From assembly GCF_036322705.1 (NCBI RefSeq), contig NZ_AP027270.1, positions 2,357,501 through 2,421,500 on the forward strand: a stretch of 64,000 bases of DNA. Reading direction: 5' to 3'. This DNA is from Maricaulis maris (lineage in GTDB: Bacteria; Pseudomonadota; Alphaproteobacteria; Caulobacterales; Maricaulaceae). How positions within the stretch are numbered: the first letter of the stretch is position 1; each line of letters starts with the position of its first letter. The position numbers were made by a program, and so were the translations under genes. Shown here in pieces: positions 1-64,000 of the stretch. Below the pieces are notes generated by a model. It saw only the letters and a program-made list of their open reading frames with translations. It searched no databases and was not told the DNA's origin.

Positions 1-381
1 AATGCGGACCTCATGGAAGATGGCGTATTCGAAGAAGGCCCAGAACCAGGCCACGAAGAACATGACTTCCGAAGCGATGAACAGGATCATGCCATAGCGC
101 ATGCCGATATCGACAACGGCAGTGTGATCGCCGCGCTTGGATTCCTTGATCATGTCGCCCCACCAGCCGATCATCGTCCAGATGACGATGAGGAAGCCGA
201 GGATCAGGCCGCCGAAGGAGCCGTCGCCATACATGAAGGCGAGCGGATGATCAGCGGCCACAAGGCCAGCCATGTTTCCAACAGCGCCAATGGCCAGAAG
301 GAAAGCACCCAGCGAACCCACAAACGGCCACGGGCTCGGGTCAACCAGGTGGTAGTCGTGCTTAGCGGCATGCCCAGCCAT
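1..381 (-). CDS. ctaE: Cytochrome c oxidase subunit III, 3' end missing
   Basis: The first 127 codons of CoxC are present, running off the window edge. The protein is an integral inner-membrane subunit of aa3-type cytochrome c oxidase with no redox cofactor; it stabilises the core and the proton uptake path. The N-terminus reads MAGHAAKHDYHLVDPSPWP, followed by hydrophobic helices and the FIASEVMFFVAWFWAFF stretch with the conserved membrane Glu. It is the last visible gene of the minus-strand oxidase operon, 70 bases after ctaG. The ATG at 381 is the natural start because family homology begins there. Identification is secure; only the length is unknown. Confidence 0.96.
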   Translation of the reverse strand, partial: MAGHAAKHDYHLVDPSPWPFVGSLGAFLLAIGAVGNMAGLVAADHPLAFMYGDGSFGGLILGFLIVIWTMIGWWGDMIKESKRGDHTAVVDIGMRYGMILFIASEVMFFVAWFWAFFEYAIFHEVRI

Positions 382-451
382 CGCGAATCTCCTGCGATCT
401 CAAATCAGCGAAGTGTGCCCGTGATACGCGGCACACCCGAAAGGTTCAATG

Positions 452-1018
452 CTAAGGCGCGGCGTCGGTGTTGGCCGACCCCCCGTCTTGGGACTCAAAA
501 AACGTATAGGACAAGGTGATGGCGGTGACATCATCCAAGTGCGGCTCGTCATCCAGCAGCGGATCGACGAAGAACAGGACCGGCATCTCGATGCTCTCGC
601 CCGGTTGCAGCGTCTGCTGGGTGAAGCAGAAGCATTCCAGCTTCGAAAAATAGGTCGCCACCTTGTAGGGCGCGACATTATAGGTCGCGACGCCGGTAAC
701 CGGCTGGTCGGAATTATTGGTCGCCGTGTAATAGGCCAGCGCCGATTCACCGATCCGCACCGTCATGGAGCGCTGCACCGGCTCGAAGGTCCAGGGCAGG
801 TTGCGGTTGGTGTTGGCGTCGAAATAGACGGTGACTTCACGGTCAAGGATCGCACCGGCTTCGCCAACCGCGACCTGCGTCGTGCCACCATAGCCGGTGA
901 CCCGGCAGAACAGATCATACAGCGGCACGGCAGCGTAGGCTGCGCCGATCATCACCACCGCTCCAAGAGCGGCTATCCCGGCCACACGGGCATTCTTGTT
1001 GGCGGGCAGACGGATCAT
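452..1018 (-). CDS. ctaG: Cytochrome c oxidase assembly protein CtaG (Cox11)
   Basis: A 188-residue membrane-anchored copper chaperone that delivers Cu to the CuB site of oxidase subunit I. One N-terminal transmembrane helix (about residues 12-31) is followed by YDLFCRVTGYGG and a periplasmic immunoglobulin-like domain with the copper-binding pair in KLECFCFTQQTL (Cys-Phe-Cys). Length and motifs are typical of the family. It starts 3 bases after the small upstream gene and lies 70 bases before coxC, so it is a member of the same operon as its target CtaD. Confidence 0.96.
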   Translation of the reverse strand: MIRLPANKNARVAGIAALGAVVMIGAAYAAVPLYDLFCRVTGYGGTTQVAVGEAGAILDREVTVYFDANTNRNLPWTFEPVQRSMTVRIGESALAYYTATNNSDQPVTGVATYNVAPYKVATYFSKLECFCFTQQTLQPGESIEMPVLFFVDPLLDDEPHLDDVTAITLSYTFFESQDGGSANTDAAP

Positions 1019-1021
1019 GAT

Positions 1022-1213
1022 CTAGCCCCCCGCCACATTCTGCCCGAGACGGACCACGGTGATCGCGAAGACGGCGAACATGAAGCCGACCAGTGACAGC
1101 GCGATGACGACATTGCGCTTCTTGCGGGCCGCTTCCTGCTCCGGCGTCAACTTGACGCTTTCACCGGTCGGCTGGCCTTCGCGGGCATTCATCAGATCAG
1201 GCTTGGTTGTCAT
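1022..1213 (-). CDS. Small single-helix cytochrome oxidase-associated protein (CoxF-like)
   Basis: A 63-residue protein with a charged N-terminal half (LTPEQEAARKKRN) and one transmembrane helix (about residues 34-56). Its ATG shares one base with the ctaB stop codon (TGATG), so translation is probably coupled. Proteins of this size and layout between ctaB and ctaG in alphaproteobacteria are annotated as CoxF or oxidase accessory subunits. Position and topology support the call; there is no catalytic motif, and its role in assembly or in the mature enzyme is inferred. Confidence 0.8.
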   Translation of the reverse strand: MTTKPDLMNAREGQPTGESVKLTPEQEAARKKRNVVIALSLVGFMFAVFAITVVRLGQNVAGG

Positions 1214-2202
1214 CAGCTCACTCCAGGAATGGCTACATATGCACCAAATGCATGCTCAATGATCAATGCGGCAAAAAGGACCGTCAGATAGCCGATCGAA
1301 TAGGCGAACAGGTCGCGAGCGGCCTTGTCACCGGCGCGGACGGCATAGAGCGCGCCCTCCTCGGCCGATCCGGCCTCACCGGCGCGCGAGCGGAAGACCC
1401 GCCAGGCCAGCAGCAGGAAGAGCGCACCGCCACCCAGCGAGGTGGCGCCATAAACCGCACCGCCGAGCCCGGTCAGCACCGGCGCACCGGCGAAGACGAC
1501 CAGAACGATCGAATAGATGAGGATTTGCAGCCGCGTCGATTTGGCGCCCTTGGCGACCGGCATCATCGGGATGTTGGCCGCTTCGTAATCGCCGGACTTG
1601 TAGAGCGCCAGCGCCCAGGAATGGGGCGGGGTCCACAGGAAGATGATCATGAAGAGGATGACGGCATCGAGCGAGATCTCGCCGGTCACCGCGACCCAGC
1701 CGATCATCGGCGGGAAGGCTCCGGCGGCACCGCCAATGACGATATTCTGCGGCGTCGAGCGCTTGAGGATCATCGTGTAGATGACCGCATAGAAGAAGAT
1801 CGAGAAGGCCAGCAGGCCGGCCGCGAGATAATTGCTCGCCAGGGCCATCAGCAGGACCGACAGCACCGCCGCCACGACACCAAAACCGTAGGCATTGGCC
1901 ACCGACACCACACCGCGCGGGATCGGACGCTTGCGCGTGCGCTGCATGGTCGCGTCGATATCGGCGTCATAGGCCATGTTGAGCGCACCGGCCGCTCCGG
2001 CCCCGACGGCGAGGCAGAAAATCGACATCACGGCGAGGAAGGGATCGGCGTCAACGGGCGCGGCGATCAGACCGGCGAAGGCGGTGAAGACGACCAGCGT
2101 CATCACCCGCGGTTTCATCAGGTCAAAATAGTCGCGGGGCGAGGCTGTCGAAACAGCCTCGCCCTCTGCGCGATGGTCGCTTGGGGTCACGATTGTGTCC
2201 AA
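1213..2202 (-). CDS. ctaB: Protoheme IX farnesyltransferase (heme O synthase)
   Basis: A UbiA-superfamily polytopic membrane prenyltransferase that converts heme b to heme O using farnesyl diphosphate; heme O is the precursor of heme A in the oxidase. The first Asp-rich motif is in NMAYDADIDATMQRTRKRP, and a second conserved loop lies around YKSGDYEAANIPMMPVAKG. Length (about 329 residues) is normal. The first codon at 2202 is TTG with AGGA seven bases upstream; a GTG four codons later is an alternative. It sits 9 bases after ctaD. Confidence 0.96.
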   Translation of the reverse strand: MDTIVTPSDHRAEGEAVSTASPRDYFDLMKPRVMTLVVFTAFAGLIAAPVDADPFLAVMSIFCLAVGAGAAGALNMAYDADIDATMQRTRKRPIPRGVVSVANAYGFGVVAAVLSVLLMALASNYLAAGLLAFSIFFYAVIYTMILKRSTPQNIVIGGAAGAFPPMIGWVAVTGEISLDAVILFMIIFLWTPPHSWALALYKSGDYEAANIPMMPVAKGAKSTRLQILIYSIVLVVFAGAPVLTGLGGAVYGATSLGGGALFLLLAWRVFRSRAGEAGSAEEGALYAVRAGDKAARDLFAYSIGYLTVLFAALIIEHAFGAYVAIPGVS

Positions 2203-2211
2203 GATCTGATC

Positions 2212-3849
<1,638 letters not shown>

Positions 3850-3860
3850 TCAACCCATCC

Positions 3861-4709
3861 TTAGTCGAGTTGCGCCAGGCGCGTTTCCCGCGCGGCGGTA
3901 TATTCAGCAATGATGGCGTCAGCGGCCTCGGAATACTCGTTCTCGGCCTTTGCCGCGATCCAGGCGTCGAAGACATCCTGGGGAACGACGTGAACCTCGA
4001 TCGGCATGAAGGCGTGGCGCAGGCCACACAATTCAGAACACTGACCGTAGTAGACGCCTTCCTGCTCGGCCCGGAACCAGGCTTCGTTGATGCGGCCCGG
4101 AATGGCGTCCATCTTGGTCCCGAATGCCGGCATCGCCCAGTTGTGGATGACGTCCGACGCGGTCACCTGGAGGCGGACCGTGGCGTCGATCGGAACGACC
4201 AGCGGATAGTCGACCGACAGGTTGCGCAGCTGGCCCGGCTGGAGATCCGGCTCTTCGACCATGTTGGAGAAGTATTCCGCGACTTCATGGTCGGGATACT
4301 CATAGGACCAGTTCCACTGGTTGCCCGTCGCCTTCAGCGTGAAGTCGGCTTCCGGGATATCATCCTGGAAGTAGAGCAGCGGGAAGGACGGGATGGCGAT
4401 CCCGATCAGGATCAGTACCGGCACAGCCGTCCACACCACTTCGAGCAGCGTGTTGTGGCTGTTCTTTGATGGCGTCGGATTGGCCTTCCGGTTGAACCGG
4501 ATCATCACATAGATCAGCAGGCCCATCACGAGCAGCGTGATCGCGGTGATGATCACCAGCAGGATATTATGGAACGAGGTCACCTGTTCCATGATCGGCG
4601 TCACGGCCGGCTGAAAGCCGAGGCCCCCGTCAGTCGGTTGACCGGGCGTAGCGAACGCGCCGGCAGCGAAAGTCGTCCAAGTGAGCGCAAGTGCGGTCAG
4701 GAATCGCAT
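3861..4709 (-). CDS. ctaC: Cytochrome c oxidase subunit II
   Basis: A 282-residue CuA subunit and entry point of electrons from cytochrome c. A Sec signal peptide (cleavage near AFA-TP) is followed by two transmembrane helices (about residues 47-70 and 90-112) and a periplasmic cupredoxin domain. The CuA ligands are in DVIHNWAMPAFG and YYGQCSELCGLRHAFM (two Cys, Glu, His, Met). An in-frame ATG 14 codons upstream (4751) is possible, but the start at 4709 begins directly with the signal peptide and has GGGGAAG before it. It heads the operon, so the main promoter should lie just upstream. Confidence 0.96.
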   Translation of the reverse strand: MRFLTALALTWTTFAAGAFATPGQPTDGGLGFQPAVTPIMEQVTSFHNILLVIITAITLLVMGLLIYVMIRFNRKANPTPSKNSHNTLLEVVWTAVPVLILIGIAIPSFPLLYFQDDIPEADFTLKATGNQWNWSYEYPDHEVAEYFSNMVEEPDLQPGQLRNLSVDYPLVVPIDATVRLQVTASDVIHNWAMPAFGTKMDAIPGRINEAWFRAEQEGVYYGQCSELCGLRHAFMPIEVHVVPQDVFDAWIAAKAENEYSEAADAIIAEYTAARETRLAQLD

Positions 4710-5260
4710 GGCTTCCCCATACAAGTCAGTCATTAAGGCGGGACTACCCACCGGTGGCGGCGGAATATAGAGCCCGTCTCCAGCCGTGTCAGGCCGTCAA
4801 CGGTAATTTTCTCGTATCATTCACACTAGGGGCGGCATTACAGGAGAATGCGCTCCTGTGGAAGGCCGTTTACCCAGCTTCATTCGCTCTGGTCATCCGT
4901 CGTTTCGTACCCGACCAATCATGGGGCGCTTCACGGCGACGGGAAGGCCGCAATGATGCGTCCATTCGTCTCATACAGCGCTCGAGGCCTGCCCTGACAG
5001 GCCGGAACCGCCTGCGCCGCCGCACTCGATCCGGCGCCCGGGTCCACGCGACCGGGGTGTGCCGACGGTGAGACCGCCTCCGGCCCGGGATGAAACCGCC
5101 GCTGTCGCAGGACGAAATGCCGCGTCTGCGAATCAGGGTGAGCGCCGCCAAGGGCTGAGCGGACGCCCGGCCCGACTGTGCTCCGCGACCCGCCCTGTGT
5201 TCACGCCCGGCACGTGCTCGACTATGTAAGGTGTATGGAAGCCCCGGGAGTGTGCGCATC
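4710..5260. other. Intergenic region between divergent ctaC and tldD
   Basis: About 550 bases without a convincing gene. Open frames here have biased, arginine/proline-rich translations, no ribosome binding site and no recognisable family. The region should contain the promoters of the oxidase operon (leftward) and of tldD (rightward); I could not place either with confidence. A TTGACG hexamer on the minus strand near 4795-4800 has no well-spaced -10 partner. Confidence 0.5.
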
Positions 5261-6676
5261 ATGTCCGATGATCCGATCAGCCAGTTCGAGTTTGATGCCG
5301 ACAGCGTGCAGCCCATCCTGCATGACGCGCTGCATGGCGCGGATGATGGCGAGCTCTTCCTGGAGACCGAGGTTTCCGAATCGCTGGTGTTTGATGATGG
5401 CCGCCTGAAAGCCGCCAATCTGGACTCCTCGCGCGGCTTCGGCCTGCGCTGCGTGGCCGGCGACGCGTTCGGCTATGCCCACTCCTCCGACCCGACGCTC
5501 GATGCCGTCCGCCGCGCCGCCGAGGCCGCCTCGGCGGTCAAGCGTGGCCATGCCGGCGTTCTGGCGCCGCCGCCGGCCGGCACCAATCGCAAGCTCTATG
5601 ATGCCATCGACCCGGTCGCCCGGCCCGGTTTCGAGACCAAGGCAGCCCTGCTGCAGGAAATCGACGCCTATTGCCGGACGAGGGACGCCAGCGTGGTCCA
5701 GGTCTCGGCCTCGATCGCCGGAGCCAAGCGCTCGGTCTCGATCCTGCGCGCCGATGGTGATCTGAAAACCGATATCCGCCCGCTGGTCCGGCTGAACATC
5801 TCGGTGACCGTTGAGCGCGGTGGACGCCGCGAGACCGGTTCCGCCGGTGCCGGTGGCCGGGCCGAGTTCGACCGCTGGATCACACCCGATGCCTGGAAAC
5901 CGATGGCCGACGAGGCGCTGCGCATTGCCCGGGTCAATCTCGATGCGGTCGACGCGCCGGCCGGCGTGTTCGACGTCGTGCTCGGACCGGGCTGGCCCGC
6001 CGTCCTGCTGCACGAGGCTGTCGGTCACGGCCTGGAAGGTGATTTCAACCGCAAGGGTTCGTCCGCCTTCGCCGGTCGCATGGGCCAGCAGGTGGCGGCC
6101 AAGGGCGTCACCGTCATCGATGACGGCACCATGCCGGAGCGGCGCGGTTCGCTGACGATTGACGATGAAGGCACGCCGACCGAACGCTCGGTCCTGATCG
6201 AGGACGGCATCCTGACCGGCTATATGCAGGACCGCATGAATGCCCGCCTGATGGGTCACAAGCCGACCGGCAATGGCCGCCGCCAGTCCTACGCCCACCC
6301 GCCCCTGCCGCGCATGACCAATACCTACATGCTGGCCGGCGAGCACAAGCGCGAGGAAATGGTCGAAAGCCTGAAGGACGGCATCTATGCCGTGAATTTC
6401 GGCGGCGGCCAGGTCGACATCACCTCCGGCAAGTTCGTCTTCCAGTGCACCGAGGCCTATCGCGTGCAGGACGGCAAGATCGTCGCCCCGGTCAAGGGCG
6501 CGACCCTGATCGGCGACGGTCCGACCGCCCTCACCCAGATCACCATGATCGGCGATGATTTCGAGATGGATCCGGGGGTCGGCGTCTGCGGCAAGGCGGG
6601 CCAGGGCGTGCCTGTCGGGGTCGGCCAGCCGAGCCTGAAAATCTCCGGCCTGACGGTCGGTGGATCGGGCAGCTAG
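5261..6676 (+). CDS. tldD: TldD family metalloprotease
   Basis: Zinc metalloprotease of the TldD/PmbA (U62) family, 471 residues, cytosolic. In other bacteria TldD acts with TldE on peptides such as antitoxins and microcin precursors. The HExxxH motif is HEAVGHGLEGD (about residue 255), and the C-terminal conserved block GVCGKAGQGVPVGVGQP is intact. The chosen ATG (MSDDPISQF) fits the usual TldD N-terminus; an in-frame upstream ATG at 5231 would add only ten residues. The partner gene tldE/pmbA is not in this window. It stands alone, downstream of a long intergenic region. Confidence 0.94.
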   Translation: MSDDPISQFEFDADSVQPILHDALHGADDGELFLETEVSESLVFDDGRLKAANLDSSRGFGLRCVAGDAFGYAHSSDPTLDAVRRAAEAASAVKRGHAGVLAPPPAGTNRKLYDAIDPVARPGFETKAALLQEIDAYCRTRDASVVQVSASIAGAKRSVSILRADGDLKTDIRPLVRLNISVTVERGGRRETGSAGAGGRAEFDRWITPDAWKPMADEALRIARVNLDAVDAPAGVFDVVLGPGWPAVLLHEAVGHGLEGDFNRKGSSAFAGRMGQQVAAKGVTVIDDGTMPERRGSLTIDDEGTPTERSVLIEDGILTGYMQDRMNARLMGHKPTGNGRRQSYAHPPLPRMTNTYMLAGEHKREEMVESLKDGIYAVNFGGGQVDITSGKFVFQCTEAYRVQDGKIVAPVKGATLIGDGPTALTQITMIGDDFEMDPGVGVCGKAGQGVPVGVGQPSLKISGLTVGGSGS

Positions 6677-6735
6677 CCCGTCTGACTGAAATTTCATGTC
6701 GGGCCGAAACGTCGATAACATGTCGGCGGGCTGCC

Positions 6736-6754
6736 GATATTATCGCATAATATC
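6736..6754. promoter_or_regulatory. Perfect 8+8 inverted repeat, candidate operator
   Basis: GATATTAT and ATAATATC flank a CGC spacer, giving a perfect 19-base palindrome in an AT-rich patch 146 bases upstream of the TonB-receptor-like gene. Possible roles are an operator for that gene or a hairpin after tldD; there is no U-tract, so an operator is favoured. The regulator is unknown. Confidence 0.4.
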
Positions 6755-6899
6755 AAACAATTAGAGAAGCGTCCCTCCGGCAGGGCGGCACCCGCATAAC
6801 GGGTCCGTGAGCAACCTTACCGAAGCTTACGTAGCGGCCGCGCTCCGTCACCCCTAGAGCGGGTTGGCGGGGCGTGGGGCCGCAACAACACTGAGGGAC

Positions 6900-9017
6900 A
6901 TGATGCGAGGGACAATCAGATACGGGGCGGCCAGTGCGTGCATCGGCGCGCTCCTGGCAACGCCAGCCTGGGCCGTTCAGGACGGACCGGCAGCGGTGAC
7001 GACACCGCAAGTACAAGGCCAGGCGGGTGTCGCCACCTATGAGCCGGGCTTCTTTACCGACTACGCTCCGGTCACCGCGCTCGACATGGTGTCGCGCGTG
7101 CCGGGCTTCGGCCTGTCGAACGGCGATACCAGCCGACGCGGCCTGGGCGACAGTTTCGGCAATCTGCTGATCGACGGACGACGCCCGTCCAACAAGTCGC
7201 TGTCGCTGCAGACGGTGCTGCAGCGCATTCCGGTTGGCGATGTCGAACGGATCGAGTTGATCCAGGAAGCCCTGCCGCAATATGACATGCGCGGTCACTC
7301 CCGGCTGGTGAATGTGATCCTGCGCGAGGGTGCCGGCCGGGCCGGTTCCTGGGATGCCCGGATCCAGATGTCCGACAGCGGACGGCTCGGCCCGCGCATC
7401 ATCGCCTCCTACACGACCCCGGTCGGGCCGACCGAGATGACCTTCGGCATCGACACCGGGATGAGCGGCAACCGGGTCGAGCGTCACACCGCGGATCATG
7501 ATGCCGCTGATGTCGAATTTCGGCGGGGGCACGATAACGACCAGCGTCAGTACGAGGAGTTCGCGCCGACCTGGTCGATGAACTGGGACATTGATGACGA
7601 TTCCCGCCTGCGCGTCGACGCCCGCGCCAATGTCTGGACCTGGCACCGCGTGCGTTTCGCCGATGTTTATGCGGTGTCCGGCTCGACCCTGACGCCGGAA
7701 TGGTATGAGCACAATGAGACCGAGAACCATGGCAGCCTCTATTCCGGCACCCTGTCCTACCAGCGCGAGCTGAGCGAGCACCTGTCCTCGGAAACCCTCT
7801 TCCTGGCGACGCGTGAGCGTTATGAGGATGGTCCGGAAGCCTATGAGAGCTATGATCCGCAGACCGGTTTCATCGGCGCGCAGATTGTCGATGCGGCCGG
7901 CGAGACCGAGGAAACCGCCTTCCGCCAGACCCTGTCCTGGGATCCCGATGAGCGCCATTCGCTCGAGATCGGCGGCGAGTACGCGCTCAATGCCCGCGAC
8001 ACGGATTTCGCGATCGCGCTGGATGACGGCACCACGGTGACCGTGCTCGACCTGCCGGTCTCCTCGACCCGGGTCGAGGAAAGCCGCAGCGAGCTCTTCG
8101 CCAACCATGTCTGGCAGATCAATGACCGGTTCAGCCTGGAAAGCGGGCTGCGGTACGAATTCTCCGAGATCACCCAGACCGGCGATGCCCAGCAGACCCG
8201 CTCCTTCACCTACCCCAAACCGAGCGTGACGCTGAACTACCGCTCCGACGACCGCAATCGCTTTCGCCTGAGCGGACGCCGGGATGTTGATCAGCTGGAC
8301 TTCGGCAAATTTGCCTCGTCGGTCGATGTCCAGGACGGCAATTCCACTCTGGGCAATCCGGACTATGTGCCCCAGCGCACCTGGACGCTGGAAGGCGAGT
8401 GGGAGCGACGCTTCGGCGATGACGGCTCCTTCTCGCTGCAGATCGGCTATGACTGGGTCGAGGACCTTGATGGCTGGATTTCGATCACGACACCGACCGG
8501 TGTCTTCGATGCGCCCGGCAATATCGGCGATGGCACCAATCTGCGCGTCACCGGCAACATGACCACCCCGCTGGACGCCTTCGGCCTTCAGAACGCGGTC
8601 CTGGATATCTTCCTGGAGTGGTACAACACCAATGTCGAAGACCCGCTGACCGGCGAGGACCGGCACTGGTCCGGTTATCGCGAATGGGAGCTGGCGCTCG
8701 ATTTCCGCCAGACCTTCCCGCAGAGCCAGATGGCCTGGGGCTGGGATTATCATTGGGTCACCAACGGCGAAGTGTTCCGGGCGCGCGAGTACCAGGAACA
8801 CGACAATACCGACGGCGACCTTGATATTTACGTCGAGACGACCCGCTTTCTCGGTGTGACCCTGCGCGCCCAGGTGGATGGCGTCTTCAATGATGGCGAT
8901 GAGCGTCGGCGCGTCTTCTATGACGGCTCCCGCGCCAATGGCATCATCGACTCGATCGACTATCAAAACTGGTCCATGGGTCGCACTTTCCAGATCAGTG
9001 CCCGCAGCACCTTCTGA
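6900..9017 (+). CDS. TonB-dependent-receptor-like outer membrane protein
   Basis: A 705-residue outer membrane protein. A signal peptide ends near PAWA-VQ; a plug domain follows (about residues 35-130) with the typical NLLIDGRRPSNKS and IPVGDVERIELIQ blocks, then a beta-barrel rich in alternating aromatic/polar strands that ends in a C-terminal Phe (SARSTF), the usual outer-membrane signature. No clear N-terminal TonB box or signalling extension is visible, and the substrate cannot be read from sequence. The ATG at 6900 follows GAGGGA; the TTG 12 codons upstream is less likely. A short palindrome upstream may regulate it. Confidence 0.8.
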   Translation: MMRGTIRYGAASACIGALLATPAWAVQDGPAAVTTPQVQGQAGVATYEPGFFTDYAPVTALDMVSRVPGFGLSNGDTSRRGLGDSFGNLLIDGRRPSNKSLSLQTVLQRIPVGDVERIELIQEALPQYDMRGHSRLVNVILREGAGRAGSWDARIQMSDSGRLGPRIIASYTTPVGPTEMTFGIDTGMSGNRVERHTADHDAADVEFRRGHDNDQRQYEEFAPTWSMNWDIDDDSRLRVDARANVWTWHRVRFADVYAVSGSTLTPEWYEHNETENHGSLYSGTLSYQRELSEHLSSETLFLATRERYEDGPEAYESYDPQTGFIGAQIVDAAGETEETAFRQTLSWDPDERHSLEIGGEYALNARDTDFAIALDDGTTVTVLDLPVSSTRVEESRSELFANHVWQINDRFSLESGLRYEFSEITQTGDAQQTRSFTYPKPSVTLNYRSDDRNRFRLSGRRDVDQLDFGKFASSVDVQDGNSTLGNPDYVPQRTWTLEGEWERRFGDDGSFSLQIGYDWVEDLDGWISITTPTGVFDAPGNIGDGTNLRVTGNMTTPLDAFGLQNAVLDIFLEWYNTNVEDPLTGEDRHWSGYREWELALDFRQTFPQSQMAWGWDYHWVTNGEVFRAREYQEHDNTDGDLDIYVETTRFLGVTLRAQVDGVFNDGDERRRVFYDGSRANGIIDSIDYQNWSMGRTFQISARSTF

Positions 9018-9039
9018 TCCGACCCTTGATAGGCTCCGT

Positions 9040-9072
9040 ATCGGCATTGGCGGCCAGGTCGCCAATGCCGAT
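9040..9072 (+). terminator. Hairpin downstream of the receptor-like gene
   Basis: A perfect 13-bp stem (ATCGGCATTGGCG / CGCCAATGCCGAT) with a 7-base loop starts 22 bases after the stop codon at 9017. No T-run follows, so it may be a weak terminator or an mRNA 3'-end stabiliser. Confidence 0.5.
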
Positions 9073-9253
9073 CACATTCCGGGGAGGTCTTGCTCCGGCT
9101 GCTGGCGAAGGCCGGCGCGCGGGTCTAGACTTTGCCTTGGTCAGGGTCCGACGCGGATCCGGACCAGGACTTCATCCTGTGCCGGCGAGGGGGCGGCTGG
9201 CGCATCTTCGCCGCGTCGGTCAGCCGACTGCGCGGCCAGGCACAGGAGCGTGC

Positions 9254-10246
9254 ATGTCGAACCGTGACGGCCAGCTTGGCCTCTACCCCGCCCTCTCACG
9301 CGCCCTGATGGCCGGCACAGCCCTCACGCTGGCCAGCCTGACGTTGACGGCGCCCAGCCTGGCCCAAACCGCCTCCAGCCAGACCGCGCCGATCCATACC
9401 ATCGTACCGCTGGAGCGTGCGCCGAGCGGCCACCTGCTGCTGCCGGTCACCCTCAATGGCGGCGAGCCGCAGACCTTTATCCTCGACACCGGGGCCAGCA
9501 ATACCGCCATCGCCCAGCCGGTCGCCGAAGCCACCGGCTTTGTCTCGCAATGGCAGAGCTATGATCTCGTCCAGTCGCTCAATGACCGTTTCGATGCCGA
9601 GCGCTACGTGATCGACCAGCTGGTGATGACCGGGGTCGCGCCGGTCAGCGTCAACAGCGTGATCATCCCGGTCCCCGCCGATCATCCCCTGCCGGTGGCC
9701 GGCCTGCTGGGGGCCGACGCGATCCGGTCTGACCGTTACGAGATCGATTTCGAGGGCGCCACGCTTCGCCTCGACAGCGCCGCTGCCGAGCATCCGGACG
9801 GCCGCATCGAGCCCCGCGGCCTGCTGATCGGCCAGGCCCAGCTGCGCCGACGCTCGGCACCGGTCCATGTCATCATTGATACCGGCAGTTCCCACACGCT
9901 GATCAATCGCGAGCTGCGCCGCCACCTGTTTGATGCGGGGGTCCAGTTCAACATCAATGTCCGGGTCACGGGGATCGAGGATGGCGACGGCGAGGAGGCC
10001 GCGCCGGTCCTGCTTCGCCAGCTCCAGATCGGTGGCCTGTGCGTCGACCGGGCCCCCGCCCTGCAGTCCGATCTCGACGTGTTTGACGCCATGGGCTGGG
10101 CCGACGAGCCGGCCATGGTGATCGGCATGGACACGCTGCGCCACGCCCGCCTGCGCATCGACCGGACCAGCGGCGTCTTCGAGATATCCGGCAGCACGGA
10201 AGACACGCAGTGCAATGGCGACCGGGTCCAGATGCCCGGCCTCTGA
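9254..10246 (+). CDS. Secreted two-lobed retropepsin-like aspartic protease
   Basis: A 330-residue exported protein. The signal peptide ends near PSLAQT. Two retropepsin-like lobes follow in one chain, each with its own catalytic-type motif: FILDTGASNT (about residue 80) and VIIDTGSSHTL (about residue 210). In retropepsins the enzyme is a dimer of such lobes, so this chain could form an active site by itself. The start is ATG at 9254 with AGGAG upstream; the frame is open further upstream but without family similarity. Target peptides are unknown. A strong bidirectional terminator separates it from the convergent POT gene. Confidence 0.75.
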   Translation: MSNRDGQLGLYPALSRALMAGTALTLASLTLTAPSLAQTASSQTAPIHTIVPLERAPSGHLLLPVTLNGGEPQTFILDTGASNTAIAQPVAEATGFVSQWQSYDLVQSLNDRFDAERYVIDQLVMTGVAPVSVNSVIIPVPADHPLPVAGLLGADAIRSDRYEIDFEGATLRLDSAAAEHPDGRIEPRGLLIGQAQLRRRSAPVHVIIDTGSSHTLINRELRRHLFDAGVQFNINVRVTGIEDGDGEEAAPVLLRQLQIGGLCVDRAPALQSDLDVFDAMGWADEPAMVIGMDTLRHARLRIDRTSGVFEISGSTEDTQCNGDRVQMPGL

Positions 10247-10270
10247 ATCCCGCCACTGCAGCGCAAAGAA

Positions 10271-10302
10271 AAAGGCCGCGGAACAGGCGTTCCGCGGCCT
10301 TT
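10271..10302. terminator. Bidirectional intrinsic terminator
   Basis: A perfect 14-bp stem, AAAGGCCGCGGAAC paired with GTTCCGCGGCCTTT, with a 4-base AGGC loop. A-rich sequence on the left and T-rich on the right allow it to act on both the protease gene (plus) and the POT transporter gene (minus), which converge here. Confidence 0.9.
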
Positions 10303-10325
10303 CTCTATGGCTGTCCGGAACCGGA

Positions 10326-12137
10326 CTAGCGGTCGATGGACGGACCGCCGGCCTCGGTCTCGGTCGGATGTGCGACAACCGTCGTGCCATCCGCACCCGC
10401 CATCAGCCATTTGATCAGCGGCGAGATCAGCAGCATCACAACCGCCACACCCATCGCGACCAGACCGACATTGGAATAGACCTCGATATAGCCGGCCTTG
10501 GCCGACGCGACATCGGTCAACTGACCGCCGATTGTCTCGGCGCCCGTCGTCGATGCGATCACACCGGCTAGGAAGTTGGACAGGCCGGAATAGAGGAACC
10601 AGGCGCCCATGGTCATCCCGACCACGCGTGCCGGCGCCAGCTTGGTCACCGCCGACAGACCCACCGGCGACACCATCAGCTCACCCATGGTGTGGATCCA
10701 GTAGATCAGGAAGATGAAGTAGACCGCCGTCAGGCCCGTTGCACCGCTGGCCCCCATGCCACCAACCAGGGCGTAGAAGCCAAGGCCGGCGAGGAAAACG
10801 CCGAGCGCGAACTTGACCGGTGTGGACGGATTCCAGCCCTTTTTGGCCAGGGTGATCCACAGCCACGCCATGATCGGCGCGAACAGGAAGATGAAGCCCG
10901 CATTGAGCGACTGGAAGACCGGAGCCGGAACCGACCAGCCAAACATGGTGCGATCGACAAGACGGTCGGTGAACAGGTTCAGCGAGGAACCAGCCTGCTC
11001 GAACAGGGCCCAGAACGGGATCTGCGCCAGCACGAAATAGATCGCCGCGAACATCTTCTTGCGCTCATCGCCCTGCGTCTTGGTGATCGCATAGCCGACG
11101 AGGACCAGGAACATCGCAATACCGATCCAGCCCGCGACGTCGGCGAACATGTCCGGGAATTTCACCACCAGCATCGAGATCAGAATGATCGCGAGACCCG
11201 CCATGTAGCAGGCCCACTCGACGTTCAAAAAGCCAAGGACGCGTTCCTTCAGTTTCTCCGGGTTGGGCGGATCGGCGCGGCCTTCAAGCCAGGGCTGGAA
11301 GAAGAGGAAGGTCAGAAGACCCGCCAGCATGCCGACACCGGCCAGACCAAAGCCCCAGGCCCAGCCCCAGTAAATACCGATGATCCCGACCGAGAAGGAG
11401 GCCAGGAAGGAGCCCAGATTGATCCCCATGTAGAAGATCGTGAAGCCGGAATCGCGCCGTGTATCGCCCAGCCCGTAGAGCGAGCCGACGATGGTCGAGA
11501 TGTTGGCTTTCAGGAAACCGACACCGGCAATGATGAAGGCCAGGGCAAGATAGAGGATATTGACGAACAATTCCTCGCGCTCGATCGTGGTCATGTCGCT
11601 CGAGAACGGCATTTCGGCAGGCAGGCCGACCACATCCGGCTCGGCGACCTGGAGCACAGTCCCGCTTTCCGCGAAACTGATCTGCGAGATCGCGCCATCG
11701 GCGGCGATCACAATCTGGTTCGCGTCCCCGCCGCGACCATCAAGGGTCAGCTCGTACTGGGCGCCCTCATACTCGAAGACCTCGCGCGAACCGCTGCCCT
11801 CAAAGGCCATCAGGCCGTGACCGATCACCAGCAGGATGGCGCCGTAGGTGACCGCTTTCCTCTGTCCGAGATAGCGGTCGGCCAGCGTGCCGCCGATAAT
11901 CGTCATGATATAGACCAGCGCGGTGTAGGCACCGTACATGATGCCCGACCGCTCATCCGAGAACAGGAAGTGCTGTGTCAGGTAAATGATCAGCAGGCCA
12001 CGCATCCCGTAGTACGAGAAGCGCTCCCACATCTCTGTCAGGAACAGGATCGCCAAGCCCTTCGGGTGTCCGAAGAAGGAGGTGTCCTTGTTTTCATTGG
12101 TGGGTGTATTACCCGGCGTTGCGGTCGTGTCCGTCAC
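10326..12137 (-). CDS. POT/PTR family proton-dependent oligopeptide transporter
   Basis: A 603-residue inner-membrane major-facilitator transporter, probably for di- and tripeptides. The proton-coupling motif is TEMWERFSYYGMR (ExxER plus FYxG-type, about residues 35-46), and FYMGINLGSF matches the POT signature. Between transmembrane helices 3 and 4 there is an unusual hydrophilic, beta-prone insert of about 75 residues (113-190). The start is GTG with GGGGAGA five bases upstream. It stands alone, convergent with the aspartic protease, which might supply peptides; that link is only suggested by adjacency. Confidence 0.9.
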   Translation of the reverse strand: MTDTTATPGNTPTNENKDTSFFGHPKGLAILFLTEMWERFSYYGMRGLLIIYLTQHFLFSDERSGIMYGAYTALVYIMTIIGGTLADRYLGQRKAVTYGAILLVIGHGLMAFEGSGSREVFEYEGAQYELTLDGRGGDANQIVIAADGAISQISFAESGTVLQVAEPDVVGLPAEMPFSSDMTTIEREELFVNILYLALAFIIAGVGFLKANISTIVGSLYGLGDTRRDSGFTIFYMGINLGSFLASFSVGIIGIYWGWAWGFGLAGVGMLAGLLTFLFFQPWLEGRADPPNPEKLKERVLGFLNVEWACYMAGLAIILISMLVVKFPDMFADVAGWIGIAMFLVLVGYAITKTQGDERKKMFAAIYFVLAQIPFWALFEQAGSSLNLFTDRLVDRTMFGWSVPAPVFQSLNAGFIFLFAPIMAWLWITLAKKGWNPSTPVKFALGVFLAGLGFYALVGGMGASGATGLTAVYFIFLIYWIHTMGELMVSPVGLSAVTKLAPARVVGMTMGAWFLYSGLSNFLAGVIASTTGAETIGGQLTDVASAKAGYIEVYSNVGLVAMGVAVVMLLISPLIKWLMAGADGTTVVAHPTETEAGGPSIDR

Positions 12138-12296
12138 GCGTGTCTCCCCAGTACCCGCCCCACGCGGGCTTTAAATAGGGGCGCAATTGACCACGCGGAC
12201 CCGATTGGCTCAAGCCTGAGCCACGGCGGCGCGCACCAAAACGCTACACAATCGAGTGTGCAGCGTTCATCAGCAGGCGGAAATCGGCTGTGCTGG

Positions 12297-13670
12297 CTAG
12301 TAGGCGCACTCGGTGAAGACGGGATCGATCCGGCCGCCCCACTCACCGTTGAACCGCTTGATCAGCGCTTCCGCCCGGGTCTCGCCGGTGCGAACAATCT
12401 CGTCGAGATCATCGAGAAAGAGCGTTTCGCTCTCGCCATGACCGTTCATCCGGGCCCGCGCCCGCAGGCCGGAGCGGGCAATCGCCAGAACCTCGCGGGC
12501 GACGTCCTGCAGCGTGCCGCCGCGGAAGGGGGTGTGCAGCGCCGTCCTGGCCGCCCCGATGCGCAGCGCGTTGCGCTCGGCCTCGGTCCAGTCCTTGACC
12601 AGGTCCCAGGCCGCATCGAGCGCGGTATTGTCATAGAGCAGGCCAACCCAGAAGGCCGGCAGGGCACACAGCGTGTTCCACGGTCCGGAGTCGGCACCGC
12701 GCATTTCCAGGAAGGTCTTGAGCCGCACTTCCGGGAAGACGGTGGAGAGATGGTCTTCCCAATCGCTCATCACCGGCTTTTCGCCGGGCAGGAGGTCGAG
12801 CTTGCCATCAAGGAAGTCGCGGAAGGACTTGCCGGTCGCGTCGAGATATTCGCCGCCGCGCTTGACGAAATACATCGGCACGTCGAGTGCCCAGTCGCGG
12901 TATTGCTCATAGCCGAAGCCCTCGTCGAAGACGAAGGGCAGCATGCCGGTGCGGTTGTTGTCAGTGTCGGTCCAGACATGGGCCCGATAGGACAGATAGC
13001 CGTGCAGACCGCCATCCTTGAAGGGTGAATTGGCAAACAGCGCGGTCGCCAGCGGCTGCAGCGCGATCGAGACCCGGAATTTCTTCGCCATGTCGGCTTC
13101 GGTCGAGAAGTCGAGATTGGTCTGCACGGTGCAGGAGCGGAACATCATCTGATGCCCCATCGTGCCGACCTTGGGCATATAGGCCTTCATCAGCCCGTAG
13201 CGGGCCTTCGGCATCATCGGCGTCTCTTCCAGCGACCATTTCGGCGAGAAGCCGAGACCGAGGAAGCCGGCGCCGATCTCGTCGGCCACTTCGCGCACTT
13301 CGCGCAAATGGCTGTTTACCTCGGCGCAGGTCTGGTGGATGGTTTCCAGCGGGGCGCCGGACAGTTCGAACTGCCCACCCGGTTCCAGCGTGATCGAGGC
13401 GCCCTCACGCTTCAACGCGATCAGCTCGCCGCCCTCGCGGACCGGCTCCCAGTTGAAGCGCTCGAGACCCGACAGCATTTTCTCGACGCTCGGCCCGTCA
13501 GCCTTGTGTGGCAGAGGCGTGTGATCGGCCAGGGCAAAGCCGAATTTCTCGTGCTCGGTGCCGATACGGAACTTGTCCTCGGACTTTTCGCCGGTGGCGA
13601 AATAGGCCGTCAGCTGGTCCAGATTTTCGATGGGAGCACCTTCGCCGCCCGGATTATACGTGCCGCTCAT
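12297..13670 (-). CDS. gshA: Glutamate-cysteine ligase (GCS2/plant-like type)
   Basis: A 457-residue cytosolic enzyme for the first step of glutathione synthesis, the ATP-dependent ligation of glutamate and cysteine. Features: the N-terminal RIGTEHEKFGF block, ITLEPGGQFELSG, and a downstream FRSCTVQTNLDF segment. This is the type found in alphaproteobacteria and plants rather than the E. coli type, and the length is right. Its usual neighbour rsmE is on the same strand but separated by a plus-strand regulator/hydrolase pair. Confidence 0.94.
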   Translation of the reverse strand: MSGTYNPGGEGAPIENLDQLTAYFATGEKSEDKFRIGTEHEKFGFALADHTPLPHKADGPSVEKMLSGLERFNWEPVREGGELIALKREGASITLEPGGQFELSGAPLETIHQTCAEVNSHLREVREVADEIGAGFLGLGFSPKWSLEETPMMPKARYGLMKAYMPKVGTMGHQMMFRSCTVQTNLDFSTEADMAKKFRVSIALQPLATALFANSPFKDGGLHGYLSYRAHVWTDTDNNRTGMLPFVFDEGFGYEQYRDWALDVPMYFVKRGGEYLDATGKSFRDFLDGKLDLLPGEKPVMSDWEDHLSTVFPEVRLKTFLEMRGADSGPWNTLCALPAFWVGLLYDNTALDAAWDLVKDWTEAERNALRIGAARTALHTPFRGGTLQDVAREVLAIARSGLRARARMNGHGESETLFLDDLDEIVRTGETRAEALIKRFNGEWGGRIDPVFTECAY

Positions 13671-13803
13671 GCCAAGCGCCCCTGCCGTTCAAAATGTCCG
13701 CAACAGATATGGGGGTGTTGCCCGGTGAACAAGGGCATAGCGCTGAGATTCACGGCGATGTGAGGAGAGCGCCGTGCCCGGGCCTGCCGCTACGATGTCG
13801 TGA

Positions 13804-13839
13804 TTGACATACGAAAATATTTGCGCAATTCTTTTCGTA
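13804..13839 (+). promoter_or_regulatory. Candidate promoter and MarR operator
   Basis: A TTGACA hexamer at 13804-13809 (perfect -35 consensus) is immediately followed by an 8-bp inverted repeat: TACGAAAA at 13810-13817 and TTTTCGTA at 13832-13839, 14 bases apart. The repeat overlaps the expected -10 region and ends 12 bases before the MarR gene start, the classic layout for autorepression. The -10 box itself is weak (AATTCT at 17-bp spacing). Confidence 0.6.
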
Positions 13840-13851
13840 AAGGAGTTTCCC

Positions 13852-14343
13852 ATGGCCGTACTTCGCTCCCCGCAATTCGGTGCCATCCTGTTTCGCGCCA
13901 GCGAACTGGTCGGCCAGCAAGGCCAGGACGCCTTCGAACAGCTCGGCATTCCGCTGGATGCCCGCAAGATATCCATCGTTCTGGCGCTCCACCGCCATGG
14001 CCCGCTGTCCTCGTCCGAACTGGCCGACCGGATCGGACATTCACGCCAACTGATCGAGGCGAGGCTCAAGCCGGTCGTGGCAGATGGATTCCTGGTGTCC
14101 CGGATCGACCCGCAGGACTCGCGCAAGCGGGTCTATGATTTTGCCGACTCGGCCAAGCCGGTCGTCGCGGACGTCCTCGCGACCATGGCCGACTTTGAAA
14201 TTGTCTATGACGAGATCTGGGCGGAACTGGGGGTCGATCTCGAGCAGGCCCTGAAGGCGTTCGAAACGGCGCTCAAGGCGCGCACGCTGACGCAGCGCCT
14301 GCTGGCGCGCTTTCCCCATCACAACCCGGAGGAACCGGAATGA
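13852..14343 (+). CDS. MarR family transcriptional regulator
   Basis: A 163-residue winged-helix protein: LDARKISIVLALHRHGPLSS begins the DNA-binding domain, SSELADRIGHSRQLIEARLK forms the helix-turn-helix, and VSRIDPQDSRKRVYDF is the wing with the family Asp/Arg pattern. The ATG at 13852 has AAAGGAG at ideal spacing; reading further upstream would enter the operator. Its stop overlaps the following hydrolase start (ATGA), so the two genes are one operon, probably autorepressed through the adjacent inverted repeat. The ligand is unknown. Confidence 0.88.
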   Translation: MAVLRSPQFGAILFRASELVGQQGQDAFEQLGIPLDARKISIVLALHRHGPLSSSELADRIGHSRQLIEARLKPVVADGFLVSRIDPQDSRKRVYDFADSAKPVVADVLATMADFEIVYDEIWAELGVDLEQALKAFETALKARTLTQRLLARFPHHNPEEPE

Positions 14344-15995
14344 GACTGCACCCCGCCATCATGGTCCTGGTCAGCTTGCTGGTCCTGCTGACGACCCAAC
14401 CTGCCCTTGCCCAGTCCGACGCGGTCCTTGCCCGGACCGACGCGTTCATGGAAGCACATTACGGCGGCACCGAAGCCGGGGCTGCCATCATGATCCTCGA
14501 CGGGGACGATGCCTGGCTGGCCGGCTACGGCATGGCCAATATCGAATGGCAGCAACCGGTCACGGCGCAGACCGCCTTCCGGCTCGGATCGATCAGCAAA
14601 CCGATCACCGCTCTGGCTGTGTTGCAGCTGGCGGAGGCCGGCCATATCGATCTCGACCAGGCGATTGGCGAGCTTGCCCCTGCCCTGCCGCCGCAGCTGG
14701 CGCGTCCGACAGTGCGGGATGCGCTTGGCCACATGTCCGGCTTGCCCGATCACTTCGCCTTGCCACAAATTCCCCAGATCATGCGCAATCCGATCGCGCC
14801 GGACGACATCATTGCGCTGATGGCGGATGCCGAACTGCAATTTGAGCCGGGCACGCGCTGGGCCTATTCCAACTTCAACTATGTCGTGCTGGCCGCGATC
14901 ATCGCTGCGGTCAATCCGGACGGACTCAGCTATGAGGCCTATCTGACGCAGGCGCTTTTCACACCTGCCGGAATGACCGATGCACATTATGACCGGCAGG
15001 CCGCCATCATCCCCCGCCGCGCCGCCGGCTATGACCATGACGGTCGGAACCCGATCAACACCATCACCGCCGAAACCAGTCTCGCCCATGGCGCCGGATC
15101 CCTGATGGCCTCGGCCCGCGACATGCTCGCACTCACGCGGGCGCTGCGCAGCAACCGTCTGGTTTCAGCCACAACGCTACAGACAGCCTGGCAAAGCCGG
15201 CTGACGCCGGAGGGCAGCGAGACCGGTTACGGCCTCGGGTTCAACGTCGGCGAGTTTCTCGGCGAACGGGCGGTCTGGCATACCGGTTCCATCAACGGCT
15301 TCCAGTCGGTCTGGATCATGCTGCCGGACAGCGACCGCGCGATCGCCATCCTGTCCAACGGCTATTACCGCCCCAATGTCACCACCACCGCCCGCCGTAT
15401 CCTGGCCGATATGGCCGGCCGGCCCGTCCCGGCCTTTGAACCCCACGCGCTCGACGAAGCCGCATGGCTGCCGGCGCAAGGTCGCTATCGGCTGGAAAAT
15501 GGCGACCTGCTGCAGCTCCATGTCCAGGACGGCGTGCGCTACAACATCAATGGCGGGCGCTGGCACGAACTCACCTGGGGTGGCGGCCGGCTGTTTTATC
15601 GGCCCGACTCGCTGGCCCATCTGCGTCTGGCTCCGCCGGCTGGCAGCGCGGACGCTGCGCTGATCCTTGTCGGTCCGCTGCTGGAGCAGCAATCCGGTCA
15701 TTTCGAGCCCGGCGAACTGGACGGCGTCCGGGTGTCCATCCCGCTCGATCCCGACGAAGCCGCAGACCTGGTCGGTCGCTGGCTGATGCCGTCCGGTGAT
15801 GCCTTCACCATTGCGCGATCCGATGACGGCCTGACCCTGCAATTGCCTGGTCAGCCGCCGGCCCGGATATATCGCGAGGCGCCGGGTGAATACTTCCAGC
15901 GCGCTGCCCCCATCACGCTGAGCGTCACGGCGCCGGGCGAGACAATCCGGGTCAATCTCTATGGAAACGGGTTCGATCTGCAGCGCGCTCCCTGA
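14340..15995 (+). CDS. Secreted serine hydrolase of the beta-lactamase class C/PBP4* family
   Basis: A 551-residue exported protein with signal peptide (cleavage near ALA-QS). Active-site motifs are intact: SISK (Ser84, Lys87), YSN (Tyr176-Asn178) and HTG (314-316). An extra C-terminal domain of about 190 residues (from about 360) is beta-rich, as in many esterase/peptidase members. The fold covers esterases, D-aminopeptidases and lactamases, so the substrate cannot be assigned. It is translationally coupled to the MarR gene, suggesting induction by a compound the regulator senses. Confidence 0.85.
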   Translation: MRLHPAIMVLVSLLVLLTTQPALAQSDAVLARTDAFMEAHYGGTEAGAAIMILDGDDAWLAGYGMANIEWQQPVTAQTAFRLGSISKPITALAVLQLAEAGHIDLDQAIGELAPALPPQLARPTVRDALGHMSGLPDHFALPQIPQIMRNPIAPDDIIALMADAELQFEPGTRWAYSNFNYVVLAAIIAAVNPDGLSYEAYLTQALFTPAGMTDAHYDRQAAIIPRRAAGYDHDGRNPINTITAETSLAHGAGSLMASARDMLALTRALRSNRLVSATTLQTAWQSRLTPEGSETGYGLGFNVGEFLGERAVWHTGSINGFQSVWIMLPDSDRAIAILSNGYYRPNVTTTARRILADMAGRPVPAFEPHALDEAAWLPAQGRYRLENGDLLQLHVQDGVRYNINGGRWHELTWGGGRLFYRPDSLAHLRLAPPAGSADAALILVGPLLEQQSGHFEPGELDGVRVSIPLDPDEAADLVGRWLMPSGDAFTIARSDDGLTLQLPGQPPARIYREAPGEYFQRAAPITLSVTAPGETIRVNLYGNGFDLQRAP

Positions 15996-16015
15996 CGGGC
16001 GTCACCACATGCTGG

Positions 16016-16780
16016 CTAGCGCCAGTCCCCGCACACGGATTGCCACACAGTCAGCGCTGCAATCGCCGCCGTCTCCGCGCGCAGGATGCGCGGCCCCAGC
16101 GTGACCGGGATCACCACATCAAGGCTGCGCAGCCGGTCTCGCTCGGCCGGGGAAAAGCCGCCTTCCGGGCCGATCAGGATGGCCGCGGGCTTTTCCGCCA
16201 GACCGGCCAGCGCCGCGGCCATTGGCTGTCCGCGTCCGCGCGCACCGCCCCAGGCTGCGTCCGGCTCGTCACCGCTTTCGTCACAGAAGACCAGCGCGCG
16301 ATCCTGCGGCCAGGCGTCCAGCACACGGTCGAGCCGGTCGATCCCGCGGATCTCCGGCAGGTCGAGACGTTCGGTCTGCTCGGCGGCTTCCTTGGCGATC
16401 GTCTGGAAACGCTCATACTTGATGCGGTCGGACTGGGTCCGCGCCGTGGTGACCGGGCAAATGGCCGCGACACCCAGCTCGGTGGCCTTCTCGACGATCA
16501 GGTCGGTTTTCTGGCGCTTGACCGGCGCGAACAGCAACCAGAGATCCGGCACGCCCCGCTGCTGGCGGGTCTGCGCCTCGACCGTCAGCGCCGCCGCCTT
16601 CTTCGAGGCATGCGAGATCTGCGCCGACCATTCGCCGTCCCGGCCATTGAAGACGCGGACGCGGTCGCCCTCGCCGCGACGCAGGACATTGAGCAGGTAG
16701 TGCGCGTCCTCGCGGGTCAGCGGCACGGTGGCACCGCTGGTCAGCGCGGCATCGGTGAAGAGGCGGGGATCGGTCGTCAT
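16016..16780 (-). CDS. rsmE: 16S rRNA m3U1498 methyltransferase RsmE
   Basis: A 254-residue SPOUT-class methyltransferase acting on U1498 of 16S rRNA in the 30S subunit. An N-terminal PUA-like domain contains HYLLNVLRRGEGD; the C-terminal knotted domain has the signature ILIGPEGGFSPAERD and the late TLGPRILRAETAA block that binds SAM. The ATG at 16780 (MTTDPRLF) is preferred to the upstream in-frame start at 16828, which lies next to the divergent ubiA leader. It is divergent from ubiA. Confidence 0.94.
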   Translation of the reverse strand: MTTDPRLFTDAALTSGATVPLTREDAHYLLNVLRRGEGDRVRVFNGRDGEWSAQISHASKKAAALTVEAQTRQQRGVPDLWLLFAPVKRQKTDLIVEKATELGVAAICPVTTARTQSDRIKYERFQTIAKEAAEQTERLDLPEIRGIDRLDRVLDAWPQDRALVFCDESGDEPDAAWGGARGRGQPMAAALAGLAEKPAAILIGPEGGFSPAERDRLRSLDVVIPVTLGPRILRAETAAIAALTVWQSVCGDWR

Positions 16781-16878
16781 GCCTTCGCTTTGACGGTGTG
16801 CCGCCGCGCCGTCAAGTCCGGCAGTCAAATGACGTTTCCTGCCTTGAATTGGCCCTCAGGCTTTGCCAAACACCATGG

Positions 16879-17805
16879 ATGCAACTGAACTTTGACCGTC
16901 GAGTCGCCGACAGCCTGCCAACCTCCTGGGTCGATCGCGCACCGCTCGCGATGCGTCCCTATCTGCGTCTGGCCCGTTATGACCGGCCGATCGGCTTCTG
17001 GCTGCTCGCCCTGCCGTGCTGGATGGGGCTGGCTTTGGCGCGGATCGGCGACAGCCTGACCGCTCATGACCTGTGGCTGGCCGTGCTGTTCGGGATCGGT
17101 GCCGTCGCCATGCGCGGCGCCGGCTGCACCTATAATGACATTATCGACCGCGATCTCGACGCCCGGGTCGCCCGTACGGCCGACAGGCCGCTGGCCGCCG
17201 GCACGATCAGCCTCAAGCGCGCCTGGGCCTTTCTCGGCGCGCAGGGCCTGGTCGGCCTTGTCGTGCTGGTGCAATTACCGCTGATCGCGATCCTGGTCGG
17301 CCTCGGCTCGCTGCTGCTGGTCGCCGCCTATCCCTTCATGAAACGGATCACCTGGTGGCCGCAGGCCTGGCTCGGCCTGACCTTCAACTGGGGCGTCCCC
17401 GTCGCCTACACCGCCGCGACCGGTCACATCGATCCGGCCATGGTCGTGCTCTACATCGCCTGCGTGTTCTGGACGCTGGGCTATGACACCATCTACGCCC
17501 ACCAGGACAGCGAGGACGATGCGCTGGTCGGCGTGAAGTCCACCGCCCGCCTGTTCGGCGAGAGCTCGCAATACTGGGTCGCCGGCTTTTACGGCGCGAA
17601 CGCCATCCTCGTCGCCCTCGCGATCTGGCTGAGCCGGGCCGAGCCGTGGATCGTCATCCCTTTCACCCTCTACACCGCCCACCTGTTCAACCAGGTCCGC
17701 CGTCTCGATATCGAGGATGGCCCGCGCTGCCTGGCCCTGTTCAAGGCCAACCGGACCAGCGGGCTGCTCCTGGTCGCCACCCTGTTGACCGGCGCAATCA
17801 TTTGA
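16879..17805 (+). CDS. ubiA: 4-hydroxybenzoate polyprenyltransferase
   Basis: A 308-residue polytopic inner-membrane enzyme that attaches the polyprenyl tail to 4-hydroxybenzoate in ubiquinone synthesis. The first Asp-rich motif is YNDIIDRDLDARVARTADRP; the second is YAHQDSEDDALVGVKSTA. The start at 16879 (MQLNFDRR) fits known UbiA N-termini, although no strong ribosome binding site precedes it. ubiD and ubiG of the same pathway lie elsewhere in the window, so the pathway is scattered. Confidence 0.95.
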   Translation: MQLNFDRRVADSLPTSWVDRAPLAMRPYLRLARYDRPIGFWLLALPCWMGLALARIGDSLTAHDLWLAVLFGIGAVAMRGAGCTYNDIIDRDLDARVARTADRPLAAGTISLKRAWAFLGAQGLVGLVVLVQLPLIAILVGLGSLLLVAAYPFMKRITWWPQAWLGLTFNWGVPVAYTAATGHIDPAMVVLYIACVFWTLGYDTIYAHQDSEDDALVGVKSTARLFGESSQYWVAGFYGANAILVALAIWLSRAEPWIVIPFTLYTAHLFNQVRRLDIEDGPRCLALFKANRTSGLLLVATLLTGAII

Positions 17806-17875
17806 CCAATGCCAGCGCGGCTGGCTTGATATTGCGGCGCCGGTCCTGCCGGCACACCCAGTCAGGATGTGTGTC

Positions 17876-19312
17876 ATGAATTCAGTCTTCCCGGTCCTTG
17901 CCGGGCTCGCCCTGGTCTGGTCTGTCGCGACCACGTCCGCCGAACCGCAAGGCCCCGCGCCAGACGCCGCCGCGCTGAGCGACGGCCTGCAGATCCCGCT
18001 GCACTACGAGACGCTGGACAATGGCCTGCGCGTCGTTCTGGCCGAGGACCACACCGTCCCGACCGCGACCGTCGCGGTCTATTACGGGGTCGGCTATCGC
18101 AATGAGCCGCGCGGCCGGACCGGCTTCGCCCACCTGTTCGAACACCTGTTCTTCGCCGGCTCGGAGAACCTGCCGGAGCCGGTCTTCTACTATTACATCT
18201 CGGGCATGGGCGGCATCGCCAATGGCTCGACGCGGCTCGACTTCACCAATTATTTCGGGGTCGTGCCCGCCAACGCGCTGAATGCCTATCTGTGGGCCGA
18301 AGCCGATCGCATGGCCACGCCAACCATCAACCGCCAGATCTTCCAGCGCGAGCGCGACGTCGTGCGCAACGAGATCTTCGTCAATGTCCAGAACCAGGCC
18401 TATGGCGACTGGACTTGGATCGACCTGCCGATGGTGGCCAATGAGAACTGGCACAATGCGCATAATTTCTACGGCGATCTGAGCGATCTCGACGCCGCCA
18501 CGGTGGACGATGCGCGGGCCTTCTTCGAGCAGTACTACACGCCGCGCAACGCGGTTCTCGTGGTCGCCGGCAGTTTCGACACGGCCGACACGCTGACCAC
18601 CATCGACCAGTATTTCGGCGACATTCCCGCCGGTCCGGACCTGCCGGAGATCGACGTCTCCGAACCGCCCCAGACCGCCGAAAAACGCAGCCGGATCACC
18701 GATCCACTGGCCACCCTGCCCGGTCTTGCGGTCGCCTATCACATGCCCGAGCGCGGCACGCCGGAGTATTTCGCCATGATCCTGATCGACCAGATCCTGC
18801 TGCGCGGTGGCGATGCCCGCCTGCGCCAGCGCCTGGTCGACGATCTGGGCTATGGCAGCGAGGTCGGCGGCGGCATCAACCTGCTGGGCAATGTGTTCAA
18901 TTATGACGGTCCGATGCTGTGGACGGCGAGCCTGATCCATGACGACGCTGTGGCGCCGGACGACGCCCTCGACGCGCTGAGCGCGGTCATCGAGCGCCTG
19001 CGCAGTGAGCCGGTCAGCGCCGCGACCCTGGCCAGCGCCCGCAGCAAATTCCTCGCCGAGTTTTACCTCCAGCTGGACTATTCGACCCGCTTCGGGGTCG
19101 TCGATCTGCTCGCCAGCTTCGCCCTGTTCGATGACGATCCGGGCCGCATCAACCGGATCGAGGACGGCTTCGACCAGGTCACGCCGGAACTGGTCCTGGC
19201 GACGGCGCGGACCTGGCTGCGCCCGGAAAACCGCACGGTTCTGGAACTCATCCCCGGCGATGGTCGTCCCGTCGCGCCGGCATCGGCGCCGGACGCGGGA
19301 GGCAAGCCATGA
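17876..19312 (+). CDS. M16 family zinc peptidase, catalytic subunit
   Basis: A 478-residue exported insulinase/pitrilysin-family protease. A signal peptide (about 1-23) precedes the catalytic domain; the inverted zinc motif is HLFEH, and the third ligand Glu lies in ERDVVRNEIF about 75 residues later. A second M16-type domain follows. The stop overlaps the start of the next M16 gene by four bases (ATGA). Together they resemble the periplasmic active/inactive heterodimers of the family. The ATG at 17876 has AGGA upstream. Confidence 0.9.
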   Translation: MNSVFPVLAGLALVWSVATTSAEPQGPAPDAAALSDGLQIPLHYETLDNGLRVVLAEDHTVPTATVAVYYGVGYRNEPRGRTGFAHLFEHLFFAGSENLPEPVFYYYISGMGGIANGSTRLDFTNYFGVVPANALNAYLWAEADRMATPTINRQIFQRERDVVRNEIFVNVQNQAYGDWTWIDLPMVANENWHNAHNFYGDLSDLDAATVDDARAFFEQYYTPRNAVLVVAGSFDTADTLTTIDQYFGDIPAGPDLPEIDVSEPPQTAEKRSRITDPLATLPGLAVAYHMPERGTPEYFAMILIDQILLRGGDARLRQRLVDDLGYGSEVGGGINLLGNVFNYDGPMLWTASLIHDDAVAPDDALDALSAVIERLRSEPVSAATLASARSKFLAEFYLQLDYSTRFGVVDLLASFALFDDDPGRINRIEDGFDQVTPELVLATARTWLRPENRTVLELIPGDGRPVAPASAPDAGGKP

Positions 19313-20778
19313 AGCCCTTCATCACCCTGCACCGCGCCCGGATCGCCCTTGCCGCCCTGGTCGCGGTTCTGATCGGAGGCCTGTTCGGGGGCCTGACCCC
19401 GCTGACAGCGCCGGCCCTGGCCCAGGCACCGGCTCGCGGCCTCATCCCGCCTTCCGCCGGCGAACCGCTGCCGTTCCAGCTGCCTGCGACGCAGACTCTG
19501 GAGCTGGAGAACGGCCTCACCGTCACCTTCGTGCCCTGGGGCCTGACGCCGACCATCGACGTGGTCGTTTCGGTCCGCGCCGGCAATATCGATGATGGCG
19601 AGCAGACCTGGATCGCGGATCTGACGACGGCCATGATGGAGGAAGGCTTTGACGGGCTCGGCCGGGCCGAGATCGCCGAACGCTTCGCCGCCATGGGCGG
19701 CTCGCTCAATACCACCGTCACCCAGACCCATACCCTGATCGGCGCCCATGTCCTGGCCGAGCATGGCGAGACCGCGCTCGGCCTGATCGCCGATGCGGTC
19801 CGGCGCCCGGATTTCCCGGCCGACGCGCTGCTGCGCATCCGCTCGGGCCTGTCACGCGATATCGAGCAGCGACGCCTCGAGCCGGCCACGCTGGCCTTCA
19901 CCACCGCCTTTGCCTCGCTGTTTCCCGAAGACCATCCCTATCACAACGGCCTGCCCCGGCCCGGCCAGGTCGACGGCTATTCGATTGACGATGTCCGCGC
20001 CTTTCATGCCGCCCATTTCGGCGCCGGTCGGACCCATCTCTACATCGCCGGGCGTTTTGACGCCGCGCGGATGGAGGCCGCGGTGCGCGCCGCCTTCGCC
20101 GACTGGACCCGCGGCCCGGCCGATACGGCCCCGAACGCGGTTCCGGCGCGTGGCCCGGTCGTCCATCTGGTCGATCGGCCCGGATCGCTACAGACCACGG
20201 TGCAGCTGATCTACCCGGTCAGCACCATCACCTCGAAGGACGCCACCGCGATCACCATCATGGACGCCGCACTCGGTGGTGCCATTGCGGCGCGCATGCG
20301 CGAAGCCGGCTGGTCCTATTCCCCGGGCAGCTTCATCCAGTGGACCCGTGGCGGCGGCATGTGGACCTATGGCGACGACATCGACACCCCGCGCACCGTC
20401 GTCGCGCTGACCACGGTGTTCGCAACCATCGCCTCGCTGCGCCAGGACAACTGGGACATGGAGAGCACAAGGCGCTGGCTCTCCAGCCTGTTCGTGATGT
20501 CGTCCGGCTCGGCCTACGGCCTGCTGGAAAACCTCGCCCTGCGTGACACGTTCGGGCTCGGCCACGACTATCTCGACCAGCGCGTCCCGGCGCTGATGGG
20601 GGTGAGCGATCGCGAAGTCAGCGCCGTCGCCGGCGCCTATCTGCGCGATGACCGCTTCACCCTCGTCGTGGTCGGCGATCTCGCCCGGTTCGAGAGGGAT
20701 CTGCGCGCCATGCCGTCGCTGCGACTGGCCGAAATCATCCGCCATTCCGACACGGCCGGCTCGCGCGCCGGGGACTGA
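19309..20778 (+). CDS. M16 family peptidase-like protein, non-catalytic partner
   Basis: A 489-residue exported protein with signal peptide (cleavage near ALAQAP) and two M16-fold halves. Where HxxEH should stand the sequence reads LTTAMMEEGF, so the zinc site is missing. In family heterodimers the inactive chain provides substrate-binding residues; a basic/aromatic tract in the second half (SYSPGSFIQWTRGG) would fit that, but this is inference. It is coupled to the catalytic gene upstream by the ATGA overlap. Confidence 0.87.
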   Translation: MKPFITLHRARIALAALVAVLIGGLFGGLTPLTAPALAQAPARGLIPPSAGEPLPFQLPATQTLELENGLTVTFVPWGLTPTIDVVVSVRAGNIDDGEQTWIADLTTAMMEEGFDGLGRAEIAERFAAMGGSLNTTVTQTHTLIGAHVLAEHGETALGLIADAVRRPDFPADALLRIRSGLSRDIEQRRLEPATLAFTTAFASLFPEDHPYHNGLPRPGQVDGYSIDDVRAFHAAHFGAGRTHLYIAGRFDAARMEAAVRAAFADWTRGPADTAPNAVPARGPVVHLVDRPGSLQTTVQLIYPVSTITSKDATAITIMDAALGGAIAARMREAGWSYSPGSFIQWTRGGGMWTYGDDIDTPRTVVALTTVFATIASLRQDNWDMESTRRWLSSLFVMSSGSAYGLLENLALRDTFGLGHDYLDQRVPALMGVSDREVSAVAGAYLRDDRFTLVVVGDLARFERDLRAMPSLRLAEIIRHSDTAGSRAGD

Positions 20779-20898
20779 CGCCTCGCCGGGCGTTGCCGGG
20801 GCAAACATCCACCGGTAGGCTTTGGCCATTCAAACGCGCGCGATGGTTACACCCGTCCGGATCACGCTGGCGGCTGGATCGGTTGAAGGAGACTGCCG

Positions 20899-21543
20899 AT
20901 GAAAGATCGCGTCATCGCACCGCTGGCCGCGTTCGCGCTTCTGGCGTCGCCAACCCTGGCCCAGACCGCAGGCCGCACGCCGGAATGCCGGATCGCCGAC
21001 GTGGCTGGCGAACTGTCGGCGGACCCGTCCGACGTGCTCGAGAGCGGCTTTACCCGGCAGGATATCCGGACCCTGACAGCCAGAATGTGCTCGGGCCTGG
21101 TTCTATGGGAATCGGGCGGGCGCGAAGATATTGGCGAAGCAATCGAGATGTTTATCCTCGATTTCAATGGCTGGGATCGGGACACGCCGAATTACCAGTC
21201 GCGCGTGGCAGGGTTCTGGAATGCTCATGTCGAGCACTTCATCTGCCGCAACCATGGGCATCGCTTCATGGACCAGCACTTCTTGATGCGCACCGTGGAA
21301 ATGAAATACTATCAGTATGTTCTCACGGCCTACATGCTGCAGGATGAAAGCCTCTATCCGTTCGATATGAACATTGTGCAGATCGATCAGCACGGCCGCT
21401 CGCAAACGCTGCTCGATCACCTGGACGCGATCATTGCCGATCCGGGTCAGCATCCGGACTACAACATGCCCGAGCTCAGGGGGCTGCGAGAAATGCTCGT
21501 GAGCTTTTACGATGCCCGCTCCGCGTCCGAGGTCTGTCCCTGA
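20899..21543 (+). CDS. Secreted protein of unknown function
   Basis: A 214-residue protein with a clear Sec signal peptide (cleavage near TLA-QT). The mature part has four Cys (in PECRIAD, ARMCSGL, HFICRNHG and the terminal EVCP), compatible with two disulphides, plus an aromatic, His-rich centre (HVEHFICRNHGHRF). GAAGGAG lies at good distance before the ATG. I do not recognise a family. It stands between the M16 pair and a convergent VOC gene. Confidence 0.75.
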   Translation: MKDRVIAPLAAFALLASPTLAQTAGRTPECRIADVAGELSADPSDVLESGFTRQDIRTLTARMCSGLVLWESGGREDIGEAIEMFILDFNGWDRDTPNYQSRVAGFWNAHVEHFICRNHGHRFMDQHFLMRTVEMKYYQYVLTAYMLQDESLYPFDMNIVQIDQHGRSQTLLDHLDAIIADPGQHPDYNMPELRGLREMLVSFYDARSASEVCP

Positions 21544-21565
21544 CACAAGCGCCTGACGGCCAGCC

Positions 21566-21934
21566 CTAGTCAATCGCCTGCGCAAACATGATCCGGTGAC
21601 CGTCCGGCGTGGCGACGCCGAATTCGCGCATGCCCCAGGGCTGGTCGGTGAGACGGTGGATGATGTCGACCCCGGCCCCCCTGATTTCGTCATGGAAAGC
21701 GCGCACATCCTCCAGCTCGACATAAGCGAAAAACTGGTGATCGCCGAGCTGCGCCGGCGGGAGGGCATCCACGCAATGCCCGATCCGGAGATAGCAATTG
21801 TCGCGGCGCAGGAAGGCCCAGCCCTCGGCTCGCAGCCAGTGCTCGAAGCCCAGCTTCTCGACCCACCAGCGCGCCGTCGAGTCGAGATCATTGACGGCCA
21901 GTACATAGGTTGATCGTGTCACACGTGTCGTCAT
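21566..21934 (-). CDS. VOC (glyoxalase/bleomycin resistance) family protein
   Basis: A 122-residue single-module VOC protein: two beta-alpha-beta-beta-beta units with LAVNDLDSTARWWVEKLGF at the start and ATPDGHRIMFAQ at the end. The usual metal-ligand His and Glu positions are only partly evident (HQFFAYVELED), so it may be a ligand-binding or antibiotic-resistance type rather than a metal enzyme. AGGAG precedes the ATG. The substrate is unknown. Confidence 0.8.
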   Translation of the reverse strand: MTTRVTRSTYVLAVNDLDSTARWWVEKLGFEHWLRAEGWAFLRRDNCYLRIGHCVDALPPAQLGDHQFFAYVELEDVRAFHDEIRGAGVDIIHRLTDQPWGMREFGVATPDGHRIMFAQAID

Positions 21935-21981
21935 GGCTTGCTCCTGCGTTCCGCTCCGCCTAACCGGAGACCTCCATCCTT

Positions 21982-22656
21982 ATGACAGGCTCCGCCATGA
22001 CCGGCATCCCCCGGCTCGACGATCCGCACGGCTTCATTTGCAGCCACACCGCCCTGATGGCCCCGCCGCTGGTGCCCGAGGTCTCGCTGCACCTCGCAGT
22101 CGAGACCGTGGCGATCTGGGAGCAGACCGAGGAGGCGCTCGGCGAGATGGGCCTGCCGCCACCTTTCTGGGCCTTCGCCTGGGCAGGCGGTCAGGCGCTC
22201 GCCCGCTATTGCCTCGACAATCCCGGCATGGTCGCCGGCAAGCGGGTGCTGGACTTTGCCGCCGGCGGGGCCGTGTCCGGCATTGCCGCGATGAAGGCGG
22301 GGGCGGCCTCGGTCGAGGCCTGCGAGCTCGATGCCTTCGCCATTGCCGCAATCGAGACCAATGCCGCCGCGAACGGCGTGACACTGACACCCCGGCTCGG
22401 CGATCTGGTCGGCCTGGACGAAGGCTGGGATGTGGTACTGGCCGGCGATGTCTTCTACGAAGCCGAGCCAGCACGCGTGATCGGCAGCTGGCTGGAAAAG
22501 CTCAATGCGCGCGGGGCGACGGTGCTGATCGGCGATCCGGGGCGCTCCTTCCTGCCGCAGGACAAGCTGGAACGGCTGGCGGAGTACACCGTGCCGGTCA
22601 CCCGCGACCTCGAGGACCGCGAAGTTCGCCAGGCCAAGGTCTGGAAATACCGCTGA
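21982..22656 (+). CDS. Class I SAM-dependent methyltransferase, EtfB-lysine/PrmA-like
   Basis: A 224-residue cytosolic methyltransferase. Conserved blocks: PPFWAFAWAGGQALARY before the SAM-binding loop VLDFAAGGAVSGIAAMKAGA, acidic motif II at EACELDAFA, and DVVLAGDVFYE as motif IV. This pattern is that of the nicotinamide/EtfB-lysine/L11-type protein methyltransferases found in alphaproteobacteria. The protein substrate (electron transfer flavoprotein is likely) is inferred from the family. A second in-frame ATG lies five codons in. Confidence 0.83.
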   Translation: MTGSAMTGIPRLDDPHGFICSHTALMAPPLVPEVSLHLAVETVAIWEQTEEALGEMGLPPPFWAFAWAGGQALARYCLDNPGMVAGKRVLDFAAGGAVSGIAAMKAGAASVEACELDAFAIAAIETNAAANGVTLTPRLGDLVGLDEGWDVVLAGDVFYEAEPARVIGSWLEKLNARGATVLIGDPGRSFLPQDKLERLAEYTVPVTRDLEDREVRQAKVWKYR

Positions 22657-22695
22657 CGCTCCCCTCGCCCGCAGAATCAAACCAGTATCACCGCC

Positions 22696-23127
22696 ATGGC
22701 TCGCGCTCGCGCCGTTGACCGGCGATTATTCCTGCTGCTGGAGATTGCCGCCCGGAAGCTCAACCGGGATGCAGACGCACGTCTGAAATCCGTCGCCGGG
22801 GTGACCTCGGCCCAGGCCGCCGTGCTCTTCCTGCTGGCCCGGCGCGGCGAGCGGCGGATGGGCGATATCGGCGAGATGCTGTCGCTGCACCCGCCGGCGG
22901 TGACCGGCCTGGTCAACCGGATGGAAGCCCTCGGCCTGGTGACCAAGGTGGCCTCGACCACCGACAAGCGCTCGGCGCTGGTCTCCCTGACCGAGAAGGG
23001 CCGCGCCCTTGGCGATACCGCCGACCATATCCTGCGCGACCTCAATACCGAGCTGGAAAGCCGGCTCGGCGAGGAGGACAGCGACATGCTGCACCGCGTG
23101 CTGACCCGGCTGGCCGTCACCGGTTGA
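22696..23127 (+). CDS. MarR family transcriptional regulator
   Basis: A 143-residue winged-helix regulator: TSAQAAVLFLLARRGER opens the DNA-binding domain, MGDIGEMLSLHPPAVTGLVNRMEALGLV is the recognition region, and STTDKRSALVSLTEKG forms the wing (typical D-x-R). It lies 39 bases after the methyltransferase and about 120 bases before the enoyl-CoA hydratase-family gene, its most likely target. No inverted repeat obvious enough to name as an operator was found. Confidence 0.87.
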   Translation: MARARAVDRRLFLLLEIAARKLNRDADARLKSVAGVTSAQAAVLFLLARRGERRMGDIGEMLSLHPPAVTGLVNRMEALGLVTKVASTTDKRSALVSLTEKGRALGDTADHILRDLNTELESRLGEEDSDMLHRVLTRLAVTG

Positions 23128-23248
23128 AGCGCCGCGATGCAGGCGGGTGACGTTTACGTCAACTGATTCATGGTGTTCAAGCGCCCCGCTTTTGCTCTAC
23201 CTTCCCCGTAAAACGCCCCTGCGGGCGACATACAAAAGGGAGGCTCGC

Positions 23249-24025
23249 GTGAGCGAACTGGTTTTGGTCGAGACTGCGGATCGCATCCGCACCATCCGTT
23301 TCAATCGTCCTGAGAAGAAGAACGCCCTCACCCAGGACATGTATACCGCCGCCGCCGAAGCGCTTGAGAGCGCGGACAGCGATCCGTCGGTGCGCGTCAG
23401 CATCATCACCGGTGCCGGCGGCGTGTTCACCGCCGGCAATGACATTGTCGACTTCACCCAGCGTCCGCCGGAATTCGGCAAGGACGAGGTGCCGCCGGTG
23501 CGGCGCTTCATGATGGCGCTGCTGAAGGCTGAGAAACCGGTCATCGCCGCCGTCGACGGTCTGGCGATCGGGATCGGTGTGACCCTGCTGCTGCATTGCG
23601 ACCTCGTGGTCGCCTCGAACCGTTCGATCTTCAAGACGCCCTTTGTCGACCTCGCCCTGGCGCCGGAATTTGCCTCCTCCCAGCTGATGCCGCGCTTCTT
23701 CGGCCATGCCGTTGCCGCCGAACTCCTCCTGCTCGGCGACACCTGGGATGCCAACCGTGCCCGCGAGACCGGCCTGATCAACCGCGTCACCGAACCCGAC
23801 CAGCTGGAGGAAACGGCCCGCTTCATGGCCGCCATCCTGGCCGCCAAGGCGCCGACCTCGATCAAGGCGTCCAAGGCGCTGATGCGTCAGCCGGCCGAGG
23901 ATATCGAGGTCCGCATGGACCGTGAGAACACGATCTTCGCCTCGCAGCTGCAATCGCCGGAATTTGCCGAGGCTGCCGCTGCCTTCCTCGAGCGCCGCGC
24001 GCCCGATTTCGACAAGCTGGGCTGA
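23249..24025 (+). CDS. Enoyl-CoA hydratase/isomerase family protein
   Basis: A 258-residue crotonase-fold protein. N-terminal FNRPEKKNALTQDMY, the first oxyanion-hole block GAGGVFTAGNDIVDF and the second, AVDGLAIGIGVTLLLHCDLVVAS, are intact. Only one catalytic-type acid is obvious (LAPEFASSQ), which fits delta-isomerases better than hydratases with two Glu. The GTG start at 23249 has AAAGGGAGG upstream; an in-frame upstream extension has no similarity. The likely role is fatty acid or related acyl-CoA catabolism. Confidence 0.87.
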   Translation: MSELVLVETADRIRTIRFNRPEKKNALTQDMYTAAAEALESADSDPSVRVSIITGAGGVFTAGNDIVDFTQRPPEFGKDEVPPVRRFMMALLKAEKPVIAAVDGLAIGIGVTLLLHCDLVVASNRSIFKTPFVDLALAPEFASSQLMPRFFGHAVAAELLLLGDTWDANRARETGLINRVTEPDQLEETARFMAAILAAKAPTSIKASKALMRQPAEDIEVRMDRENTIFASQLQSPEFAEAAAAFLERRAPDFDKLG

Positions 24026-24054
24026 ACCCGGTCACAGGTCTGAGGGGACATGTC

Positions 24055-25488
24055 ATGAAAAAACGTTACATCGTCGGCGGCGCCATCGCCGTCCTGCTGG
24101 CTGCCGGGGTCACGGCGCTGAACCTGTCGCCGATCGGCCGGGTCTACCTGCCCTCGGGCACCGGCATCGTGGCCAAGCAGATGTGTTCCCTGACCTGGGT
24201 CTCCGGCCTCGATCCGGACCAGGCCTATGACTTCTATCTCGAGCCCCTGCTCGGCGATGCGGCCAGCCTGATCAAATACGACATGGACGCGGACAACCGC
24301 GAGGTGACCTCCTCCGTGCTCGGCCTGTTCTGGCCGCAGCGGGCCGTCTGGCGTGACGGGCTGGGCTGTACGTTGGTGCATGGCGGCTACGGCTTCGATG
24401 CCGAGCTGACCGTCCCCGTGGAGCAGGAGTTCGCCCCGTTCGAACTCGATACCGCCCATCGCGATGAATGGTTCGATACCGAGGCACTGGACGCCGTCAT
24501 CGCCGACGCTTTCGACGGCGTCGAAGCCGACAGCCGGCAGACGCTGGGCGTCGCCGTCCTGCACCAGGGCCGGCTGGTTGCCGAGCACTATGCCGACGGC
24601 GCGAGCCGTGACACCCGCTTCCATGGCTGGTCGATGACCAAGAGCGCCATGACCACCCTGGCCGGCACGCTGGTCCAGGAAGGCCGGCTCGACATTGATG
24701 CGGAAGGCGCGATACCGGCCCTCGCCGAGGTCGATGATATCCGCCTTGCCGAGATCACCATTGCGGACCTCCTGCGCATGGCCGGCGGACTGGCGATCGC
24801 CGAGGACAATACCGGCACCGACCCCAATTCCGAGATGCTCTTCACCCAGTCCGACATGCCGCGCTATGCGGCAACCCGCGAGCGGCTTTATGCGCCCGGC
24901 GAGCACTGGCAATACATGAGCGGCAATACCATCCTCGCGACCGACACAATGCAGCGCCTGCTCGGCGACACCCTGCCGGAACAGGTCGCCGGCCTGCGCG
25001 CCCACATCTTCGAACCGCTGGGCATTTATTCCGCGATCATGGAGCCGGGCGAGAACGGGGTCTTCCAGGGCTCGTCCTACATGTATGCGACGGCCCATGA
25101 CTGGGCCCGCCTCGCCCTGCTCTACATGAATGACGGCATGGTCGACGGTCGCCGCCTGCTGCCGGAGGACTGGTATGACATCGTGGCCGAGCCGACCCCC
25201 GGGTCGGACGGCCAGTACGGCATGGGCTTCTGGCTGCCCGCCGAGGGCAGCCTCCTGCCGCCGGAGACCATCATGCTGAGCGGTTTCCAGGGCCAGTGGG
25301 GCTATGTCCTGCCGGAGCAGGAGCTGGTCATTGTCCGCTTTGGCGCCACTACCGGGGTCAATTCCCGCTCGGGTGGCCTGGCACGCGGCGTCATTGCCGC
25401 GCTACAGCCGCCAGTGACAACACCCGCGCCGGAAGCCGGGACCGACGTCGATATCGACATCGACGATACGCCCACCGACGACCAGTAA
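24055..25488 (+). CDS. Beta-lactamase-fold serine hydrolase (NylB-like)
   Basis: A 477-residue protein with an N-terminal membrane anchor or signal (about 1-22), an unassigned ~110-residue N-terminal region, then a class C-type catalytic domain: SMTK at 193-196 (Ser nucleophile, Lys) and YMSGN at 287-291 as the Tyr motif. This pattern matches 6-aminohexanoate-dimer-hydrolase-like and esterase members. The C-terminus is Asp-rich (DVDIDIDD). It starts 29 bases after the crotonase gene, so it may be in its operon. Substrate unknown. Confidence 0.84.
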   Translation: MKKRYIVGGAIAVLLAAGVTALNLSPIGRVYLPSGTGIVAKQMCSLTWVSGLDPDQAYDFYLEPLLGDAASLIKYDMDADNREVTSSVLGLFWPQRAVWRDGLGCTLVHGGYGFDAELTVPVEQEFAPFELDTAHRDEWFDTEALDAVIADAFDGVEADSRQTLGVAVLHQGRLVAEHYADGASRDTRFHGWSMTKSAMTTLAGTLVQEGRLDIDAEGAIPALAEVDDIRLAEITIADLLRMAGGLAIAEDNTGTDPNSEMLFTQSDMPRYAATRERLYAPGEHWQYMSGNTILATDTMQRLLGDTLPEQVAGLRAHIFEPLGIYSAIMEPGENGVFQGSSYMYATAHDWARLALLYMNDGMVDGRRLLPEDWYDIVAEPTPGSDGQYGMGFWLPAEGSLLPPETIMLSGFQGQWGYVLPEQELVIVRFGATTGVNSRSGGLARGVIAALQPPVTTPAPEAGTDVDIDIDDTPTDDQ

Positions 25489-25502
25489 GCGCCGGCGCTC
25501 GC

Positions 25503-25940
25503 CTAGGCCGCGACGCAGAGCGGCGGGGTCTCGGCGAGCACGCCCTGCATGGTCACACGGCGGATATGCTGGCTGACGGCGAACGGGCCGGCGCGCTTCT
25601 CGGCAATGGCGCCGGCCAGCGCCGGATCCGCCGTTTCCGCTGTCGCAGCCGCCACCGCCCAGGTCTCATAGGCACGCCGCAGCACCGGCACGAATTCCAG
25701 CACCTGGATGTCGGCGACGCGGGGATCCTGTTCGGCGCGGCTGTGGAAGTCGCACAACTCGGCACTGTCGCCCTCGAGGATTTCCAGCAGCAGGCCGCTC
25801 TCCACAACCAGCGCACCGGTCAGGCTCGAGGCGATGCTCGATTGCATGCAGCAGGCCATGATCGAGCCGAAATCACCCTTGAGCGCGCCGGGACCCATCT
25901 CGACCTTCGACCGGGCAGTCAGGACCATTCTGTGCAGCAT
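25503..25940 (-). CDS. BLUF-like domain protein lacking flavin residues
   Basis: A 145-residue protein whose central block LTGALVVESGLLLEILEGD, followed by a FHSRAEQDPRV helix, matches the BLUF photoreceptor fold. The residues that bind and sense FAD in true BLUF domains are not seen: no Tyr in the first strand (LHRMVLTARSK), no Asn at the usual place (SIASSLTG), and Glu replaces the key Gln (LLEILEG). It may be a light-blind relative. The start is ATG at 25940; an in-frame extension upstream looks non-coding. It is divergent from ubiD. Confidence 0.7.
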   Translation of the reverse strand: MLHRMVLTARSKVEMGPGALKGDFGSIMACCMQSSIASSLTGALVVESGLLLEILEGDSAELCDFHSRAEQDPRVADIQVLEFVPVLRRAYETWAVAAATAETADPALAGAIAEKRAGPFAVSQHIRRVTMQGVLAETPPLCVAA

Positions 25941-26144
25941 GGGGAAATCCCGTTTCGTGTGAGGCTGCGCGCGGTCTAGGCGTGAAATCTGAAAACGGGT
26001 TGAAGCTTTTGACCCGTAATTGTCTCGAATTTTGTTCAAATACGTGTCCCGGCGGCCAGGCTGTTGATGCTGCGACGCAAAGCGCTCTGGACTTTCCGCG
26101 ACGAAGTTGCAGTTTCAGGCCCACAACAAAGCAGGACCGCACCG

Positions 26145-27650
26145 ATGGCCTATCAATCGCTCAGGGAATTTCTCGACCAGCTGGAAGCCGAGGGCGATCT
26201 GGTGCGCGTCACCACGCCGGTCTCCACCGAGCTGGAAATGACCGAGATCCACAAGCGCACCCTGCATGCGGGCGGCCCGGCCATCCTGTTCGAAAATGTC
26301 ATCAATGAGCGTGGCGAGAAGAGCGAGATGCCGTGCCTCGTGAACCTGTTCGGCACCGTCAAGCGGGTCGCCCAGGCGGTCACGCTGGGCGGTCAGGCGC
26401 GCACAACCGGGGCCGAGCTGCGTGAGGTCGGCGAGCTGCTCGCCTTCCTGCGCCAGCCCGAGCCGCCGCGCGGCGTCAAGGAAGCCATGGCGCTTTTGCC
26501 GCTGGCCAAGACCGTGATGTCGATGCGCCCGAAGACCGTGAAGAAGGCGCCCTGCCAGGAGGTCGTGCTGACCGGCGATGAGATTGATCTCGACCGCTTG
26601 CCGATCCAGACCTGCTGGCCCGGCGAACCGGCGCCGCTGATCACCTGGCCGCTGGTCGTCACCAAGGGCCCGTCCGACGACAAGCAGGATGATTTCAATC
26701 TCGGCATCTATCGCATGCAGAAGCTGGGCAAGGACCGCACCCTGATGCGCTGGCTCAAGCATCGCGGCGGCGCCCAGCACTATCAGCGCTGGAAGGACAA
26801 GAAGCCCGACCCGCTGCCTGCGGCCGTCGTCCTCGGCGCCGATCCGGGCACCATCCTCGCCGCCGTCACGCCGATCCCGGACACCCTGTCGGAATACCAG
26901 TTCGCCGGCATATTGCGTGGCAAGAAGGCCGAGCTGGTCGACTGCAAGACGGTCCCGCTGAAAGTCCCCGCCGACGCCGAGATCATCCTCGAGGGCCATG
27001 TCCTGCTCGACGAGTACGGCCCGGAAGGCCCTTATGGCGACCACACCGGCTATTACAATTCGGTCGAGCATTTTCCGGTCTTCCGGATCAGCGCCATCAC
27101 CATGCGCAAGGATCCGATCTATCTGACCACCTATACCGGCCGCCCGCCCGACGAGCCGGCCATTCTCGGCGAGGCGCTGAACGAGGTCTTCATCCCCCTC
27201 CTGCAGCAACAATACCCGGAGATCCTCGATTTCTGGCTGCCGCCGGAGGGCTGTTCCTACCGCATCGCCGTGATCTCGATGAAGAAGGCCTATGCCGGCC
27301 ACGCCAAGCGCGTGATGATGGGGGCCTGGTCCTTCCTGCGCCAGTTCATGTACACCAAGTGGATCATCGTCGTGGATGACGACATCAATGCGCGTGACTG
27401 GAAGGATGTGATGTGGGCCGTCTCGACCCGCATGGACCCGGCCCGCGACATCGTTACCGTCGAGAACACCCCCATCGATTATCTCGACTTTGCCTCACCG
27501 GTATCCGGCCTCGGCTCCAAGATCGGTCTCGATGCGACGAACAAGACGGGCAATGAAACCACCCGCGAATGGGGCGAAAAGCTCGACATGGACGACGCCA
27601 CGAAAGCCCGGGTGGACGCGATCTGGGGGGAGTTGGGGATTGAGGTTTAA
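26145..27650 (+). CDS. ubiD: UbiD family decarboxylase (3-polyprenyl-4-hydroxybenzoate decarboxylase)
   Basis: A 501-residue prenylated-FMN-dependent decarboxylase of ubiquinone synthesis. Typical blocks: [13 protein letters not shown] at the N-terminus, [24 protein letters not shown] with the catalytic Glu-containing region, and the C-terminal [15 protein letters not shown]. The start at 26145 (MAYQSLREF) fits family N-termini. The flavin prenyltransferase gene ubiX is not in this window. It is followed by a repeat-rich gene-free region. Confidence 0.94.
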
Positions 27651-27770
27651 GAGCCGGCGAGCGGCGGAGGGACTGTCGGGGACTGAAAACGGTCCGCCAG
27701 TCGGTCAGGCCCGCAGGCTGGGTTATCCGCGCCGACGAGGCCGGGGCATGTCGCGAAACCCAACCCCACC

Positions 27771-28294
27771 GTCATCCCACGGTGACCGCGCAGCGGGCAT
27801 CCGGGGGACCTGTGCTTCCCCGTCGACGGCCTGGCTGAGGTCCCCCGGACAAGCCGGGGGATGACGGTGGGGAATTGGGGTGATGGTGTTGGAGCGGATG
27901 CGGCGCACTCCCGGCAAGGGGTGAAGGGCGAAGCGGGCGCCGGCACGCTCTTCGCAACACCCCTCTACTCCGTCATCCCACGGTGGCCGCGAAGCGGGCA
28001 TCCGGGGGACCTGTGCTTCCCCGTCGACGGCCTGGCTGGGGTCCCCCGGATCGCGGCCTTGCCGCGACCGTGGGATGACGGTGGGGAATTGGGGTGATGG
28101 TGTTGGAGCGGATGCGGCGCACTCCCGGCAAGGGTTGAAGGGCGAAGCGAGCGCCGGCACGCTCTTCGCAACACCCCTCTACATCGTCATCCCACGGTGA
28201 CCGCGTAGCGGGCATCCGGGGGACCTGTGCTTCCCCGTCGACGGCCTGGCTGAGGTCCCCCGGATCGCGGCCTTGCCGCGACCGTGGGATGACG
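27771..28294. repeat. Array of three palindromic repeats with duplicated linkers (214-bp period)
   Basis: Three copies of a repeat that begins GTCATCCCACGGT and ends GGGATGACG lie at 27771-27866, 27972-28080 and 28186-28294. Copies 2 and 3 (109 bp) are long imperfect palindromes: GTCATCCCACGGT pairs with ACCGTGGGATGAC, and CATCCGGGGGACC nearly pairs with GGTCCCCCGGAT inside. Copy 1 is shorter (96 bp) with a different right end. The two ~105-bp linkers (27867-27971, 28081-28185) are almost identical to each other, so the array grew by tandem duplication of a 214-bp unit. Short frames inside it are artefacts of the repeats. Confidence 0.92.
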
Positions 28295-28644
28295 GTGGGG
28301 AAGTGGGGGCATCCCAAACCATCCACACCCTCCTTCCTGCTTCCCGACCGAGGAGGGGCAGGTTATCCCCCGCCGCGCCGCTCTAACCCACTGCAAATCC
28401 GCGCTTTCCCAAAAACCTTATCCGCCCCCCTTCGCTGATACCCCATACTTCTCCCGTTCCCGCGCCAACTCGAGGCTCGGACCGGTTATCCGGGGGTGCG
28501 GGGATTGCGGAGCTCGTCCGGTCTTGTGGATTTGACCACCACAAAACCCGGCGTGGCCATCGGCAGGACGGCGGCACAAAGCTCGACCGTTTGTTCCTGT
28601 CGGTTTCGAGACGGGGCCGGTAACGGCTCCGACCAAATCTCCGT

Positions 28645-28710
28645 GTGCGAGGTGCCCCCGGCGCCACCTACACAACTTCCATAGCAAGGCACCGGCAAGG
28701 CACCTCGCAC
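28645..28710. repeat. 12-bp inverted repeat with 42-base loop
   Basis: GTGCGAGGTGCC (28645-28656) and GGCACCTCGCAC (28699-28710) are perfect inverted copies. The loop contains a second GGCACCGG-type element. It could fold as a hairpin at the 3' side of the leftward LOG gene or mark a small RNA, but nothing else supports a gene here. Confidence 0.4.
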
Positions 28711-28846
28711 CCCTCAACTGCCCACAACGCCAGGCGATCGCGCCGTGGCGCGGATGGGCGCTGGGCGGGAGACTTGTCTGATGAACGCGTCGCGATGGAG
28801 CCTCTTGGCTGCAGCCCTCACGCGCGTTGATCCTGCATCTCCGCTC

Positions 28847-29452
28847 TCAGGTCTGACCCATCTTGATCCGCACATCGGCCGGCGGGGCTTCGTACTGCTC
28901 GAACGCATCCAGCAGCGTGGTCACACGATCGGAGACGATCAATGCACCGCGGTGTTGCGGGGCGAGGAAGCCCTGATCGGTCATCCGGTCGAGGAAGGCG
29001 ACGAGGTCGTCGAAATAGCCGTTCACATTCAGGAGGCCGACCGGATGACGGTGCTGGCCGAGCTGTGACCAGGTCCAGATCTCGAACAATTCCTCCATCG
29101 TACCGATACCGCCGGGCATGGCGATGAAGGCTTGCGACAGTCTCACCATCTTGGCCTTGCGGGCATGCATGGAGCGCACGACATGAAGCTCGGAGAGCTC
29201 CATGTGGGCGATTTCCTTGAGGGCAAGGAATTCCGGGATGACCCCGACGACCCGGCCACCGGCGGCCAGTGTCGCGTCGGCGATGCGGCCCATCAGTCCG
29301 ACCTGCCCGCCGCCATAGACCAGCTGGATGCCGCGCAGTGCCATCACTTCGCCGAGCCGGTCGGCGATGGTCAGAAAAGCCGGATCCTTGCCGGAATTGG
29401 ACCCGCAATAAACGCAGATGGACTTGATGGCAGGCTTGGACATTCTGGACAT
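28847..29452 (-). CDS. LOG family protein (cytokinin riboside 5'-monophosphate phosphoribohydrolase-like)
   Basis: A Rossmann-fold nucleotide-processing protein of about 201 residues. Signatures: SICVYCGSNSG near the N-terminus, VYGGGQVGLMG, RKAKMVRLSQAFIAMPGGIGTMEE with the diagnostic PGGxGTxxE. Such enzymes cleave nucleoside monophosphates (AMP or cytokinin forms) to base plus ribose 5-phosphate; the in vivo substrate in bacteria is usually unknown. Two ATGs (29452 and 29443) are possible starts, and neither has a strong ribosome binding site. It is divergent from the PDZ-protease gene. Confidence 0.9.
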   Translation of the reverse strand: MSRMSKPAIKSICVYCGSNSGKDPAFLTIADRLGEVMALRGIQLVYGGGQVGLMGRIADATLAAGGRVVGVIPEFLALKEIAHMELSELHVVRSMHARKAKMVRLSQAFIAMPGGIGTMEELFEIWTWSQLGQHRHPVGLLNVNGYFDDLVAFLDRMTDQGFLAPQHRGALIVSDRVTTLLDAFEQYEAPPADVRIKMGQT

Positions 29453-29537
29453 GATGGTGGGTCGGGTTTGAGAAGAGGGCAGACTTGGGAACAAGGCGGG
29501 CTATCGTATCCTGCCGACAGCCGACAGGGAGACAGGC

Positions 29538-30653
29538 ATGAAACGGATTACGATCCTGATAATCGCCCTCCTTGTGACAGGCAAGTCACTGGCACCGGCT
29601 GCGGCCCAGATCGAGACGCCGATCACCCTGCCAGCGGAAGTTTGCCGCGGCTATTTTTTCCTGCCCGTCACACTCGAGCTTCGCGACGGCGAGGACGCCG
29701 CCGACAGGACGCTCTGGTTCCTCTACGACACCGGCGCCTCGGCCACCTTTGTCGATCCCGACAGTCTCGAGCGGGTCTCCGGCCAGCGGCTCAGCCGCAA
29801 TGCGCGCGCCAATTTCGGGACGCTGACGAGCGGCGAGCTGCGCATCACCGGCCTGCAGGCGCGGATCCGCGACCTCGACCATCTCTCGATCGCGCTGGGT
29901 CGGCAGATCGACGGCATTCTCGAATATGGCGCCTTCGATGACGTGCTGCTGACGCTGGATTATGCGGCCGGCGAAATGCGGGTGGTCTCCGGTGAATTGC
30001 CGCGCCCGGATGGCGAGACCGTGTTTGACGCCAACGGCCCCGACACAAGACCCTGGCTGCGGGTCGCGTTCCCGAATGGCAGCCGCCGCCTGCTGATCGA
30101 TAGCGGTGCCGCGCTGAGCCCGATCGTGCTGCGCCGGATCGAGCGCTATGACACGGTGTCCCCGCCCCGGGCGACCGGGGCCGCGGTGCGTTTCGCCGAG
30201 ATCGAGCCGCGCTCCTCGGCGCGGCTCAGCGACAGCCTGTGGATCGGAGGCCATGAGCTCGAACAGCCGGTGGTCCAGTCGACGCCCGAAACCGAGATCC
30301 TCGGCGGCGCGGTGATGCGTCACTTCAGCTGGACCTTCGACCAGCGCCATGAGCGGGTCCGCATCATCCGCAATGATCCGGCCTTACCGATCCGCTTCGA
30401 ACCGCTGGTCACGCACGGTCTGGTCCTGGTGCCGGAAGGCGACGGGATGCGGGTGGCGGCGGTGATCGCCAATTCACCGGCCTTCGATGCCGGGGTCGAG
30501 ACGGGTGACTTCATCACCCACTTCAACGGAAATCCGATGCGGACCCGCAATTGCGACCTCGATCCGGACGCGGCGACCACGCTCGATCTCAGCCTGATCC
30601 GTGAGGGTGAGGCGATGGAAGTGACGCTGGCGCTTTATGCGCTGGTTGAATGA
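29538..30653 (+). CDS. Secreted retropepsin-like aspartic protease with C-terminal PDZ domain
   Basis: A 371-residue exported protein. Signal peptide (cleavage near AAAQI), first lobe with FLYDTGASATF (about residue 65), second lobe with LLIDSGAALSP (about residue 190), then a PDZ-like domain (about 290-365) containing VIANSPAFDAGVETGDFI. Both lobes keep an Asp-Thr/Ser-Gly triad, so a single chain could be active; PDZ may recruit substrate C-termini. GGGAGA precedes the ATG. Its 3' end overlaps the convergent threonine aldolase-like gene by 19 bases. Confidence 0.78.
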   Translation: MKRITILIIALLVTGKSLAPAAAQIETPITLPAEVCRGYFFLPVTLELRDGEDAADRTLWFLYDTGASATFVDPDSLERVSGQRLSRNARANFGTLTSGELRITGLQARIRDLDHLSIALGRQIDGILEYGAFDDVLLTLDYAAGEMRVVSGELPRPDGETVFDANGPDTRPWLRVAFPNGSRRLLIDSGAALSPIVLRRIERYDTVSPPRATGAAVRFAEIEPRSSARLSDSLWIGGHELEQPVVQSTPETEILGGAVMRHFSWTFDQRHERVRIIRNDPALPIRFEPLVTHGLVLVPEGDGMRVAAVIANSPAFDAGVETGDFITHFNGNPMRTRNCDLDPDAATTLDLSLIREGEAMEVTLALYALVE

Positions 30654-31735
30654 GCTCGGGCGGCATGCCCCGCCATTACCCTGATCGCCGCGATGATGCG
30701 CTCGGGATCGGCATCCAGGGCACGCTCGCCGATGGTCAGCTCGAGCGCCGGAACCGGGTCATGCGGGAAATGCCAGAAACGATTGCCGAGCCAGACACCG
30801 GTCGCCTCGGCGGCTGCGTCACGGGCGGCCTCGGCGGTCCCGAGATCGCAGTCCAGACGCAGGTGCATCGTATTCACCGCCGGCGGGTCGGGGGTGATCT
30901 CGAGGTTGTCACAGGCGCCAACGCCGGCCGCGATCAGGCGGGCCCGCTCGACAAAGGCCGGCATTTGCGGGAGCCGCAGATCGAGCGCACGCAGGGCGTC
31001 GGGCACCATCGGCCAGGCCGAGACCAGCCGCCCACCCATCCGCGCCCGCCAGATCCGGGCCTCGTCGATGAAGTCGGCCTCACCGGCCAAGATGGCCCCG
31101 CCCGAGGCACCGAGATCCTTGTAGAAGGAGGCATAGACCGACGCGAAGCCGTCACAGATTGCCGCCAGGTCCTGACCCGGCCAGGCCGAGGGCAGACCCC
31201 ATATGCGAGCACCATCCATGTGCAGCGGCAGGCCAAGCGCTTTCGCCCGCGTCTTGATCGCGACCAGCTCGTCCCGGTCCGGCAGGGCGCCGCCATTCTG
31301 GCGCTGCGGCAATTCGATGAAGGCGCACCCGGCGGCGGCCGGCAGATCTTCGGCCCGTAGCGGCCGTGACCAGTCGCCCATCATGACCGGGTCCAGCCCG
31401 TGCAGATGGATATGGCCGTCTTCCTCGTGCAGGACGAGATGGGAGGTCGGATGCAGGCCAAGCCGCGTATCGCCGCTCGCCTCACAATGCAGCCGCGCCG
31501 CGACGCCTTGCGCCATTGTCCCGGTCGGGAACCAGGCCGCCGCCGGCTTGCCGAACATCCCGGCGATGCGCGCCTCGAGACGCGCCACCGAGGGGCCCGT
31601 CAAATAAGCCTCGGCGCCCAGCGCTTCGGCGCGCATCCACGCCGCCACGGCCTCGAGCCGATCGGCGGGCGCCATCTCGTGATGGAAGGGAAAGCCGAGA
31701 TCAAGATCGCAGCGCGCTTTCAGCGCCGCAGTCAT
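30635..31735 (-). CDS. Low-specificity threonine aldolase-like PLP enzyme
   Basis: A 366-residue beta-eliminating lyase/threonine aldolase family protein that cleaves beta-hydroxy amino acids to glycine and an aldehyde. The PLP-binding Lys is in YASFYKDLGASGG; the cofactor Asp-His region is LPLHMDGARIWG, and the substrate/cofactor block AAWFPTGTMAQG is present. It starts four bases inside the end of the ArsC-like gene (ATGA), so the two are coupled. The exact substrate range is inferred. Confidence 0.85.
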   Translation of the reverse strand: MTAALKARCDLDLGFPFHHEMAPADRLEAVAAWMRAEALGAEAYLTGPSVARLEARIAGMFGKPAAAWFPTGTMAQGVAARLHCEASGDTRLGLHPTSHLVLHEEDGHIHLHGLDPVMMGDWSRPLRAEDLPAAAGCAFIELPQRQNGGALPDRDELVAIKTRAKALGLPLHMDGARIWGLPSAWPGQDLAAICDGFASVYASFYKDLGASGGAILAGEADFIDEARIWRARMGGRLVSAWPMVPDALRALDLRLPQMPAFVERARLIAAGVGACDNLEITPDPPAVNTMHLRLDCDLGTAEAARDAAAEATGVWLGNRFWHFPHDPVPALELTIGERALDADPERIIAAIRVMAGHAARAHSTSA

Positions 31736-32091
31736 TCCGCCGCGCCAGCCAGCAGCGCGTCGAGGCTGGTCGCATTCCAGCCCACGGTAATGACGGACCC
31801 GGCCTCGATGACCGGGCGTTTCATCAGGGTCGGATGGGCGATCAGCACACCGGCCGGATCATGGGTCGCCAGCTCGCGATCCTCGCCCGACATGTTGCGC
31901 CAGGTGGTCGAGCGTGTGTTGACCAGCGCCGTGGCCCCGACCGCGTCGAGCCAGTCGGGAACCTTCACCACCCGGTCCACGCCCTCGCGGATGTCGACGA
32001 ATGTGTGAGGCAGGCCGGCCCCCTCCAGCGCTTTCAGGGCCTTCTTGCAGCTATCGCACGTCTTCAGCCCGTAAACCGTCACAGCCGTCAT
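31732..32091 (-). CDS. ArsC/Spx family thioredoxin-fold protein
   Basis: A 119-residue protein of the YffB-like ArsC-family group. The N-terminal redox motif is KTCDSCKKAL (C-x-x-C), followed by FVDIREGVD and, near the end, LMKRPVIEAGSVITVGW, which is typical of the family. True arsenate reductases need a specific Cys/Arg arrangement that is not clear here, so glutathione-linked reduction of another substrate is as likely. Coupled to the threonine aldolase-like gene. Confidence 0.85.
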   Translation of the reverse strand: MTAVTVYGLKTCDSCKKALKALEGAGLPHTFVDIREGVDRVVKVPDWLDAVGATALVNTRSTTWRNMSGEDRELATHDPAGVLIAHPTLMKRPVIEAGSVITVGWNATSLDALLAGAAE

Positions 32092-32139
32092 CTCGAACTC
32101 CTACAACACAATCCCATGGCCAGGGCGAGGACTGGCGAT

Positions 32140-33291
32140 CTACTCGGCCGCCTCGACCGCCTCACGCTCGGCCCGCAGCAATGCGGCCCGGGCCTCCACC
32201 ATCTCGACGATATGCTCGACCATCTCCTCGTTGGAGACATTGTGGTCGGGCCGTCCGGAGACATACATCTTGCCGCGACCGGCACCGCCGCCGGTGAAAC
32301 CGAGATCGGTCATCAGCGCTTCGCCGGGTCCGTTGACCACGCAGCCGATGATCGACAGCGAGATCGGCTCGGCGATGTGGGCCAGACGGTTCTCCAGGGT
32401 CTCGACCGTGCGGATCACGTCAAAGCCCTGCCGCGCACAGGACGGGCAGGCGATGATATTGACGCCGCGGGTCCGCAGCCCCAGCGATTTGAGGATATCG
32501 AAGCCGACCTTGACCTCCTCCTCGGGCTCGGCCGAGAGCGAGACCCGGACCGTATCGCCGATCCCGGCCCAAAGCAGCGAACCGATACCGATGGAGGATT
32601 TGACCGTTCCGATCCGTGTGCCGCCGGCCTCGGTGACACCGAGATGGAGCGGCGCATCAGTCGCTTCGGACAGCGCCTGGTAAGCGGCGACGGTGAGAAA
32701 GGTGTCCGATGCCTTGACCGAAATCTTGTAATTGCGGAAGTCGAGATCATCGAGGATGCGGGCATGGTCGAGCGCGCTTTCGACCATCGCTTCCGGACAG
32801 GGCTCGCCATACTTCTCCAGCAGGTGACGCTCCAGGGATCCGGCATTGACCCCGATGCGGATCGCGCAGCCATGGTCGCGCGCCGCCTGGACGACGTCCT
32901 TCACCCGGTCCATCGAACCGATATTGCCGGGATTGATCCGTAGGCAGGCGGCGCCGGCCTCGGCGGCTTCGATGCCGCGCTTGTAGTGGAAATGGATATC
33001 CGCGATCAGGGGCACCTTGGCCGCCTTGGCGATCGTCCTGAAAGCCGCCGTCGAGTCCTCGTCGGGGCAGGACACGCGAACCAGGTCGACCCCCGCCTCC
33101 TCGCAACGCCGGATCTGGTCGATCGTGGCGCCGGCATCGGAGGTCGGCGTATTGGTCATGGTCTGGACACTGATCGGCGCATCGCCACCGATTTCGAGCC
33201 CGCCAACGGTAATCTTGCGGCTCTTGCGACGGTCAATCATCCGCCAGGGGCGGACGCTGCGCGGATCGGGACTGGAAGACGACATCGACAC
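32140..33291 (-). CDS. ispG: 4-hydroxy-3-methylbut-2-enyl diphosphate synthase
   Basis: A 383-residue iron-sulfur enzyme of the MEP isoprenoid pathway; it makes HMBPP from MEcPP. The TIM-barrel part has [44 protein letters not shown] and RINPGNIGS. The C-terminal domain carries the [4Fe-4S] Cys ligands in [13 protein letters not shown] and [13 protein letters not shown]. Isoprenoids feed the ubiquinone genes in the window. The first Met has a near alternative two codons later. It follows the RodZ-like gene by 91 bases. Confidence 0.96.
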
Positions 33292-33382
33292 TCTCCCTCA
33301 CGGTTCCCATCAAGGCGGCGAACCGGAACACGAGCTGGATATAGCGTCAATATGACCGGTGTGCGACCGGGGGTGCGGCAAT

Positions 33383-34252
33383 TTACTGCGGCTGGAGGTC
33401 AGCCGGATCCAGTTGCGCCATAACCGGCAGGTCCTCGACCGGTACGCCGGCATCGCCGAGCAGGCCGACAGGCTCGCCATTGCGCATGATTTCGATCGCG
33501 CCGGCATTGGCGGCCGACACGGTCAGCCCCGGCTCGAGTGCGCGATAGACCTCGCCAATGGCCAGCTCACGCGAGAACAGGATCCGTCCGGAAGCATCGC
33601 GCACTTCCAGCCAGGTCGGCAGCACAGCGCGCATCACGACCTGTCCCGAGGCGGCGGCCGTTTCGCCAAGCGGCAGGCCGGACCAGATTTCATCGACACT
33701 GACCGCCACGCGACCGGTGCGGAAATCAGCCCGGGCCCAGTCGGGCGCCGCGTCCGGCGGAGACGGCATGTTGGTCAGACCGGTGCCACCGGCAAATTGC
33801 TCGGAATACCACCAGGCTGCGCCGCCAACAGCGGCCAGGATCAGCAGCGCACCAATGGCGCCGCGGGGCAGCTTGATCGGGTCGCGGGTCTTGGCTGCAG
33901 CGCTGGGCTGGGCCCGACCGGTCTCGGTATCCACCTCGCGCTTGAACTGCTCGACAATGCCGCCGGCATCCAGGTTCAGGAAGCTGGCATAGGTGCGCAG
34001 ATAGCCGATGGCATAGGCCCGGGCCGGAAGGCCGCGCGGGTCCATGGTCTCGATGGCGTCGAGATAGTCGGAACGGACGCGGGTCCGTTCGGCAGCCTGT
34101 TCCAGTGTGAGATTGAGCTTGTGACGGGCTTCGCGGAGGCGTTCACCGGCTGACAACTGCACATAGCCAACGCCGTCATCGGAATAGACGGCATCAACGG
34201 GAACAAAGTCCGTACTGGGCGTCTGACTCACCATCACCATACCGCCGCTCAT
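33383..34252 (-). CDS. RodZ-like helix-turn-helix membrane protein
   Basis: A bitopic protein of about 289 residues. An N-terminal cytoplasmic Cro-type helix-turn-helix (LREARHKLNLTLEQAAERTRVRSDYLDAIE) is followed by a linker, one transmembrane helix (IGALLILAAVGGAAWWYS) and a periplasmic DUF4115 beta domain with VVMRAVLPTWLEVRDASGR. This is the RodZ layout; RodZ links MreB to the cell wall machinery. The start is uncertain among a GTG at 34273 and ATGs at 34252, 34240 and 34234. Conserved neighbour ispG supports the call. Confidence 0.85.
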   Translation of the reverse strand: MSGGMVMVSQTPSTDFVPVDAVYSDDGVGYVQLSAGERLREARHKLNLTLEQAAERTRVRSDYLDAIETMDPRGLPARAYAIGYLRTYASFLNLDAGGIVEQFKREVDTETGRAQPSAAAKTRDPIKLPRGAIGALLILAAVGGAAWWYSEQFAGGTGLTNMPSPPDAAPDWARADFRTGRVAVSVDEIWSGLPLGETAAASGQVVMRAVLPTWLEVRDASGRILFSRELAIGEVYRALEPGLTVSAANAGAIEIMRNGEPVGLLGDAGVPVEDLPVMAQLDPADLQPQ

Positions 34253-34319
34253 CCTTGCCGGAGCGATCGTCACTCACAACGCGTCTGAAAGGGAAAATCC
34301 TTAACGCAACGTTATAAGA

Positions 34320-36611
34320 TCAAATCTCTCGTCCATTATCAATGGCCTCGCGGGGAAGTCCGGCGTTTTCTCCCGCCTCGATGAGGAGGGGACGCAAACT
34401 GTCCACGGGCTGATGACGATGGCTCGCAAGCCAGGTGCCAAGTTTGCCGACATCGAGACCGGAGACCAGTTTCTTGATCGGCCCGATATTGCCCGGCGCC
34501 ATGGAAAGACTTTGATAACCAAGCCCGATCAGCACGGCGGCCTCCAGCGGCTTGGCGGCGATTTCACCACAGACCGAGACCGGCGTGTCGTGTTTGGCGC
34601 ACAGATCCCGCACGTGTTTGAGCAGGTCGAGTGCGGCCGGGGCCAGCACATCGTACCGTTCCGAGACACGCGTATTCTGACGATCGGCGGCGTAAAAATA
34701 CTGCATCAGGTCATTGGCACCAACGGAGACGAAATCGACATCGTCGAGCGCGTATTGCAGCGCCCACGCCATGCCGGGTGTCTCCAGCATGATGCCGCAG
34801 CGCACCTCGGACGGCAGCTCGTGACCGGCATGGCGGGCATGGTCGAGCTCGCGGTCCAGCATCTTGCGCGCCGCGCGGGCTTCCCAGGGGGCGGCAATCA
34901 TCGGGAACATCACATTCAACGGGCGCCCTGCTGCCGCGATGATCAGGGCGCGCAGCTGGTAGCGCAGCAGGCCCGGACGATCGAGACCCATGCGGATCGC
35001 CCGCCAGCCGAGCGCCGGATTGGGCTCCACGGTCGACGGCGCAAACGGTGCCACCTTGTCGCCGCCCAGGTCGAGGGTCCGGAAGATCACCGGCTTGTCT
35101 CCCGCGGCATCGAGCACGGACTTGTAGACCGCCGACTGCGCAGACAGGCGTGGCAGGGTCTCTGCGACCATGAACTGGAACTCGGTCCGGAACAGGCCGA
35201 CGCCGTCAGCGCCGGTCTCCTCCAGCGCCGTCAACTCGATCAGCAGGCCGGCATTCATGTGCAGGCCGATGCGCTGACCATCGGCACTGACCGACGGGCC
35301 GCGCAATTCGGCATAGGCCTGGCGGCGTTCCGACAGGGCCGTGACCCGGGCCTCATAGGTCTCGACCACATCCGGCTGCGGGCGGATGTGCAGAATGCCG
35401 AACTCACCATCGAGAATGACCGGGTCCCCGGTTTCGGCCCGGTCCAGCGCGCCTTCGAGGCGGCCGACCAGGGGGATGCGCAGGGCCTTGGCGACAATGG
35501 CCGCATGCGAGGAGGCAGACCCCTCCTCCAGCGCAATCCCCTTCAGCTTGGTGCGGTCGAACTCGAGCAGTTCCGCCGGCCCGATATTGCGGGCGATGAT
35601 GATGGCATTGTCGGGCAGTTCCAGCGCCCTGCCGTCGCCGCCCAGATGGCGCAGCAGGCGGTTGGCGAGATCCTCGAGATCATGCAGGCGCTCGCGGAAC
35701 ATCTGGTCGGACGCCTTCATCAGGCGGGCCCGGTTCTCGTTCCGAACCCGCTCGACAGCGGCTTCCGCGGTCAGGCCCCGGCGAACGGCCTCCCGCAAGC
35801 GCTCCATCCAGCCGCGGTCATGGGCGAACATGCGGTAGGCCTGCAGCACATCGCGGGTCGGGCCGCCAAACGGGATCCGGCCGCCTTCCAGCATCTCGTC
35901 GATGGCACTGCGCAGGGACTTGATCGCGGCCTCGAGCCGGACCTCCTCCTTGGCCGGATCATCGGCGATCAGGCGGGTTGATTCGACATGCGGCTCAAAC
36001 AGGACGGCAACGCCCTGCGCGACACCGCCGGAATAGGCCCCGCCCTGAAAGCGCTCCGGACGCGACTGGCGGACATCGAGCCCGGCCATTTCCGCCGCGT
36101 CGACGATATCCCCGGACGCCACGATCTCGGCCAGCACCATGGCGACCGTCTGCAGCGTCTCGATCTCGTCGCTCGCAACCTGGCGCTCGACCGAGGTCTG
36201 GGCGGTCAGGACACCGACCATGCGGCCACCGCGCAGGATGGGGACGCCGACAAAGGTGTCAAACGGCTCCTCACCGGTCTCCGGCTTGTAGGAGAAAGCC
36301 GGATGGGCCCGGGCATTCGAGGTCGATAACGGCCGGGCCCGGCGGGCGACCAGACCGACAAGGCCCTCGCCCGGCTGCAGGCGAACGGTGTGGACGGCTT
36401 CGCGCTTGAGACCAAAGGTGGCGCACAATTCGAGCGCGTTGGATTGGCGTGCGAGATAGATCGAACAGACGTCCCAGCCGGCCTCTTCAGCGATCAGGGC
36501 CGTCAGATGGTCGAGGCGGGCCTGGGCGTTTTCCTGCACCGCCATGAGCTGGCGCATGCGCTTGAGCAGGTTGCGCGGATCGCGGGCCGGTTTTGGGGTC
36601 ATGTCTTCCAT
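34320..36611 (-). CDS. ptsP: PTS-Ntr phosphoenolpyruvate phosphotransferase (EI-Ntr)
   Basis: A 763-residue cytosolic enzyme that starts the nitrogen PTS phosphorelay. An N-terminal GAF domain (about 15-165) is followed by EI domains: the phosphorylated His is in LEEGSASSHAAIVAKAL, and the PEP-binding barrel has GADGVGLFRTEFQFM, FRTLDLGGDK and VSVCGEIAAKP with the catalytic Cys. It starts 2 bases after lysC, so the pair is one transcript. GAF-EI enzymes in alphaproteobacteria respond to glutamine and influence ppGpp and storage metabolism. Confidence 0.95.
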   Translation of the reverse strand: MEDMTPKPARDPRNLLKRMRQLMAVQENAQARLDHLTALIAEEAGWDVCSIYLARQSNALELCATFGLKREAVHTVRLQPGEGLVGLVARRARPLSTSNARAHPAFSYKPETGEEPFDTFVGVPILRGGRMVGVLTAQTSVERQVASDEIETLQTVAMVLAEIVASGDIVDAAEMAGLDVRQSRPERFQGGAYSGGVAQGVAVLFEPHVESTRLIADDPAKEEVRLEAAIKSLRSAIDEMLEGGRIPFGGPTRDVLQAYRMFAHDRGWMERLREAVRRGLTAEAAVERVRNENRARLMKASDQMFRERLHDLEDLANRLLRHLGGDGRALELPDNAIIIARNIGPAELLEFDRTKLKGIALEEGSASSHAAIVAKALRIPLVGRLEGALDRAETGDPVILDGEFGILHIRPQPDVVETYEARVTALSERRQAYAELRGPSVSADGQRIGLHMNAGLLIELTALEETGADGVGLFRTEFQFMVAETLPRLSAQSAVYKSVLDAAGDKPVIFRTLDLGGDKVAPFAPSTVEPNPALGWRAIRMGLDRPGLLRYQLRALIIAAAGRPLNVMFPMIAAPWEARAARKMLDRELDHARHAGHELPSEVRCGIMLETPGMAWALQYALDDVDFVSVGANDLMQYFYAADRQNTRVSERYDVLAPAALDLLKHVRDLCAKHDTPVSVCGEIAAKPLEAAVLIGLGYQSLSMAPGNIGPIKKLVSGLDVGKLGTWLASHRHQPVDSLRPLLIEAGENAGLPREAIDNGREI

Positions 36612-36613
36612 GC

Positions 36614-37831
36614 CTACACCTGATCCAAACCATAGGCCGCGTGCAAGGCCCGGACTGCGCGTTCAACGGCATCATTCTCGATCAGGGCCGAGATCTTGAT
36701 CTCGGAGGTGGCGAGGACTTTCACGGCTATATCCTGCTCACCCAGTACCGCAAACAGGGATCGGGCAACATCAGCCCGCTGACGCAGGCCGGCACCGACC
36801 ACGGATACCTTGGCCAGACCGGTCTCCGCCGAAATCCGCACGCCCGTCATCGCATCTTCCAGCGCCGCATGCGCGCGATCCAGATCACGGTGGGCCACGG
36901 AGAACTCGATCGTGACCGTGCCGGGCTGGCGGGCATGGGCCTGCACGATCATGTCGACGCCGATCTCGGCCTCTGCCAGCCGGGCAAAGCAACGCGCCGC
37001 CATGTCGGATCGATTGGACGCACCATGCAGGGCGATACGGGCCTGGTCGCGGGCATAGGCCACGCCGGAAACAAGCCGCCGCTCGGCAATATCGGTCTCG
37101 GCCACGACATCCGTGCCCTGGCTCGCACCCGCCTCGAGGAAGGACGACAAGACCCGCATCGGAACGCCGCGCGCCTTGGCAAACTCGACCGAGCGCGGTT
37201 GCAGGACCTTGGCTCCCTGGGCGGCCAGCTCGAGCATCTCGTCATGGCTGATCGCATCGATCCGGCGGGCCGCCGGCTCGATCCGCGGATCGGTCGTGTA
37301 GACCCCGTCGACATCGGTATAGATGTCACAGCGCGCATCAAGCGCGGCAGCGAGGGCGGCGGCGGAAAGGTCGGTTCCGCCTCGCCCCAGCGTACGCACC
37401 TCGCCGGTCTCGGTAATGCCCTGGAAGCCGGCCACCACCGGAATGATGCCCTCGCCGATCGCGGCCTCGAGCACCGTGGCATCCATGCCGGCAATCCGCG
37501 AGGCGCCGGGCGGACCATCGGTGATGACGGGCAGTTGCCAGCCGAGGAAGGATTGCGCTTTCAGACCGCGCTCACGCAGGGCCAGCGCCATCAGCGCCGA
37601 GGAGACCTGTTCACCGGCAGCGAGGGCAACATCGGTTTCGCGATCACCCAGACCGCTGCCGAAGGCATCGGCCAGCGCCAGGATACGGTCGGTTTCGCCG
37701 GCCATGGCCGAGACAACCACGGTCATGATGTCGCCGCGCGCTGCAGCGTCAGCGACGAGACCCGCCGCGTGGCGGATCCGCTCGATCGTCCCGACCGAAG
37801 TCCCTCCGAATTTCGCCACGACTCGCGTCAT
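36614..37831 (-). CDS. lysC: Aspartate kinase
   Basis: A 405-residue kinase for the first step of the aspartate family (lysine, threonine, methionine, diaminopimelate). VVAKFGGTSVG begins the kinase domain; GRGGTDLSAAALA and DVDGVYTTDPRIEP are catalytic/nucleotide blocks. Two C-terminal ACT domains (about 265-405) imply feedback control by amino acids. The ATG at 37831 has GAGGGA upstream; the frame extends 18 codons further without family similarity. First gene of a lysC-ptsP transcript. Confidence 0.95.
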   Translation of the reverse strand: MTRVVAKFGGTSVGTIERIRHAAGLVADAAARGDIMTVVVSAMAGETDRILALADAFGSGLGDRETDVALAAGEQVSSALMALALRERGLKAQSFLGWQLPVITDGPPGASRIAGMDATVLEAAIGEGIIPVVAGFQGITETGEVRTLGRGGTDLSAAALAAALDARCDIYTDVDGVYTTDPRIEPAARRIDAISHDEMLELAAQGAKVLQPRSVEFAKARGVPMRVLSSFLEAGASQGTDVVAETDIAERRLVSGVAYARDQARIALHGASNRSDMAARCFARLAEAEIGVDMIVQAHARQPGTVTIEFSVAHRDLDRAHAALEDAMTGVRISAETGLAKVSVVGAGLRQRADVARSLFAVLGEQDIAVKVLATSEIKISALIENDAVERAVRALHAAYGLDQV

Positions 37832-38022
37832 GTTGCCTGTCCCTCGCGCTTCCCCTGTAAGCCCGCCGCGACCATAACGTCGCACCGCACTCGATTAGAC
37901 GCACCGTTGGGGCCATATTGAGGCATTGGCGGTCGCCGCGCTGGCGGTTAGGTAAGCGCGAAGCGACCCGTACGCAACGCCTGAACGCAATCAGCCGCGG
38001 CTTCGCCCGCGAGGAGAAAAGC

Positions 38023-38784
38023 ATGACCAGCGCCACAGCGCCCGACACGCTGAACCGCCCCTCGATCGACCCGGAAGAGGTCGAGAAATTCTCCCGGATT
38101 GCCGCCGAGTGGTGGGACCCGGACAGCAAGTTCAAGCCGCTCCACAAGTTCAACCCGGTCCGGCTCGGTTTCATCCGCGATACGATCTGCGCCCATTTCG
38201 GCCTGAGCGGGGAACGTCCTTTCGAGGGCTTGCGCATCCTCGACATCGGCTGCGGCGGCGGGCTGGTCTGTGAACCAATGGCCCGGCTCGGCGCCGCGGT
38301 AACCGGCGTCGATGCGGCCGAAGCCAATGTGAAGACCGCCAGCGTCCATGCCAGCGAGCAGGGCCTGAAGATCGACTACCGGCATGGCGTCGCCGAGCAG
38401 CTGATCGAGCAGGACGAGCCGCTCTTCGACGTGGTGCTGAACCTGGAAGTCATGGAGCATGTTGCCAATCCGCACACCTTTCTGGTCGATTGCGCCAGCC
38501 TGGTGAAGCCCGGCGGGCTGATGATCTGCGCCACCATCAACCGCACATCGAAGGCTTTTGCCCTCGCCATCATCGGCGCCGAATGGGTGATGGGCTGGCT
38601 GCCGAAAGGCACACACCGCTTCCACAAGCTGGTCAAGCCGAGCCAGATCCGTGCTGCCCTCAAGGAAGGCGGCATGAGCCTGCGCGCACCGGTCGGCGTC
38701 AGCTACAACCCGATCACCGACCAGTTCTCGCTCGGTGAGGACACCGCCGTGAACTACATGATGGTCGCCGAGAAGCCGGGCTAG
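38023..38784 (+). CDS. ubiG: Ubiquinone biosynthesis O-methyltransferase
   Basis: A 253-residue class I methyltransferase performing both O-methylations in ubiquinone synthesis. KFSRIAAEWWDPDSKFKPLH is the typical N-terminus; the SAM loop is ILDIGCGGGLVCEPMARLGA, and VLNLEVMEHVANP and MICATINRTSKAF follow. GAGGAGAAAAGC precedes the ATG. It diverges from lysC and converges with the DUF1178 gene, with which it shares a palindromic CTAG stop. Confidence 0.95.
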   Translation: MTSATAPDTLNRPSIDPEEVEKFSRIAAEWWDPDSKFKPLHKFNPVRLGFIRDTICAHFGLSGERPFEGLRILDIGCGGGLVCEPMARLGAAVTGVDAAEANVKTASVHASEQGLKIDYRHGVAEQLIEQDEPLFDVVLNLEVMEHVANPHTFLVDCASLVKPGGLMICATINRTSKAFALAIIGAEWVMGWLPKGTHRFHKLVKPSQIRAALKEGGMSLRAPVGVSYNPITDQFSLGEDTAVNYMMVAEKPG

Positions 38785-39203
38785 TTCGCCTTTTTCGGCG
38801 GTGTTGGGGCCAGCGCGTCCGGCAGCGGGGTGACCGCAATTCCGTCATCGCTCAGCGCCCGGGTCTCCTCCGGCGAGGCTTCGCCGTAGATCAGGCGTTC
38901 GGGCTTCTCACCGTCATGGATGGCCCGGGCCTCGCGGGCGAAGTCCTCGCCGACATAGTCGTAATTCGTGCGGATATGGGCGCGGACCCTGGAGGCCATG
39001 TCGGCGATCTTGTGCGCCGCTGTGGCTTCGCGTTTGCGCGAGGTGGAAACAGACGGCGCCACGAGGGCCTTGCGGATCCGGGTCGAGCCGCAATGCGGGC
39101 ACTCCACCAGACCGCGCTCGTTTTGCGTGTCATAGCTGTCTGAATCCGAAAACCAGGCTTCGAAGTCATGTCCGTCGTCACAAAGAAGCGCATAGCGGAT
39201 CAT
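38781..39203 (-). CDS. DUF1178 family protein
   Basis: A 140-residue small protein of the alphaproteobacterial/betaproteobacterial DUF1178 family. MIRYALLCDDGHDFEAWFSDSD begins it, and a zinc-ribbon-like CPHCGS pair follows at about residue 35. No experimentally based function is known to me. It is last in the comF-grxC-nitrilase-DUF1178 minus-strand run and overlaps the ubiG stop codon by four bases. Confidence 0.88.
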   Translation of the reverse strand: MIRYALLCDDGHDFEAWFSDSDSYDTQNERGLVECPHCGSTRIRKALVAPSVSTSRKREATAAHKIADMASRVRAHIRTNYDYVGEDFAREARAIHDGEKPERLIYGEASPEETRALSDDGIAVTPLPDALAPTPPKKAN

Positions 39204-39213
39204 GGCGGGCTCG

Positions 39214-40032
39214 TCAGAGCGGTCCGGTCAGGGTGCGATCATGCTGCAGGGCGGGAACCCGGCGACGGGCCTCGGCGACCTTGCGCAGATCGAGGCTGGC
39301 CAGCAGCAGGCCCGGATTGTCATGATCGAGCTCGGCCACGGTCTCGCCCCACGGTCCGACGATGAGCGAATGCCCCCAGGTCTTGCGCCCGTCGGCGTGC
39401 AGGCCGCCCTGGGCCGGGGCCAGCACGAAACTGCCGGTCTCGACGGCCCGCGCCCGCAGGAGCACGTCCCAGTGGGCCTTGCCGGTCGGACGGGTGAAGG
39501 CGGCGGGGACCGTCAGGACCTCCGCGCCAGCCTGGGCGAGGCGCCGGTAGAGATAGGCGAAGCGGACGTCGTAGCAGATCGACAGGCCGAGCCGGACGCC
39601 GTCGACATCATGCATGACCAGCCGGTCACCAGCCTGATAGTTATCGCTCTCGCGATAGGTCTCGCCCTGGCCGAGGCCGACATTGAACATGTGGGCCTTG
39701 TCATAGGTCGCCACCATCTCTCCGGCCGGTGAAAACAGGAAGCTGCGATTGGCGGCCCGACGCTCCGCAATGCGAACCGCGAGCGAACCGATCAGCAGCC
39801 AGATGCCGAGCTCTTTCGCCAGCGCCGCGAAAGCGGGAATGGCCGGATCGTCCTCGGGCGCACACATCACCGCGAAGGCCGCATCGGCATCCTTCTGGAC
39901 CAGATGCGTCGTCTCGGGTGTGGCGACAAAGCGTGCCCCCTCCGCCGCGGCGGCCCGGATCAGCGCGCTGGCGGTGGCCAGATTTTCCACCGGGTCGATC
40001 CCCGAGCGCATCTGGATGAGGGCGACGTCCAT
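39214..40032 (-). CDS. Carbon-nitrogen hydrolase (Nit/omega-amidase-like)
   Basis: A 272-residue nitrilase-superfamily amidohydrolase. The catalytic triad is visible: Glu in VATPETTHLV, Lys in ATYDKAHMFNVGL, Cys in GLSICYDVRFA. Nit1/Nit2-type members repair deaminated glutathione or act on alpha-keto acid amides, and the proximity to grxC (5 bases) fits a glutathione-linked role; that link is an inference. It is part of the comF-grxC operon. Confidence 0.9.
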   Translation of the reverse strand: MDVALIQMRSGIDPVENLATASALIRAAAAEGARFVATPETTHLVQKDADAAFAVMCAPEDDPAIPAFAALAKELGIWLLIGSLAVRIAERRAANRSFLFSPAGEMVATYDKAHMFNVGLGQGETYRESDNYQAGDRLVMHDVDGVRLGLSICYDVRFAYLYRRLAQAGAEVLTVPAAFTRPTGKAHWDVLLRARAVETGSFVLAPAQGGLHADGRKTWGHSLIVGPWGETVAELDHDNPGLLLASLDLRKVAEARRRVPALQHDRTLTGPL

Positions 40033-40037
40033 ACGGG

Positions 40038-40295
40038 TCAGGCCTGCAGCAGCGCGTCGAGCTTGTTGCCGCGTTCCAGCGCCATCAGGTCATCACAGCC
40101 GCCGACATGCATGTCGCCGATGAAGATCTGCGGGAAGGTCCGGCCGCCATTCGAGCGCTGGATCATCTCCTCGCGCTTGGCGCGTTCGAAGCCGGCATCG
40201 ATCTCCGTGAAATTGACGCCCTTCTGCTTGAGCAGCGAAACCGCGCGGGCGCAATAGCCGCACATGGGTCGGGTATAGATGGTTACGTCAGCCAT
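40038..40295 (-). CDS. grxC: Glutaredoxin 3
   Basis: An 85-residue thioredoxin-fold protein with the dithiol active site MCGYCARA (C-G-Y-C), the cis-Pro in RTFPQIFIG and GGCDDLMAL at the glutathione-binding C-terminal part. It reduces protein disulphides and glutathione mixed disulphides using glutathione made by gshA. The start is ATG at 40295, with GGAG upstream; the frame stays open further upstream. It follows comF by 22 bases. Confidence 0.94.
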   Translation of the reverse strand: MADVTIYTRPMCGYCARAVSLLKQKGVNFTEIDAGFERAKREEMIQRSNGGRTFPQIFIGDMHVGGCDDLMALERGNKLDALLQA

Positions 40296-40317
40296 GAACT
40301 CACTCCAGATGAACCCC

Positions 40318-41076
40318 TTAGATAGTGGGATCAGTTTCACGTACAACTCGGCACAATGCCACAACACGAACCGAGGCGGCACCAGCCCGTTTCAGCTGAT
40401 AGGCGCAGGCCGACACGGTCGCGCCGGTGGTGATCACATCATCGACCAGCACAAGATGTTGCCCGGCGACCCGCTTGCCGTCGGGCACGTGGAAGGCGGC
40501 GGCAACATTGCGCTTGCGCATGCGGGCGGTCCGCCCGGCCTGGCTTGGCGTGGCTCGCCGCCTGAGCAGGACATCGGTCCACAACGGCAGTCCACTCTCC
40601 CGCGCCAGGGCCTGCCCCAGCAGGGCGGACTGGTTGTAGCGACGGGCGATCAGGCGGCGCCAGTGCAGCGGCACGGGCAGGAGCGCGTCGGCGCCATCGA
40701 GGCAGTCGGCGCCGGCCCGCGCCATCCAGCGGCCGAACTGGTCGATCATCTCGCGGCGACTGCCATGCTTGAACCCGACCACCAGCGGGCTGATCGCCGC
40801 GTCATAGGCCAGGGGCGCCCGGGCCCGGTCATAACGGGGCGGATGAGCCGCACAGCTGGCGCAAATCGCCGTCAACGCCCCGCCGGACCCCGCCGGGTAG
40901 GGAAAGGGCCAGCCGCACAGGTCGCACCAGGGCGCATCGAGGAAGGTCAGTCTCGACCAGGGCAGCGGTGACAGGTGACCAGCTCGATCCACACGCTCGC
41001 CTGCCAGCGGACAAACCGGGGGCCACACCAGGTCGGCAAAGCTGCGCCCGCTGGCCCTGAGAGCCGAACTCCACAT
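40318..41076 (-). CDS. ComF family phosphoribosyltransferase-like protein
   Basis: A 252-residue protein: an N-terminal zinc-finger region (CDLCGWPF, CASCAAHPPRY) and a PRTase domain with LVLVDDVITTGAT as the PRPP loop. ComF proteins are implicated in DNA uptake in competent bacteria; elsewhere the role is unknown. The start is set by a near-perfect AAGGAGGTG (41083-41091) before ATG 41076; a longer open frame upstream has no similarity. It heads the comF-grxC-Nit-DUF1178 run and is divergent from the methyltransferase gene. Confidence 0.92.
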   Translation of the reverse strand: MWSSALRASGRSFADLVWPPVCPLAGERVDRAGHLSPLPWSRLTFLDAPWCDLCGWPFPYPAGSGGALTAICASCAAHPPRYDRARAPLAYDAAISPLVVGFKHGSRREMIDQFGRWMARAGADCLDGADALLPVPLHWRRLIARRYNQSALLGQALARESGLPLWTDVLLRRRATPSQAGRTARMRKRNVAAAFHVPDGKRVAGQHLVLVDDVITTGATVSACAYQLKRAGAASVRVVALCRVVRETDPTI

Positions 41077-41142
41077 GCCGCTCACCTCCTTTTGCAGCGG
41101 GCGCCCCTTTCCCTGACCCCGCCTTGGGGGCATATCCGCTGG

Positions 41143-42060
41143 ATGACCCATACGGCCCCGCCCACCCTCTTCGACCGCTCGCTGCTCGGACGCCGCCGGG
41201 ACCGCGCTGCTGGCAGTCTGCCAGACTACAACTTCCTCGCGCAACGGACCTTCGATGACATGGGCGACCGGGTGGCCAGCGTCATGCGCGATTTCGACCG
41301 GGCCGCGATCCTCGGCGGCGGACCGGGCCTGACCGCGAGCCCGGCGGCAAGCGAGTTGAGGGCGAAGGTCGGTTGGTGGTGCCAGTCCGACCTGTCGGCA
41401 TCGGTCACGGCCGGGCTCGGCGGCCCTGCGCTTGCTCTGGATGAGGAAAGCCTGCCCTTTGCCAGCGAAAGCCTCGACCTGGTGCTGGCACCGTGGGGCC
41501 TGCACTGGACCAATGACCTGCCCGGTGTCCTCGTCCAGATCAATCACGTGCTCAAGCCGGACGGTTTCTTCGCCTGCGCCCTGCCGGGTGGTTCGACCCT
41601 GACCGAATTGCGGCAATGCCTGATGGCGGCCGAGAGCGAGCTGACCGGCGGCGCTGCGGCGCGGATCTCGCCGCTCGCGGGAACCTTCGACATGGCCGCC
41701 CTGCTACAGCGGGCCGGCTTTGCCATGCCGGTCGCCGATGTCGACCGGATCACCGTTCGCTACGACCACATTTTTGCGCTGATGGCCGATTTGCGCGGCA
41801 TGGGCGAGACGTCGGTGCTGGGCGACCGACCGCGAAAGCCGGCCACGCGGAGTCTGTTCGCCCGGGCTGGCCAGATATATGCTGAACGCTTTTCCGATCC
41901 CGACGGACGCATCCGCGCCACCTTCGAGATCGTCCATGCCGCCGGCTGGGCGCCCCATCCCGACCAGCCCAGGCCGAAACGGCCCGGCTCAGCGACACAC
42001 AGGCTCGCCGACGCGCTTGGGGTCACCGAGACGTCACTGGGTGAGAAGGCGGGGCGCTAG
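41143..42060 (+). CDS. SAM-dependent methyltransferase, NDUFAF5-like
   Basis: A 305-residue protein of the BioC/NDUFAF5 type. LFDRSLLGRRRDRAA at the N-terminus is the diagnostic block of bacterial NDUFAF5 homologues. The SAM loop region is degenerate (AILGGGPGLTASPAA) and ESLDLVLAPWGLHWTNDLPG follows. In mitochondria NDUFAF5 hydroxylates a complex I Arg, so a respiratory-assembly role is plausible here. Divergent from comF. Confidence 0.85.
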   Translation: MTHTAPPTLFDRSLLGRRRDRAAGSLPDYNFLAQRTFDDMGDRVASVMRDFDRAAILGGGPGLTASPAASELRAKVGWWCQSDLSASVTAGLGGPALALDEESLPFASESLDLVLAPWGLHWTNDLPGVLVQINHVLKPDGFFACALPGGSTLTELRQCLMAAESELTGGAAARISPLAGTFDMAALLQRAGFAMPVADVDRITVRYDHIFALMADLRGMGETSVLGDRPRKPATRSLFARAGQIYAERFSDPDGRIRATFEIVHAAGWAPHPDQPRPKRPGSATHRLADALGVTETSLGEKAGR

Positions 42061-42183
42061 CCGGACCCACACGCGGGTCCTCGAGCACTTTTCAAAAAGC
42101 GTGGAGCCGACCTTGCGGGTCGCAAACGCGGAAAGGCAGGAAATCAGAGCAACTTCGCTGCCTTTGAAATCAATGAAATTGCG

Positions 42184-42345
42184 CTAGAAGGGCGCCGCCG
42201 CACCGTTATACATGTCCAGGACGACTGGCCCGATAATCACCAGCGCAGCGACCCCGGCCATCGAGACGATCACGGCGATCAGCGCATATTCGATCGCCGT
42301 CGCGCCGCGTTCATTGCGGCAGAATCGGGTCAGGTGATCGCGCAT
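42184..42345 (-). CDS. Flp family type IVb pilin, 53 residues
   Basis: The minus strand encodes a complete 53-residue protein: a short basic leader (MRDHLTRFCRNERG), then ATAIEYALIAVIVSMAGVAA and a hydrophobic helix. The G-ATAIEYALIA pattern with Glu at +5 is the prepilin peptidase site and head of Flp/Fap pilins. The ATG lies one base after the mutT stop codon (42347-42349), so it is translated from the mutT transcript. No tad/cpa assembly genes are in the window, so it depends on genes elsewhere or is an orphan pilin or pseudopilin. Confidence 0.88.
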   Translation of the reverse strand: MRDHLTRFCRNERGATAIEYALIAVIVSMAGVAALVIIGPVVLDMYNGAAAPF

Positions 42346-42346
42346 C

Positions 42347-42763
42347 CTAGAGACGATCCCTCAGCTCGGCGGCCAGGGAGATGTCGGCGGCGGACATCTG
42401 GTAGTCGCGCAGCTTTTCCTTGCGGACCCAGGCCAGTTCCTGGCCTTCATTGGGCTGCGGGAAACCGTCCCAGGTGCGGCACAGGAAGAGCGGCATGACG
42501 ATGTGGAAGCTGTCATAGGGGTGCGAGACGAAGGCGAACGGGTGCAGGCACCGTTCACACGGCTCGACACTCAGCTCTTCGCGCAATTCACGCACCACAG
42601 CCTGCTCCGGCGTTTCTCCGGGCTCGATCTTTCCGCCCGGAAACTCCCACAAGCCCGCCATTGGCTTACCCTCGGGCCGCTTGGCGATAAGGATGCGTCC
42701 GTCAGCATCCAGCAAGGCGCACGCGGCAACGAAGAGCACCGGTTTGGGGCTACCAGCTGTCAT
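42347..42763 (-). CDS. mutT: (Deoxy)nucleoside triphosphate pyrophosphohydrolase MutT
   Basis: A 138-residue Nudix hydrolase with the complete Nudix box GGKIEPGETPEQAVVRELREE and the N-terminal VAACALLDADGRILIAKRP. MutT removes 8-oxo-dGTP and prevents oxidative mutagenesis. Length and sequence are those of bacterial MutT rather than a general Nudix protein. It lies between the parvulin gene (50 bases) and the Flp pilin gene (1 base). Confidence 0.93.
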   Translation of the reverse strand: MTAGSPKPVLFVAACALLDADGRILIAKRPEGKPMAGLWEFPGGKIEPGETPEQAVVRELREELSVEPCERCLHPFAFVSHPYDSFHIVMPLFLCRTWDGFPQPNEGQELAWVRKEKLRDYQMSAADISLAAELRDRL

Positions 42764-42813
42764 GGTCCCACATCTCCCTTAAGGACGTGTGCAGAAACGC
42801 GGTTAATCGCCGC

Positions 42814-43776
42814 CTAGCCGGGCTGGTCCGGGTCCGGACCGTCTTCCACGGGGCCTGGCGCGGCTTCCTGCGTCTCCTCTTCACCGTCTGCGGGCGCAGG
42901 CGCAAGCAGGAGCGACAGGTCGGCGCGCTCGATCACCGCCTGGTTCCGCAGCCCCTCGATCAGGGCTTCGAGCTGATCGAAGGTATAGAAGCGGGCGATG
43001 TTCGGGCGCAGGACCTCCAGCGAGGGCGGCGGCTGACGACGACGATCCACGACGGTCAGCAAGTGCCAGCCGAACTCCGTCCGGAAGGGCTCCGAGACGC
43101 CACCCTCCGGGGTCGCAAACGCCACGGCCCCGAACGCGGGCAGAATGCCTTCGCGCGAGAAATAGCCCAGATCACCGCCCTCGAGGCGGGTCGCCTGGTC
43201 CTCACTCATGGCCACTGCCAGTTCGGCGAAGTCGCGGCCCTGATCGAGCAGCGCCTTGATCGCGAGCGCTTCTTCCTCGGTCTGCACCAGGATATGACGG
43301 GCCCGCACCTCCTCGCCCAGCGGGATGAGACGGATCTGCTCCTCATAGATGCGCTGGATGGTCTCCTCGGTGACGGCGTCGGCAAGTGCCGTCTCGACCA
43401 GGACATTACCCAGGATCCGCTCTTCGGCCAGCGCCAGCCGGCGGCGGGCTTCCTCGGACTGGTTGAGCCCGCGGCGCCGCGCCTCGAGCGCCAGAAGCCG
43501 CTGATCGATCAGCTCCTCCAGCACCCGGTCGAACTCCTCACTGCCCGGCTCCGGAGGGGACCCGGCGGGATCATCGCCCTGGGCGACGGCCTCACGTTCG
43601 ACATCGGAACGCCGGATCATCGTGCCATCGACCCGAGCCATGACCGGATCGGCCTCATCCAGGGACAGGCCGGAACGCCCGGGCTCGAAATCTTCGGCTG
43701 TCCGCCGCGGCTCAGGGCCGCAGGCTGCGCAAGTTGCAGTCAGCACAAAAATGCAAAAGACCCTGAAAACAGACAC
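42814..43776 (-). CDS. Parvulin-type peptidylprolyl isomerase, exported
   Basis: A periplasmic folding factor of about 320 residues with an N-terminal signal peptide or lipoprotein-like signal (FCIFVLTATCAACG), a SurA-like helical region and a parvulin domain (EEVRARHILVQTEEEAL ... GGDLGYFSREGILPAF ... EPFRTEFGWHLLTV). The C-terminus is acidic and proline-rich. The start is ambiguous: the GTG at 43776 begins at the signal peptide, while the frame is open to an ATG at 43872. It lies divergent from secA, as in related genomes. Confidence 0.85.
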   Translation of the reverse strand: MSVFRVFCIFVLTATCAACGPEPRRTAEDFEPGRSGLSLDEADPVMARVDGTMIRRSDVEREAVAQGDDPAGSPPEPGSEEFDRVLEELIDQRLLALEARRRGLNQSEEARRRLALAEERILGNVLVETALADAVTEETIQRIYEEQIRLIPLGEEVRARHILVQTEEEALAIKALLDQGRDFAELAVAMSEDQATRLEGGDLGYFSREGILPAFGAVAFATPEGGVSEPFRTEFGWHLLTVVDRRRQPPPSLEVLRPNIARFYTFDQLEALIEGLRNQAVIERADLSLLLAPAPADGEEETQEAAPGPVEDGPDPDQPG

Positions 43777-43955
43777 CTGTAGCGCCTCGCCTGGAAAGGG
43801 CACGCCGCCGGTCTGCCGCGCGCCTTGATTGACAGTTACACCCCTCATCCTTAAGTCACCCTGACGTTTCAAAGCAATGCTGTCGTCCCCGGCGAACGGA
43901 ACGAAACCTGGGCGCCGGACGCCAGTTGCGCAGTAGTTCGCAAAGCCTGACCCAG

Positions 43956-46823
43956 ATGCTCTCCATTGCCCGCAAGATCTTCGGAACCGAGAACGACCGC
44001 AAAATCCGCCGTTTGCGGCCCGTGGTTGAAAAAATCAACGCCATGGAGCCGGAGTTCCAAGCGCTCTCCGACGACGCGCTGAAGGCCAAAACGGCGGAGT
44101 TCCGCGACCGGCTGGAGAAGGGCGAAAAACTCGACTCACTGATGCCCGAGGCCTTTGCCGCGGTCCGCGAGGCGGCCCAGCGCGCCCTCGGCCTGCGCCC
44201 CTATGACGTCCAGCTGATGGGCGGCATGGTGCTGCATGAAGGCTCGATCGCCGAGATGAAGACCGGTGAGGGCAAGACCCTCGTCGCCACCTTGCCCTGC
44301 TACCTCAACGCGCTGCCGGGCAAGGGCGTGCACGTGGTCACCGTCAACGACTACCTGGCCACCCGCGACAGCGAGTGGATGGGCCGCGTCTTTGCCCAGC
44401 TGGGCATGACCACCGGGGTGATCGCCCACGGCATGACCGATCCGGAGCGCCGGGCGGCCTACGCCTGCGACATCACCTACGCGACCAATAACGAGCTCGG
44501 CTTCGATTATTTGCGCGACAACATGAAGTACTCGACCGAGGAAATGGTGCAGCGCGGCCACGGCTTCGCCATCGTCGACGAGGTCGACTCCATCCTGATC
44601 GACGAAGCCCGCACGCCGCTGATCATCTCCGGCCGGACCGAGGACCGCACCGAATTCTACAAGACGATCAACGAGCTGATCCCGCTTCTGGCCGAGGATT
44701 GCTACGAGATCGACGAGAAGGCCCGCTCCATCCTGCTCACCGAAGAGGGCAATGAAGAGATCGAGCGCCTGCTCCAAGAGCGCGAGCTCCTGAAGGAAGG
44801 CGATCTCTACGACGTCGAGAACATTTCCGTCGTCCACCACGTCAACCAGGCCCTGAAGGCGCACAAGATCTTCGTGCGCGACAAGGACTACATCATCAAG
44901 GACAATGCCGTTGTCCTGATCGACGAATTCACCGGCCGCATGACGCCGGGCCGCCGCCTCTCCGATGGTCTGCACCAGGCGATCGAAGCCAAGGAAGGCA
45001 CCGAGATCCAGCCGGAAAACCAGACCCTGGCCTCGGTCACCTTCCAGAACTATTTCCGCCTGTACGACAAGCTCGCCGGCATGACAGGTACGGCGCTCAC
45101 CGAGGCCGACGAATTCTTCGACATCTACAAGCTCGGCGTGCTGGAAATCCCGACCAACAAGCCGATTGCCCGGATCGACGAGGAAGACGAGGTCTATCGG
45201 ACCCTCGAAGAGAAATACGCCGCCATCATCGACGAAATCGTCGACTGCCAGGAACGCGGACAACCGGTTCTGGTCGGCACCGCCTCGATCGAAAAGTCGG
45301 AAGTCATCGACCGGCTGATGAGCGACAAGACCGTCTTCAAGAAGATGCTCGGCCACCTCTATCCCAAGGATGAGGCCGCCAAGGCGGAGTTCGAGAAATC
45401 GGCCCGCGCGTCGGCCCGCACCCTGCCGGAAATGCTGAAGCTGATCCCGATCGACCACCAGGTGCTGAACGCCCGCTATCACGAGCAGGAAGCCTTCATC
45501 GTCGCCCAGGCCGGCGTGCCGGGCGCGGTGACGATTGCCACCAACATGGCCGGCCGCGGTACCGACATCCAGCTCGGCGGCAATGCCGACATGCGCCTCG
45601 ACGCCTGGAAGGCCGAACAGGACGCCGCCGGCAAGACGCCGAGCCAGACCGAGATTGATCGCGAGATGGACGCCATCAAGGCCGACATCGCCGAGAAGAA
45701 GCGCAAGGCGCTGGATGCGGGCGGTCTCTATGTGCTGGCGACCGAGCGGCACGAAAGCCGCCGCATCGACAACCAGCTGCGGGGCCGGACCGGTCGCCAG
45801 GGCGATCCGGGCCGCTCGAAATTCTTCATCTCCGTACAGGATGACCTCTTGCGCATCTTCGCGCCGGAACGCCTCGACACCATCATGCGCACGCTCGGCA
45901 TGAAGGAAGGCGAAGCGATCCAGCACCCGTGGATGTCCAAGGCGCTGGAAACATCGCAGCGCAAGGTCGAGCAACGCAATTTCGACATCCGCAAGAACGT
46001 CCTGAAATACGATGACGTGATGAATGACCAGCGCAAGGCGGTCTTCGAGCAGCGCATCGACTTCATGCTGTCCGACGATGTCGCCGACGTCATCAAGGAC
46101 ATGCGCCAGTCCACCGCCGAGGACCTGGTCTCCGAACACATCCCGCCGAAGGCCTATGCCGACCAGTGGGATATCGCCGGGCTGAAGCAGGCGCTCCACG
46201 ACACGTTCGGCCTCGACCTTCCGGTCGAAGCCTGGGCCGAGGAAGAAGGCATTGCCGACGAGGAAATCCTCGAGCGGGTCTCCGAAGCCGCAGACCGCGC
46301 CTATGCCGAGAAAGCGACCAATGCCGGACCGGACCTGATGCGCCGGATCGAAAAATCGATCCTGCTCCAGGCCATCGACATCAACTGGCGCGAGCATCTG
46401 CAGAACCTCGACGCCATGCGCTCGATGATCGGTCTGCGCTCCTACGCCCAGCGCAATCCGCTGAACGAGTTCAAGACCGAGGCCTTCAACCTGTTCGAAC
46501 GGATGATGGACAATCTGCGCGGCGAAGTGACCAAGCAGCTGATGCTGATCCGCTTCGAACGGGCTCCGGCACCGCCCAAGGAGCCGGAAGGCCTGACCGC
46601 AACCCATATCGATCCGCGCACCGGTCGCAACGAAATGGGCGACCCGGGCGCAGGTCCGGTCGCACCGCGCGTTTCTCCGACCCAGCGCCGCGTGTCGACA
46701 CCGGCCGATCCGAGCCGTCCGGAGACCTGGGGCCGCGTCGCCCGCAATGCCGCCTGCCCGTGCGGATCCGGCAAGAAGTACAAGCAATGCCATGGTGCCA
46801 TCGACACCGCCCCCGGCGCATGA
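43956..46823 (+). CDS. secA: Protein translocase ATPase SecA
   Basis: A 955-residue motor of the Sec translocase. Walker A is [14 protein letters not shown], Walker [23 protein letters not shown]2 block [16 protein letters not shown], and the C-terminal SecB/zinc motif [14 protein letters not shown]. The ATG at 43956 ([10 protein letters not shown]) is the family start; the TTG 10 codons upstream is not needed. It is divergent from the parvulin gene that assists exported proteins. The large exported proteome in this window depends on this motor. Confidence 0.98.
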
Positions 46824-46850
46824 TTACGGCCGCCTGATGAGCGCACGCCA

Positions 46851-47312
46851 ATGAGTGACGTCCAGCTGCGCCCCGCTCGCCTCGGTGAAGAGGATGCCCT
46901 GTCAGAACTGTGCCTGAAATCGAAGGCGCATTGGGGTTATGACGAGGTCTTCATGGCCGAGGTCGCGCCCTACCTCAAGGTGACACGGGACGCCATAGAG
47001 GCAGGGCTGACCACCTTGGCCGAACTTGCCGACGGCACGCCGCTCGGCGTCTGCCAGATCGATCCCGGCGGCCATCACGGCACGCTCGACCTGCTCTTCA
47101 TCACGCCCGGCGCGATCGGCAAGGGCGTCGGTCGCGACCTCTTCGAGGACGCCAAGGCCAAGCTGAAGGCACGCGGCGAAACGGTGATGACCATCCTCTC
47201 CGACCCCTATGCCGAGGCGGCCTATATCCATATGGGCGCCAAGCGCGTTGCCATGCGGCCAAGCGCGGTCTTCAAGGGGCGGGAGCTGCCCTGGCTGGAA
47301 GTCGAGCTCTAG
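46851..47312 (+). CDS. GNAT family N-acetyltransferase
   Basis: A 153-residue acetyltransferase. VQLRPARLGEEDALSEL is the N-terminal strand-helix; LDLLFITPGAIGKGVGRDLFE holds the acetyl-CoA pyrophosphate loop (R/Q-x-x-G-x-G/A type), and PYAEAAYIHMGAKRV ends the fold. The substrate is unknown. It follows secA by 28 bases and may share its transcript. An IS remnant begins two bases after its stop codon. Confidence 0.88.
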   Translation: MSDVQLRPARLGEEDALSELCLKSKAHWGYDEVFMAEVAPYLKVTRDAIEAGLTTLAELADGTPLGVCQIDPGGHHGTLDLLFITPGAIGKGVGRDLFEDAKAKLKARGETVMTILSDPYAEAAYIHMGAKRVAMRPSAVFKGRELPWLEVEL

Positions 47313-47313
47313 A

Positions 47314-47603
47314 TGTGAGTTTTCATAAGGTTGGTCAACCGGGCTGAAGCCTTGAGACTGGTTGTTGCGACACGACCAGAGCAAAGGAACGCCCGGATGA
47401 ACAGTCACAAGAATGCCGGAACGACGCCGTATTCGCGAGCCCTGATTGCCGAGCGGCCTTTCGATCGCATTGGCGGCCGAGGTCATCGCGACAGCGCGTC
47501 CCTGGACCGTGGCGGTTCCTTCCGCAGGATGGAGGCACGAAACCTGTCATTTACGCCCGGACCCGAATTGATGGGGCGCGCCCTCAATCAAGAGCGCGCG
47601 TAA
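47314..47603 (+). pseudogene. IS481-like transposase remnant
   Basis: From 47397 the frame reads MNSHKNAGTTPYSRALIAER, matching the N-terminus of IS481-family transposases (pattern MNxHKNAxxTPxxR). After about 20 codons the similarity is lost and the frame ends at 47603, far short of a full transposase (about 320 residues), so it is a truncated relic. The segment from TGTGAGTTTTCATAAGG (47314) to the ATG has the look of the IS left end and leader. No right end or target duplication was found. Confidence 0.6.
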
Positions 47604-47605
47604 AA

Positions 47606-47634
47606 CGGCCGGCTCTCCGAAAGAGAACCGGCCG
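47606..47634 (-). terminator. Intrinsic terminator of the repeat-protein gene
   Basis: An 11-bp stem with one mismatch (CGGCCGG-C-TCTC / GAGA-A-CCGGCCG) and a 5-base loop. On the minus strand it is followed by GTTTTA. It lies 53 bases after the stop of the leftward gene at 47687, in the correct orientation. Confidence 0.8.
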
Positions 47635-47686
47635 CACCAGGCGTCAACGCTTGAGGGAGCGGGGGGGCGCCCCTCCCGGTCGGCGC

Positions 47687-48625
47687 CTAGAAGTCGGTGA
47701 TGGAGCTGACCGACACCGAGTTGCCGATCGCGGCAGCCGTGGCGGAGACGTCACCGGCGACATCGGAGATCGTCGCATTGGCGACCGCGCCGGTATAGGC
47801 GTTGTTGAGCTGGGTCGAGTTGAGACGAATGTCTGCTGTCTGCGGCAGTGTCGAGACGCTCAACGAGTTCGAGATGGCTGCTGTTGTGCTGCTCACATTC
47901 CCGGTGACATCAGAAACACCGACATTCGAGTAGGCACGCGGGTCAACATTGGTGGTCTGATAGTTGGTGATATTGGCCCAATCGGTCGCCTGGACGTCAT
48001 AGGATGCCGAGTTCGCGATGGCCGCCGAGGTCAGCGCGACCTCGCCCTGGACGTCCTCGACATGGCCGTTCAGCGTGGAGATCGCGTCTCCGCGGAAGAA
48101 CTGGTTGTTGCTGAGGTTCAAGCCCTCGCCAGCCGCCTCAACCGACAGCGAGTTGCCGATGGCCGCGGCGGTACCGCTGACATTGCCGACAACATCGTCA
48201 ACCCCGATATTCAGGTCGGCCCGGAAAACACCGGTTGCGCGCTGGTTATTGACGAGCGACGCGTAGTCACTATCGCCAACCGTTGCACTGGCAGAGTTTC
48301 CGATCGCCGCCGCGGTCGCGGAGACATCGCCCACCACCGCATTGATGTCAGAGTTCAGCTCGGCTGATGAATCACGGTAGGTGGTCTGATAATTCTGGAT
48401 CTGGACATTGCCCGCAATATCCGCGGAAAACGAGTTGTTGATCGCGGCAGCGGTCAGCGAAACCTCGCCGTTGATGCCATCAATCTCCGAGTTCAATTGG
48501 GCACGGGATTGCGCCCAGTTCGTCTGAACGTTGCGGACCGTTTGATCTTGGGCCGATGCGGACGCCGCAAATGCGGCAAAAACCAAAACGGTACAGCCGC
48601 CGGCAACGAGTGTCTTCTTGCTCAT
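47687..48625 (-). CDS. Secreted repeat protein, HfaD-like holdfast anchor candidate
   Basis: A 312-residue exported protein: signal peptide to about residue 25 (SASAQ), then six degenerate repeats of about 47 residues. Each ends in a V-x-G-x-V-x-x-T-x-A-A-I-x-N-S-x-S pattern; the Asn-Ser pairs fall at 64, 110, 158, 205, 253 and 302. Low-complexity, Asn/Ser/Ala-rich strands suggest a beta-helix or amyloid-like surface protein. The same IGNSVSxS motif occurs in the neighbouring HfaA, and it is divergent from hfaAB, so holdfast anchoring is the likely role. GGAAGGAAACGAC precedes the ATG. Confidence 0.65.
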   Translation of the reverse strand: MSKKTLVAGGCTVLVFAAFAASASAQDQTVRNVQTNWAQSRAQLNSEIDGINGEVSLTAAAINNSFSADIAGNVQIQNYQTTYRDSSAELNSDINAVVGDVSATAAAIGNSASATVGDSDYASLVNNQRATGVFRADLNIGVDDVVGNVSGTAAAIGNSLSVEAAGEGLNLSNNQFFRGDAISTLNGHVEDVQGEVALTSAAIANSASYDVQATDWANITNYQTTNVDPRAYSNVGVSDVTGNVSSTTAAISNSLSVSTLPQTADIRLNSTQLNNAYTGAVANATISDVAGDVSATAAAIGNSVSVSSITDF

Positions 48626-49211
48626 GTCGTTTCCTTCCTAGGACTAAAGCTGCAGCACGGTCGTCCCGCCTGCACGGTCGACCTCGCAACCGACGAACCA
48701 CTCCAAAACCGGAGATTTCATTAGTATTTATAATGGATTAACGGCAAATATCGCATTCAAAACAAATACGGTTTTCCGCGGTAAAACTTATGGCGACGAG
48801 ATGGGGTTAATTGATTCAAATTTGCACAAAAAAATTAACCGCAAATTTGGGACACTGGCACAGATGAAGTGTTCAATTTTATAACACAATTTCTCATATA
48901 GGCACAGAATGTAAAAGCGGACATCCTCGAAACCCTATAATCAACAAAGAAAAATAATAGATCCTCGAATTCAATTAATAGGATATTTGAGATTTTTCTT
49001 TTAGCGATATAGGGGAATTTCATTGTTTAATTTTGTCGGCATAAATCCCGCAATAGGAGTATTTTTACTTGTTGTAAATGTTAACGGAATCTCCTCTCCC
49101 TGTTAAAATCCTGATTTTATTAAAATTGGAGATAAATGGCCCGGCATCGATCGGCATCTGGCCTCACCGTTGCAGTTCACATCCCGAACAACAGATATCC
49201 GGGAGCGGACC
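48626..49211. other. AT-rich divergent regulatory region of the hfa locus
   Basis: About 590 bases between the HfaD-like gene and hfaA; the stretch 48720-49140 is strikingly AT-rich against GC-rich surroundings. It holds no gene I trust; a 62-codon frame (48835-49023, minus) lacks a ribosome binding site. Repeated TTAAC elements are visible: ATTAACGGCAAATA at 48737, ATTAACCGCAAATT at 48834 and GTTAACGGAAT at 49080. TTAAC matches half of the CtrA site, so cell-cycle control is possible. Poly-A/T tracts would also suit a silencing protein. Confidence 0.55.
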
Positions 49212-49637
49212 ATGAACATCGCACATTATATAATAGGAGCCGCTACCAGCCTGGCTCTGGTCGGCCCGGCCTTCGCGCAAACAAACAGCTTTGGCGCGCC
49301 GCAAACCCAGCCATACGGCACCACATTCTCGCAAAGTGCACAGCCATATCAGCCCGCAGGGCGAGACGAGAACGGTAACCGGATCATTATCAACGGCCAG
49401 TTGATGGGATCCGGCGCCAGCAACAACCCGGCCCGCACCCGCGCAGGCCTCGCCAGTCGAAGCGGCTCCACGCTTCCAATGGGCGGAACGCTGAGCCGGG
49501 CGGGCACGACAGCCGTCAGCATCGGCAATAGCGTCTCGATTTCCGGGACCGTGGCCAGCACCATCATCATCAACCAGACCAACAACAGCTCGCAGACCGT
49601 CAATGTGAACGGCACGCCCCAGACGAGAGGCCGATAG
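49212..49637 (+). CDS. hfaA: Holdfast anchoring protein HfaA
   Basis: A 141-residue exported protein: signal peptide to about residue 22 (AFAQT), a Gln/Pro/Gly/Ser-rich segment, the GRDENGNRIIINGQL block, then a C-terminal beta-prone region TTAVSIGNSVSISGTVAST with many Asn/Gln/Ser. This curlin-like composition and the adjacency to a CsgG-family gene match HfaA of Caulobacter, which anchors the adhesive holdfast to the stalk tip. GGGAGC precedes the ATG at 49212. One base separates it from hfaB. Confidence 0.75.
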   Translation: MNIAHYIIGAATSLALVGPAFAQTNSFGAPQTQPYGTTFSQSAQPYQPAGRDENGNRIIINGQLMGSGASNNPARTRAGLASRSGSTLPMGGTLSRAGTTAVSIGNSVSISGTVASTIIINQTNNSSQTVNVNGTPQTRGR

Positions 49638-49638
49638 A

Positions 49639-50889
49639 ATGCGTCGCTTTGCCCTGCCGCTCATCGCAGCCCTATTGCTGCCTGCCTGCTCGACGACGCA
49701 GGATCCGGACGCCCCGGTCGCGTATGTCGCGCCTCTGACGGGGAGCCCGGTCGTCCAGTCCCGGAGCGTCTATACTGAAGCCCTGCACTGCTTGGCCGAC
49801 CATGCCCGGTCGCAGAACTATGCCGCGCCAAGGCTGGCCGTCGGACATATCTCCGACTTGACAGGTGCGGAGGACTACCTCTCCGGTCGCCGCCTGACCC
49901 AGGGCGCCACACTGATGGCAATAACCGCCGCATCAGAGGCCGGCATGCGTCTGGTGGAGCGCTTCGACATGGGCGTCGTGCAGGTCGAGCTCGATTATGC
50001 CCAGAGCGGCCTGGTCCGGGATGCGCCCAATGTTCTTCGCACGGTCCAGCGCGGACAGATGGAGGGCGCAGACCTCTACCTGGTTGGCGGAATTACCGAG
50101 TTCAATCCAAATATTCGCTCGAGCGGAACCAACGCCTTTGCCAATACCACCAGCCAGACCGGCGGCGCGCTGGCTTTTGGCGGCAGCGAGTACATCGTCG
50201 ATGTCGGAATTGACCTGCGCCTGATTGACGTTCGCTCCACCGAGGTCCTCGCGGTCCGCTCCCTGCGCAAGCAGATCCGTGGACAGGAAGTCGAAGCTGG
50301 TGTCTATGCCTTCCTGGACGGGACGGTCCTGGATATTGGCGGGGGCGAACGCGCGCTGGAACCTGTTCAGACCGCCGTCCGGAGCATGATCGACCGCGCG
50401 GTCTTCGAGTTCATGGCGATGCTCTACGACCTTGAATCCGGTTCCTGCATCGATGGCCAACCAGCCTTGGCCCGTCAACAAACGGCGCAGATCCGGCCTG
50501 CTCCGACGGCGACTCTGGTGCAGGAAGCGCTACCCGAACAGCCTCAGGCTCTGGCAAGTAACGCCCGGAGCGAGATCCCGAGGAACCCGATACCGCCATC
50601 CCGCTTGCCGCCGACGAATGGTTATGGCCTGCATATCGCCTCAGAGCTGACGGTCTGGAACGTCAATCGTGAGTGGCGCGAGCTGCGCGCGATCTATGCC
50701 GACCTGTTGGCCGGACGCGCCGGACGCGTCCTGCGGGTCGAACAAGGTCATGGCGGTGCCGAATTCCACCTTCTGGCCGGGAGCTGGCAGACCGAAAGCG
50801 AGGCCGTGGCAACTTGCGAGGCGATCCGTCAGCGCGGTGGTACCTGCGCCGTCGCCCCGTTCGACGGGCAACCGGTCATGCGGGGCTGA
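49639..50889 (+). CDS. hfaB: CsgG-family holdfast lipoprotein HfaB with C-terminal SPOR domain
   Basis: A 416-residue lipoprotein. Lipobox LLLPAC (Cys17), a CsgG-type domain (about 40-265; GRRLTQGATLMAITAAS, GADLYLVGGITEFN, YIVDVGIDLRLIDVRSTEV), a Pro/Gln/Ala linker (about 270-326) and a SPOR-like domain (about 327-408; YGLHIASE ... EFHLLAGSWQTESEAVATCE ... GTCAVAPFDG). CsgG proteins form outer-membrane export channels for amyloid-type subunits, here probably HfaA and the HfaD-like protein. SPOR domains bind peptidoglycan stripped of stem peptides at septa, so the fusion could place the channel at the new pole. Confidence 0.85.
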   Translation: MRRFALPLIAALLLPACSTTQDPDAPVAYVAPLTGSPVVQSRSVYTEALHCLADHARSQNYAAPRLAVGHISDLTGAEDYLSGRRLTQGATLMAITAASEAGMRLVERFDMGVVQVELDYAQSGLVRDAPNVLRTVQRGQMEGADLYLVGGITEFNPNIRSSGTNAFANTTSQTGGALAFGGSEYIVDVGIDLRLIDVRSTEVLAVRSLRKQIRGQEVEAGVYAFLDGTVLDIGGGERALEPVQTAVRSMIDRAVFEFMAMLYDLESGSCIDGQPALARQQTAQIRPAPTATLVQEALPEQPQALASNARSEIPRNPIPPSRLPPTNGYGLHIASELTVWNVNREWRELRAIYADLLAGRAGRVLRVEQGHGGAEFHLLAGSWQTESEAVATCEAIRQRGGTCAVAPFDGQPVMRG

Positions 50890-50893
50890 TCCC

Positions 50894-51925
50894 TCAGGCG
50901 CCCGGCAGGGTCCGGCCAATGGCCAGAAAGCGCTCGCGGCGCTGCTGGCGCAGGGCCTTGGCGTCCATCTGCTCGAGCTGCCCGAGGTGCTTTTCGATGG
51001 CATTGCCGACCGAGGTCATCGTGGCCGCGGCATGCCGATGGGCCCCGCCAATCGGTTCCGGAATGACCTGGTCGACGATCTTCATGGCCAGCAGATCCGG
51101 CGCGGTCACTTTCATGGCGACAGCGGCGTCCTTGGATCGCTTCATGGCCAGCAGATCCGGCGCGGTCACTTTCATGGCGACAGCGGCGTCCTTGGATCGG
51201 GCCGAATCCTTCCACAGGATGGAGGCGCAGCCTTCCGGCGAGATCACCGAATAGATCGAATGTTCCAGCATCATCACGACATTGGCGCTGGCCAGGGCCA
51301 CGGCACCGCCGGACCCGCCTTCACCGGTAATGGTGGAGATCAGCGGCGTGCCGAGCGTCAGGCAGCGTTCGGTGGAGCGCGCGATGGCCTCGGACTGGCC
51401 GCGCTCTTCCGCGCCAAGCCCGGGATAGGCACCGGCGGTATCCACGAAGGTAAGAACCGGCAGGTTGAACTTTTCGGCCAAATCCATCAGGCGGATCGCC
51501 TTGCGATAGCCTTCCGGGCGCGCCATGCCGAAATTGTGCTTGATGCGGGTTTCGGTATCGTGGCCCTTCTCATGGCCGATCACGACCACGGAGCGACCGC
51601 GGAAGCGGCCCAGGCCACCGACGATGGCGGCATCCTCGGAGAAGCGGCGATCGCCGCACAATTCCTCGAAATCCTCGATCAGCGCCTTGCGGTAATCACG
51701 GAAATGAGGGCGCTCGGGGTGACGAGCCACCAGCGTCTTGCGCCAGGGGTCGAGCTTGGAATAGAGCGCGGCAAGCTGTTCGCTCGCCTTCTGACGCAAG
51801 CGCGCCGTCTCTTCAGCCGTGTCCGGAGAGTCTTCACCCGCAAGGGATTCGAGCTCTTCGATCTTGGCTTCAAGCTCGGCCAGCGGCCGTTCGAAATCGA
51901 GATAGGTACGAGTGGGGTCGGACAT
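50894..51925 (-). CDS. accA: Acetyl-CoA carboxylase carboxyltransferase subunit alpha, with internal duplication
   Basis: A 343-residue alpha subunit of the carboxyltransferase that makes malonyl-CoA for fatty acid synthesis. Family blocks are intact: [49 protein letters not shown] and [13 protein letters not shown] 20-residue segment is present twice in tandem (243-262 and 263-282) just after SILWKDSA, making the protein about 20 residues longer than the usual size. It converges with hfaB (4 bases apart) and belongs to a minus-strand run with xerD. Confidence 0.95.
51080..51199 (-). repeat. Perfect in-frame 60-bp tandem duplication inside accA
   Basis: Bases 51080-51139 and 51140-51199 are identical over all 60 positions, with mismatches immediately outside. 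The copies correspond exactly to codons 263-282 and 243-262. Sequence identity at synonymous sites shows the duplication is recent, or an assembly or sequencing artefact. Confidence 0.97.
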
Positions 51926-52017
51926 GCCCTGCCAACGCCTGTGATCACAAAAGCGGAGGGCAACCTAACCACCCCGCCCCGGTGTCACAAGCCTCAAAAG
52001 CCGCGCGTGCGCATCGG

Positions 52018-52989
52018 TCAACCGGAAGGGTCGTCACCATCGCGACGGGCGAGCGGGTGTGCCGACTGGACGAGGGATTTCAGCCTCTCGTCAAGCACAT
52101 GCGTATAAATCTGCGTGGTCGAGACATCGGCATGACCCAGCAGCATCTGGACACTGCGCAGATCAGCGCCCCGGGCCAGCAGGTGTGTGGCAAAGGCATG
52201 GCGCAGCACGTGCGGCGAGACCTTCGCCGGATCGAGACCTGCCGCGACAGTCAGCTCACCGAGTATCTGGGCAAAGCGCTCGCGGGTGAGATGACCGGTC
52301 TTGGCGGTGCGGGAGGGAAAGAGGAAACGCGCGGCCTTGCCGCCCCGCGTCTTGTCGGCTGGCAGGTGAGCCTCACGCACGGCCTTGTAGGCCGACACCG
52401 CCTCCAGGGCAGCCTCGGTCAGGGGCACCAGTCGCTCACGCCCGCCCTTGCCGGTGATCTGGATACAGCGTTCGGCCTGCACGAAAGCCCCCAGCGGCAG
52501 GGACACAAGCTCGGTCACGCGAAGCCCGCCGGCATAGAGCAGCTCCATCAAGGCGCGGGTGCGCAGACCGGCCGGACCCGGCAGTGTGGTCGCCGCGTCA
52601 AACAGCGCATCGACATCGGCCTCGGAGAGAATCTTGGGCAGCGAACGGCCCTGCTTCGGCGCCCGCAGAGGCGTGGCGGGATTGTCGTCGCGGACCCCGT
52701 CCGACAGCAGGAAGCGGTAAAAGCGCTTGATCGCGGACAGGCGGCGCGCAGCCGTCGAGGCCGCCAAACCGTCGGCCGCAAACCCGGCCAGCACGGCTTC
52801 GAGGTCCGGTGTGGTGGCCGCATCCAGCCCCTGGCCGCGGGCCGCCAGACGACCGGCGACATCGTCAAGATCGCGGCGATAGGCATCGAGTGTGTTGGCG
52901 GCGGCCCCGCGTTCGGCAGCCATCATGTCGAGAAAGAGCGCGATCAGGGCGCCATCGCCATTGCGTCCGCCCCGAGAGGTTAGACTCAC
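52018..52989 (-). CDS. xerD: Tyrosine recombinase XerD
   Basis: A 323-residue site-specific recombinase that resolves chromosome dimers at dif with XerC. An N-terminal SAM-like core-binding domain (TLDAYRRDLDDVAGRLA) precedes the catalytic domain: Arg in LLYAGGLRVTEL, Lys in TGKGGRERLVPL, HVLRHAFATHLL, and LGHADVSTTQIYTHV with the Tyr nucleophile. No integrase-like neighbours or att sites are seen, so it is the housekeeping enzyme. Its start overlaps the stop of the upstream gene by four bases. Confidence 0.94.
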   Translation of the reverse strand: MSLTSRGGRNGDGALIALFLDMMAAERGAAANTLDAYRRDLDDVAGRLAARGQGLDAATTPDLEAVLAGFAADGLAASTAARRLSAIKRFYRFLLSDGVRDDNPATPLRAPKQGRSLPKILSEADVDALFDAATTLPGPAGLRTRALMELLYAGGLRVTELVSLPLGAFVQAERCIQITGKGGRERLVPLTEAALEAVSAYKAVREAHLPADKTRGGKAARFLFPSRTAKTGHLTRERFAQILGELTVAAGLDPAKVSPHVLRHAFATHLLARGADLRSVQMLLGHADVSTTQIYTHVLDERLKSLVQSAHPLARRDGDDPSG

Positions 52990-54611
52990 CGCGCCCTCGC
53001 GATCACCCGCTCCAGCACCAGGGCCAGCGCATGCCGACGCAGGCCGGCGGCATCCAGCGCCGCGATGGCACGGCTGAAGGCCACCGGGTCGGTCGCGGTT
53101 TCAGGCCGGTTGAGCACGGATACCGCAAGCAGCGCCGTCTCCGCCCGGGCCCCGGCACGAACCGCCATCTCCATGGCGGCCGCTTCGGGACTGCCCGCGG
53201 TTTCGGACCGTCCCAGAACGGCGAGACGGATATCACCCGGCAATCGGGCCCCCAGCGCCCCCAGCGCCAGCTGCTCCGGCAGGGCGCCAGAGCCCTGGCT
53301 TTCAAGCCAGGCAGCCAGCACGGCATCGAAATTACCGGCGCCCAGCGCATCACGGGCAATGTGCAAGGCGAGGTCGAGCGCCACCATGCGGCGCGGGTTC
53401 GGCGGCACCCATTCGGAGACCGCGCCATCCACCGGCGTTCCATCGGCATAGACCAGCGTGCCATCCGCCATCTCGAGCACCGGCTGGCCGGCCAGCTCTG
53501 CTGCACTCGGACGGCGCGGCGGACCGTCCATCAGCGCATCACGCCAGCGGGCGGCATCGCGCAAATCCCCGATGATGACCGCCGCAAGTGCAATCTCGTA
53601 TCCGTGTTCGAGCAAGGCCTCGGTCAGCGGCAGGGTCTCGATCTCGCCACCGTGATGACGGGCGACATGGATGAAGCGTGCCGTGTCGGGCGTGTCGGCG
53701 AGAAGCTGGCCGAAAGCGCGCGCCGCAATCTCGCGGTCACGCCCCTGGCCGAGCAGATCCTCGAGCGCCTGATGCCGCTCCGCGCCCGACAGGGCCAGGG
53801 CCGCCTCGAAAGCGGCTGCCGGATCGTTGATCGGGACCGGCTCGAACACCGGCGTGACGCCAAGCGCACGCAGCCAGGCCGGCGCCGTCGTGGAAATCGC
53901 CGGCGTGTCGGCCTCCGGGTCAACAAGATAGCGGGCCATGGCAAAGTCGAGACCGCTGTCCGGCGGCGCCACACCCTCCGCCACACTGCCCAGCGTGATC
54001 GAGAAGAGGCGGGCATCGAAATCCTCGTCGGCGGATGCCGCACGCGCCAGCTCGGCGGTCAATTCGGCAGCAGCGCCCTGCCCGTCCAGGGCGAGACAGA
54101 AAGCGCGGCGACGCAACCAGTCCGGCGCCTCGCGATTGTCGATCAGCGCATTCGTGGTCTGGCACGCACGGTCCGCCGCACCGACCGCAAAGCCGAGCTC
54201 GGCATGCCAGCGCGCCAGCGCCGGGTTCCGATTCACATTGGGGGTCCGCTCCAGCAGGTCAAAGGCATCATGCGCCCCGCCGGCCGCCAGCAGACGGTCG
54301 ACCCGCAATTCCGCCAGACGGTCATCACCACGACCGCCCGCCGGAGGCTGTCCGCCGGACAGCAGGATGATGCGAGCGGTATCGCCGAGCGCCTCGCTGG
54401 CATAGCCGTCTTCGTCCGAGCCGGGCAGCCTGGCCAGCACGGCCTCGGCCATGTCGCGACCTGTCCCCGTCCACAAACGGTCCCCGAGCCCGCGATCGGT
54501 CAGCGAGACCTCCAGGGGATCGAGCGCATCAAGACGCTCCACTTCAATCGGATTCTGGGCCGTAGCGGCCCCGCCCAGAAGCGCTGCCAGCAGGCTAGCG
54601 CGGGAAATCAT
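52986..54611 (-). CDS. Exported protein of unknown function, helical-repeat-like
   Basis: A 541-residue protein with a signal peptide (MISRASLLAALLGGAATAQ). The rest is Ala/Leu/Arg-rich and almost entirely helical with spaced small-residue pairs, suggesting a TPR- or HEAT-like solenoid. I recognise no catalytic motif. Two Cys lie in DRACQTTNA and RRAFCLAL. The start at 54611 overlaps the preceding small gene by 17 bases, and its stop overlaps the xerD start, so it is tightly coupled within this run. Function unknown. Confidence 0.72.
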   Translation of the reverse strand: MISRASLLAALLGGAATAQNPIEVERLDALDPLEVSLTDRGLGDRLWTGTGRDMAEAVLARLPGSDEDGYASEALGDTARIILLSGGQPPAGGRGDDRLAELRVDRLLAAGGAHDAFDLLERTPNVNRNPALARWHAELGFAVGAADRACQTTNALIDNREAPDWLRRRAFCLALDGQGAAAELTAELARAASADEDFDARLFSITLGSVAEGVAPPDSGLDFAMARYLVDPEADTPAISTTAPAWLRALGVTPVFEPVPINDPAAAFEAALALSGAERHQALEDLLGQGRDREIAARAFGQLLADTPDTARFIHVARHHGGEIETLPLTEALLEHGYEIALAAVIIGDLRDAARWRDALMDGPPRRPSAAELAGQPVLEMADGTLVYADGTPVDGAVSEWVPPNPRRMVALDLALHIARDALGAGNFDAVLAAWLESQGSGALPEQLALGALGARLPGDIRLAVLGRSETAGSPEAAAMEMAVRAGARAETALLAVSVLNRPETATDPVAFSRAIAALDAAGLRRHALALVLERVIARAR

Positions 54612-54735
54612 CTTCCAGCTCGACACGCACATTCTCCCGGGTCGGTTCCAGGCCGTTGGCGATCATGACCAGCGTGCCGAAGCCGATCGCAACGAGACCG
54701 GCGATAACCGCCACACCCACCAGAAAACCACGCAT
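54595..54735 (-). CDS. Small single-helix membrane protein, 46 residues
   Basis: A complete 46-codon frame on the minus strand: a transmembrane helix (about residues 4-26, FLVGVAVIAGLVAIGFGTLV) and a short acidic/polar tail ending LEDDFPR. AAGGAG lies eight bases before the ATG. The stop lies 17 bases inside the next gene, typical of real coupled genes. No family name known to me. It heads the run with the 541-residue exported protein, xerD and accA. Confidence 0.7.
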   Translation of the reverse strand: MRGFLVGVAVIAGLVAIGFGTLVMIANGLEPTRENVRVELEDDFPR

Positions 54736-54807
54736 GAACCCGACTCCTTGACCCTAAAATGCCCACCATCGCACTGCAGGCAGACGCGGCGACGAGCCTA
54801 ACCCTGA

Positions 54808-54835
54808 TTGCGGCGATTTCCAGACCGTTTATACC
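54808..54835 (+). promoter_or_regulatory. Candidate promoter of aroK, implying a leaderless mRNA
   Basis: TTGCGG (54808-54813), a 16-bp spacer and TATACC (54830-54835). The aroK ATG at 54842 starts only six bases after the -10 hexamer, where the transcription start is expected, and there is no ribosome binding site in between. This fits a leaderless transcript. The promoter prediction is by eye only. Confidence 0.4.
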
Positions 54836-54841
54836 GCTCGC

Positions 54842-55381
54842 ATGTCGAGCGTCCACAAACCGCAGAAATCACTCGTCCTCATCGGTCTGATGGGGGTCGG
54901 AAAGACGACCGTCGGCCGGCGCCTCGCGCAGGCCCTGAAACTGCAATTCCGCGATGCCGACGAAGAAGTGGAACAGGCCGCCGGCCGCAGCGTCTCGGAC
55001 ATTTTCGAGGATTTCGGCGAAGCTGCCTTCCGCGATGGCGAGCGCAAGGTGATTGCCCGTCTGCTCGAGGAGCCGCCGATGGTGCTAGCGCTCGGCGGCG
55101 GCGCTTTTGTCGATGAGGAAACCCGGGCCCGGATCAAGGCGCAGGCCACGTCGATCTGGCTCCAGGCGGATGTCGAAACCCTCGTCAAACGCGTCTCCCG
55201 CCGCGATACCCGCCCGCTTTTGCGCAAGGATGACCCGGAAACCGTGCTGCGGGCCTTGCTCGCCAAGCGTCAGGCCGCGTATGCAGAAGCCGATATCCAT
55301 GTTGACGCGTCCGGCGGTTCCCACCACATCACGCTGGACGCGATCCTGCGGGCGCTGGATGACCGGGAGGCCAAGACTTGA
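54842..55381 (+). CDS. aroK: Shikimate kinase
   Basis: A 179-residue kinase phosphorylating shikimate in aromatic amino acid synthesis. P-loop LIGLMGVGKTTVGRRLA, substrate motif DADEEVEQAAGRSVSDIF, GGGAFVDEETR (Walker B-like) and the lid RRDTRPLLR. The stop overlaps the TTG start of aroB (TTGA), so aroK and aroB are coupled. No ribosome binding site precedes the ATG; see the leaderless promoter candidate. Confidence 0.95.
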   Translation: MSSVHKPQKSLVLIGLMGVGKTTVGRRLAQALKLQFRDADEEVEQAAGRSVSDIFEDFGEAAFRDGERKVIARLLEEPPMVLALGGGAFVDEETRARIKAQATSIWLQADVETLVKRVSRRDTRPLLRKDDPETVLRALLAKRQAAYAEADIHVDASGGSHHITLDAILRALDDREAKT

Positions 55382-56481
55382 GTGACATTCTGAGGGTTCC
55401 CGTCGGCCTCGGCGACCGCGCCTATGACGTGCTGGTGGGCCCGGGAGCGCTCGCAGCCGCCGGACCGGAGCTCACCCGTCATTTTCCGCGTGGACGCGCC
55501 CTGCTGGTCACCGATCGCAATGTCGCCGGCCTGCATCTCGAGACCGTGTCACGCCAGCTTGCCGAGCTCGGCCTGCGGGTCGACCCCATACGCGTCGATG
55601 CCGGCGAAGCGACCAAGAGCTGGGCCGGGCTCGAGGCTGTGGTCAACGCCTTGCTGGACCACCAGGTAGAACGCTCGGAAGCCGTCATCGCCCTTGGCGG
55701 CGGTGTCATCGGGGACCTGACGGGTTTTGCCGCTGCCGTGACAAAGCGCGGGCTCGACTTCATCCAGATCCCCACCACATTGCTGGCCCAGGTCGATAGT
55801 TCCGTGGGGGGCAAGACCGGCATCAATACCCGGCACGGCAAGAATTTCGCCGGTGTTTTCCATCAACCCCGCCTGGTCATTGCCGATCGCGACCTGCTGA
55901 CCACCCTGCCCGAGCGCGAGCTACGGTCCGGCTATGCCGAGATCGTGAAGGCGGCCCTGATTGGCGACGCCCCGATGTTCGATGACCTCGAAGCGGCCGG
56001 TGCCGGGGTGCTTGACGGCAACCGCCTTGATGGCGCCGTGGCCGCAGCCATCGCCTTCAAGGCCCGGATCGTCGCCGAAGACGAGCGAGAAGGCGGCGTG
56101 CGGGCCCTGCTCAATCTGGGTCACACCTTCGGCCATGCCCTCGAGGCGGAAGTACCCAAGGATGCCATCCGTCACGGTGAAGCCGTCGCCGTCGGCATGG
56201 CGCTCGCCTTCGCCTACTCCGCACATCGCGGCGATTGCAGCAGCGACGACGCAGCTCGGGTCACCGCCCATTTGCGCGCTGTCGGCCTGCCGGCCCGTAT
56301 CCGCGAACTGAACTACGCCACCTGGAAGCCCGCCCGGCTTGTCGCCCGCATGCGGGACGACAAGAAGAACAAGGATGGCCGCATTACCCTCATTCTCGCC
56401 CGCGGCATTGGTCAGGCTTTCATTGACCCGGCGGTCGATGAGGCCGACCTTCTCACTTTTATGGAGACCCAGCTCTCATGA
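55378..56481 (+). CDS. aroB: 3-dehydroquinate synthase
   Basis: A 367-residue NAD- and metal-dependent enzyme forming dehydroquinate from DAHP. Blocks: EAVIALGGGVIGDLTGFAAA, IPTTLLAQVDSSVGGKTGIN, RSGYAEIVKAALIGD and LNLGHTFGHALE (metal-binding His). The start is TTG, overlapping the aroK stop; MSDILRVPVGLG then fits the family N-terminus. The stop overlaps the CNNM-type gene start (ATGA), giving an aroK-aroB-transporter operon. Confidence 0.95.
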   Translation: MSDILRVPVGLGDRAYDVLVGPGALAAAGPELTRHFPRGRALLVTDRNVAGLHLETVSRQLAELGLRVDPIRVDAGEATKSWAGLEAVVNALLDHQVERSEAVIALGGGVIGDLTGFAAAVTKRGLDFIQIPTTLLAQVDSSVGGKTGINTRHGKNFAGVFHQPRLVIADRDLLTTLPERELRSGYAEIVKAALIGDAPMFDDLEAAGAGVLDGNRLDGAVAAAIAFKARIVAEDEREGGVRALLNLGHTFGHALEAEVPKDAIRHGEAVAVGMALAFAYSAHRGDCSSDDAARVTAHLRAVGLPARIRELNYATWKPARLVARMRDDKKNKDGRITLILARGIGQAFIDPAVDEADLLTFMETQLS

Positions 56482-57767
56482 GCCTCGACTGGACCCTTAT
56501 CGGACCGGCCCTGACCATTCTCGGCCTGCTCTGCCTGTCTGCCTTTTTCTCCGGATCGGAGACCTCGCTGACCGCGACCTCGCGGGCCCGCATGCTGCAG
56601 ATGGAGCGCGACAAGAACCCCGCAGCGGCCCGCGTCAACGTGTTGATCTCGGACGGCGAAAGCCTGCTGGGGGCGATCTTGCTCGGCAACAATCTCGTCA
56701 ATATCGCCGCCTCGATGATCGCCGGCCAGTTGTTCGAAAGCCTGCTCGGCGGCAATAGCGTCCTGTGGGCGACCCTGGTCATGACCATTCTTGTTCTCGT
56801 CTTTGCCGAGGTCCTGCCGAAAACCTATGCCCTGTCCAACCCGGAGCGCTTTGCGCTTGTGGTGTCACGCCCGATCCTGTTCGTCGTTCGGGTTTTTTCA
56901 CCGGTTGTCGGCACGGTGCAGTTCGTGGTCCGCAATGTATTGCGCCTGTTTGGCGCGCGGGTCGAAGGCCCGGTCCTGTCCTCGCATGACGAACTGCGCG
57001 GTGCGATTGCGCTGCACCACGAGGAAGGCGGCGTGGTCAAGGATGACCGCGACATGCTCGGAGGCGTTCTGGACCTGCGCGACCTGACGGTCGACGACAT
57101 CATGGTCCACCGCAAATCCATCCTGATGCTGGACGCCGACAAGCCGTCCGAGGAAATCGTCACCGAAGCCCTGCACTCCCCGCACACCCGCCTGCCGATC
57201 TACAAGGGCGATGCGGAGAACATCATCGGCATCCTGCATGTCCGTGACATTGCCCGCGCCCTGCACGAGGCCGACGGCAATGCCTCGGTGATTGATATCA
57301 GCGCCCTGCGTCGGGAGGCCTGGTTCGTACCGGAAACCACCGAAGTGCTCGACCAGCTCAACGCCTTCCGCGAGAAGCGGGAGCACTTCGCGCTGGTCGT
57401 CGACGAGTATGGCGCCCTGATGGGCCTGGTCACGCTGGAAGATATTCTCGAGGAGATTGTCGGCGCGATCGAGGACGAGCATGACGTGACCGTCGAAGGC
57501 ATCCAGCCTGACACCGAGGGCGTCTGGCTGGTCGATGGCACGCTGCCGATCCGCGACCTCAACCGCGCCCTCGACTGGGAATTACCGGACGAGGAAGCGG
57601 TCACCATTGCCGGGCTGGTCATCCACGAAGCCCAGACCATCCCGGAACGCGGCCAGGTCTTCGGCTTTCACGGGGCCCGTTTCGAGGTCGTCGAACGTCG
57701 CCGCAACCAGATCACCAGGCTGCGTGTCTCGGTCAGTCCCGATGACGTGGTGACGAACGGCGGTTAG
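56478..57767 (+). CDS. CNNM/CorC family HlyC-type membrane protein (putative cation transporter)
   Basis: A 429-residue protein. The N-terminal DUF21 transmembrane domain (about 1-190, FFSGSETSLTATSRARMLQM signature), a pair of CBS domains (about 205-330; DDIMVHRKSILML, VVDEYGALMGLVTLEDILEEIVG) and a C-terminal CorC_HlyC domain (about 345-425). CNNM/CorC proteins are linked to Mg2+/Co2+ homeostasis. The gene is coupled to aroB and converges with a lipoprotein gene over a shared TTAG stop. Confidence 0.9.
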   Translation: MSLDWTLIGPALTILGLLCLSAFFSGSETSLTATSRARMLQMERDKNPAAARVNVLISDGESLLGAILLGNNLVNIAASMIAGQLFESLLGGNSVLWATLVMTILVLVFAEVLPKTYALSNPERFALVVSRPILFVVRVFSPVVGTVQFVVRNVLRLFGARVEGPVLSSHDELRGAIALHHEEGGVVKDDRDMLGGVLDLRDLTVDDIMVHRKSILMLDADKPSEEIVTEALHSPHTRLPIYKGDAENIIGILHVRDIARALHEADGNASVIDISALRREAWFVPETTEVLDQLNAFREKREHFALVVDEYGALMGLVTLEDILEEIVGAIEDEHDVTVEGIQPDTEGVWLVDGTLPIRDLNRALDWELPDEEAVTIAGLVIHEAQTIPERGQVFGFHGARFEVVERRRNQITRLRVSVSPDDVVTNGG

Positions 57768-58540
57768 CCGGTCGCGGCCTCGGCCTCAATCAGCGCCTCA
57801 TAACCGTTGCAGGTGCCTTGCGGGGTGGACGCCCGCACCGGCTCACGGCCATCACGGGCCTCGGTGACCAGGTCGCCGACGGCATCGGCGAAGACGCTGG
57901 ACAGGTCCATCACATCGGCGAGGTTGGAGAATGCGTCCGGACCATCGAGGATGGTCGTGACCCCGCCGCCCGACGCCAGGTGGTTCTGTGAGGCCCAGCG
58001 GATGGCGGCAACCTGGCGGCCGGTGCCATCAAGGATTTCAGCCTCCACACCCAGAGCACCGATACCCAGCGGGACGCGCGGATTGAGCGGTCCGGGCACG
58101 GCAACCCCGATCAGGCGGGACACCCCAGTGGTGGCGACATTATTGCGGCGGATCCCGGTAATGGCAGCGCTGACCTCACCATCGGGATCGGTCTCCGCTT
58201 CGGTCGGGATTCCGGTCGGCAGGACCGAGAAGCCGGCCCGCGCCAGACGCTGGCAGAGGTCCTGGGACAGCTGCACGCGGACATCGACCAGCCTCGCCGG
58301 CGGAATGGCGTCATCGATATCAGCGCCCGGTGCGATCCGGACAGGCGGCAGGAAGAGCGTATCCATCCCGGCCAGAGCCTCTCCGTCGGCATACTCCTCG
58401 ACAGAAAGCAGGCGCCGGTCTCCGGCTGCCAATTGCCCGGTTGAGGAGAGCGTGGTTGGCGTATCGAAACTGGTGCTGCACGCGGACGCCAGAAGGGCCG
58501 CCAATGCCGGTAGTCCGGTCTGGGTCAGTCGCCGAAACAT
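57764..58540 (-). CDS. DUF3313-like lipoprotein
   Basis: A 258-residue protein with a lipobox (LLASACSTS, Cys about 21). The mature sequence has PPVRIAPGAD, VQLSQDLCQRLARAGF, AAITGIRRNN and RWASQNHLASGGG, resembling DUF3313 outer-membrane lipoproteins of unknown role. It converges with the CNNM gene; the two stop codons share TTAG (57764-57767). Confidence 0.75.
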   Translation of the reverse strand: MFRRLTQTGLPALAALLASACSTSFDTPTTLSSTGQLAAGDRRLLSVEEYADGEALAGMDTLFLPPVRIAPGADIDDAIPPARLVDVRVQLSQDLCQRLARAGFSVLPTGIPTEAETDPDGEVSAAITGIRRNNVATTGVSRLIGVAVPGPLNPRVPLGIGALGVEAEILDGTGRQVAAIRWASQNHLASGGGVTTILDGPDAFSNLADVMDLSSVFADAVGDLVTEARDGREPVRASTPQGTCNGYEALIEAEAATG

Positions 58541-58615
58541 GGGTCATCCCTCTCTCGCCAGGTGAACGTTACAGCCCGGGGCTCGCCCCGGCTGGGGACA
58601 AGAAGGACCTGATGC

Positions 58616-58885
58616 TTATTCGTTGAGACCCCGCGCCCGGATCACCAGCGCATGGACCGGTCCGGCAAGCTCCTCTGCCAGCACGTCGTTGACCAGCCGG
58701 TGGCGGGCAAGGCGGGTCAGGCCGTCAAACTGGCTGGCGGTGATGTCTGCTGTGAAATGGCTTTCGCCGCCGGGGCGGGCCCCAGCGTGTCCGGCATGCA
58801 AATGACTGTCATCAGTCACCGTCAAAGCGCTGGGCGCGAAGGCTTTTTGCAGTTTCTCCTCGATACGGTCGGCGACAGCACCCAT
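58616..58885 (-). CDS. bolA: BolA family protein
   Basis: An 89-residue BolA/YrbA-type protein: EEKLQKAFAPSALTVTDDSHLHAGHAG with the conserved His-rich region, and FDGLTRLARHRLVNDVLAEEL. BolA proteins pair with monothiol glutaredoxins in iron-sulfur trafficking and affect shape and stress responses. Divergent from the J-domain gene, a gene order common in alphaproteobacteria. Confidence 0.92.
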   Translation of the reverse strand: MGAVADRIEEKLQKAFAPSALTVTDDSHLHAGHAGARPGGESHFTADITASQFDGLTRLARHRLVNDVLAEELAGPVHALVIRARGLNE

Positions 58886-58950
58886 ATTTGCACCTCTTTG
58901 TTCATTCGCTTCATTGCCGCTTTACAGACGCGTGACCATAATCGGGGATC

Positions 58951-59565
58951 ATGTCCGAAGCCTACCCATATAAGCCGCGGTTCAAAGACATCCGCATCAA
59001 GCCGCCCAAGGACAAGCCGGCGCCGGAGGAGCGTGTCTGCGAGTGGCCTGGCTGCCGCAAGCACGGCGATAGCCGGGCGCCGAAGTCGAATGACCGGCTG
59101 AATGATTTCTACTGGTTCTGTCAAAGCCACGCGTCGGAATACAACAAGTCTTGGAATTTCTTCGAAGGCATGGGCGAACAGGCGGCGCAGTCCTTCCGCG
59201 AGAGCGCGGCCTATGGTCACCGGCCGACCTGGAACTGGCGCAATACCCATTCCGCCTCAGCCCGGGCGACGAAGGCCAGCCGGGATTTTGCCGACGGGTT
59301 CAACGATCCCTATGGCATGTTCGGTGACCGCAAGGACCCGCACAAGGAAGCCCCGCGCGAAAAATCCATGGGCCGGCTGCAGACCAAGGCCCTCGAAACC
59401 ATGTCGCTCGATCCTGATGTGGACCCGGCGACGGTCCGCAAGCGCTATGCCGAACTGGTCAAGCAATTCCACCCGGACGCGAATGGTGGTGATCGTTCCA
59501 GCGAAGAACAACTGGGTCGGGTGATCGCGTCCTACCAGATTCTGAAAAGCGCGGGGATGGCTTGA
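58951..59565 (+). CDS. J-domain protein with N-terminal Cys/His motif
   Basis: A 204-residue DnaJ-like co-chaperone. The J domain is C-terminal (about 145-204) with the HPD motif in VKQFHPDANGGD. The N-terminal part has CEWPGCRKHGD and FCQSHASEYN, a possible zinc site (three Cys plus His). This layout is known next to cobS in alphaproteobacteria, where such a J-protein is thought to serve the CobS/CobT chelatase or another client. The target is inferred. Confidence 0.88.
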   Translation: MSEAYPYKPRFKDIRIKPPKDKPAPEERVCEWPGCRKHGDSRAPKSNDRLNDFYWFCQSHASEYNKSWNFFEGMGEQAAQSFRESAAYGHRPTWNWRNTHSASARATKASRDFADGFNDPYGMFGDRKDPHKEAPREKSMGRLQTKALETMSLDPDVDPATVRKRYAELVKQFHPDANGGDRSSEEQLGRVIASYQILKSAGMA

Positions 59566-59638
59566 GGCCATGACAGAAAGCCGTGTTTGTTTTCCGATAC
59601 GGCTCTTTGTACGGTCGCGAGACGAACGGGAAGCACAG

Positions 59639-60058
59639 ATGGCCTCAAACTCACTTCAGTGGCGCGCTCCGCAGATAGCGGCGGTCGCATTGGCCGCCCT
59701 GCCCATGCTCTACATGTTTCTCTGGTGCGCGATGTTTGTGGGCAGTCTCAGCGGTGCCTGGCATCCGCGGATCGGCAATCTTGATGTCGGCACTGCCATC
59801 CAGCGCTCCGATGGCCTGGACCTCGCCGGCCTCGTCCTGATGACCCTCGCCTGGCTTGCCGGACTTGTGCTGATTGCCAGACAACGGCGCGCCGGCGTCT
59901 ATGCCATGGCGCTTGCCAGCCTCGCGCATATCGGCACCTGGCTGCGCATCACCGACGGCCAGTATTACAACGGCCAGTTCGGGCTGATCGTCATCCTCCT
60001 CGAAATGGCGATCATCACCCTCGCCTACTTCGCTTTGCGCGGGCATCGACGGGTCTGA
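59639..60058 (+). CDS. Membrane protein of unknown function, four helices
   Basis: A 139-residue integral membrane protein with about four transmembrane helices (residues 10-35, 55-75, 82-103, 115-132) separated by short loops, including a periplasmic-looking YNGQFG. GGGAAGC lies just before the ATG at 59639; a longer frame to 59570 is possible. I do not recognise a family. It lies between the J-domain gene and cobS and may be in their operon. Confidence 0.65.
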
Positions 60059-60188
60059 ACCGCACTCCGTCACGGCCATTGACTTGAAGCGGGGCCTTGC
60101 CTGCGATACCTCCGTTGACAGACCGATTGCGCGCCGCAGCAATGACCGCAGATTACCGACAGCGCGCCCAGCCAAAAAGACGGGTTTG

Positions 60189-61169
60189 ATGAGCGACAGT
60201 TTTCCCCTTTCCGCCCCTGATGCCGTAGCCGATTGCCAGAAGCTGTTCGGCTTCGACCCCGGCTTTGATGTCGCCATGTTCTCCACCCCTGACGAGCACA
60301 CGCCGATCATGGATCCGGACTATGTGTTCGATCCGGCCACGACGCGCTCCATCCTGGCCGGCTTTGCCTATAATCGCCGGGTGATGGTCCAGGGCTATCA
60401 CGGCACCGGCAAGTCCACGCATATCGAGCAGGTCGCCGCGCGCCTCAACTGGCCGATGGTCCGGGTCAATCTGGACAGCCATGTCAGCCGTATCGACATG
60501 GTCGGCAAGGACGCCATCGTGCTGAAGGACGGCAAGCAGATCACCGAATTCCAGGAAGGCATCCTGCCCTGGGCCCTGCAACGCCCGATCGCGCTCCTGT
60601 TCGATGAATATGACGCCGGTCGTCCGGACGTGATGTTCGTGATCCAGCGCGTGCTGGAAGCCTCGGGCTCGCTGACCCTGCTGGACCAGACCAAGGTGAT
60701 CCGTCCGCACCCGTATTTCCGCCTGTTCGCCACCACCAACACGATCGGCCTCGGCGACACCACCGGCCTCTATCACGGCACCCAGCAGATCAACCAGGGC
60801 CAGATGGACCGCTGGTCGATCGTGGCCACGCTGAACTATCTGCCGCGCGAGACCGAGAACGCCATCGTCCTGGCCAAGATGAAGAAGCTGGCCGCCTCCG
60901 AAGACGGCCGCAAGCAGGTCTCCGACATGGTCAAGATGGCCGATCTGACCCGCGAAGCCTTCATCAATGGTGACATCTCCACCGTGATGAGCCCGCGCAC
61001 CGTGCTGACCTGGGCCGAGAACCAGGAAATCTTCGGCGATCTCGGCATGGCCTTCCGCCTGACCTTCCTGAACAAGTGCGACGAGCTGGAACGCCCGGTC
61101 ATCGCCGAAATGTATCAGCGCGTGTTCGGCGTGGACCTGCCGGAAGCCAAGGTGAAGAGCGCGGCCTGA
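60189..61169 (+). CDS. cobS: Aerobic cobaltochelatase subunit CobS
   Basis: A 326-residue AAA+ ATPase. Walker A in [16 protein letters not shown], Walker B in [16 protein letters not shown], sensor in [12 protein letters not shown] and the arginine finger region [13 protein letters not shown]. In cobalamin synthesis CobS forms a ring that works with CobT and CobN to insert cobalt. No cobT follows: the next genes on the opposite strand concern copper. The start at 60189 is by family similarity. Confidence 0.9.
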
Positions 61170-61178
61170 CCCTGCCGG

Positions 61179-61520
61179 TCAGCCGGCGTCGGCTTCCGGT
61201 TCGGCGGCAATCACGTGCAGGCCCTCTTCGTCGCTGGTGACGGTGATGGTGAGGGCCGCGCCGGGTTCGAACAGTGAGATATCCACCGCCTCATCGATCA
61301 TGAACGGCATGACCATCGCGCCCATGCCGACCTCCGGCATGGCGCCATGACGGATGATGGCGGTGCGGGCCTCGACGTCGACTGTGCGGACATCCCCGAA
61401 GGTGACCGATTGCGCAGCCATCTCGCTGGCCATGGCTCCATGATGGTCGCCGCCATGATGATCATGGTGATCGACGGCGCCGGTGGCGAGCAGAAAGCTG
61501 GTGGTCAGAAGGGTGATCAT
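61179..61520 (-). CDS. CusF-like periplasmic copper-binding protein
   Basis: A 113-residue exported protein: signal peptide, a His-rich stretch (VDHHDHHGGDHHGAM), then the CusF fold (AIIRHGAMPEVGMGAMVMPFMI with the His/Met copper ligands and LFEPGAALTITV). CusF delivers Cu(I) or Ag(I) to efflux pumps or oxidases in the periplasm. It is last in the TolC-like/multicopper oxidase/CusF run and converges with cobS. Confidence 0.83.
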   Translation of the reverse strand: MITLLTTSFLLATGAVDHHDHHGGDHHGAMASEMAAQSVTFGDVRTVDVEARTAIIRHGAMPEVGMGAMVMPFMIDEAVDISLFEPGAALTITVTSDEEGLHVIAAEPEADAG

Positions 61521-61549
61521 GGCGTCAGTCCTTTCGGGTGAAGTGGGTG

Positions 61550-62884
61550 TCAGACCGCATTCGGGTCAATCCCGTCGCGGGCCAGTTCATCGGCGCGGGC
61601 CGCACGGGCCTCGCCTTCGGGATTGTCATACCAGCCGGGATCGCCGTCACCGGTCAGACGGTCACGCACCTTCAGGATCGTGAACATGCCGCCCATGGTG
61701 ATGTAGTCGCGCGGACCGCGGGCGCCGACCATGGGCAGGGAATTGTCCGGGATCGGCATGTGACCCATCTCGATATGCTGACCCATCTCGCCCATGCCAT
61801 CCTGGCCCATCGTCATATAGGTCGGGAGCAGGCTGCCAACGGCGCGATCGATCCGGCGGGCGTTGACGCCGGTCAGGTTGGGCACATGGCCCATCTGGTT
61901 CATGACGTGGTGGGTCATGTGGCAGTGCATGGCCCAGTCACCCGGATTGTCGGCAATGAATTCCACCGTCCGGGTCGAGCCGGTCGGGACCAGCACCGTG
62001 GTATCGGGATGACGCGCACTGGCCGGAATTGCACCGCCATCGGTCTCGGTGATGGTGAAGGCATAGCCGTGCAGGTGGATCGGGTGATGGTCCATGGCCG
62101 AAAGATTGCCGAAGCGCAGCCGGACCCGCTCGCCACGCTGGGCGATCAGGGGCGAGGTCCCGGGATAGCAGCGCGCATTCATGGTCAGAACGTTGAAGCC
62201 CGACATGGCGTTCGGATCGGGCCGCTCGGCACCGGGGTGCAAGGCCCATTCCGAGAGCATGATCGCATAGTCACGGTCCGGACGCGGGCCGGCGGGTTGG
62301 CGCGGATGGACCACGATCATGCCCATCATCCCCAGTGCCATCTGGGTCATCTCGTCATGATGCGAGTGGTACATGAATGTGCCGTGCTGGCGGAAGGTCC
62401 ACTCGTAGACGAAGGTTTCACCCGGCGCGATCGAGCGCTGCGAGAGCCCGCCGACACCATCCATGCCGGAGGGCAGGATGACACCGTGCCAGTGCACCGT
62501 GGTCGGCGCTGGCAGGCGGTTGGTGACGTAGATGCGGACCTTGTCACCCTCGACCGCCTCGATGGTGGGGCCATGGGTGCGACCATTATAGCCCCAGGTT
62601 CGCGCCGACAGGCCCGGGGCAAATTCATGCTCGACCTCTTCCGGGACGAGATGAAAAATCTTGACCCCGTCGACCACGCGGAAGGGCAGCGTCGCCCCGT
62701 CCGGCGTCACGACAGGTGTATAGTCGCGTCCGGCGCGACCCGGCGCGTAATCCCTATCATGCGGGACCGAAGCGGTATGAGCCGCCGCCCGCACCGGCTG
62801 GGCCGATGCGGCGCCGGTCCCCAGACCGGCCGCAGCAACACCGACACCACCGACGAGCAGGGCATCGCGTCTTGAAATCGCCAT
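61550..62884 (-). CDS. Multicopper oxidase (CopA/CueO-like)
   Basis: A 444-residue Tat-exported oxidase: the leader MAISRRDALLVGGVGVAAAG has the twin-arginine motif. Copper-binding motifs of the three-domain laccase fold: TVHWHGVIL, MYHSHHDEM, HHPIHLHGYAF and MHCHMTHHVMNQ. Met-rich segments near the end (MGHMP, MGEMGQH) are typical of cuprous oxidases. It probably oxidises Cu(I) for detoxification. Its start shares one base with the TolC-like gene stop (TGATG). Confidence 0.92.
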   Translation of the reverse strand: MAISRRDALLVGGVGVAAAGLGTGAASAQPVRAAAHTASVPHDRDYAPGRAGRDYTPVVTPDGATLPFRVVDGVKIFHLVPEEVEHEFAPGLSARTWGYNGRTHGPTIEAVEGDKVRIYVTNRLPAPTTVHWHGVILPSGMDGVGGLSQRSIAPGETFVYEWTFRQHGTFMYHSHHDEMTQMALGMMGMIVVHPRQPAGPRPDRDYAIMLSEWALHPGAERPDPNAMSGFNVLTMNARCYPGTSPLIAQRGERVRLRFGNLSAMDHHPIHLHGYAFTITETDGGAIPASARHPDTTVLVPTGSTRTVEFIADNPGDWAMHCHMTHHVMNQMGHVPNLTGVNARRIDRAVGSLLPTYMTMGQDGMGEMGQHIEMGHMPIPDNSLPMVGARGPRDYITMGGMFTILKVRDRLTGDGDPGWYDNPEGEARAARADELARDGIDPNAV

Positions 62885-64000
62885 CAGTGACCTCCCTCGG
62901 CCATCATCGGAGCCGCTCCGCCAGCCGCCGAGAGACCCACGCCATGCGGTGAGCCTCCGGCACGAATTTGCTGCAGGGCAATGCGGGCCCGGTGCAGATC
63001 GGTCAGTGCATCGACATAGGATTGCCCGGTCCGGGTCCGCATCTGGACGGCAGCCATCAGATCGAAAACGCTCACCTGCATCGCATTGTATTGACGCATT
63101 GTCGCATCCATCAGGCGCTCGCTGGTCGGCAAGGCCTCGCGCTCGATGCGGGCGAGCCGGGCTTGGGCCAGATCGGCACTGGCTTCGGCGGCCTGAATCG
63201 AGGTCCGGATCTCGTGCACCAGACCGGCATGGTGATCGATCGCCTGTTCGGCCCGCAGGCGCCCCGCAGTGCGCCGGGCCTCACCGAGGTCGAAGACGGG
63301 CAAGGCGAACTCCAGCGTCCAGCCACGCGACCATTCCCGGTCATCCCGCTCCCAGACACCGCCCAGCTCGACATGCTCCAGCAGGGTGGCCCAATTCTCC
63401 AGACCCGCTTCACCTGCTGTGGCTTCTACACGGGCACGGGCCGCTGCCAGTGGCAGGCTGGCCGTCATGGCATCCGCATCCGGGATGTCAAAACCAGCCG
63501 GATCAAGTCCCTCGAGCCGGTCTGGCAGGCTATCGGCCGTGATCTCGACACCGAGTTGACGCGACAGCATCAGCCGGGCCTGCAGGGCGGTATGCTCGGC
63601 GGCCAGAAAATCCAGCTCGGCCTGCTCGGCAAACACCCGCTCGCGTTCCAGATCCATCAGCGGCGAATTGCCGGCAGAGCGCATCTCCTCGGCCACGACC
63701 AGGCTGGCCGCGGCGGCATCGCGGATCCGCTGCTGCAGATCCAGGCGCTGACGCGCGGCGACAGCATCGACCCAGGCGCGCCGCGTCTCGGCGATGAAGT
63801 CGATGACCGCGAGGACGGTTGCAGACCGCCGGGCCTCGTACCGGTTGTGCGCGGCTTCGGCCCGCCACGGCGTCGCGGCAATGCCCAGCAGCGAGGCACG
63901 CAGATCAACGTCCCAGATGCGGCCAGTCCCGTTTCCGGGGAAGCTGGTGACACCAATGACCGGATTGGTGGGACGGGAGGCCGTGACCCAATCGGCGCGC
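62884..64000 (-). CDS. TolC/OprM-like outer membrane efflux protein, 5' end missing
   Basis: About 372 codons from the window edge to the stop, on the minus strand. The sequence has the long, Ala/Leu/Arg-rich helical repeats of TolC family proteins (RTAGRLRAEQAIDHHAGLVH, YNAMQVSVFDLMAAVQMRTR). The last residues (APMMAEGGH) have a Met/His tail. Its place before the copper oxidase and CusF-like gene suggests copper efflux. The start lies outside the window. Confidence 0.88.
   Translation of the reverse strand, partial: RADWVTASRPTNPVIGVTSFPGNGTGRIWDVDLRASLLGIAATPWRAEAAHNRYEARRSATVLAVIDFIAETRRAWVDAVAARQRLDLQQRIRDAAAASLVVAEEMRSAGNSPLMDLERERVFAEQAELDFLAAEHTALQARLMLSRQLGVEITADSLPDRLEGLDPAGFDIPDADAMTASLPLAAARARVEATAGEAGLENWATLLEHVELGGVWERDDREWSRGWTLEFALPVFDLGEARRTAGRLRAEQAIDHHAGLVHEIRTSIQAAEASADLAQARLARIEREALPTSERLMDATMRQYNAMQVSVFDLMAAVQMRTRTGQSYVDALTDLHRARIALQQIRAGGSPHGVGLSAAGGAAPMMAEGGH

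Follow-up and report, generated by a model that had tools for sequence, protein, structure and literature searches.

Here, we provide evidence that a gene of Maricaulis maris, here named hfaB2, encodes a real fusion of a CsgG/HfaB-type lipoprotein with a SPOR fold, and that it is an accessory paralogue, separate from the canonical HfaB of the same genome. The gene (49639..50889, + strand) belongs to a second hfa module within the window, by which we mean the whole 64,000-nucleotide stretch of contig NZ_AP027270.1 that was analyzed. Both halves of the protein come from known families, and their union in a second hfa module seems not to have been described in the literature searched.

Architecture of HfaB2

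The reading frame begins with ATG and encodes 416 amino acids, as the original prediction had it, and its product is predicted to be an outer-membrane lipoprotein composed of a CsgG channel domain, a linker and a SPOR domain. The signal peptide and lipobox (LLPAC, ending at Cys17; 49639..49689, + strand) were read by eye, and the lipobox claimed earlier is indeed present, with Cys17 invariant in all 11 aligned fused proteins, a set that counts the window protein and its near-identical twin, and throughout a broader, 38-row HfaB alignment, while Pfam LPAM_1 matched one of the 11 fused members. The CsgG domain (residues 59-259; 49813..50415, + strand) matched PF03783 at 67.7 bits against a gathering cut-off of 20.8, and CsgG was matched by Pfam in each of the 11 full-length fused members. 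The full-length AlphaFold2 model adopts a CsgG-like fold (mean pLDDT 75.7, pTM 0.52, so the monomer is only partly confident), and its best solved matches in Foldseek were CsgG chains (E 1.2e-13), which bears out the CsgG-like region of the original prediction. The C-terminal domain of this model is confident and the linker is not (pLDDT <50 at residues 283-315). The predicted Pro/Gln/Ala linker (residues 273-326; 50455..50616, + strand) was likewise recovered, 27 of its 54 residues being proline (11), alanine (9) or glutamine (7), and it holds the most nonsynonymous change of the three HfaB2 segments. The SPOR domain and a short C-terminus, with His332 and the pair Cys393/Cys403, occupy residues 327-416 (50617..50886, + strand).

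The C-terminal tail is a SPOR domain

Scanned alone, the window tail scored 14.5-15.0 bits against PF05036 (E 0.033-0.046), under the 21-bit gathering cut-off, and the full-length window protein gave no SPOR row at E 1 in Pfam. The Pfam check proposed with the original prediction was therefore positive for PF03783 and negative, for the window sequence itself, for PF05036, and the SPOR assignment rests on the relatives of the tail and on its fold. Nine of the 11 full-length fused members had a SPOR match with an E value of 1 or lower, the lowest being 7.3e-7, and when seven other window-type tails were scanned singly, five scored above 21 bits (28.9, 24.6, 23.9, 34.6, and 30.0) and two fell narrowly under it (20.1 and 19.6). 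Profile comparison with hhalign of eight tails and 22 other SPOR domains of the family genomes, drawn from the stronger Pfam hits and with the genome's own mipZ-linked copy (L049, which has His) excluded, returned a probability of 99.0% (E 3e-18). Structure prediction for residues 322-416 (AF2, pLDDT 93.6) yielded the RNP-like SPOR fold, with the order beta-alpha-beta-beta-alpha-beta, and the strands and helices at 329-407 fit the domain limits of 327-408 that had been proposed. In Foldseek, this model retrieved RlpA, RlpA with denuded glycan, and the CwlC SPOR at ranks 1, 3, and 4 with probability 1.00, at modest E values of 0.009-0.013 (no match reached E 0.001), and a permuted ribosomal protein S6 at rank 2 with probability 0.92. 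When the PDB was searched by sequence with a profile of the tail, the matches were at the level of chance, the DamX SPOR coming third with an E value of 0.18. With homologous tails above the cut-off, a strong profile match and a SPOR fold, the SPOR-like domain first recognized in the window stands.

The SPOR domain of HfaB2 is under purifying selection. Across a set of seven of the 11 fused genes, in which synonymous change was saturated in many pairs, including every SPOR comparison with the second copy of genome G070, dN/dS ranged from 0.04 to 0.21 for the SPOR part in computable pairs and reached up to 0.20 for the core. The least saturated distinct pair, from genomes G070 and G071, gave 0.04 for the SPOR domain, 0.03 for the core, and 0.13 for the linker.

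A second hfa module apart from the canonical hfaABD set

One base separates hfaB2 from the end of the hfaA-like gene hfaA2 (49170..49637, + strand; likely ATG at 49212), so the two are probably carried on a single transcript. The divergent hfaD-like gene hfaD2 (47687..48625, - strand) encodes a repeat-rich product of 312 amino acids with a signal-peptide-like start. Between hfaD2 and hfaA2 lies an A+T-rich region (48626..49169, unstranded), with a G+C content of 46% versus 59-63% in adjoining windows and with blocks conserved in four genomes, which likely contains the promoter or promoters of both genes. It holds one near-match to a CtrA site (48727-48742, one mismatch); at least one was present in 36 of 100 shuffles, and CtrA control is not claimed. 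HfaA2 also matched a HET-s amyloid domain at 19.1 bits (cut-off 32.2), which fits an amyloid-like role and is by itself no evidence of one.

The HfaB-, HfaD-, and HfaA-like proteins of the window all miss their NCBIfam cut-offs (280.8 of 300 bits for NF037935, the HfaB equivalog, 35.6 of 100, and 36.3 of 50, respectively), and the assignments of hfaA2 and hfaD2 draw also on their being conserved neighbors of hfaB2. A second HfaB-like gene, without SPOR, lies ~1.3 Mb away in the same genome in the order hfaA-hfaB-hfaD, and this distant set passes throughout (HfaB 415.7 of 300, HfaD 154 of 100, and HfaA 67.2 of 50). The HfaB identity given in the original prediction is consequently retained in the sense of a CsgG/HfaB-type lipoprotein and withdrawn in the sense of the canonical HfaB, which is part of the SPOR-less hfaABD set elsewhere. 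Of 24 hfaB2 loci examined, 21 have both an HfaA-like and an HfaD-like gene nearby, in varying order and strand, and two of the remaining three have one of them, which is why we refer to the group as a second hfa module. No second polysaccharide outlet that might serve it was seen, the genome search showing one Poly_export (HfsD-type) protein.

Phylogenetic analysis of 87 CsgG cores placed the window protein in a 26-row, long-branch clade with support of 100/100, apart from its own canonical copy, in a tree that was rooted at the midpoint, carried a long-branch warning, and did not include C. crescentus HfaB. Five further members of this HfaB2 clade miss the HfaB cut-off of 300 (250.0-278.4 bits), whereas five HfaB proteins from elsewhere in the tree score above it (360.6-412.4 bits); the latter include a Caulobacter sp. 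protein (L122) that falls outside the HfaB2 clade, yet nearer to it than does the canonical HfaB of the Maricaulis maris genome. The alternative that hfaB2 encodes the canonical HfaB with an extension was rejected on the grounds of this separate clade, the scores consistently below cut-off, and the second hfaABD set in the genome.

Tails within the clade vary: among its 26 rows, 11 end in the window-type SPOR, three in an Aquisalinus-type tail, and 12 in tails judged by eye to be of low complexity. Because other members of the clade have non-SPOR tails, the module can evidently do without this domain. The Aquisalinus-type tail gave no Pfam SPOR match, and in profile comparison it matched other SPORs at 91% (E 1e-6) and the window-type tails at 5.7%; it is possibly a second recruitment of SPOR. 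Proteins of this type (L063, L065, L139, L140, and L143, of which L140 and L143 appear identical with the contigs of L063 and L065) have Lys at the Gln position of the glycan site. The window-type SPOR rows need two changes on the core tree, and despite this their tails could still have had one origin.

Distribution of the fusion

The survey of HfaB homologues suggested with the original prediction covered 137 family genomes, of which 10 gave a match reaching into the SPOR tail (11 genes in all, one of these genomes carrying two tandem modules). All 10 also have a second HfaB-like match, which stops short of residue 300; its frame, at 335-370 residues, leaves no room for the window-type tail. 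The tail of the second HfaB was read directly in the Maricaulis maris genome only. An order-level sample of 398 genomes returned the same 10 with the window-type fusion and three more with the Aquisalinus-type tail. Among 76 named loci of species genomes, the window-type tail was recognized by eye in seven (one with two copies) and the Aquisalinus type in two, the named carriers including Maricaulis metagenome assemblies and Maricaulaceae bacterium EIL42A08. In genome G070 (L036:5029-11129), two tandem hfaD2-hfaA2-hfaB2 units lie between an acetyltransferase gene and accA, and both HfaB2 copies end in SPOR tails. Farther afield, CsgG was present in 122 of 398 sampled phylum genomes, and no CsgG-SPOR protein was seen among 20 CsgG loci, mostly with long frames, whose tails were inspected by eye and nine of which were scanned with Pfam.

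The accA region was compared in 10 genomes of the same genus without the module. In six, accA, secA, and the acetyltransferase gene are neighbors and no hfa gene intervenes, the gap being 24-324 bases in four and ~2.9 kb of other ORFs in two; the other four stretches did not contain the flanking pair, and tblastn found no hfa remnants in any of the 10. These hfa-free regions in same-genus genomes indicate that the second hfa module is accessory. As a separate observation, accA in the window contains a perfect in-frame tandem duplication of 60 bases (51080-51199; 2.0 copies, 100%), and its product has 343 residues versus 323 in the near relative G077; either this essential enzyme acquired the duplication recently, or the repeat was introduced by the assembly.

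Relatives of the SPOR tail adjoin mipZ

The best non-HfaB match to the tail in its own genome is a 220-residue, lipoprotein-like SPOR protein (L003:1195-1857; 33% identity, E 1.9e-8), which scored 22.2 bits for SPOR when the genome was searched and 20.6 when the protein itself was scanned, and which received no NCBIfam name at E 0.01. The next gene is mipZ (1915-2805; PDB 2xj4, E 1.9e-81). Of 20 loci hand-picked from the further matches of the tail, 18 have the SPOR relative adjacent to mipZ; in the remaining two, the SPOR protein is FtsN-like. In a SPOR tree built from few columns, the HfaB tails and the mipZ-linked SPORs form one group (84/81), a placement that is suggestive only. Given that the tail is closest to SPOR lipoproteins adjoining mipZ, the HfaB2 SPOR probably derives from a local, division-linked SPOR lineage. 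The mipZ-linked lipoprotein shares the H-x-x-S pattern with the HfaB2 tail, though it stands alone, with no CsgG domain, and is itself a candidate uncharacterized division protein.

Residues at the glycan site

In RlpA, a Gln contacts the glycan, and its equivalents in FtsN and DamX are reported to be needed for septal localization (PMC6895207). The position of this residue (RlpA Q270) is His332 in HfaB2 and is His in 11 of 11 aligned fused proteins, compared with Gln in all 22 other aligned SPORs. Since 18 of 19 mipZ-linked relatives, the genome's own copy included, also have His there (the remaining one has Gln), the His can be taken as a mark of this subfamily. Three further RlpA positions differ in the window protein, which has Glu for F274, His for R309, and Leu for R311. 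Seven of the 11 fused proteins have Arg at the R309 position; of the remaining four, the window protein and its twin share His, and the other two have Gln and Gly, respectively. None of the 11 departs from Ser335, which aligns with FtsN S254 and DamX S354, or from the pair Cys393/Cys403, whose spacing equals that of RgsS C931/C941.

A proposed route to the septum and new pole

CsgG forms a ring in the outer membrane with its C-termini facing the periplasm. We propose that HfaB2 would act as the export channel of the accessory hfaD2-hfaA2-hfaB2 module, forming a ring-shaped outer-membrane pore for HfaA2 and HfaD2, with its C-terminal SPOR domains hanging into the periplasm on a flexible linker of ~54 residues. 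These domains would bind peptidoglycan processed by the cell-separation amidases, and such binding may recruit the channel to, or retain it at, the constricting septum and subsequently the new pole, where dimorphic stalked bacteria build their adhesive pole. SPOR domains are reported to bind glycan without stem peptides, which is enriched at the septum (PMC6895207), and in Sinorhizobium RgsS, SPOR and AmiC keep the protein at the septum and new pole (PMC7822825). On the strength of this known binding preference and of the RgsS precedent, septal recruitment and new-pole retention of HfaB2 through its SPOR domain is our leading reading, which we hold at about even confidence. It is favored by the CsgG and SPOR identities, the hfa neighbors in 21 of 24 loci, the SPOR dN/dS of 0.04, the mipZ-linked relatives, and RgsS; weighing against it are His332 in place of Gln, the window protein's other changes at the RlpA site, the SPOR-less canonical copy, the SPOR-less tails within the clade, and the placement of HfaB in Caulobacter, where the protein reaches the stalk tip and pole in dependence on HfsDAB (PMC6707917). 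His332 and this HfsDAB dependence leave two other accounts viable.

The first is a mechanical wall anchor: fastened to peptidoglycan by its SPOR tail, the channel would bear adhesive load or keep its pore oriented, with no selection for the septum. The polar placement of Caulobacter HfaB via HfsDAB (PMC6707917) would suit such an anchor, and the residue changes in HfaB2 may relax the need for denuded glycan. Two CsgG-family proteins point in the same direction, one with a C-terminal SH3_3 match of 25.8 bits, just under the cut-off of 27 (L253:757-1878), and one with a weak PG_binding_1 match (L258; 15.7 of 23), though both matches are below threshold. However, the SPOR domains tested so far bind stem-peptide-free, septum-enriched glycan (PMC6895207), and the closest SPOR relatives found here are mipZ-linked. 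We regard the anchor as a serious rival, less likely than septal recruitment.

The second is that the SPOR fold is a docking or stabilizing module that binds no glycan, engaging divisome, holdfast-secretion, or mipZ-linked partners or shielding the protein from degradation. The change of Gln to His at the glycan site is what one would expect of it, as is the finding that mutation of C931/C941 in the SPOR domain lowers the amount of RgsS protein (PMC7822825). Against this, Ser335 is retained in all 11 fused proteins and many of the RlpA-glycan contacts run through the main chain (PMC6895207). We hold this account to be improbable. Last, a chance or low-complexity resemblance to SPOR, or a non-functional tail, is hardly credible and was rejected: although the tail of the window protein itself misses the SPOR cut-off of Pfam, homologues lie above it, the profile match is 99%, the fold is confident, and selection is purifying.

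Returning to septal recruitment, we tentatively extend it: a SPOR domain of the mipZ-linked lineage, fused to an HfaB paralogue, may couple adhesin or amyloid export directly to cytokinesis by reading the peptidoglycan mark of division, so that a dedicated channel would come to sit at the nascent pole; its glycan specificity might be looser than usual or shifted to a His-based one.

Comparison with known systems and implications

Like Caulobacter crescentus HfaB and proteins that pass NF037935, HfaB2 is a predicted outer-membrane lipoprotein of the CsgG type whose gene has HfaA- and HfaD-like neighbors, these being below their own cut-offs in the window; it differs in scoring under the cut-off that the genome's own SPOR-less copy exceeds. 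With the curli channel CsgG it shares the fold and the PF03783 domain, whereas a SPOR tail is absent from the solved CsgG chains, the top three matches measuring 246-257 residues. Its tail has the fold of the RlpA and CwlC SPORs, and the Ser/Ala and Gly positions and SPOR profile of RlpA, FtsN, DamX, and CwlC; in those proteins SPOR is carried by an enzyme or division protein, in HfaB2 by a CsgG channel and with His for the glycan-binding Gln. RgsS of Sinorhizobium meliloti is likewise an alphaproteobacterial SPOR protein, and its Cys pair has the same 10-residue spacing (PMC7822825), but it is an FtsN-like division protein and HfaB2 a predicted outer-membrane channel. In agreement with the original prediction, which knew of no CsgG-SPOR fusion in the Hfa system, the open-licence literature searched, HfaB, holdfast, curli, and Maricaulis contexts included, yielded no account of a CsgG-SPOR protein; an earlier description elsewhere is possible.

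How holdfast anchor proteins are placed at the correct pole is not fully explained, the reported placement in Caulobacter being HfsDAB dependent (PMC6707917). The HfaB-type channels of the HfaB2 clade swap their C-terminal tails, SPOR being one option, and the SPOR tail of HfaB2 is a possible pole-targeting module. A natural fusion of channel and SPOR domain would offer a testable, direct route from the chemistry of the septal wall to the placement of adhesins.
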